This document shows, piece after piece, positions 1 to 64,000 of a stretch of DNA of 64,000 nt. Numbering within the stretch: the first letter of the stretch is position 1; the number at the start of each line of letters is the position of its first letter. A model generated the notes under the pieces. It worked only from the letters and a program-made list of their open reading frames with translations, was not told the DNA's origin and did not search any database. Origin of the DNA: Lytechinus variegatus. Its lineage: Eukaryota; Echinodermata; Echinoidea; Temnopleuroida; Toxopneustidae. The stretch is from assembly GCF_018143015.1 (NCBI RefSeq), contig NC_054746.1, positions 42,164,201 to 42,228,200 of the forward strand, given 5' to 3'. The position numbers and the translations under genes are program-made.

Positions 1-229
1 CATTTGTAGTCTTTGTTATATTATCTTATGAGATTTAAGACTAACATCACTTCCACTCTGAATGAAAGTCAACTATTCATTTGAAATTTTGATTCAGAAA
101 CAAAATATCTTTCTCTCCACAGCAACAGCAATTAGCAAATGGCTATTCTTGAAGAACCAACCTGGTAAAATAAAAGCAGTAAACCCTTACAACTAAAGCA
201 GCTCTCATAATGATCACTTTCTATCTTAC

Positions 230-3200
230 CCCATAGCACGTTCCAATTCTGTCTTCTGCATATCTAGTTTGAGTTTGTTTGCCTCAGGGTCTCCTCTTCT
301 CCCCTCTTTCATTTTGCTGATGATAACTTCTTGTTGGTTCTGTAAATCTTTGATAGCTAGAATCCACTCTGATCTCTGTCTCTTCTTCTTCTCATAGATT
401 GTGCTTCTGGAACTGAAGATATCATCCACAGCATTGTCTAAAGTCACTTGAGGGATGCTGCAAAGGTCTTTCTCTAATGAACTGCATTCTTTGGTCATAA
501 TTTCAGCTGGAAGATCAAAGGGGTGTTCACTATTAGTGTCTGAATTTGACTTAGAAATGTTAGCTTTAAAGAGGGATTACACATATTCTATTAGATACAT
601 CAGCCAAACTAATTCATTCAATACAAACCTCTGATATTTTTTTGTTTTATTCAATGAAAAATATGAAAAATGAATGCAATTGCACCCTTTAAAAAGCGAA
701 TGAGGCAATATAAGTCAAATATATGTCTCAATCATTTGCATGACGAAAACCTCCATTTGAGAACACTATACCCCAGTTTTTCTCGATCAATTCTCTTCTC
801 CAAGTACAACAAACCCTAAGTATCAAAACACCTGTTTCTTGACCTCGGTCCGAAGATAACACAACAGCCCGAGCGCGGTCCCGGCAAAGCATGCTGCCAT
901 TTTTTATTCACTTACTTTCCTTATTTCGAGGTCGATTTTCTTCTTTCGAAATTGAAAATGGACTAACATTGAATTTCTGAATACAATATGCCTTTGAAAA
1001 CGTGATTAAATATCGAATACAATAATTTCATTCCGAAGGTCCTACTACAGGCAGAGAAGTCTTACGTAATAGCACAGCTGTTGTTTATCATTTCGTCCCT
1101 GGCTCAACGCTCATAATCTGGCCTGTGGGGAGACGGAGGGGATTACCTGGCCAAGCGGGGTTGATCAGGCAGGTGTTTCATAAAGCTGTTCGTAAGTTAA
1201 GAGCGACTGGTGATCCTGTCTTGCATTAAATGGTACACACCATTGGCGATGATGACCAGTCGTTCTTAAAGTCGCTCTTAACTTACAAACAGCTTTATGA
1301 AATGGCCCCCAGGGCTTGGAAATGAATTAAAACACAAAATGGGGTCTAATACCGCAGCTTGCAATCTGAACTGCGGTCTTTCTCCAAACAGGGGTTTGGC
1401 GTAATGTGTAAATAAGTTATACTAACTGAAATACTGAAAGGTCAAGTCCACCTCAGAAAAATGTTGATTCGAATCAATTGAGAAAAATAAAACAAGAATA
1501 GCACTGAAAATTTCTTCAAAATCAGAAGTAAAATAAGAAAGTAATGACATTTCAAAGTTTCGCTTAATTTTCACAAAACAGTTTTATGCACAACTCAGTG
1601 ACATGCAACTGAGAGAGTCGATGATGTCCCTCACTCACTATTTGTTTTGTATTTTATTGTTTGAATAATCGATATTTCAATTTTTACAGATTTGACAATA
1701 AGGACCAGCTTGACTGAACCATAAAATGTTAAAACAATTGTAATTTTCCATGTTCATGGAGGAAGAAAACTTGTCTCACCTTCAAATAAGGAGAAAATCA
1801 GAATATTTCATATTTGATATAATTAAATACAAAAGAAATAGTGACACCATCATTCCCCTCATTTGCATACTGCCAGGATGTGCATATATCTGGGTTTTTT
1901 TTAATTGAGCAAAACTTTAAAATGTCATAACTTTCATAATTTTACATCTGATTTTAATGAAATTTTCAGTGTTATGCTTGGTGGATTTTTTCTCTCTTTG
2001 TTCAAATCAACTTTTTGTTGGGGTGGACTTGTGCTTTAAGAATTGGATATCAAATGACATCATATAAATCATGATCAATGAAGCATCATGTGTTTCACCA
2101 AAAATATGAATTATCATGTTATGATTAATAATCATTCATCACAATTTGGGTCTACAAGAATAACAAAGACTATACCCTTCTCTGTCATATGACATACAAT
2201 TCATTAGACTTTATGATAGCCAGGTTGGGAATTTGCTTTTGTTATTTCCAGCATTGTTCATCATTTCCTTTTCTTGTATGTATTGCTTACAAATAATTCC
2301 ATGTGACCCTGTATATCAGCTGAGGACTTGGAAGGTTACAATAGACACTGATTTTATAGATCTGTTTCAATGAGTTATCTTTCACTAGCATGACTAACCC
2401 TGTTCATAATTTTCATCATTGATTGCCTGAGACTGTAATGCCTGTAGTTCATCCAGTCTACTCTGTTTCTTGATCATGCTGTACATTGTCCATAGTCTCT
2501 CCTTTCCCAGATTATCAAGTTCTTCACTTAATGCTTCCTCTTCAAGCCTGCAAATAGTAAAAAATAATAGATTCCATTTCTATAGTACTTGTTGAATATA
2601 AAGTTCCGCAATCTTTACACAAAATCACTTAATACTTTGAATTTAAATAGAAGGTAGAAGAAAATATATTTTTAAAGGAGAAAATGTCAACATTTTCACT
2701 TCAAAAAGCAATCATTCACAAAATATTCACATGCACACAAAAAAATAAAAATAAGCTTGCATTCTTTTGCAATCATAATTCCTTTTCACTTGTACATTCT
2801 CTTATGGTACTAGTCTTCTTTCCAAAGAGGTCAATATTTCAAAATTCAGATTAATAGTTTTTTTTTCTCATAAAATATGAATAATGTGATGGAAAGTATT
2901 AATATAGCCCCATATATCATTCAGATAATCTGTTCTAGAAAAGTATCATTGATCTGATTTTCTCCTTTTCCCACCTGAGCTGTTGTTCACTTGCTGCATG
3001 GGATTCAAGAAGAACCTCTAATGTGTCTTGTAAATCCAATTCAATATTATAAAGGGAACTTGATCCTTCATCAGGGTTCTTTGCACCTACTGCATCTAAG
3101 CTACTTGAGGAATGTTCTGCTGATACATGGCAGCCATCTGGAATAGCACTGCACTTAATGTGGTCATCATAAGTATCTAATTCCTTCTCATTCATTCCTT

Positions 3201-4127
3201 GAGTTTCATTTGATGATGATTTCATATCAAGGTCTCTGTGATCCTGTTTTATCTCTAAATCTGAGTCTAATCTTCTTGCATCATCCTGAAATGTATCCTC
3301 CTTGCATACAGGATCATCCGACTTCACATTGATATTACATTCATCTAGAAGGGCCTCAACGTCTTTGGAGAAATCGATTCCTTCAAGATCTGTTCCTTTC
3401 GATGCCCGTCCTCTACTCTGGTCAAAACATGGTGTAAGAGGATCCAGCTCAAAGTCCACGTCCAGATCTATCTCATTAACTACATCAGGAGATGGATGGC
3501 TAGGATGAAACTCTTGGCATGAATCAGGATCATCTACCAGAGTCTGAGATATTGCTTTGTCCTTTGATCCTGCAGGTGGGTTTGATAAAGCAGAATCTGA
3601 TGAGCTCTCTGAAAGAAACCAAAAGCTCAATTATTTGATAAAATGCACAAAATGCTGCAATATCAATCTTTTCTACTTGATCTCCATCTTTTGAAGATCC
3701 AAAATGTGAAAATTTCATTGAAAATATAAAACAAGGTATTACCTAATTATGCCACATTTTGTTGAAGAGGCATAAAACAAAAGAATATTAGTGGCAGTTG
3801 GTGGCTGCCCACAACAAACCACCACCTTAAAATTCCTTCCTAAGTACCAAATACAAAGGAGCAATAAACTTATCAATTTCTGACATATTTGAGGTAACTT
3901 CTAGATTAATCATTACTTTCTCACAATCACTCAGTAATAACTTACTCCCATAATTATGTCATGATTCAAACCCTTCAATACTTGTACTTACGTTGTGTAT
4001 CTCTTATAAATCCAAAGGCTGATATTGATTGTTCATTGCATTCTTTCTGTTCCTTCCTTGGTTTTGAATCATCTTTATTCGTCTCTCCCTTCCCTCCACT
4101 GATCTTCATCCCACTAAACAGTGACAT
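230..4127 (-). CDS. Unrecognised acidic coiled-coil protein, 5' part only
   Basis: Four minus-strand exons join in frame: 3992-4127, 2975-3608, 2399-2547 and 230-539. Each has AG/GT-type borders and the phases match at every junction (136+634+149+310 nt). This gives 409 residues, and the gene continues past the left edge because exon 4 ends in a clean donor (GTAAGA). The start MSLFSGMKI is the first ATG of the exon. Residues 46-256 are acidic and serine-rich with no repeats. From about residue 257 the chain is charged and helical (for example KKKRQRSEWILAIKDLQNQQ), as in a coiled coil. There is no signal peptide or membrane segment. The short N-terminal hydrophobic motif AFGFI resembles peptides that bind adaptor ear domains, but this is only a guess. 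The family was not recognised. The exon chain is well supported; the function is unknown. Confidence 0.72.
1165..1313. mobile_element. Short inverted-repeat (MITE-like) element
   Basis: The arms at about 1176-1211 and 1262-1302 are near-perfect reverse complements: TTTCATAAAGCTGTT with GTAAGTTAAGAGCGAC, mirrored by GTCGCTCTTAACTTAC with AACAGCTTTATGAAA. About 50 bp separate them. There is no coding capacity. The outer ends (TTTCATAAA.. next to GGGGCC) resemble the element at 4357-4499, so both may belong to one group. Confidence 0.75.
1437..2040. mobile_element. 600-bp palindromic MITE, family A, copy 1
   Basis: The ends read GGTCAAGTCCACC and GGTGGACTTGTGC in inverted orientation. Each arm carries the same internal landmarks: an ACTGAAAATTTC block, TAAAATAAGAAAGT and a GATGATGTC block. 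Near-full copies lie at 19380-19986 and 60126-60723, and a truncated one at 4500-4783. The element is non-coding and sits in an intron of the left-edge gene. Confidence 0.85.
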
Positions 4128-4356
4128 TGTCAATCTATACACCTAGAGTAAGAAATATAATAATCATTGAATGACCAAAACAAAGTTTCACAATCCTGAC
4201 CAAAGTCAGTATCTGATTGACCTTCTATTTCAATAAAATGTGCATATCAGTGAGTGGCATTTTGTTCAAAGTTAATGTTGATATTTTAGCGTTTTTAGAA
4301 CAGCAACTGTTAAGAACCACAAATTAAATTTTAAAACATGGCTTAATATGATATCA

Positions 4357-4499
4357 GGAGCCCATTTCATAAAACTTCTTGTAAAAATTTTCAATTACAG
4401 TTAAAAGCTACAGAAATCCTTCATTGTGATTGGCTAATTGTAAATTTGTTAATAGAAATTGTACATTTGTTATAACAAGTCTTTATGAAACGGGAACCA
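4357..4499. mobile_element. Short inverted-repeat element
   Basis: The left end CCCATTTCATAAAACTTCTTG pairs with the right end CAAGTCTTTATGAAACGGG. The middle is A/T-rich and there is no reading frame. It ends directly at the start of a truncated family A fragment. Confidence 0.7.
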
Positions 4500-4783
4500 G
4501 ATGTAAAATAAGAAAGTTAAGACAGTTTCTCATATTTTTCACAAAACAGTTAAAGGCTATCTATGTATACAAAGTAGAGAGTTGACTGTGTCACTATTTT
4601 TTTTGACAAAGAGACCCTCCTGATTGAACCGAAGAATGCCAAAAAGAAAAAAAAAAGGTAATTCCAGGTGTTCAGGATGTAATAAAACTTTGTTTCACAT
4701 GACAATGAGAAAATTGATATTTCATACAATAAAATACAAAATAAATAGTTAGTGGGTGACGTCGTCAGTCCCATTTGCCATTT
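4500..4783. mobile_element. Truncated family A palindromic MITE
   Basis: Interior landmarks of the family A element are present (TAAAATAAGAAAGTTA, the TTTCACAAAACAGTT block, then the AAAATACAAAATAAATAG and GTGGGTGACGTCGTC blocks). The terminal GTCCACC motifs are missing at both ends. It is a decayed internal fragment. Confidence 0.6.
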
Positions 4784-5336
4784 TTTTAGCCGGTAAAGTA
4801 AGGTAGCCATTTGTCTTTGAACTAACAAATTTTGTAATTGGATATTGTTAGAATAAAACTACAAAGATTATGTCTTCATCCTATTAAAACGTGCGTATCA
4901 CACACGTCAGAAAATAATTTAATACGCTCAAAAATTTGCAACATGCTTTCAAAGGGAAATTGAATAGAAAGATGATGAAAAATAGTAAAAAACACATTTT
5001 CAAAGTCTTAATATTCTAGAAATAATAAAATATGGTCAAAATGGCTTATCGGTGATTTTGTTTTCTCAAATTTTTCCATAGAAAACACACGTTCGGTAAT
5101 ACGATACCTTTTTCAAGTGACCAAAATATTTGACATGCGAAGAGGGGTCCAATTGGAAGCTAATATCGTAAAAAAGAAAAACGATTTCGGCAATTTTTTT
5201 TACTTTTTTATATTTTGTAGGTAATTGTGTATTTATTGTTAAAGTTTGATGAATTTTATGAGAATAATGCGTTTGATATGATTGAAATTCATGAAGTGTT
5301 TGGTAATACGATCCACTACTATTACATCTGAACTGT

Positions 5337-5870
5337 AAAGTCACAGACATCGGCTTATTTACCTTTACTTTCCCTGGGTTTAGTACCACCCGACACACCA
5401 CATTAGCTCAAATCGGACCCTAAAAAACATATTTGGGCAAAAAGTACATCCTTAGTAAATAGGTTCATTATTGCGAACCGAAATAATTGCTAGAGGGTAT
5501 TCATTTGTCTTGCAATCTACTATGGTCAACAAGGAAATTCGTGATCACTCTCACAAAGTGCAGCTGGCTTTCTAGGAAATTTGTGATCACTCTCGCAAAA
5601 AGTGTTCACTAGCTTTAATACAAGTTCACGAGCTTTCGAGTGCCGCTGCAACTCTATCAAGTGACGAAAATTGTCTGGTATCGTAGTCGTACTCTATTTT
5701 CCTTGTTGACCATAGTAGACAAATGAATACCCTCTAGCGAAGTACATCCTTATTTAAATATATACCCTTGCAAATTGGACCATAAACACAGTTATCCTGG
5801 CGAAAGATATACCCTTTTTTCATTATTTTCGTGTTTTTTACATCCTAAACTAACAAAAGATACATATAGC
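5337..5870. mobile_element. Partial family B inverted-repeat element with a 250-bp palindrome inside
   Basis: The block around GGGTTTAGTACCACCC, followed by TTTGGGCAAAAAGTACATCC, matches the elements at 45273-46425 and 49250-49783. The element's terminal GGGCCACT-type ends were not found here, so it is partial. The stretch AAGTACATCCTTA occurs on both sides of the inserted palindrome at 5489-5738. Confidence 0.6.
5489..5738. mobile_element. 250-bp foldback inserted in a family B element
   Basis: The left arm starts GCTAGAGGGTATTCATTTGT and the right arm ends with its reverse complement, ACAAATGAATACCCTCTAGC. The inner arm part TACTATGGTCAACAAGGAAA is also mirrored. The left arm has a 6-bp insert. 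The spacer holds two imperfect direct copies of a GTGATCACTCTC block. It is non-coding. Confidence 0.8.
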
Positions 5871-6680
5871 ATACCCCGGGCAGCACCCACCCCCCCCCCC
5901 CCCAAGTTTGGCATGCCTTTACCTAGCCGAGGCCGAATAAAAAAAGTGCACAATGGTGATGTATGGCCCTTTTTGCCCCCGCCCTTGCATGCTTTGCCTA
6001 AGCTAAGCTGCTTTTACTTTTTTTTAGCTGGCTTGCACGTTTGGATTGGTTGGTGAAGAATGAAATCAATGACTCTGGTGATGAAGATCCATGCCACGAA
6101 CGTTTAGACTATCCAACTCCGTCTCCGAGAGCTGAGAGAAGATTGAAGAATCATTCAATAAGCAACAATTGTAGATCTACGTACTGGTAACAGTTATTTT
6201 TAGAAAGGCCATGGCCTGGTTGAGTCTATGACTACTGAGTATAAATACAGATCCTATGGCCTATATAAAAGATCGTAAAGGGCGAAAGAGTTTCCGACGT
6301 TTACCGTTTTCATCTTATTTACATCAGCGAATTAGTCTTATTTCCAATTTTCCACTGCTAACCTTGCACCATGGTATCTGTTTCGTATTTTAATTTTCAA
6401 AAAGCAATGATGATTTATTTTCATGTATTTTTATTATTTCTTTATTTAGGCGGCCCCACGTCCCATCTCATTTCTTGACCCGGTTCCTGGCGGTTCCTGG
6501 CCCTGCACCCACAGCAATGACTGAAAGTTCGACAAAATGTGCCTTTTGGTAGACTAATTTTCACTAGCCAAATTTGGTGGAGATGAGCTGATCGGAGCAG
6601 AGACAGAGTTTCTGGCGCAGTTTTCGAATTCTGAAGTCGATTTATATCATGTAAGTAGATGGTAACTGACCTATTTTACT

Positions 6681-6720
6681 AATTTACGGTACCGGTACCC
6701 GGTACCGGTACCTGTAAATT
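6681..6720. repeat. 40-bp palindrome of GGTACC/CCGG units
   Basis: AATTTAC is followed by GGTACCGGTACC, then the mirrored GGTACCGGTACC and TGTAAATT. It forms a near-perfect inverted repeat with four GGTACC sites. No gene is nearby. It may be the centre or terminus of a decayed element. Confidence 0.7.
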
Positions 6721-6819
6721 GATTGAAGATATCCATGGTATCTGTGGTCTCTTAGAAATTAATATCCAGTTTTGCTGGGATTTCTGGCGGCTCCTCATCT
6801 CGTGTCTAACCGTTGGATT

Positions 6820-7290
6820 AACCCAGGGTCAGGGAGCTCCCGCCGGCCGCCCGCGGCCGTGAGCCCAGGGGCCCGTTTCTCAACACCTAACGTTAGACAA
6901 GTTAGTCATCTTCATCCACCAACCACGTGGAGCTGAGTTACTTCCAATCTTACTAAACCTGTTTCATGAAAGGCTTCCTAACTACAATACCTTGATGTCG
7001 ATACTATCATGACTATTGCCTAGGTAAAAAGTGCAGACAAAACGCCCGGGGCGTGCGGGGGGGGGGGGTACTCGACCAAAAAAATGGTGAGGCCTGAGGG
7101 TGTGCCGCGGGCGAGACAAAAAACGGGGGCCTTGGTCTTGGAGCGGGCTAATTGTAAAAAGGAGGGTCCTCAGAACGGGCTCCGGAACTACAAATGTGAA
7201 AACATGGGGGTCCTGGCCTTGGAACGGATCGCCAGTGTGTGAGTGCGTATGCATCCCTATTGCCTATATGGAACGGTCATGGATATATGT
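6820..7290. repeat. GC-rich dispersed repeats
   Basis: Around 6820-6860 a GC-rich block (AACCCAGGG, then CTCCCGCC, then GAGCCCAGG) recurs inverted at 62735-62790. Positions 7030-7280 form a second GC-rich block beginning with a ten-G run and ACTCGACC. Neither has a supported reading frame. Their boundaries are uncertain. Confidence 0.45.
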
Positions 7291-7379
7291 TGCCACGGGG
7301 ACCTAAACCCGTTTTCAGACAGACAGTTGAGCCATGGTAATTCTTATGGTGATGTTTAAAAAAAAAACAACCTTTAAAA

Positions 7380-10055
7380 TAGTGCTGCAAGTCAGGTTGC
7401 ATGTTCGGGTTCGGTTCGGCAATTTTTTTCCGAACTTTGGTTCGGTTCGGGGTTCGGCAATAAATGCCAAATTAAATTTAACATATAAAAATAAAGTTTG
7501 CAGACCCACGAAAAGATAATTAGCTAAATGATCTGTCATATATTTATAATAAATTTTGTTTCTAAAAAGAATAGTTACAAAAATTGTGCATAACTTTCTT
7601 ATGTTTTAATCTTTAAACAAAAATATGAGTCATTTCTACTTCCAAGAAGTTCCATTTTTGAAATGAAAAAAAAATCAAAAGAAAAATATTGATAACGAGA
7701 GAATCAGGACATTAACAGAATTACAAAGATCAGAATATTTTTTTTCATGATTATTTCATGTACCTAAGATCATGATCGATTACAATGTCATTGCCAACGC
7801 AGCTTCTCAAATTGTAAAGTGTTGATCAGGAATGTCGAGACAGTAGACAAACAACCTCCACTGCTGGTAAAATTCACATTCCAAAGAATATGAAATGTTT
7901 TAGAAAGTCCCTATTTTCCGAAAAGTGGTTAAATCTGGTCAATCAATTACTTTAAAAAGATAAAATGTCAGTCCTTTCTTGGTCCAGAAAGATCGACACT
8001 ACGTGACTTCAAACATATTTCCAACACACAATCCCAAAACTGCACAAAGGACTTGTCAGGCCGATCATTGACTTTGGCAACTCTATATGGTATCCTAGAT
8101 TTAAGAGTGACAGTAAAGCCTTGAGAAGGTACAGAAGAGAGCAACAAAAATGATCTATTCCATCAGAAATTCACATTCCAAAGAATATGAAATGTTTTAG
8201 AAAGTCCCTATTTTCTGAAAAGTGGTTAAATCTGGTCAATCAATTACTTTAAAAAGATAAAATGTCAGTCCTTTCTTGGTCCAGAAAGATCGACGCTACG
8301 TGACTTCAAACATATTTCCAACACACAATCCCAAAACTGTACAAAGGACTTGTCAGGCCGATCATTGACTTTGGCAACTCTATATGGTATCCTAGATTTA
8401 AGAGTGACAGTAAAGCCATTGAGAAGGTACAGAAGAGAGCAACAAAAATGATCTATTCCATCAGAAACTGCACATACACAGAGAGATTAAAAGCACTCAA
8501 TCTTCCTTCTCTTGAGTACCGCAGAAGACGAGGAGATATGATACAGGTGTTCAAAATAATCCATGGATTTGAACGCATTCCAGGTGATACTTTCTTTGTG
8601 TATGCAACAGGTAACACAAGAGGGCATAGTCTGAAGCTCTCAAAACCCAGATGCTTGACGAAGATCAGACAAGATGTTTTCAGCCAGCGTATCATAAAAG
8701 ACTGGAATTCGCTGCCCGAAGAGGTAGTCACTGCTCAGACGGTGAACAGTTTCAAAATAAGGCTAGACAAGGTGTGGGCAGACCAGCGGTACTGCTCACC
8801 CTATGATGCATAAATCACACTAATGTTGAGGACGGTGCAGATTTCCAAGCTAGACTGCTGTGAAGATACCTAACTTACGAGAAGGATGAAGGACTTGAAC
8901 TGGAAGCACGACTGCTGGGATCATCAGCATTCTTCCAGAATCTCGGGTAAAGGTAAAGGTAAAGTACATGGGACTGTACTGTGTATTTTAGTGTTGTGAA
9001 ATCACTCGGCGGTGATTGTCAGAACCAAGACGGAACTGATAATTTATCATTTCATTTTCAGTAATTGACCAGATTATACCACTTTTTAGAAAATATTGAC
9101 AACATAAAAAAGTTTTGAAGTTAGGAATACAAATTTTACCTGTATAATAGCAACTGAGAGCAGGTTGTTTGGACTTCCTGTTTCAACTTTCCTTACCAAT
9201 CATTTCTGGAACATCGATCAGGGAACATGCGTTGATTTGGTTTGAATTTTTATCTTTTCTGTTTTTCAACCTCATTCCTTCATCTCTTATTTATTTATCT
9301 TTTATATTAATATGGAAATTTTAGAAGGTGGAATATCTATATTTTACCATTACTTTGTCAGTCACAAGGAATTAATTTATGAAATTATGTCTTGTCTTTT
9401 TCTTTTTTAAATACAAAACAATTAAATGTACGTCCGATTAGAGCAATACGTAATTCAACTACACTTTTTAACCGAGTTAAGCTTAAAATGTCCCTAAATT
9501 TTATGAAGAAAAAAATAAATTCATGTTATAAAAAAAATTGAAAATGATAAAAATTTTATCAAACACGAGACCGAAGCTGTCATACTTTGTCATTTACGAG
9601 GAATGAATTTATGTCTGGTTCTTTTTCTTTATTAAATACAAAATGATTAGGTCCGATTACGATCACGATCGATTACGGCAATACGTAATTACACCACACT
9701 TTTATACCGAGTTTAGCTTCAAAATGTCCCCTCATTTTATCAAGAAAAAATATATTCATGTTAATAAAATATTCTTAAGTTGATAACAGTTCAATCAAAG
9801 ACGAGATGGGAGCTATCATAGTAGATTTTAAAAATATATTGAGTGGAATTCTTATTGTGCACAATCACTAACCAATATATATGTTTTTAATTTTATACTT
9901 AAATCTATGTAGTCATCGAACTCGTGCATTGCAAAGTAACATGCTTTTTTTTTTACCGAACTACCGAACCAGGCCTTTGTGTTCGGTACGGTCCGGTTTG
10001 GAAGTGCCAAGTTCGGCGAACTTCCGTTCGGTTCGGCAGTTCGGCTACAGCACTA
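7380..10055. mobile_element. hAT-like DNA element, non-autonomous, with 8-bp TSD
   Basis: The inverted ends are TAGTGCTG and CAGCACTA, which fit the hAT terminal consensus. The flanks CTTTAAAA (7372-7379) and CTTAAAAA (10056-10063) match at 7 of 8 positions, the target duplication length of hAT elements. Repeated TTCGGTTCGG motifs sit just inside both ends, as is common in subterminal regions of this superfamily. No transposase was found. The interior holds a LINE fragment (7871-8970) and an imperfect direct duplication of about 240 bp (about 9350-9580 and 9585-9825, sharing the CAATACGTAATT block). Confidence 0.75.
7871..8970 (+). mobile_element. LINE fragment, 3' end of a CR1/L2-like reverse transcriptase
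   Basis: The frame at 8448-8813 encodes 121 residues typical of the C-terminal end of CR1/L2/Jockey-like LINE polyproteins: RATKMIYSIRN just upstream, ERLKALNLPSLEYRRRRGDM, then IIKDWNSLPEEVV near the end. The 297 bp before it are duplicated in tandem (7871-8167 and 8168-8464) with few differences. The 3' end carries three GGTAAA copies near 8947-8965, like the short terminal repeats of CR1-type LINEs. The 5' part, including the catalytic domains, is absent. It lies inside the hAT-like element. Confidence 0.8.
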
Positions 10056-10439
10056 CTTAAAAAGCCATTGATTGATATGCAGGCAGAAAGGAACAAATTC
10101 ACATGACTGTTCTTTCCCTTATAGAGGATGTTAGTATTTATAGAGAATTAGGAACTGAATAGAGTTAGAATAAAAATCATTTCAGTTCTAACATGCAAAA
10201 GCAAATTAATAGTGCCATAACTTACCCTGCCTTCCCCATCATTGCCTAACTACAACTTCGAGTGCATTTAGGGGCATTCCATGAAGGTCAGACGTACATT
10301 CGGTGAGTGCATTGGCTATTTAAAAGTTCAATAAATTTTGAATATTGGAAGCAAGAAGTAAGAAATTGACATTTCTCCACATATTTTTCCTCCAACCTTC
10401 ATGTTTCTCTCATCTCTCAGCTTTTATTTAAAACTAACT

Positions 10440-10700
10440 TGAACTAGGGGAATGAAAATGGGGAGAGTTGTTCACAAGTGACATCACACATCTATGTCGC
10501 ATTGCCAATTGGAGGATCTCCATATCATTAATGGTCGCAAGATTCAAATGCCCATTTAACTTTCTCATTATTTGTCCGATTTTTCTCAAAATTTTGTTGA
10601 TCTGTTTCTTTGATTTTTCTGTCTTCACACAAGCTATCTTGTTCCAAAGGTTTCATTCTTCTTTGATATCAAGCAGGTGGTCTCCCCCTTTAAACAGTGT
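10440..10700. mobile_element. Single arm of a family C inverted-repeat element
   Basis: Landmarks AGGATCTCCATA, TTGATTTTTCTGTCTTCACAC and CTTGTTCCAAAGGTTT match the right arm of the complete element at 52290-52792. The opposite arm is missing. It ends about 65 bp before the MCM8 start codon, so it may form part of that promoter or 5' UTR. Confidence 0.6.
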
Positions 10701-10740
10701 TTTAAGTTGTTTATTTGTACTTATAGAAACTGATGTCTCC

Positions 10741-10743
10741 TGA
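10741..10743 (+). other. In-frame stop that fixes the MCM8 start
   Basis: TGA lies eight codons upstream of the ATG at 10765 in the same frame with no other ATG between. This makes 10765 the earliest start in this exon. Confidence 0.8.
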
Positions 10744-10764
10744 AGATGTGATTTAAAAGTCAGC

Positions 10765-31325
<20,561 letters not shown>

Positions 31326-33360
31326 GTATCCGCCCAAAATAATTAACAAAGCGGGTAATTCAGAAATGATCAGCATGCATTTACATTATACTTGTGGTAT
31401 ATTCATGAAAATGCTTTCTAAATGACTAGAGCATTGAAAAGGGACCAGTGTTGGTCTGTGGAATGAAAACTCCAAGAGATACTCTTCATTTCCAAAGATA
31501 AATAAGTAAGAGTCTTGTGAGTATGAACTCATTTATTGGATGTACTCTTCCTGAGAATGTTCAAGCAAGACTTCACCACCCCTCTGCAAGTAGAGCTGGC
31601 TTTTCCATGATTATCCTTTGAGTGACTATTGTAAGGAGAGGGGGTTACTGTGCTTCTGTAAGAAAACTCTGAGGGGTATGATTATCCATTTCCAAAGGTA
31701 AACCTAATGTCTTGTGAGTAGATCTAATTGTCTATACTTGATTGGCTCTTCTCTTAAGAATATATATCAACAAGTTTTCCAACTTCAGAAACTCACAGAG
31801 TACCTGTGAGTCTTAAACATTTCTGTATAAATGTTAATAGCTGATTGAATAATGTACTTTGACCTTAAGGAATTATAAAATTGGTCTTCTGGAGCATGAC
31901 TACATCGGACTGCTTCAAGGAAGTGTATTTTAAGAAGTCAAATTTGTGTAGGCCTATGCCTGTTGGAGGATATTTTCAAAGTGACCGGCTTCATGCAATG
32001 CTGATAGTAGTGAAGAGTATCCATGTTCCTTGGCATTGACAATGTAGTCTGTGCTAACAACTTTCATGAAATGCCTCTCTCCTCCCCTTTCTTTGAAAGT
32101 TAGTCTGTAAACCACAGCAGTATAAGCTATTAGAGCAGATTTTAGAAGAATGAACACATGTAGAGATCAGAAACAGCTTTAATTGTATTTAAAACCTAAG
32201 ATTTAAAACCAAATAGTTTGTTGAATTCTCTGCAGGCCCTATGTCTGATGGTGTTGATAAGGGTTTCAAATGTCACACACTTCAAAAAGTTGTCAATATA
32301 CATTTGTACATTTTGTTGTAAATGCTTGTATTATTCAATCTCATCCTCAAAAGGGTAGGGTTGTCAGGCTATCAGCATCTTTTGATTTTAGTCAAATCAA
32401 CTCAAAAGGCAGTATTTGTAAATAAGACAATAGCTATTTATGAAAATATTTGACCATATGTTGACCTGTTTGTAATAAATTCTAAATTTCAATAACAGTT
32501 CCATTCCTGTTGTCAGTCATTTCAAAATGTTGTGGTTGAACTGATGTTGATTTTAATAAATTCCTAATTTGTGTCAAACTTGATATTCCTCTTGGTATAT
32601 AATGAAGAGCCCATAAATAGGCTTACATGTACATTATCTAAAATTCACATACTTACGGGATGCAATAATGCAAGAATTACTTTTTCACTAAGATATCAAC
32701 AATATTGACTTTCATGCTCAATCCAGGGATTAGGATGATTTCACTAATTCAATTATTGGTCTATAGAATCAGGAAAAACTAAATGATTAAAGATGAATAA
32801 AATTTGTATGCAGATCAATAACGTTCTATGAATATAGCCTATATATGGTGTCTCCCCCCCCCCGGGAAAAAAATGCGAAAATCAATTTATACTCATTTGC
32901 TTATCATAACTTAATTACAATAAAACTTAATTCATACTTGGAAAGCTTATATCCTCTTCCATTTGATAGGCAAGTTCACATGAGTAAGGAAACAATTTGA
33001 AAGGGGCTACCAAAATGTTGGCCAGCAGTACACAAATTTAAAAGAAAAGAACAATCATTTTTGCCTTATAGGATGACACCTCAATCAAGAAAAAATATTA
33101 CAAAGTTAGGATTATTTGAAATATATTTTGCATTCATAAATTTCATGAAACAAATGTATCAAACATAGTTGCCACTGACAGAAGACAAGATGAATGATTT
33201 ATCATAAACAAAACAGTGGTGAAGCTTATTTCAAGTTTTGGTAATTACCACCAAAATGACATGCCACAATGAAAATTCTATCTCAGTTTGATATTGTGAC
33301 AGACAGTCATGTAATTAATGATTCTTGGACTTGTAAAATCATGGAATACAAGCATTATTA
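31326..33360. other. MCM8 3' flank
   Basis: No gene was seen. Candidate polyadenylation signals AATAAA lie at 32474-32479 and about 32556. Positions 32840-33260 resemble a decayed arm of the palindrome at 34662-35482 (TTATCATAACTTAATTACAA and a block with ATTTGATAGGCAAG). The rest is A/T-rich without recognised features. Confidence 0.5.
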
Positions 33361-33560
33361 TGCCCCCGCAGACGAAGTCCGGAGGGGGTATTTAAGCGTT
33401 GTCCCTGTCCTTCCGTCTGTCCTTCCCCCACTAGGTTTCTGTGCAATAACTCAAAAAATATTTAATGGATTTTAAAAATTGGTGTAGGTAGATGACACCA
33501 AAATACAGGCTAAGTTCGAATTTGGAGTCCGCAGGTCAAAGGTCACAGCTCATTAAATAT
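33361..33560 (+). repeat. Dispersed repeat with CCCGCAGACGAAGT start
   Basis: It begins TGCCCCCGCAGACGAAGTCC, then GGAGGGGGTATTTAAGCG, CCTTCCGTCTGTCCTTCC and finally CAGGTCAAAGGTCACAG. It is non-coding. Its composition and layout look like a repeat common in marine invertebrate genomes (from memory), but the exact family was not determined. It carries a perfect DR1 motif at 33533-33545. Confidence 0.6.
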
Positions 33561-34334
33561 GCGAGTTGGTTTCCATGCAATAATTGAATTAACAGAATGG
33601 AAATCGGACATCAAATGAAGAAGCATGTTGAAAGTTTGAAGATGGTTGATACCACGCCACAGGAAGAGTTCATCTAGCCCTTCAGGCCAGATGAGCTTAA
33701 AATGGACATACCAGTCAAAGTATGTCCATGGGTGCTTATAATTGTATTCTTTCTGAAAAATAAAAATACAAACAATGAAATTTTCTTGTACAAGGATATT
33801 TATTGGCAAAAAAAACTGAACTAGTGAAAACAAAATATGAACAGAAAAATACGGTCGACATCATGAACATTAGTAAGATGACATTGCCAACAAAGAAAAA
33901 ATACATGAGAGAATTCACATGATTCTCAATATTGTGTAATAGTTCACTGATGATATTTAACTTAGTAGAAGTTAAATTTTACCCCCAAAAATACATTTAG
34001 AAATATTTACACTTGCTATATACAACATATTAGTACTCTGGCATATTCCATGATTCTAAAGAAACTTCTAAAGAAATCATTGAGGAAAATATGTATCAAA
34101 ACTAGAAAAAAATATGAAATAAACTAAATTCACATCTACTTCGGAATGATATACACTGATTAATGATATTGGCAGTTCAGTAATAATCTTTATAAACATC
34201 AAGTCACTTGTAATCATCAAGGTGCTTGAATTTCTCAGTAGTTTAGTTTAGGACTAAGCATGTTCATCAATCAAAGTAGAATGTCTATTGCTGCTCTCCC
34301 CCAGACAAAATAAGATGCACGACTTATTTTGGCA

Positions 34335-34520
34335 CTACTTATACAGGGGCCATGGAACGGTTTTCAAAGTGGGGGGGGGGCTGACCATGCAAAAAATCAA
34401 TCACAATCATATGGTCATTTTTACGTTTTTGTACACGGTTTCAGAAAAAAAAGGGGGCTGAAGGCTAATTGCCGGCCCTCCGATCCCCCCCCCCCCCCCG
34501 CTTCTGCGGCCCATGTTAAA
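34335..34520. repeat. GC-rich repeat with opposed G and C runs
   Basis: A ten-G run after TTTTCAAAGT and a 15-C run before GCTTCTGCGG face each other over about 110 bp. The outer GGGCCATGG and GCGGCCCATG are loosely mirrored. Short frames here are composed of the homopolymers and are not taken as coding. Confidence 0.5.
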
Positions 34521-34661
34521 GTATAGATAACTGTATTATTGTAATCACTATTATTTGTATTTCATCATGTAAATCCTTTGTTAATGTTGTGATTTTTGTA
34601 TGATTTATAATTTACATTTTAATAAAAAATTAGAATAGATGCAATTCCACACACCGTTATA

Positions 34662-35482
34662 CAGTGCGTCCCACAAAAAACGAAACCGAGATTTAGCGAT
34701 GATTTATCATAACTTAATCACAAATAAAATAGACAAATGACCTACCATTGTAAAGCTTAGAATCTCCTCTTTCATCTGAAATTACTTAGATTATTATTCA
34801 TTCACGCATGAGTGAGCAAAAACAATTGGAAGAGGGGATACCAAAAAGTCACTTGGCGGGCTGTATCTGGGTTTCAAAAAGAAAACCACATTTTTAAAAA
34901 GTTCAATATCTGCTCTTTAATTTGATACCTCAATTACAGAAAATGGTCAATAAATAACAAAGTTCTGACTATTTGAAATAAGGCTTGAATTTCAATAATT
35001 TCATAAGATGAAGAGGTTTTACAGGCTAGCGTTCAAACTCACTCGACACTCTGTTTTGTTGACGATCAGCCATGCATCAATTCTTTTGTTACCGTGCGAT
35101 AGCTTCTGCGGGAAACCAGTAAAAACATGTTTATTTAATGAAATTATGAAAATACAAGCATTATTTTGAGGAAACATAACTTTTTTACCTCTTGACCATT
35201 TTATGTGATTAAGGTATCAAATAAAAGAGCAGATATTGAACCTTTTAGGCATGTGATTTTCTTTTTGAAATTCAGATACTACCCGCCAAATGAGTTTTTG
35301 GTATCCTTTCTTCGAATTGTTTTTCGTCACTCATGCGTGAATGAGGAATAATATAAGTAATATCAGATGAAAGAGCAGATTCTAAGCTTTAAATTGGTAG
35401 GTCATTTGTCTATTTTATTTATGATTAAGTTATATGATAAATCATCGCTAAATCTCGGTTTCGTTTTTTCTGGGACGCACTG
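34662..35482. mobile_element. 820-bp palindromic Tc1/mariner-type MITE with TA target
   Basis: The ends CAGTGCGTCCCA and TGGGACGCACTG are perfect inverted repeats. The arms continue with CGAAACCGAGATTTAGCGAT mirrored by ATCGCTAAATCTCGGTTTCG. A TA dinucleotide flanks each side (34660-34661 and 35483-35484), the target signature of Tc1/mariner elements. The arms extend nearly to the centre and there is no transposase. It ends about 245 bp upstream of the ARPIN start codon. Confidence 0.85.
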
Positions 35483-35489
35483 TACAAAA

Positions 35490-35727
35490 GTCTCGTCGAT
35501 GCAATTGACCACGCCCACCTTTACAGACACTTGTCGATATGCGATGTGAGAGAAATCCCCAGAGCGAGTTTCCCAGCAGCGCAGACTGGCCTAGCGCGCC
35601 GATAGCTAGTCGGCGCGGCTAGCAAGTGCTGCACTGCACTGCGCATGCTTCGCTGCCGAGTCCGCACGCCGGATTGGTAGTGAGGAAATCTGCTTCGAGG
35701 CGAGAAGCGAATCGAACCTGCGTGAAG
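35490..35727 (+). promoter_or_regulatory. ARPIN promoter / 5' UTR region
   Basis: This segment is markedly richer in GC and CpG than its surroundings. It contains TGCGCATGC at 35640-35648, the core of NRF1-type sites, and direct CTGCACTGCACTGC runs. There is no TATA box at a convincing position, as expected for a broadly expressed gene. The call rests on position and composition only. Confidence 0.5.
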
Positions 35728-38700
35728 ATGTCTCGCATTTATGATGACAAACCACTTCAGTCAGTTCCAGTACAGAATCAGACTTGGTCTGGAATCTGGG
35801 AACCACAACAGTTTCAAAAAAGGTAATGTTCCACTAGACAGCTGGCAGCCGTCTGTTTCGAGGAGTTTTTATTTTTTCAATTTCTCCTCGTATTTGGTGA
35901 GTGAAGCCAACGGAGTTCAGCATGAACAAATCAGGGTACTAATGGATAATTCGTTTTTCATACCCGTTCAGCGTACAGCGAAAACGGAAAATCAGTACGT
36001 GGTTCGGTCTTTGAAAACAAAAAACGAAATCACAGCGTGAAAACCCGTGCTGTGATTTCGTTTTTGTTGATCAAAAACAGAATAGGAAATCAGAAATGTT
36101 TTGGGCTCTCTCTGATTTCTCATTTTATATTTGTGTTTTTATGTATCAAAAACAAAACCAGAACACGCTCTCCGCTCCGTGATTCCGTTTGTAAAAACGA
36201 AAGCAGCGAAGACGAGATCAGAGACTCCCTTTTCCAGTCCCTGCAACGTGATTTCGTTTTTCGTACAACCTACAGGCATATTAAAGAGCGCCCTCCAGGA
36301 GGTGAGGCAAGTTTCAATGGAGATTTTAATAAACTGTACCACACATATTATGTTGAAGCCATTTTAAAAGGAGGTGAGGCAAGTTTCAATGGAGGTTTTT
36401 ATAACTGTACTCTAAATTATGTTGAAGCCAATTTAAATGGAGGTGAGGCATGCAGGTTTAAGCTCAGTTATTTAAAAAGAATCAACTGTACCACACATTA
36501 TGGTGAAGCCAGTTTAAAAGGAGGTGAGGCAAGTTTCAATGGAGGTTTTTTTCAAAATAATAAACTATGTAGGCCTACTACACATTATAGTGAAGCCAGC
36601 TAGTTTAAAAGATGGTGAGCTAGGCAAGTTTCAATGGAGGTTTTTATAACTGTACTCTAAATTATGGTAAAGCCAATTTAAATGGAGGTGATGCAGGTTT
36701 CAATGGAGGTTTTTTCGAATAAACTGTACTACACATTATGGTGAAGCGGCACCAGTTTAAATGGAGGCGAGGCAAGTTTCAATGGAGGGTTTTTATAACA
36801 TACTCTAAATTATGGTGAAGCCAATTTGAATGGAGGTGAGGCAAGTTTCAATGGAGGTTTTTTCGAATAAACTGTACTACACATTATGGTGAAGCGGCAC
36901 CAGTTTAAATGGAGGCGAGGCAAGTTTCAATGGAGGTTTTTATAACATACTCTAAATTATGGTGAAGCCAATTTGAATGGAGGTGAGGCAAGTTTCAATG
37001 GAGGTTTTTTAAAAAGAATAAACTGCATGTACCACACATTATGGTGAAGCCAGTTTGAAAGGAGGTGAGGCAAGTTTCAATGGAGGTTTTTTAAAAAGAA
37101 TAAACTGTACCACACATTATGGTGAAGCCAGTTTGAAAGGAGGTGAGGCAAGTTTCAATGGAGGTTTTTTAAAAAGAATAAACTGTACCACACATTATGG
37201 TGAAGCCAGTTTAAAAGGAGGTGAGGCAAGTTTCAATGGAGGTTTTTTAAAAAGAATAAACTGTACCACACATTATGGTGAAGCCAGTTTAAAAGGAGGT
37301 GAGGCAAGTTTCAATGGAGTTTTTTTTAAAAGAATAAACTGTATCACACATTATGATGAAGCCATAAAAGGAATTGAGGCAATTAGTTTCAATGGAGGTT
37401 TTTTCAAAAGAATAAACTGTACACAATATGGTGAAGCCAGTTTAAATGCAGCTAAGGCAAGTTTCAATGGATCGAGGTTTTTTAAATAGAATAAACTGCA
37501 CATTATGGTGAAGCCAGTTTGAAAGGAGGTGAGGCAAGTTTCAATGGAGGTTTTTTAAAAAGAATAAACTGTACCACACATATTATGTTGAAGCCAGTTT
37601 AAAAGGAGTTGAGGCAAGTTTCAATGGAGGTTTTTATTACTGTACTCTAAATTATGGTGAAGCCAGTTTGAAAGGAGGTGAGGCAAGTTTCAATGGAGGT
37701 TTTTTAAAAAGAATAAACTGCATGTACCACAAATTATGGTGAAGCCAATTTAAATGAAGGTGAGGCAGGTTTCAATGGAGGTTTTTTTTTAAAAGAATAA
37801 ACTATACCACACATTATAGTAAAGCCAGTTTTAAAGGAGGTGAGGCAAGTTTCAATGGAGGTTTTTTTAAAAAGAATAAACTGTACCACACATATTATGT
37901 TTAACCCAGTTTTAAAGGAGGTGAGGCAAGTTTCAATGGAGGTTTTTATAATTGTACTCTAAATTATGGTGAAGCCGATTTAAATGGAGGTGAGGCAGGT
38001 TTCAATGGAGCTCAGTTTTTCAAAAAGAATAAGCTGTACCACACATTATGGTGAAGCCACTTTAAAAGGAGGTGAGGCAAGTTTCAATGGAGTTTTTTTC
38101 AAAAGAATAAACTGTACTACACATTATAGTGAAGCCAGTTTAAAAGGAGGCGAGCTAGGCAAGTTCAATGGAGGTTAACTGTACTCTAAATTATGGTGAA
38201 GCCAATTTGAATGGAGGTAAGGCAAGTTTCAATGGAGGTTTTCTAAAAAGAATAAAATAAACTGTACCACACATTATGGTAAAGCCAGTTTGAAAAGAGG
38301 TGAGGCAAGTTTCAATGGAGGTTTTTAAAAAGAATAAACTGTACCACACATTATGGTGAAGCCAGTTTAAAAGGAGGTGAGGCAAGTTCAAATGGAGGTT
38401 TTTTTAAAAAAAGAATAAATTAAACTGTACTTCACATTATGGTGAAGCCAGTTTAAATGGAGGCAAGGCAAGTTTCAATGGAGGTTTTTATAACTACTCT
38501 AAATTATGGTGAAGCCAGTTTGAAAGGAGGTGAGGCAAGTTTCAATGGAGGTTTTTTAAAAAGAATAAACTGTACCACACATTATGGTGAAGCCAGTTTG
38601 AAAGGAGGTGAGGCAAGTTTCAATGGAGGTTTTTTAAAAAGAATAAACTGTACCACACATTATGGTGAAGCCAGTTTAAAAGGAGGTGAGGCAAGTTTCA

Positions 38701-41700
38701 ATGGAGATGTTTAAAAAGAAAGAACTGTACCGGTATTATAGTGAAACCAATTTTAAAGGAGGTGAGGCAAGTTTTAAAGGAAGTTTTTTATAACCGTACT
38801 CCAAATTATGGTGTAGCCAATTTAAAAGGAGGTGAGGCAAGTGCCAATGGAGTTTTTTTTATAACTGTACTACACATGAGTGTGAAGCCAATTGAAAAGG
38901 AGGTGAGGAAAGTTTCAATGTACGTTTCTTAAAAGGAATAAACTGTACCACACATTATGGTGCAGACAGTTTAAAAGGAGGTGAGGCAAGTTTCAATGGA
39001 GGTTCCACTTCCTGCACCATGATTTGGTTTTTTTGTATGAGCTACAGGCAATATTAAAGAGCACCCTTCACGATAATTATACACGTGAACGCAGCGCTTG
39101 CATCGAGTCAGTACATACAGTGCAGGCATTTTTTTTATACTACCACGTGCGTGATTGTGAATCAAGAAGTTGACAAGAAGCTACAAGATGGCTTTTTCAA
39201 GTGTGTCCATTGAAACTTGCCTCACCTCCTTTTAAATTGGCTTCACCATAATTTGGAGTACGGTTATAAAGAACTTCCTTTAAAACTTGCCTCACCTCCT
39301 TTAAATAATACCAGTACAGTTTTTTCTTTTTAAAAATCTCCATTGAAACTTGCCTCACCTCCTTTCAAACTGGCTTCACCATAAATTATTCTTTTCAAAA
39401 ACCTACATTGAAACTTGCCTCACCTCCTTTTCAATTGGCTTCACCATCATTTGTAGTAAGGTTATAAAAAACTTCCTTTAAAACTTGCCTCACCTCCTTT
39501 AAAATTGGTTTCACCATAATACCGGTACAGTTTATTCTTTTTAAAAAACCTCCATTAATTGAAACTTGCCTCGCCTTCATTTAAACTGGCTTCACCATAA
39601 TGTGTAATACATTTAATTCTATTAAAAGAAAACCTCCATTGAAATTGCCTCACCTCCTTTTAAATTGGCTTCAACATAATTTAGAGTACAGTTATAAAAA
39701 CCTCCATTGAAACTTGCCTCACCTCCTTTTAAATTGGCTACACCATAATTTGTTCTTTTAAAAAAACCTCCATTGAAACCTGCCTCACCTCCATTTAAAC
39801 TGGCTTCACCATCATGTGTAGTACAATTCATTCTTTTTCAAAACCTCCATTGAAACTTGCCTCACTTCCTTTTAAACTGGCTTCAACATAATATGTGTGG
39901 TACAGTTTATTCTTTAAAAAAAAAAAACTCCATTGAAACTAGCCTCACCTCCTTTTAAACTGGCTTCGACCACCATAATGTGTGGTACAGTTTATTCTTT
40001 TTAAAAAACCTCCATTGAAACTTGCCTCACCTCCTTTTAACTTGGCTACACCATAATTTGGAGTACGGTTAGAAAGAACTTCCTTTAAAACTTGCCTCAC
40101 CTCCTTTTAAAGTGGCTTCACCATAATGTGTGGTACAGTTTATTCTTTTAAAAAACTGAGCTCCATTGAAACCTGCCTCACCTCCATTTAAATTGGCTTC
40201 ACCATAATTTAGAGTACAATTATAAAAACCTCCATTGAAACTTGCCTCACCTCCTTTAAAACTGGCTTCAACAGAATTTGTGTGGTACAGTTTATTCTTT
40301 TTAAAAAACCTCCATTGAAACTTGCCTCACCTCCTTTTAAACTGGCTTCACCATAATGTGTGGTACAGTTTATTCTTTTTAAAAAACCTCCATTGAAACT
40401 TGCCTCACCTCCTTTCAAACTGGCTTCACCATAATGTGTGGTACAGTTTATTCTTTTTAAAAAACCTCCATTGAAACTTGCCTCACCTCCTTTTAACTTG
40501 GCTACACCATAATTTAGAGTACAGTTATAAAAATCTCCATTGAAACTTGCCTCACCTCCTTTTAAAGTGGCTTCACCATAATGTGTGGTACAGTTTATTC
40601 TTTTTAAAAAACTGAGCTCCATTGAAACCTGCCTCACCTCCATTTAAATTGGCTTCAACAGAATTTGTGTGGTACAGTTTATTCTTTTTAAAAAAACCTC
40701 CATTGAAACTTGCCTCACCTCCTTTTAAATTGGCTTCACCATAATTTAGAGTACAGTTATAAAAACCTCCATTGAAACTTGCCTCACCTCCTTTTAAACT
40801 GGCTTCACCATAATGTGTGTGGTACAGTTTATTCTTTTTAAAAAACCTCCATTGAAACTTGCCTCACCTCCTTTTAAACTGGCTTCGACCACCATAATGT
40901 GTGGTACAGTTTATTCTTTTTAAAAAACCTCCATTGAAACTTGCCTCACCTCCTTTTAACTTGGCTACACCATAATTTGGAGTACGGTTAGAAAGAACTT
41001 CCTTTAAAACTTGCCTCACCTCCTTTTAAAGTGGCTTCACCATAATGTGTGGTACAGTTTATTCTTTTTAAAAAACTGAGCTCCATTGAAACCTGCCTCA
41101 CCTCCATTTAAATTGGCTTCACCATAATTTAGAGTACAATTATAAAAACCTCCATTGAAACTTGCCTCACCTCCTTTAAAACTGGCTTCAACAGAATTTG
41201 TGTGGTACAGTTTATTCTTTTTAAAAAACCTCCATTGAAACTTGCCTCACCTCCTTTTAAACTGGCTTCACCATAATGTGTGGTACAGTTTATTCTTTTT
41301 AAAAAACCTCCATTGAAACTTGCCTCACCTCCTTTCAAACTGGCTTCACCATAATGTGTGGTACAGTTTATTCTTTTTAAAAAACCTCCATTGAAACTTG
41401 CCTCACCTCCTTTTAACTTGGCTACACCATAATTTAGAGTACAGTTATAAAAATCTCCATTGAAACTTGCCTCACCTCCTTTTAAAGTGGCTTCACCATA
41501 ATGTGTGGTACAGTTTATTCTTTTTAAAAAACTGAGCTCCATTGAAACCTGCCTCACCTCCATTTAAATTGGCTTCAACAGAATTTGTGTGGTACAGTTT
41601 ATTCTTTTAAAAAACCTCCATTGAAACTTGCCTCACCTCCTTTTAAACTGGCTTCACCATAATTTAGAGTACAGTTATAAAAATCTCCATTGAAACTTGC

Positions 41701-44700
41701 CTCACCTCCTTTTAAAGTGGCTTCACCATAATGTGTGTGGTACAGTTTATTCTTTTTAAAAAACCTCCATTGAAACTTGCCTCACCTCCTTTTAAACTGG
41801 CTTCACCATAATTTAGAGTACAGTTATAAAAATCTCCATTGAAACTTGCCTCACCTCCTTTTAAAGTGGCTTCACCATAATGTGTGGTACAGTTTATTCT
41901 TTTTAAAAAACTGAGCTCCATTGAAACCTGCCTCACCTCCATTTAAATTGGCTTCAACATAATTTAGAGTACAGTTATAAAAACCTCCATTGAAACTTGC
42001 CTCACCTCCTTTTAAACTGGCTTCAACATAATATGTGTGGTACAGTTTATTAAAACCTCCATTGAAACTTGCCTCACCTCCTGGAGGGCGCTCTTTAATA
42101 TGCCTGTAGGTTGGAGGTTGTACGAAAAACGAAATCACGTTGCAGGGACTGGAAAAGGGAGTCTCTGATCTCGTCTTCGCTGTTTTCGTTTTTACAAACG
42201 GAATCACGGAGCGGAGAGCGTGTTCTGATTTTGTTTTTGATGCATGAAAACACAAGTCACAGAGCGAAAATCGTGTTCTGGTTTCGTTTTTGATACATAA
42301 AAACACAAATATAAAATGAGAAATCAGAGAGAGCCCAAAACATTTCTGATTTCAATATTCTGTTTTTGAGCAACAAAAACGAAATCACAGCACGTGTTTT
42401 CACGCTGTGATTTCGTTTTTTGTTTTCAAAGACCGAACCACGTACTGATTTTCCGTTTTCGCTGTACGCTGAACGGGTATGAAAAACGAATTATCCATTA
42501 GTACCCTGATTTGAACAACCATAACAGAGACCGAAGCTTTCGGTATAATGTTCCACAGGCACAACAATAAACATTACCGTACAATGTTCAGACGGTCGAC
42601 ATCAAATTTGAAGACTAGCTCTCAGACTTTGTCCCATATAAATCGAATAATGTTGGTAAACTATTCCTGTGATTAATAAAAGACATAATATTAGTAATTA
42701 CATGTACCATTGACTTCACTCACTCGGCTAACCCAGGCTAACTCCAAAATGGGGTCGCAATATAGCACTCCAAATAAACGGGGGAAAAATATGCACTTAA
42801 CTCGATTATAATATGGATGAAGGTCTATCTTGAGACACAGAATCCTGACATCGAGGCACAAAATGAAACCTCGAAAAAAGGAAAAGTTGGACCTCTGTCG
42901 TGTTCGTTCTCGGTATCGATTGGCCATTTTGTTTTCAATTTTGACAGAAGGAGAACGAAGGAGACAGAACTTTTCCTTTTTATGAGGGTGAGGTTTGAAG
43001 GTGAATTTTCTTTCCCATTGGAGAATAGAATTAACTAGTGACTTTAAAAATTTGTATTGATTGATTCAAGATAGACCTTTCTTTGTGTAATAAACTCTTT
43101 ATTACTCTTTATACAATATAGTTTTACAAAACGCTATGCGGAGATTGTAATATTTGCCTTGTGTCATAAGATCATAGGGTATATTTACCAATTAATAGTA
43201 CTAGTAGATTTTAAAGCATAGATTGTTGGCCACAGCTTGTGGTTTATGATAGACTTGGACTCCAGTTTGGTCTGGCCTTCATAGCAGAGTGAGACTACAG
43301 GCGCCGCTTTTGCAACATCAGCGTCAACATCAAATCTTAACTTTGGCCAAGTTGGGGTATTTGTTGAATTACCAATATAACTTAAAAGTTTATGGATCTA
43401 GTTCATAAAACTTGGACATAAGAGTAATCAAGTATCACTGAACATCCTGTGTGAGTTTCAGGTCACATGACCAATGTCAAAGGTCATTTATGGTCAATGG
43501 ACTTTCGCCATGTGTGGGGTAATTGTTGAATTGCCATAATAACTTTGAAAGTTTAAGGATATGGTTTATGAAATATGGACATAGGGGTAACCAAGTATCA
43601 CTTTCAAGTGTTGGGTCACATTATCAAGGTCAAATACTAGTATCATTTATAATCAATGAACATAGTATTATATCAGTATATAATTTTGGGGGGAATACTT
43701 ATTTTATTGTTTTCAAAGTTGGCACTGCTACTATGTGGAATAATGTAATGTAGGCGAGACTGTCGGGGGCGCTCCACATGTTTATAAAGAATCAAAACTT
43801 TGAAGATGAATAATATCAAGATCCACACAAACTTAAAAGTAAAAATAAAAGCTATAGTTGATAAAGAAAACAATTAATATTTGCTTTGTTTAACTTGCAG
43901 TGGATCTGGAGCTGTATTGAAAGGAACAATCAAAGCAAGGTCTAGGCATGTTATTACGGACTCTAAACACAACAAAGTAAGTACTGAGTTTGAGATGTTA
44001 AGTTTAACTTAGTGTCATACTCCTAATTGTAGGTTGATAAACTTTTTTTGAGTAATAACTCAGTGTCTTAATAACATAAGGTAGTGATAATTGAACTAAT
44101 ATAAAAAAAATGCCTGATACTATGGTACCAAAACAATAAGCATATTGTTTAATTTCTTTTGCAATAGCACAGAAAAATCCAACTCAAATCCACAGTGTTG
44201 GAGGAACTGATGGTGAGAAATAGGAATTAGTACGGGAGCTTTTCATTGAACAAGGATGAATTTGTTCTTATTTTCAGAGTCGATACTTTGTATTACATGT
44301 GAGGGTAAGCATTGCACATAGAAGACAATTCAACAGCAATGGAGAGGAGATTGAACCCAACATGGATGCTACTCAAAAGGTCAATACTGGACATCTTATG
44401 TCGTCATACAGTAAGTTAATGGTAGCTCTCTCTCTCTTTTTTGTATTCTTTCTCTCTTTACTCAGTTTTCTTCCATTGTATATCCTGATCCTCATCTTGC
44501 CATTTGCTGTACCTACCACATTCTTCTCTTCAACCTTCCTGATTTTTATCACTTACTCTTTTTTCACCCTTCCCATCTCTCTGTCTGTCTCTCTCTTCTT
44601 TTTCCTCCTGCCTATGTTTTAAATGATTTCAAAATATTGTTCTAGTTGTCACTCCTAAGTGCCCGGCTATGCTAGTAATACTATTCTATGGTATTGTGAA

Positions 44701-47700
44701 GATTTATTTATTTTGGGGGATATGGATATGGTTTTCCCTTTCTTGCCGTAATTGTTGATGCATTGTATACAACTGTCTTACATACCAATAGCCAACTTTA
44801 AAAACCATGGGATTCACCTAGACTATCCATTCAAAGTTAAACTTTTATCTTATTTAAGCCATTCTAGTAATATTAATTTCTGTATACCAGCTAGAATCCA
44901 ATGTTGACACCAAATTTCACTCCATATGCTTTTAAAGAGGTAGAAGCCAAAGGACAGACTGACCGCCTTACACAATCCCAGCTGTCTACACTGGTCAACA
45001 AACCATCCCTAACGACTCTGACCCAAAGACACACCCCTGATGGATGCCTAGCATTCTGGATGACGGAGCTTGAACTAAAGGATATGGATTTTGAAGATGA
45101 TGATAGCATCTTACTCAGGACTAAAGGAGATGGACCTTTCATTTGTAAGAATCTGGTTCAGTAATTTTATCTCTTATAGATTTCAGATTTATTACATAAT
45201 TTCTATTTCTATATTTTCATGATATGCTATCCATATTGTCATTCTCAAATTCTGGATGCAGAGACAGACAGATTCCCGGGGGAGGGCACATCCATTGATG
45301 AGTTGATACCAAGCGCGACCATTGGATTCTGAAAAGCACCCTAAATAAGTATTTTCCATATTCTGAAAATGCACCTCTAACAAGTATTGCCTAGTGAAAC
45401 CCTACCCATAACAAGTATTGGAAACAAAATGGTACCCTTGACGAGTATTCCCTGAATTGACCCCCTGTACAGCAATATGTTAATTGTTATGTCACGGACG
45501 TCGGCTCTACCATTACTTACATTGGGTTTAGTACCACCCCACCTCCCACACCTCGCTCAAAACCCCAACACTACGTGTTTGGGCAAAAGTACATCCTTTA
45601 TAAAGCATTTAAGTCTTTTTTTTACACCCTCAAAAATTTCACTGTAAACACATGGCTTTCCTGGCATAATATATATATTTTTTTTCATTATTTTAGTGTT
45701 TCGACACCCTTAAAGAGATTGTCCAGGCTGAAAATAATTTGATATGAACGCATGAAGAAAAATCAGACAAACAATACACTGAAAATATGATCAAAATCAG
45801 ACAAGGAATAACAAAGATATGGCATTTTAAAGATTTGCATTATTCCGGTGGAACAGTTCAAGGCATGTCTTCATGAATATTCAATCAGCAAACTGATGAT
45901 GTCTTATCCCCACTTGTTCTTTTGTATTGTATTATATGAAATTATGTTCATTCAAATTTTTCCTTCAAGAACCAGAAATATTTGAATAACAACTGATTAA
46001 GTGCATTATTTATTTATTGCTGCAACTTATTTCATTACAAGGGAGACGTATCATTCAGACCTTTCAGTTAAGATTTTTAAAATGATGATTTCATGTAATA
46101 TAAAAAAGGAAAGTGAGTGGGGATGTGACATCATTAGCCCATCTAATGAATATTCATGACGATGTGTGTATAACTGTTTTTACAATATACTAAACCTCAA
46201 AAGTCAGTAGCTTTGCTATTATCGGATTTTGATGAAATTTCAGCCTTTTGCTTTGTGAATGTTACTCTATTTAGTTAAATACAAATATTTTCATCCCAGA
46301 CCATCCCTTTAATACGTTACATACGGTACATAACATGCCCAATCTTGAAAAAGAGATCCTTTTTACGCATTTCTTTGGTCATGCCTAGTATCTAATCGTC
46401 AATGGAAGTGGACCCTCAGGACCAATTCCTAAAATTTAAATGTAAATTTTAAACAAATATAGCTTTATAACCTCCACAAGTTGGTATTCATCAAATCTGT
46501 ATAGTATATAGTATGGATATACCCATTATTCAATATGGCATTATTTAGTTTGCTATTCATTGTTCTAACCTCACAAACATTGAACACTCGATGTGCATCT
46601 TGTAACCTCTGAAATCAAACAAGTGCATCCGTTTTACAACAGTTTGGGATTACTTACTAATCAAGTTACCTACATTACTGGAATGATTGTTGCAGGATTG
46701 AAAGATAAAATCAAACATAAGTGGGCTTTCAAAAAGATCTGATGCTTCAAATTAATACCTATTTATAATGTAAAGGATGGTTAACGATGACTTGTATTTG
46801 AACACTTCTTGCCCGCATATATTGGAAGTAGAATGATATTAGTTTGCATAATAGACCAATAATAATTTTCTTCTCTTACTCATATAATGACTAAGACTCT
46901 GTAGGGAAGTTGGATACGAAGACAAAGGAGATAACCAACATGGCTGGCTCAGGTCAGTTAGGAGAATCCTGGACAGACAAGATTATGAGTGTCAAGTCAC
47001 ATGACCCACCCAACCCTAAACCAGGACAAGAAGAGAATGAAGGAGCAGGGGATGATGAATGGGTGAGTTTATTGCAAGAGATCAAAGTCACTAAGCTTAC
47101 TGTGAGGTTGCTTTTGCAGTTGTAATAACACAACATTAAAAGTAAGTTTCCCTCTAAAGAACCCCATCAAATCTGCCAGTGTAACAAATTATTTAAGTTG
47201 AAACCAAGCATGGGATATAGCTAGGGTTGTTAGGAATCATATTCTCGAAAAATTAGAGATATCCGTGACTTAACGGCTGAAAGAACACAACACAAACAGA
47301 AAATGATGCATTTTCAAAAACAGCAAAATCTGTGCTTTATTGACTTGTTCTCTATCAGACAGTATACTGGAAAATTTGATGGGGGGGTTCTTTAGGAGGG
47401 AACTTACTTTTGAGGTGTTTAGCTAAATTGAAGGATCTGTGTGTAATTTCAGTAATATTTAATTTAACTTTTAGCGATTCAAGATTTTTTTTTTCTTTGT
47501 TGAGATGAATGAAATTGGAGGATTTGTGAAAATCATCATCATGGACATTTAGTGATATCATTTTCTCAGTTCTCAATGTTACATAAGAACATTTTACTCA
47601 CTGGATTAACCCTTTGGTAATTCCATTATTCACCCTAATATACAACTCAGTTTGAGTTAAATCAGTTTTGAATATCAAATGAGAATAGTACATTTAATGT

Positions 47701-48690
47701 TGTTTTATAGTATACTAATAGCGAAAGGCATGAGTGCTATGATGCAAGATTTCACATGAAGTGAGAGACAGATGCTCTATTCAACGAGGCATTAGCTGAG
47801 TTGAATTAAGTGTTTATTTCTTTCATTGAATGCGAAATCTTGAACCATTGCACGAATAAGAATACTTGCTATTTGTGTTGTACAACGCCTCGGAATTAAG
47901 CAAAAATATGAACAATATGAACAATAATCAAGTTTTTCCTATGTTAATCTATGAAAACAAGAAATTTTTTAAAGCAAAAGTAAAGTCCCTCAAATGCGCA
48001 TCTGATCTGCAATGACAATGTGCATTTAGCCAGTAAACCTGCACGTCTGCAATTACTAAGTGCATGCAATGCGTTGGCCAGTGTGAGCAAAAGCCTGTGC
48101 CCCCCATGTGTTAACAGATTTGGGAATGACAAGGGAACCAGAGTTGGATGAAAGTAGAGACCTGACAGGAGTGTATTTGTTGATTAGATTAATATTGTAT
48201 TGTGGAGCAGAACCGTTAATTGCATGGAATACAAGGAGAAGGATTTTGAAGATGATGCGATTGTTGACCTTAAACCAATGTAGAGCTTTCAGAATGGGTG
48301 TGATATGAACATGTTTTTTGGATAGGGTGACCATGCGTGCTGCAGCGTTTTGGAGCTTTTGGAGTTTAGATAACTGCGTGTTGGGTAAATTGTAAATCAA
48401 ATAGGCATATTGTACAATAATAAATGAAATCAATGATTTGGTCTGATTGAATTAAAGTATGGAAATGTAATGATTTTGGTGAATGGATTATACAAAGACA
48501 ATTTGATTTGTTTTTAATATCATGTGCAGGAAAGATAGGGAGGCTAGAATATTGGCGGAAGCAAAGTTTCATGCTATTGCATACATCAAATATATTTTGT
48601 GCAGATGTTGTCTATCATTAAAGGATCAGACCCTATTCCTGACATAATTAAGTATTTTTATTTGATTTCCATCTCTTCTAGGATGACTGA
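35728..48690 (+). CDS. ARPIN: Arpin, Arp2/3 complex inhibitor
   Basis: Arpin binds the Arp2/3 complex through an acidic tail, competes with nucleation-promoting factors at the lamellipodium and so steers cell migration. There are six exons: 35728-35822, 43901-43976, 44278-44410, 44938-45144, 46905-47062 and 48682-48690. They join in phase to 678 nt, 225 residues (human has 226). Matching landmarks with human arpin are the start MSRIY, then RYFVLHV, HRRQFNSNGEEIEPN, KVNTGHLMSSYKVEAKG, TDRLT, AFWM, TKGDGPF, SWTDKIM and the end DDEWDD. The last exon adds only Asp-Asp-stop, completing the acidic tail that is the functional motif. A 15-codon candidate exon (44168-44212) is left out because the human protein has no counterpart. 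Intron 1 (8.1 kb) holds a giant foldback element. An AATAAA lies at 48765. Confidence 0.93.
35927..36295 (+). repeat. Left terminal inverted domain of the foldback
   Basis: This A/T-rich domain is built of short modules around CGAAATCAC and its reverse complement GTGATTTCG, giving local hairpins (for example about 36010-36070). It ends at CTACAGGCATATTAAAGAGCG, where the tandem array begins. It is mirrored at 42071-42516. Confidence 0.88.
36296..39005 (+). repeat. Left tandem array of 78- and 69-bp units
   Basis: About 35 units share the core GGAGGTGAGGCAAGTTTCAA. The 78-bp form continues with TTTTTTAAAAAGAATAAACT and CCACACATTATGGTGAAGCC. The 69-bp form continues with TTTTTATAACTGTACTCTAA and ATTATGGTGAAGCC. 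The two forms are interspersed. A-tract length varies, so the reading frame shifts between units. The most uniform run is about 37055-37330. Confidence 0.9.
39005..39195. other. Loop of the foldback element
   Basis: This is the only stretch of the element without array units. At 39020-39070 it holds a degenerate copy of the terminal-domain/array junction (GAGCTACAGGCAATATTAAAGAGCACCC) in the same orientation as the left one. The remaining 120 bp (ACACGTGAACGCAGCGCTTG onward) are unique in this window. The transcript loop would be under 200 nt. Confidence 0.75.
39195..42070 (-). repeat. Right tandem array of 78- and 69-bp units, inverted
   Basis: The same units as the left array run in reverse orientation (core TTGAAACTTGCCTCACCTCC), about 38 in number. 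Positions 39930-40850 are followed by a near-identical copy at about 40850-41770 (offset 920 bp), so part of the arm was duplicated recently. Frames up to 144 codons run through the units, but they are repeats of one 26- or 23-residue pattern. Confidence 0.9.
42071..42516 (-). repeat. Right terminal inverted domain of the foldback
   Basis: This is the reverse complement of 35927-36295 with high identity. It carries one extra module of about 75 bp around 42230-42300 (a second GTGTTCTG..TTTCGTTTTTGAT block), making it longer than the left domain. Confidence 0.85.
42820..43079. mobile_element. 260-bp inverted-repeat element
   Basis: The ends AAGGTCTATCTTGA and TCAAGATAGACCTT are a perfect 14-bp inverted pair. 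The interior is a looser palindrome with GAAAAGTT mirrored by AACTTTTC and a central GGCCATTTTG. It is non-coding and lies in ARPIN intron 1, to the right of the foldback. Confidence 0.75.
43268..43785. repeat. DR1-related dispersed repeat, short version
   Basis: It starts CATAGCAGAGTGAGACTACAG and ends TAGGCGAGACTGTCGGGGGC. It has two to three units with a CATAACTTTGAAAGTTTA-like block and GTCAAAGGTCATTTATGG. It is the same family as 28914-29935. Confidence 0.65.
44168..44212 (+). other. Candidate 15-codon ARPIN cassette exon
   Basis: The segment is bounded by AATAG and ATG/GTGAGA and would insert HRKIQLKSTVLEELM in frame between exons 2 and 3. Human arpin has no residues at this point, and skipping it gives an almost exact length match. 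It may be a lineage-specific alternative exon or a chance pair of splice-like sites. Confidence 0.3.
45273..46425. mobile_element. Family B inverted-repeat element, interrupted
   Basis: The left end (GAGGGCACATCCATTGATGA, then TGATACCAAGCGCGACC) and the right end (GGTCATGCCTAGTATCTAAT, then CAATGGAAGTGGACC) match the intact relative at 49250-49783. The two halves are separated by the 600-bp insertion at 45711-46316. The left interior repeats AACAAGTATTG/GACGAGTATTC motifs. It lies in ARPIN intron 4. Confidence 0.75.
45711..46316. mobile_element. Palindromic MITE inserted in the family B element
   Basis: The ends TTAAAGAGATTGTCCAGGCTG and a mirrored CAGACCATCCCTTTAA enclose arms with ACTGAAAATATGATCAAAATC and GATTTTGATGAAATTTCAG. 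Its layout follows family A, but the terminal motif is GTCCAGGCTG instead of GTCCACC, so it is a sister family. Confidence 0.75.
47137..47411. mobile_element. 275-bp inverted-repeat element
   Basis: The left end AAAAGTAAGTTTCCCTCTAA, then AGAACCCCATCAAAT, is mirrored by ATTTGATGGGGGGGTTCTTT and the end GGGAACTTACTTTT. It is non-coding and lies in the last intron of ARPIN. Confidence 0.78.
47990..48470 (-). mobile_element. LINE fragment, C-terminal part of an L2/Rex-like reverse transcriptase
   Basis: The minus-strand frame 48433-48056 encodes 125 residues with the typical C-terminal signature of L2/Rex/Jockey-like LINEs: KLQKLQNAAARMVT, HITPILKALHWFKVNNRI, FKILLLVFHAINGSAPQY and TPVRSLLSS. 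The palm and endonuclease parts are absent. It is a 5'-truncated copy in the last ARPIN intron, unrelated in sequence to the fragment at 7871. Confidence 0.85.
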
Positions 48691-48764
48691 AAAAAAAGGT
48701 ATTATACGTCTCTGGCCAGGTAGTCAATCGCTCCTAGTATGAAGAGGATACAAAGAAAGCCTAC

Positions 48765-48770
48765 AATAAA
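48765..48770 (+). terminator. Candidate ARPIN polyadenylation signal
   Basis: AATAAA lies 75 bp after the ARPIN stop codon, in CCTACAATAAACTTC. It is the nearest canonical signal. Further AATAAA motifs (for example about 51280) could serve a longer 3' UTR. Confidence 0.45.
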
Positions 48771-49249
48771 CTTCACATCCAACTCACTCTCTTACCAGAC
48801 TGACTGAAAACATCCATCAAGCCAACATTATTGGGCCAGATTGGTAACAAATGTAAGGCACGGAGAAGAAACATAGTTTTGGGTATTTCATAGTCAGAGA
48901 ATCTGCCAAATATAACCAATTTATGACATCATATGCGAGCAGCTTCCCCATAATTTTATTATGTAATATAAATTCCATAGACTCAAATTTTTAAATGGAA
49001 TATGATGAAAACAAATATTTTTTTATACAAAGGGGTATGAAAGGTCTCGGATGATACATCCACCACACAGAAAAAAAATCACTTTCAAAGTTTTGAAAAA
49101 ACGCATTATTCATCATACAACATATGGAGGAGCCGCTTGTTTGGGATGTCACTAAATCGAAAGTTTTAAAATTGATAACTCCCTTATTCATTAATCATTA
49201 CACCTTCAACAGTATTTCATATCTAATTTTTCTGATCGTATGAAAATTG

Positions 49250-49783
49250 CCCAGGGGGGCCACTTACATTGACGAGTGGATACCATGAGCGACCAAAAAA
49301 ACACGTAAAAAGGATGTCTTTTTCATGATAGGGCACGTTACGTACGTAACACAAAAATAATGAAAAAAGGGTATCTATTTCGCTAGGAAAATTACGTGTT
49401 TAGGGTTGAATTTGCGGGGATGATAAAACAAAATTAAAATGTTTTATAAAGGATGTCCTTTTTGCCCCAACACTTCGTGTTTAGAGTCCGATTTGCGCGA
49501 GATGTAGAAGGTGGGGTCGTACCAAACCAAATAAGGTAAAGCCGACGACCGAAGGACCCGTAACAATAAAACATTCCTGTACTTGTTTAGGGGTTCATTT
49601 CAGGAAATATTTGCCAAGAGTATCGTTTTGTTTCCAATACTTGTTAAGGGTAGGGATTCACACGCCAATACTTGTAAGGGGTGCATTTTCAGAATATGGA
49701 AATTACGTGTTTAGGGTGCTTTTCGAGACCCCATGGTCGCGCATGGTATCCACTCGTGAATGGAAGTGGCCCCCCCCCGGGAA
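49250..49783. mobile_element. Family B inverted-repeat element, intact
   Basis: The ends GGGGGGCCACTTACATTGAC, then GAGTGGATACCATGAGCGACC, are mirrored by GGTCGCGCATGGTATCCACT and GTGAATGGAAGTGGCCCC. The interior has GGGTCGTACCAAACC and AAAGGATGTCCTTTTTGCCC. It has no reading frame. It is the reference copy for 5337-5870 and 45273-46425. Confidence 0.82.
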
Positions 49784-52156
49784 AATTGACTATCAGTGTG
49801 AGTCACACTGTGTGACCTTCTCCTTTAAACAGATGTTCTGTTTGAAATGACGGAAGTAGAGCTGGCAACCTTTGAAAAAATAAATTATAGTACCTAGCAT
49901 CTCAAACTTTAATTGGTATTTCCAATCGCCCCTCTTTTTAACTATTTCAAAGTCTAATTTTCTTGTAACGTAGTGTGATTTGCTAACAATTACATACAAG
50001 GTAAATAGATTTACTATTTGCTTTCAATTGAATAAGTTATTTGAATGTACATCATAAATATAAGACTGCAAGAAAAGTCCATGACAATTCCAGAACTGCA
50101 AACTTGTAGAACTTAGCTGTTGGGAAACATTTCCATTGCAAAGCTAGATAAATGGTCTGATACTGCAAATTATGTTGAGTAAAAAAAAAAAATGTCATCA
50201 GAACCTCCACTCTTGATACCTGAATTTTATTTTGGAAGAAAAACTGCAGTATTACAACCCCAGTAATATTCTGGGAAGTAATATTCTTTCAATTTTTTAC
50301 CATTTGTAATTTCCTGATTTGATATGATTTTCTTTATAGCTCATTTAAATTGTATGGTGGAGTGCACTTGATGTGAAATATCTTACTTTTAGAAATTCAT
50401 ATTGAAATTCACATATGTTATTTATACTTTGCTTCAGGAATAGTTGAGTACTGCTTTTTGAATGAATTACCTCATATGCTCTGGATATTAGAAGTCTCAT
50501 GGCAGAATCGATTTGCTTAGGTATATTTTTATATCTTATTTAAAATGCTGTATGTAAATGATGTTTGTGAGAAATCTGATTTAAATCGTAATTTAATATA
50601 ATAGATGTGTAAATTAATCACAACTTTTTACAGTTTATGGTTAATAATTTGCATTTGGGTTTTTCTTTCTTCTCACATATTCTCGATGAACCCTCTATCA
50701 TTGTTTTCCTAGGTTTTTCTATTATGGTTAGAGTAGTATTTGCCTGTCCATATCTGAGGAATCCTTCTGAGATGTCAATAAAAGTTGATAACTTAAGTCA
50801 AATTTGCTTGCCATTAAATGATAAAACTTTGTAACCCTACAAATTATATACTGAATATGCATTCCTGTCAAATATCTATTTGCTTTTTCCATAATTTTTT
50901 TATTTGCCAAGTAAAATGCTATGTTATTTGGGCACTAGTGAATACATGAGAACTTTTTCATGAATTCCAGTAGATAAAATGAGGAGTGTGTACACTTGAT
51001 GTCCACTGGTGTTCATATGACTGAAATATTTGTTGACTGCTCAAAGCTTAGGCGGGGCTTACAAAAGGCCAGAAAGACACAATTACTATGGTTTATCACT
51101 ATAGATATGTACATGTATCCATTTTATTGCTTAATTTTCATTAAAATGAAGTAACCCAAGTAGTGCAATTCTTTTTTTTTTTCTTTTTGTAGGTTTATGC
51201 TATACTTTCTATTGTTAATGGAACAACACAAAAAGCATTACAAATGATGAGAATTATGTATTTTCATATATATATTGTAATAAACACTTTATATTCAAAG
51301 CAAAAGCAGACTCTAAATTATTTTGTATTCATTGATACATGTAGGTAAAATACATTGTTGGATTTCATGGAGAGTATACTAAAACTGTTGCTGACACCAG
51401 CCATTAAGAAAAGAAATCGAGATACCTGTACTCTAGTAACATCTCTGGAGCAATTGGCTTCAGGTGCTGTTTGTCAGGCAAAGTAGATACAGCATTTCCA
51501 CATGTGACGATGGGAAATAATATCATAGAATGCTGCTCATTCTGCTCATTAAACTCATTCCAACCTGGATAACAGACATCAATTATCCAATACCCATCAG
51601 AATAGTGTCAAATTCTCCATGAAGGCTGACAAAAGTAAACCTTAAACCCCTTCCTATCTATTTTGCAATTTTGGCTGGTTGAATTTACATGAAGCAAGCT
51701 GTTCATGTATCAAGATTTGGGCTGACAAATGGTCATGAAATTGTTGGTCCAGCCTAAACACATATTGCCACTATCCATGTACCTGTATCTACATACATGC
51801 ATGCATGGCCTTGGAATATTGTGCCAGCAAAAAAGCTTTTTTGTCTTGGTCAGACCAGAACCAACTCTTTGCCCAAACACCTTCACATCTGAATTTTGGT
51901 TTGCCAAATTATCACTTCAGCCAGCAAAATGACTGTAAATCGGAAAGGGCTATTAAGTGCCTTTTAGAGTTTATCATTTCACAAAATTTAGTACCGGTAA
52001 TCCTAATGACAAAATGTAATATTGCACCAAACTTGATTCAATTAAAATTCATACATGTATGTCACTACATGAAAAACTTCATTATATAGTAATTTAAGAT
52101 TCGAACCCGTTTCTAGATTTGATATCTATTTCCATGTACTTGAACTATTTCATTAA
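49784..52156. other. Intergenic DNA between ARPIN and ATP6V1D
   Basis: A/T-rich sequence without supported exons. Short frames lack homology-like features. Some AATAAA motifs could be alternative ARPIN 3' ends. Confidence 0.5.
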
Positions 52157-52274
52157 ATTGACTTTTGTCTCCTCTGCCCATTGACTTTTGTCTCCTCTGC
52201 CCATTGACTTTTGTCTCCTCTGCCCATTGACTTTTGTCACCTCTGCCCATTGACTTTTGTCACCTCTGCCCATA
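52157..52274. repeat. 23-bp minisatellite, five copies
   Basis: Five direct copies of TTGACTTTTGTCTCCTCTGCCCA run head to tail. The last two carry TCACC instead of TCTCC. It is non-coding. Confidence 0.93.
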
Positions 52275-52289
52275 AAAAACAAGACCATC

Positions 52290-52792
52290 TAATATGGAGA
52301 ACAAACCCAAGGAACAAGTTAGCTTGAATGAAAATAGAAAAATCAAAGACACAAATCAATGAAAATTTGAGAAAAGCTGAACAAACAAAGAAGTTATAAG
52401 CAGTTGAATGTTGAGATCACTATGATGTGGACATCCTTCTATTGGCAATGCAACCAAAATGAATGATGTCGCAACTTGTTATTACAAGTTATTTTCTACA
52501 TATTTTGTCATTTCATTAAGTCTATCCACAGATCAGGCATATTTTTCATGGGAGGCCATGTAATAGAGGTTTCATAAAATATATCATGGACAGTTTGTTC
52601 TAATATTAGAATGCTGGAAAAACATATTGCCAATGAGAGGATCTCCATAGCATTAGTGATTTTGAAATTCAAGTGCTCATAACTTTCATATTATTTTCTC
52701 ATTGTACTTTTACCGATCTTATTATTTTTTTTTCATACAAGCTAACTTGTTCCAAGGTTTTAATTCTCCTTTTAACCAAGAAGAAAAAAAAC
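52290..52792. mobile_element. 500-bp inverted-repeat element, family C, complete
   Basis: The left GGAACAAGTTAGCTTGAATG and the right TACAAGCTAACTTGTTCC are mirrored, with inner arms AGAAAAATCAAAGA-like and a GGCAATG..AATGAGAGGATCTCC block. A single arm of this family lies at 10440-10700, just upstream of MCM8. Confidence 0.75.
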
Positions 52793-53502
52793 CTATACAT
52801 TCACATGATTTGTTAGATCTTTATATTTGGTACCATATGTAATCTTTTTACTTACACAACTGAAGACAGTTTTATGACACCCTTGCAATTTGAATATCCA
52901 GTACTGAACATTGCAATAATTACACTAAATAAAACAAGCATACGATGATAACATTTAAATGCACGATACATGTTTACAACTTACACGTGATCACTTGTTT
53001 TGCCAAAACCTTGTCTCACTTTTGCATTAACACAACCTGCAATATATTTGAAAATTATGCTTGTTGTTAAATGAAACCAATCATACAATAGTTGCCATGA
53101 AAGGATTTTTCCCCCCTTTTAGAAAGGCATTACCTCTACACTCTCCCCGGTATTGGAATGTAAAAAGAAAGAAGTGGCAAATTCAAAAGAAGGTAAGGTA
53201 TTCCTAAACATACCACGAGCAGAAAAACTTCACAATTTCCTTTAAGTGACCTAAGTGACCCCCCCCCCTCCCTTCACACATAGCCCCAATTTGATTGAGA
53301 TTCCATACTGACAAAATAGGGATGGCATACAGTAAGTATGTCACCTAGTCATTTTTATCTTGTTAAAATAGATAACTCAGGGTAAAGGAATACATGGAAG
53401 TATCTTTATCTTAAGAACATGGATGAATAAGTGGCCAGAAAGGTCAGTAAATCAATCAAATCATCCAGCACAACAAACCATACTATTCAGATGATACACT
53501 GT

Positions 53503-54170
53503 GGTAGAAGAGTTGTTCAGTTCAGTATTTAAAGGGATACTTCAGTCTGAAAATAATGATACCTAATATAAATATATAGAAAAATCATATGAGCAAAACA
53601 CTGAAAATGGCAGCAAATTCTGATAAATCTGATATAAATTTATAAAGAAGTTACTAATTTTAAGTCTGCCAATAATTTGTGAAAACAATTTTATGCATGT
53701 TGTCGTGAATGCACTAGTTGGGATGGTAGAAGAGTTGTTCAGTACAGTATTTAAAGGGATACATCAGTCTGAAAATAATAATGATACCTAATATAAGAAA
53801 AATTGGGATGATGATGTCATGTCCTCCACTTTCCCTTTTCTTACTTCATTTCATAATGTGTGTAAAAAGAAAATTATTACCTTACACAGAAAATCAGCAG
53901 TCAATCCAATGTTACATTCTCAGAGGCCAAAAAAAAATATTTCCAAACACTGAAATTGAAAATATCAGCTCGCTCGTTGTATATTTATGAGCCTTATGAG
54001 GATGTTATAGAATTGTTTTGCCAAAATAATGCAACATTTTGATTGTCATTAAGTCATGACATTGTTTTCCCCCTACTAACTTTGATAAAAATATTCATAA
54101 TTTTGTTCATTTAATTTTACTGTTGCTGTTCAGATAACATAATTTTTAGCCTGAAGTAACCCTTTTAGGC
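53503..54170. mobile_element. Inverted-repeat element with a duplicated left end
   Basis: The end AAAGGGATACTTCAGTCTGAAA and the mirrored TTTTTAGCCTGAAGTAACCCTTTT bound the element. About 70 bp of the left end (from TGGTAGAAGAGTTGTTCAGT) occurs twice, at about 53503 and 53724, so the left arm is partly duplicated. Confidence 0.65.
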
Positions 54171-54624
54171 TAAATGAGCCAACAGGTACCACTTATTTAA
54201 CACACATAATATGAACTCTCATGATACTTAGAATTCTGAACAAAACATAGTTATTATCCTAACTATACAATGTATTAGATTGTATTTGGTTAAGTATTCA
54301 AGTACTGGGTTTCAGGTTTGGATAACATTCTGGCTGTAAACAAATGAACATCACATGACTACTATTGATTTGATATTTACTCAAATGAACTGTCAAATAA
54401 GATAACATACAATATAATATATTATACACAAAATATTAAAGTTTTTGCATTAAATGAATTAAAAAAAAGAAGACATCTTTATCTCAGTAACCCATAACAT
54501 TCCTAATCATTGTCATTTTAAAAAGAAAATATCTCATAACCAACATACAATACCTCCAAATGTAAATAGATATAATATATTTCTTTACTAAATTTCTCCC
54601 TCTACATCTTTTCCTATTATTGCA

Positions 54625-57600
54625 CTATGAGTCAAACAATAAATCTTCATCTACATCATCATCTATCAAATTCCTGGAATCCCCATAGTCTCCCTGCGCT
54701 TGTCTGCTCTTTCTTAATGCTTCCTCCTTGGCCTTTATCTTCTTCTTCTTTTCTTGGATCTTCTTCAAACGATAAAACTCTTCCCTCTCTCGTTCATCAA
54801 GTTCAGTAGTGATGTAGGAGATGGTGTTTTCTATACGTGGAATGATGACTGTATGAGGGATACAAGGACAGACCAATGTAAGATAAATGTCTCTTACAAT
54901 TAATCTACAGTAGTGCTGAAATAGCATGAAAACATCACTTTTTGGTGGAGTGGGGGGTGGAGCTCAACTTCACTTCATTCAAATACAAATATACATCAAT
55001 TATCATGTCATCTTTGTGGCCTGTATTCTTAACTCGGGACTTACATGCTACATGTGGTCTAAGTCTGGGTCAACTGGAAATGAAAAAAACCATTTATATA
55101 TTTGTCTAAAATGGGAGTACTGGGATTATCATCATCATTCTTATAACAGTTTGAATAACTTAAATGTCAAATGTGCTCATAAACAGCGATCTACCATTTG
55201 GTCATAATTGACTTGCCATAGTGAACAATTTAGACCAAAGTTCAAGTGCAGCAAGAGACTACAATATGGACCTCCAACCAAGATAATTGGAATGTAAAAA
55301 GCAACAAGCCAACAACAATGAAACAAAGAAATACTAATTTAACAAATTATATTGTTTTTATCGCACATAAAACATATCGGATTGGTTTTACAATGTATAA
55401 TGTACTTACCATGTTCGATGGCATTAACACGTCTGTTGGTGATTTTGATCACTTCATCAAGAGTAATGAAGGAGGTCTGGAGAGAGGCTAACTCAACGAG
55501 GAGCTCAATAGCTTTGGCATAGTTTTTCTTTAGTCTGTCAATCTGCTGCCCTCCACGTGAAAGACCAGTCAGTTCATAAGCTACAAAGTAAACCATGAAT
55601 TATATGTATGTTGAACAAACATTGTCCCAGCAGAGAAGTGAGATTAACAGAAGGAATGCAAATTTCTGAAATTAATAGAAACATATGTATGAGCCTTATT
55701 GATGGGACATGTAACCTATTAACATTCCACTTGCATTTAAAGTTCTGTGTGACAAGCAGCTTTGTTCTACAGGAAATTTTTGAAGCCCAAAACCAATTTT
55801 CATGGATCAATATCCAGGCTGTATTATTTAGATAATGTTACCTTATCATATATGCCTAGTGAAATGATAAATAAGTTACTGCTTATATTAACAACACTCA
55901 TACCATAATATTTGCTAAGAAAAAAAAATATGGTTCAAAGCATTGGACTCTTATTCAATAAATATAAAATGCCCATCATATTTTTCAAACCAAACTTCAC
56001 AATATATTTTCAATTGTCTTATAAAAAGGAATAACCTATAGCATATTGGTTTATACTATAGTAAGAGATTTACTGTGTCCAACTAACTCCAACAACTCTC
56101 AAGAATTCAGTTCACATTCCCCTCGCGATACACCTTTATAGAAAATGAAAAAAAAATTAATCTAAAACTTTTGTATCAGAATTTGAAGACTTGGTCACAA
56201 AGTAACAATTTCACTTATACTTCTCAATGATGAATACAGATAATTTTTCTGAAGTCAGTGAATGGGGGGGCATAGAAATCTGTTTAACTAGGAGAAATTC
56301 GAATTAGATGAGGTATACAACACGTAAATGTTTTGAATAGCCTGGTCTTAAATCGTTTCAACTTCGATGAATATTTGTCTCATGGAACTTCAACCTCTGC
56401 AAGTTTACATGTACATTAACATTATTTTGCCAATACTTACTGTCTGCTCCATCTGTGTAATGTTCAAAGACAGGTAGATTGACTCCAGCTACATTCTCTC
56501 TCTTTGATCTAACTTTCGTCTGTGCTTTAGTTACATTCTGAAGAACATTGTGACTGAAAATAACACACAAACAGAACAATGATATTTCAAACGACATCAA
56601 TTATAATATACTCAGTTACTCACCTAGTAATTATGAAAGAATTTCCTCAACCTTAATGGTCATCAAGAAATAAAAAGAATGGTATATGAAATAAGCTCAT
56701 GAGTGAAAAGAAAAATATACAAATACACATCACAAAATGTATTATTATTTTATATACATGTAGTAGGGATATCTTAGATAAATGAATTGATGAGTGTATT
56801 GCCATGAATGGATTTCTGCTCACCAAATATAAAAAATATTTATCATGTGTTCCTGATTTTAAACACCATATTAAATTCTGACACAGAAAGATTTTTTAAG
56901 ATGATACAGTTGAAAATGATATAAAAACCTTGTGTGTCAAAGCTACTAACAAAAGTTCAATACTACCTTATGTCTCCCATTGCAAACTTTGCTTCTGCAA
57001 GAGACAGAGAAGCAAGCTTCATTGCTTCTCCCATTAATGTTTTGTTCTGTAAAGATAGGGAAATTATAGAAATACATTAGAGAGATTAAGAAATCATATC
57101 ATATAATTTTATACCGAGAGGTTCACATAAAATATGTCCTCTTGCAAGAATCTTTAACCAGAGCAGCCATCTCCCTTTCTAAGTATAGCTAGTTTTCTAG
57201 TTACATGTAGCTACCCGTCTATACAGGTATATCAATTTCCCATGGCACCCAATTTATGTTACTACATGTTGTACATCTACTAACACCCTCCCCCTTCTCT
57301 CCCCGTCTCTTCCCCCATCTCTCTCACTATATCTGCCATCCAAGCTCTCCCGTTTGGTCAATATATGAGGTATGCTTGATACATTGGAATGACAGTGAGT
57401 TTCCTCTCTCAACTGGATCTCTACTTCCTCTGTATTTTTGTTCTGATTCCAGTCAGACTTCCTGCATTACTCAAGTACATGTATACATCATTCATATTAT
57501 CAGTCCAACCATGATAAATATATACCACATCAGATGGAACATTCTTATATTGCACTAGAAAGGTTAAATATTATAACAGTTCTTTGTCATAAACTAACCA

Positions 57601-60600
57601 TGGATTTCAATTATAATTAATATTGTATTAGATTCAACAGAGATACAATCCGAATCAAACAAAAGGAAACTACTGCCAACCTACATGTAGATGTAAATGG
57701 AAAATAGGGATGATTTTGATGAAAATCAGAAAAAACAGGATTTCCCATAGGATTGCACAGATTTAATGTCAACAAGAAAAATAGGAATATCTCATCAAAA
57801 GAGCTCAAAAAATAAGAATGGTTGAGAAGTGTGTACTTCAGTGGGTCATTACCATAACAAGGGTTTCAGATTCAGATATTTATTGGTCCGTATTAAAAAA
57901 CATAGAAATGTGTCTTCCACTAGCAGTACATTATAACATGATGAAATACATAAATAAAAAACACTAATGAATTATAAATTAACAAATATTTAACATTGAA
58001 GGAATATTAATAAACATATATTGCAACACAATATTAGCAAAATAATTACTCATACGACAGAATGAAAAACGAGTAAAGAGAGATAACTGAGGAGAAAGGA
58101 TGGAAAAAAGCATGTCAAAGCAAAAGAAAGAAGTCAACTGGATAGAAAAAAATGAGACATACATGTAGAGAGGCAAGTAAAGAAAGGGAAGAGAGGAAAG
58201 GAAGGGGAAACAGATTGAAAGAGAGAGATAGAGAGAAGGAAAAAATACAACATGGAAATAATGTCAAGGTTTTACTTTCAATAACTACAGTATATCGTTT
58301 CATTTAAATATTTGGAGCTAATTCACCTAGAAATATTGATGAAATGAACGTCCCGGAGATAAAGTAGTCATAACCCTCTTTAAAGTTTATTTTATTTTTC
58401 TTTAAAGTGACATGGGTGCACCGCATTGCAGTGGTTATTTTTATCTGAGATAAATATTTCATCTCAGAATACCATCCCTGTATAATAAATTATTTTTTTT
58501 ACAGACATATTTCAAATAAAGATCTAACTCGACCGAAATTTAACTTTGACATTCGAAAAACATGACCCAGGGCTCAAACTTTGAACCTATGCATAAATTC
58601 CGAAACTTGGATTAAGTGGCATCTCACAATGTCTCATGCTTAATTACAAGTCTCACCTCAATAATTTTTCCAAGGATTTGTCTGAACCTCAGAGTGAGCG
58701 CATCTGCCTTTTTCTTCAGAAGACTGTGACCCTTCTGTGCACCTTTCAGTCTAATCTTCATGGTGGTCAAGGCCCTTGTGTACACATAAAACAATAATGA
58801 AGACAAATCAAAACAGGGTAAAAACAATAAAACAAGGGATGAATCCTACATGGTCTCTCTCTACTCTCGAGGTCAATTTGCAAAATAGTTGGAAAATTCA
58901 ATCTGTCGGAAACTCAGAGACAGAGGTTCACTCTTAGGTGTGAGAGGGTTTTGGGGAGGATTAATAACAAACATGTTTTTAACTGTAAAGAAGATGGCTT
59001 CTCAGCCCATTGGACAATCAGGGCTCCGTAACACAAAGATTAGCAATCAATCGCTAAATGAACTGACCAATCAATATCAATGTTACACACGCATTTGGTT
59101 TAACTCTTCATGCGTTACGTTCGCATTATTGCACATCCGTAGGCGGGTTTCGTTCGCATTTTTTGCACAACCACACATTTCCCATAGACGTCCCCTGTCC
59201 CATTGTTTTTGAAACAATTGCATGCCCCGGAGCGTGCCTAGCTACAATGTATAGCCTGGCGTTTGTGTATTTTACCGCACATGTGTACCGATCGATCGCG
59301 TGTGCGACATTAGTTAAGCATTCGACGGATTATCGCAGTTTAAAATTACAGAATCGTTGAGTTTTCCTTGAAAATTAGTACTTATATCACGTTTATTTTC
59401 CAAACAATTTCATGCCACCCCCAAAAAATCAATACATCCTGATCACAGCCAGGAAGTTCATTGAAAAAGGAGAGAAGAAAATCAATAAAACCCTCCTCAC
59501 AAACAATACCATGGCCAGGTATATTGTTAGGAGTCTGTGACTCATGGCACGAATGTGAATGAGACCCTTTCAATAGAGTACAGTACCTTGACCAGGCAAA
59601 AATTTACTCTCTTTTATTTTCCACTATATATGGGCTACTTTTATCAGATTATCATGATTTTGGTATCAATACAAAGCTTATGTAATGAACAGTCCAAGTG
59701 GATAAATAAAAATCATACCACTTACACAAGAACAAAAGTAAAAGGGGGCTAAATTTTGTTGGAAGTATTAGGAGAAAGCATTTAGAAAATGTAATTTACT
59801 ATACATTTTTCCATAATTTATCCAATTAATTTATATACGATAAGAAAGCCCAGGAAACACTCTACAAGTTTGCTACACAACATTTTCTTTCAAAATGATC
59901 AGATAAAAAGTTATGGCACTCTAAAAAACAGAGTGTATTATACTGTGTAGAGGGGATCACTGCTAAAATAATGCAACACACAGGAGGTTTACAGGTGAAC
60001 GCATGAAGAGTTAAAATACTGACCAGGGACCAATCAGTGTGGTTCTTTCATATTTGCAATCCATCGCAAACCTTTGTGTTACGGAGCCCTGAAGTGAGCA
60101 CTACAAAAATAATATTTGAATTATATTAAAGGTTAAGGCCACCCCAGTAGAATATCGATTTGAATAAATAGAGAAAAATCAAACTAGCATATCACTGAAA
60201 ATCAAAATCAGTTGTAAAATAAGAAAGCTATGATATTTTTAACTTTCGCTTATATTTCACACAACATTGATATGCACAACTCTGTGACATGCAAACGAGT
60301 CAGTCGATGATGTCCATCACTGTCTATTTCGTTTGTTTTTTTATTGTTTGAATTATACAATATTTCATTTTTTACAGGTTTGACCAAAGGGACTGACTTG
60401 ACTGAATCATATTATTAAACAATGCTAATTCCACATGTTCAGGGAGAAATTAATCACTGCTTCACTTGACAATGAGGATAAAATTAGGATATTTCATATA
60501 ATAAAATACAAAAGAAGTAGTGAGTGGATGATATCATCAGTCTCCTCATTTGCATACCAACCAGGATGTGCATATGCAGCATAACTGTTTTGTGAAATTA

Positions 60601-63276
60601 AGCCAAACTTTAAAACTTTCTTATTTTACATCCGATTGGATGAAATTTTCAGTGTTATGCTTGTTGGATTTTTTTACTTTTTATTCAAATTAATTTTTTA
60701 CTGGGGTGGACTTGTCCTATAAGGAAGGTTAGTGAACCTTTTACATTTTCCATGACAGTAACATGTAGAAACTGGTCAGAAACGAGTCTACTATGACTGT
60801 ACAAGTAACACAGGCAAAAGTGTTTTATACACTGTCCTAGCCTTTCCTTAAAGAAAGGCTAGATGTCCTGACAGTAGAGGCGTCGATCCGGGGGGGGGGG
60901 GGAATTGCCGCACAAATGAAAATATTAGGGTGGCATATGAAAAATAGAAATAAATTGTAATGTTACACAGAAATCAGCAATTAACCAAACACAATATACA
61001 TTTCAGTTTTTACATCTAGTGTAATACAATACAAAATCATGATTTCTCTATTCATAAAATGGTTCCATCTATCATTGCAACTTTTGTTATACATTTACAC
61101 AAAAATATCAAACAGGCATAGCATTCTTTCCTGCCAATGAATAAACAAGAAAATGGCAAACCCTTTTTCCATAGGTAATACATATCTCTAAATTAATTCT
61201 AACAAATACTTCAAAAAAAACTTTCCATGACAGTTGATCAAAACTTTCTGCTTGCATCGAAACCAAGAAGACTTGGCCAAAACCACAGCGAAACACCGAG
61301 GTAAATGACCTATTCATGCTACAAGACGGTGGTCTTTGTAGAACACACTGGAGTATAGCCAAGGTTGTTCAGACATTCGTAAGCGATGGTGGCTTCGTTC
61401 ATAGAGTTAAACTTCTAAAGGCAACTCCAAATTAAGACAAGAATGGAAAACCTCTCCACAAGAGAACTGTACTTGAAAGACCTGTCCACAAGCTGATCTC
61501 CTTGGTCCCTGACTCCGACTAATTTTACCCCTTTGACTCTTTCACTGATATCATTTTGTCTGTCGTTGTTGTACATATATATTATATGCATATTTATGTG
61601 TACAACCCTTTTTATTTGCCTATCTTTGAGTGACTTGTGTAATAGATTTTTTACCTGATATTTATGGTAATTGTTATTTGTTTTTATTGATTGTACTTTA
61701 ATGTGTTTTTTATTCATATTCTGGATATGTATATATCTATGCATAGAAATATTTTTCAAAAATAAAAGAAGATTTTTGGGTGGGAGTGTGGCTGCCTCCG
61801 ATTTCATTTTGGAAGTTTCCCGCGCCCCTTGCGGATGCGCGTTTTTACCTAATTGTCTACGCACTGTGCTAATTAGCTTTAAGTCTTTTTACCACTGATT
61901 CTTTCGACAATAAAAGATAATTCCTTATTTGAACATTATTGAAATTGTTAATTGAACGAATTGCATCATAATTCTTGTGTATAATAGTACTCTGTATTTT
62001 CCAACACTTTCTCTGGTCTTACGTGCCAATTCAGTATAGTAATATGTAAAAAACATATTTTCTTGATTTTTTTTTCATGATATAAATGTGCGCAAAGTGC
62101 CATGACAACCCAAAATAACAATGTTCTTGATTTTGTAATTTTGCTGTTATTTGACCTAGAAGACCTTCGTTCACAGCTCCTCTTCTTTGTAATTTGTTTT
62201 AGCTTTACTGCCAAAAGTTATATATGTCCAGCCAACGAGGTTACGAAAGAAGTGTTTCATAATCTTATTCATGATATTGCTGATACAAATTATTAAACAA
62301 TTCTTTATGCTTTGTTTTATTGTAATATTATTCTGATGATTGTGGATTATGTTATGGATATTTATGATTGATTGATGTGTTTTTTGTTTATATTGTAGAT
62401 GTACTTGAAACTTAGTGACACAATTATTGGTTATGAATGAGAAATAGTTAAACTGGAACCTCAAAAAAACGAAAAGTTCTCTCCTTCTACCCCAGTCTCG
62501 ATCAGCCATTTTGTTACGATTCATAACAAAAATGGCCGATCGAGACAGGGGTAGGAGAACTTTTTGTTTTTTGAGGTTCCAGTTTGTGCCCAGATGTCAG
62601 GAAACTGCCACTCGTTAGATCTTCATCCATATAATCGTGGTAAGTGCTTGATTTCTGTTTTAACTATTTATTCGGAGAATTATTTTGACCATACTTCACA
62701 CTAGTCAGCTGAGTATGGAATTACACGTAAGGTCCTGGGCTCCCGCGCCTGCCCGCGTAGCGGGCGGGAGTTCCCTGGGTTAAGTCAGACCCAGTGTCAA
62801 GTCAGTCTATTAGTATTACTATTAGTATTAAGTCTAAGCATGACCCCAGATCTTTTTTTGTCTCTCCAGACATGCCAGAGTCAGAAAGCATGAAAATGCC
62901 ACCAAAATTATTATTGTAAAAAAACGAAAAGAAATTCGAGTTAAAATGGGTGTGTAGAAACTCAGTCAGAAATGCTCACCATCCCCGCCTCTTTCACACT
63001 ACTCGACACTACTAGGCCTAGTTGACCTCATGGCCAGATACATCACAATCTAATGCGATTCTCATGCACACAAATTGAACAATGAAATCACGATTATCTG
63101 ATAATGTAGTTCGAATTGCACGCGAGCTGTATCGCCAGTTTATGCCACATTGGTTGTTAACCTAGAGGACTTCACCTCGCAAATGCTAATTGTTATAGGC
63201 CCAGGCCAGGGCCTACTCTGGCAAAAATATGAACTCACATGCGAGATGGAAACACAGCTATTTTATCTTTCGACAT
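54625..63276 (-). CDS. ATP6V1D: V-type proton ATPase subunit D
   Basis: Subunit D forms the central rotor shaft of the cytosolic V1 sector and couples ATP hydrolysis to proton pumping into lysosomes and endosomes. There are six minus-strand exons: 63239-63276, 58657-58774, 56967-57046, 56441-56553, 55410-55580 and 54625-54848. Borders are canonical and the phases agree, giving 744 nt and 247 residues, the same length as human. Seen: start [125 protein letters not shown]; end DEDLLFDS. Long helices at both ends fit the shaft coiled coil. Exon 1 codes for only 12 residues and two bases. It is convergent with ARPIN. Confidence 0.96.
57047..58656. other. ATP6V1D intron 2
   Basis: No recognised element. 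It contains A/G-rich low-complexity sequence at about 58160-58250 and a block with TATTTATTGGTCCG at about 57880 that may be a dispersed repeat. Short frames are not supported. Confidence 0.5.
59019..60091. mobile_element. 1.07-kb inverted-repeat DNA element in ATP6V1D intron 1
   Basis: The ends are a perfect 20-bp inverted pair, CAGGGCTCCGTAACACAAAG and its complement. Inner motifs are also mirrored (TAACTCTTCATGCGTT near 59103; ACGCATGAAGAGTTA near 60000). There is no transposase frame. Flanking target duplications were not evident. Confidence 0.8.
60126..60723. mobile_element. 600-bp palindromic MITE, family A, copy 3
   Basis: The ends TTAAAGGTTAAGGCCACCCC and GGGGTGGACTTGTCCTATAA, with the family A landmarks (AAAATAAGAAAGCTATGA, CAGTCGATGATGTCCATCAC, TACAAAAGAAGTAGTGAGTG). 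It lies only 35 bp from the previous element. Confidence 0.85.
60724..63238. other. Remainder of ATP6V1D intron 1
   Basis: Contains the palindrome at 62451-62584 and a GC-rich repeat at about 62735-62800 that is inverted relative to 6820-6860. A G run lies at about 60890. Reading frames of up to 149 codons (61415-61864, minus) show no family resemblance and are not called. Confidence 0.5.
62451..62584. mobile_element. 134-bp near-perfect palindrome
   Basis: AACTGGAACCTCAAAAAA is mirrored by TTTTTTGAGGTTCCAGTT. The arms continue through TCTACCCCAGTCTCGATC and GATCGAGACAGGGGTAGG to a centre at CATTTTGTTACGATTCATAAC. It has few mismatches. It is related in layout to the interior of 42820-43079. 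Confidence 0.8.
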
Positions 63277-63289
63277 CTTGCTCCTTCTC

Positions 63290-63430
63290 CACTGTCTCTC
63301 GTAGTTTCAATTGGGAAATCTATGTTCCAGATCCGTCAAATTCAAAGCAACACGCAGATTTCATTAATCCCATCCAAACACGACGATTCGACGAGTCCGC
63401 TGTCGCGTGACGTGCGCATGCATGATATGC
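63290..63430 (-). promoter_or_regulatory. ATP6V1D promoter region
   Basis: This lies upstream of the subunit D start codon. On the plus strand it holds GTCGCGTGAC at 63402-63411, one base from the CLEAR motif GTCACGTGAC used by TFEB at lysosomal genes. TGACGT (CRE-like) at 63408-63413 and TGCGCATGC (NRF1-like) at 63413-63421 overlap it. The sites lie about 130-145 bp from the ATG. Their function is inferred. Confidence 0.45.
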
Positions 63431-64000
63431 ATACGGTACCGATACCGTACAGGTACCCCCCCCCCCCCCCTATAGTATACTAGCGCAGTCTATAGTCGGC
63501 GCGGTTTACAATGGGTTGCATGTACGTAACGCAGTGGTCCTAGTGCAGTGCGCTGCAACTTGCAAGGCTCTTTTGTGTTTATGATAAAGCTTTTAAATCA
63601 AATTGTTGTCGAGTTGCCGTTTCTTTCGAATCTGCAGAGTTGTTCAGTTGAGGAGAATAAAAAACTACGTTTTTGTAGGTGTTTTGTGATAAGTTGTGTG
63701 AGAACTTTAGTAGGATACCCGGTACTGTCTTCTTTTGCCGTCTACAAAAGAAGACGCAACTTTGAATATACGGGACTGGACTGTAACGTGCTGTGTGCCC
63801 TTTATCGCAGCCCAACACAGGGCCTGCGGCTGCGCCGGCCTGCTCGGGGCCGAGGGAGCTCGAATGAGCTTGAGCCTAACCCCTGTCACCTGTGTACAGT
63901 AGCTGTCACTGTCTGTTCCAGCAGCCTTAAGGGAAAAGAGTGACGCGCCGTGCGTGCGTGACTTACTTAGGCCTACTTTACTTCCAAGATACTGCCCAAC
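63431..64000. other. Right-edge GC-richer flank
   Basis: A 14-C run (about 63457-63470) is followed by CpG-containing sequence. A 131-codon plus-strand frame (63548-63943) has no recognisable domain and poor protein-like composition, so it is not called. It may be the upstream flank of ATP6V1D or of a gene beyond the edge. Confidence 0.4.

Follow-up and report, generated by a model that had tools for sequence, protein, structure and literature searches.

The first intron of an ARPIN gene is largely occupied by a long inverted-repeat element. In the window, the whole 64,000-nucleotide stretch of DNA analysed here, the coding part of ARPIN exon 1 (35728-35822) and exon 2 (43901-43976) lie on the forward strand, and the joined exon pieces match the Pfam Arpin family (PF10574, E 2.3e-63). 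The donor at 35823 and an acceptor whose last base is 43900 bound intron 1, both splice sites being read by eye from the sequence rather than from a transcript. An element of 6,583 bp (35929-42511) starts 106 bp into the intron and fills 81% of it. The element lies between two copies of TGAACA, a 6-bp target-site duplication (35923-35928 and 42512-42517), and within a dispersed repeat whose left part (35834-35928) resumes at 42518. A preliminary description had placed a foldback element at 35927-42516 in ARPIN intron 1. The gene and intron are upheld by the PF10574 match and the flanking splice sites, and the element is there, but the limits first given took in parts of the duplication. With the insertion set 106 bp into the intron and neither splice site lost from the sequence, one would by default expect it to be removed with the intron; the element is probably spliced out together with ARPIN intron 1, and we infer that it has no effect on ARPIN. 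The flank of locus L009, considered as the intron of a second ARPIN gene bearing a separate insertion, proved to be only that dispersed repeat.

The element is a foldback DNA transposon, with long inverted repeats, tandem repeats inside them and a short central domain. Its termini are AATCAGGG..CCCTGATT. On the left, a terminal domain of the 362-bp type, starting AATCAGGGTACTAATGG (35929-36290, forward strand), is followed by a tandem array with units mainly of about 78-82 and 68-72 bp (36291-39004, forward strand). On the right, an array in the opposite orientation (39206-42090, reverse strand) leads to a terminal domain of the 421-bp type (42091-42511, reverse strand), which has one extra 53-bp tandem unit and is 98.9% identical to the left domain over aligned bases, with 63 gap columns. 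The right array contains an exact 543-bp duplication at a lag of 920 (40146-40688 = 41066-41608). Alignment of the arms (3,076 and 3,306 nt) gave 2,716 matches, 160 mismatches and 630 gap columns, i.e., 94.4% identity of aligned bases, and a score of 4387 as compared with 68 when one arm was shuffled. The mirrored terminal domains and arrays reported earlier are present. The loop (39005-39205, forward strand) measures 201 bp, marginally over the "under 200 bp" first proposed. It consists of a second copy of the terminal domain's inner 65 bp, 81.5% identical to the original, then leader-like DNA, and then a parent-type exon start, of which the ATG and the next five codons (ATGGCTTTTTCAAGTGTG, 39188-39205, forward strand) are present before the array truncates it.

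The two-period character of the array, also noted earlier, is real: among 200 anchor spacings in ten copies, the count being restricted to spacings of 50-100 bp and others dropped, 66 were 78 bp, 70 were 79-82 bp and 55 were 68-72 bp. The array was considered as coding sequence with a 26-codon unit. While 124 of the 200 spacings are multiples of three, 66 of these are the single 78-bp unit, and spacings of 79, 80, 82 and 68 bp are also common, so that selection on a reading frame is unsupported.

Genomic copies and empty sites

The terminal 30-mer, allowing up to three mismatches, has 163 matches in the genome (82 + 81), of which 100 places were listed and the termini only partly paired up. 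A reversed control gave 0, which excludes chance, and the other copies that the preliminary description called for are therefore present. Exact 6-bp target-site duplications flank 12 of the 14 copies examined at both ends; L017 agrees at 5 of 6 bases and L026 has none. The duplication sequences differ between loci and the flanks vary from copy to copy, as for dispersed copies. Empty sites also exist, all of them paralogous and none allelic: L030, L031 and L032 match the window's joined flank from one side of the insertion point to the other, at 87-92%, and have TGAACA once. When joined flanks were compared with the examined loci, 6 of 11 had no match across the junction. Copy L023 is nested in another copy's terminus, and its pre-insertion sequence is therefore known.

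Copies of the family are similar in their termini and variable in their arms. The 362-bp terminal type has a mean identity of 99.74% over 45 pairs from ten copies, 15 of the pairs being identical, and such near-identity suggests recent movement. Arrays are 0.96-4.25 kb long in the ten copies, and the elements are 3.2-8.5 kb in 13 cases and 2.6 kb in L013, so that arm length varies among copies. In the ten copies, each arm is of a type diagnostic for its side. A test for homogenisation between the two arms of one copy was negative: arrays from the same side of different copies match better (0.63 left to left, 0.71 right to right) than opposite arms do, whether in the same copy (0.525) or in different copies (0.508). 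Inserts within the arrays of L010, L012, L017, L025 and L027 gave no match to the element, and parts of them match other examined loci; they look like other repeats nested later. Among 17 further termini, 10 had parts of the terminal domain running into DNA that was neither array nor exon, a class that the founder scheme proposed below does not account for. In a separate scan, most of 40 candidates scored belonged to an unrelated repeat. The absence of a duplication at L026 counts against cut-and-paste movement of the family. On C1, C4, C16 and C17 there are also copies in tandem or composite clusters, which plain cut-and-paste does not explain.

The loop and the parent exon

In copies on C2, C17 and C11 the terminal domain continues into an open exon (MA[F/L]SSVFFTD...), whereas in the window loop the exon sequence stops after six codons and the array follows. 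The exon is unbroken at five places on C2 and C17 and at four on C11; a first exon search, whose own total of five places is a lower bound, lacked those on C17, which a later search supplied. Its coding nature is read from 31 open codons and a GT donor identified by eye; the exon matched none of the known proteins tested. The terminal domain of the exon-bearing copies on C11 and C17 is 90-92% identical to that of the foldbacks. From these sequences the loop appears to be the 5' end of a parent-type gene, broken off by the array, and the exon would belong to the gene of the parent transposon.

All 23 distinct array-bearing loops in the examined loci, found with a leader motif that lacks the breakpoint, share one breakpoint to the base; in L025 a 1-base deletion precedes it. 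A pattern that includes the breakpoint, and is thus blind to other breakpoints, occurs at 42 genomic places, with 0 in the control. Thirty-eight of these places are among 40 scored loops, from 51 candidates, and the loop copies are hence a lower bound. The two scored loops missing from the breakpoint set are L025, which has the same breakpoint with its deletion, and one on C6. Given a breakpoint common to all 23 array-bearing loops examined, the family seems to have had one founder.

In our opinion the family is very probably a non-autonomous foldback DNA transposon moved in trans by cut-and-paste, its founder having come from a larger TIR element with the 5' end of a gene left as the loop. 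We infer the following order of events. A tandem array would have broken into the parent gene directly after its sixth codon; another array, in inverted orientation, would then have arisen on the opposite flank, so that the 5' end of the gene was left between the two. Copies would thereafter have spread as whole units, moved with a 6-bp stagger by transposase supplied in trans, their array lengths shifting partly through internal duplication. The ARPIN copy would have landed within the dispersed-repeat copy in intron 1. Neither an intact autonomous copy nor a transposase tied to these termini was found in the copies examined.

Source of the transposase

As a refinement of the trans-mobilisation proposal, the transposase may be of the hAT superfamily, of the hAT6 kind, a possible though tentative assignment. 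hAT6 is defined by 6-bp duplications (PMC12730594), and duplications of this size are constant in the present family. Both C11 loci have, downstream of the exon and on its strand, a hAT-like fragment, and a C15 relative of this fragment matches Dimer_Tnp_hAT (E 3e-13). Against this, the fragment's own match is to DUF659 only, under the Pfam cut-off (E 0.0057); the N-terminal half did not turn up in that C11 locus, and the frames of the fragment are broken. The two C11 loci are duplicates and so amount to one observation, and no right terminal domain was seen in the C11 DNA examined. A Mutator-like transposase gene (PF20700, E 2.4e-46) is closer than the hAT-like fragment: in a C11 locus where the second terminus was not seen, it lies 3.8 kb beyond the terminus on the downstream side. 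As candidates for the transposase, neither gene is tied to a second terminus. Other groups also make 6-bp duplications. IS3EU has the fitting size, but its ends, TAYGG..CCRTA as stated for a fungal set, differ from AATCAGGG..CCCTGATT. Dada makes 6-7 bp duplications and inserts into multicopy small RNA genes. Polintons (Polinton/Maverick) make 6-bp duplications and carry an integrase and a DNA polymerase between their termini.

The predicted hairpin RNA

The very long RNA hairpin proposed earlier is borne out as a prediction. The folded element RNA would form an inter-arm duplex of about 2.7 kb, with 2,665 of 2,867 pairs joining the two arms. The predicted minimum energy was -4418.6 kcal/mol; two 2-mer block shuffles gave -1537 and -1548, and a different piece of the window, also of 6,583 bases, gave -1737. 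The low energy and the mostly inter-arm pairs are points in favour of a function for the intronic hairpin as double-stranded RNA, whether as a substrate of Dicer or ADAR or by a change in ARPIN splicing. We consider such a function unlikely, since both ARPIN splice sites are present and copies are many elsewhere, so that nothing sets the ARPIN copy apart. Very improbable is a model in which the foldbacks act as a suppressor, of their own making, of the parent element. Transcription reading through host introns, ARPIN's among them, would make hairpin RNA whose stem includes the terminal domain common to the exon-bearing copies (C11, C17); small RNAs would silence the parent, and foldbacks would spread on residual transposase alone. 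Such silencing would fit the finding here of the parent only as partial copies.

Relation to other elements

TU elements of sea urchins have long composite inverted repeats with tandem units; their units are short and their target-site duplications 8 bp. The present element shares the foldback plan, and its host is probably a sea urchin, hence of the same animal class. The TU kinship suggested earlier is nevertheless very improbable, given a duplication of 6 bp rather than 8 bp and units of about 78-82 and 68-72 bp; the two are likened, and set apart, by description. The local duplication in the arrays (543 bp, lag 920) and the clustering of some copies might suggest an artefact of assembly or replication, or an inverted duplication made locally. 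Such an origin is scarcely credible: many separate loci show this anatomy, with 6-bp duplications that differ between them, ten copies have arm-specific types, and there are paralogous empty sites.

To our knowledge, the origin of foldback elements from ordinary transposons has mostly been inferred. For the trans-mobilised foldback family preferred here, the origin is unusually legible from the sequence, and one genome seems to show the stages side by side: terminal domain leading into an open exon, exon followed by array, and full foldbacks with one breakpoint. Since near-identical copies point to recent movement, a study of living animals should be able to reveal insertions that are polymorphic, small RNAs and the transposase that is still missing. 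The ARPIN intron offers a natural, predicted 2.7-kb intronic duplex open to testing.

Mu killer of maize is an inverted copy of a transposon end that makes a hairpin RNA homologous to its parent and silences it; by analogy, the ARPIN element has inverted transposon ends and a predicted hairpin RNA with parent homology. Galileo of Drosophila, of the P superfamily, makes a 7-bp duplication. It has a known P-type transposase, whereas none is known for the ARPIN element. With hAT6 the element shares the 6-bp duplication, the tie to a hAT transposase being putative. The earlier description proposed that the two-period array may define an undescribed foldback subfamily; the paper listings searched, which did not extend to Repbase, had no title or abstract on this family, and the hits of a search for TU papers were unrelated. 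Tetris of Drosophila virilis (PMC4079207) is a non-autonomous foldback with long inverted repeats and internal tandem repeats, for which no transposase was found. In these respects it resembles the ARPIN element by description; the host differs, and the present family has in addition a broken gene start in the loop and copies in which the exon is unbroken.

The foldback element in ARPIN intron 1

The window contains an inverted structure of 6,583 bp (35929-42511), in which a terminal domain is followed by a tandem array, a loop, an opposed array and an inverted terminal domain. Aligned with each other, the arms (3,076 versus 3,306 nt) agree at 2,716 positions and differ at 160, with 630 gap columns. 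Exon pieces of the host gene matched Pfam PF10574 (E 2.3e-63), identifying it as ARPIN, and intron 1, with splice sites read by eye, extends from a donor at 35823 to an acceptor ending at 43900. The element starts 106 bp into the intron and occupies 81% of it. Arm alignment, Pfam match and intron limits thus bear out the preliminary description, which placed a foldback structure within ARPIN intron 1. The right array contains an exact 543-bp duplication at a lag of 920.

A palindromic MITE-like element with ends CAGTGCGTCCCA occupies 34657-35487, leaving about 240 bp before the start codon of ARPIN, so that exon 1 sits between two palindromes. Its outer arms are 55 nt at 96% identity and its inner arms 312 nt at 85%, and its terminal 37-mer was found at 2,776 places in the genome (≤3 mismatches; control 0). 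In the window, a separate repeat family occupies 28962-29809 as well as 43283-43634 within ARPIN intron 1, and it also forms an insert in the array of another copy (L017, 2059-3478).

Copies, target-site duplications and empty sites

The inverted structure is a transposon. The genome search proposed in the preliminary description, using the terminal domain at 35927-36295, returned at least 40 near-full-length matches at 97-100% and at least 9 partial ones (40 of 247 candidates scored). The terminal 30-mer was found at 163 places (82 + 81; ≤3 mismatches; control 0). In a sample of 20 stretches of 10 kb plus the window, both ends were seen in 14 copies, one of which (L013) is 2,626 bp long with a left domain of just 51 bp. 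Exact 6-bp duplications flanked 12 of the 14; L017 matched at five of six bases, and L026 had no duplication. One-ended copies (L011, L012 and L024) and composite clusters (L016, L019, L020 and L022) were kept out of this count.

The window copy breaks up a dispersed repeat (35834-35928) with at least 48 matches, the window's own included (40 of 1,630 candidates scored). Empty sites, also suggested by the preliminary description, were found, all of them paralogous: in three other copies of this repeat, TGAACA, the window copy's duplication, is single at the insertion point. When joined flanks were compared with the loci read, rather than the genome, 5 of 11 matched across the junction (the window, L009, L015, L023 and, weakly, L025) and six did not. 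L023 sits within the terminus of another copy.

Anatomy of the family

Ten copies with one 362-bp-type (left) and one 421-bp-type (right) terminus were compared, L013, L017, L025 and L026 being left out. Arrays ranged from 0.96 to 4.25 kb and loops from 199 to 206 bp. The 362-bp type had a mean identity of 99.74% over 45 pairs, 15 of them identical, and loops averaged 97.75% (minimum 90.9%). Array similarity between copies was 0.63 left to left and 0.71 right to right, versus 0.525 for opposite arms of one copy and 0.508 for opposite arms of different copies. Like-sided arrays of different copies are thus closer than paired arrays within a copy, so that the two arms look like separate lineages and the copies appear to move as whole units. 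The array motif was found at 4,056 places in the genome (≤2 mismatches; control 0).

Inserts occur in some arrays. That of L012 holds a 4.6-kb insert (2249-6865) with LTR-like ends, direct repeats of about 582 bp at 99.7% identity. A 225-234 bp sequence is nested in L025 (5446-5679) and twice in L027 (2134-2359 and 2817-3041), the latter two near-identical, as if duplicated together with the array.

Exon-bearing copies and a shared loop breakpoint

Seventeen further terminus places, chosen because they lacked an obvious partner or lay within clusters, were read. Five had the array (L033, L034, L035, L047 and L049), two had an open exon without array (L045 and L046), and ten (L036-L044 and L048) had terminal-domain pieces followed by DNA that was neither array nor exon; these ten are possibly older or other subfamilies. 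L037 (C5:30371434-30373083) has only 31 bp of terminal domain and then open frames, which we take to resemble retroelement integrase. In L045 and L046, on contig C11, the terminal domain leads through loop sequence into the open exon MALSSVFFTDNYRFSVQHQNANCCNLGKLFK and then GTCAGT, and in L052 (C2) and L047 (C17) it is followed by MAFSSVFFTDHYRFS... and then the array. The unbroken exon was found at five places (one on C2, four on C17) and at least four more on C11. In L047, termini at C17:2392528, 2394972 and 2397414 stand head to tail at a spacing of about 2,443 bp, with the unbroken exon repeated there, as in local tandem amplification.

The window loop has the same leader and ATG as the exon-bearing copies and passes into the array after ATGGCTTTTTCAAGTGTG, six codons. 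A survey of the loci read, using the leader motif with the breakpoint left free, found 25 array-bearing loops, 23 of them distinct after two overlaps were dropped. All 23 break at the identical base, L025 having a 1-base deletion upstream of it. Genome-wide, the breakpoint pattern was found at 42 places (≤3 mismatches; control 0), which include 38 of the 40 loops scored from 51 candidates. The second codon at the 42 places is GCC in 25, GCT, the window's type, in 16 and GAC in one; since GCC is also present in unbroken exon copies, the copies with GCT look derived. All this is most simply read as descent from one founder, broken within a parent gene. Such a break would have left the gene's start in the loop, and we infer that the direction was from parent to foldback.

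Candidate transposase

Three transposase-like sequences follow the C11 exons in the same orientation: a Mutator-like gene (PF20700, E 2.4e-46), a hAT-like fragment whose own Pfam match is only DUF659, below the cut-off, and a fragment without a Pfam match, which we take to be Harbinger-like. A relative of the hAT-like fragment on C15 matches Dimer_Tnp_hAT. The C11 loci are duplicated about 3.9 Mb apart (8672761-8683399, L045 and L050; 12573630-12585669, L046 and L051) and, being duplicates of each other, are not independent evidence. The Mutator-like and hAT-like genes there are broken and lie downstream of the exon-bearing terminus, and a second terminus was not found in the C11 stretches read. 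Duplications of 6 bp are reported for hAT6 and IS3EU (PMC12730594), and of 6-7 bp for Dada (PMC3706591). We lean tentatively towards a hAT transposase for the element, a somewhat doubtful assignment.

Predicted hairpin RNA

The whole element had a predicted folding energy of -4418.6 kcal/mol, versus -1537 and -1548 kcal/mol for two 2-mer block shuffles and -1737 kcal/mol for another 6,583 window bases; 2,665 of the 2,867 predicted pairs join the arms. Given these energies and pairs, a hairpin of about 2.7 kb would be expected, provided that the intron is part of a transcript and the duplex escapes unwinding. A very long duplex between the arms, as first described, is predicted. Dicing or editing of such a hairpin, or an effect of it on splicing, would be speculative.

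Comparison with known foldback elements

The sea urchin TU elements, named in the preliminary description, resemble the element in plan; their target-site duplication of 8 bp does not fit the 6 bp here, and kinship with them is not supported. The titles and abstracts found in the open-access literature searched held no report of the present family. In its foldback plan the element is like Galileo and Tetris (for Tetris, PMC4079207).
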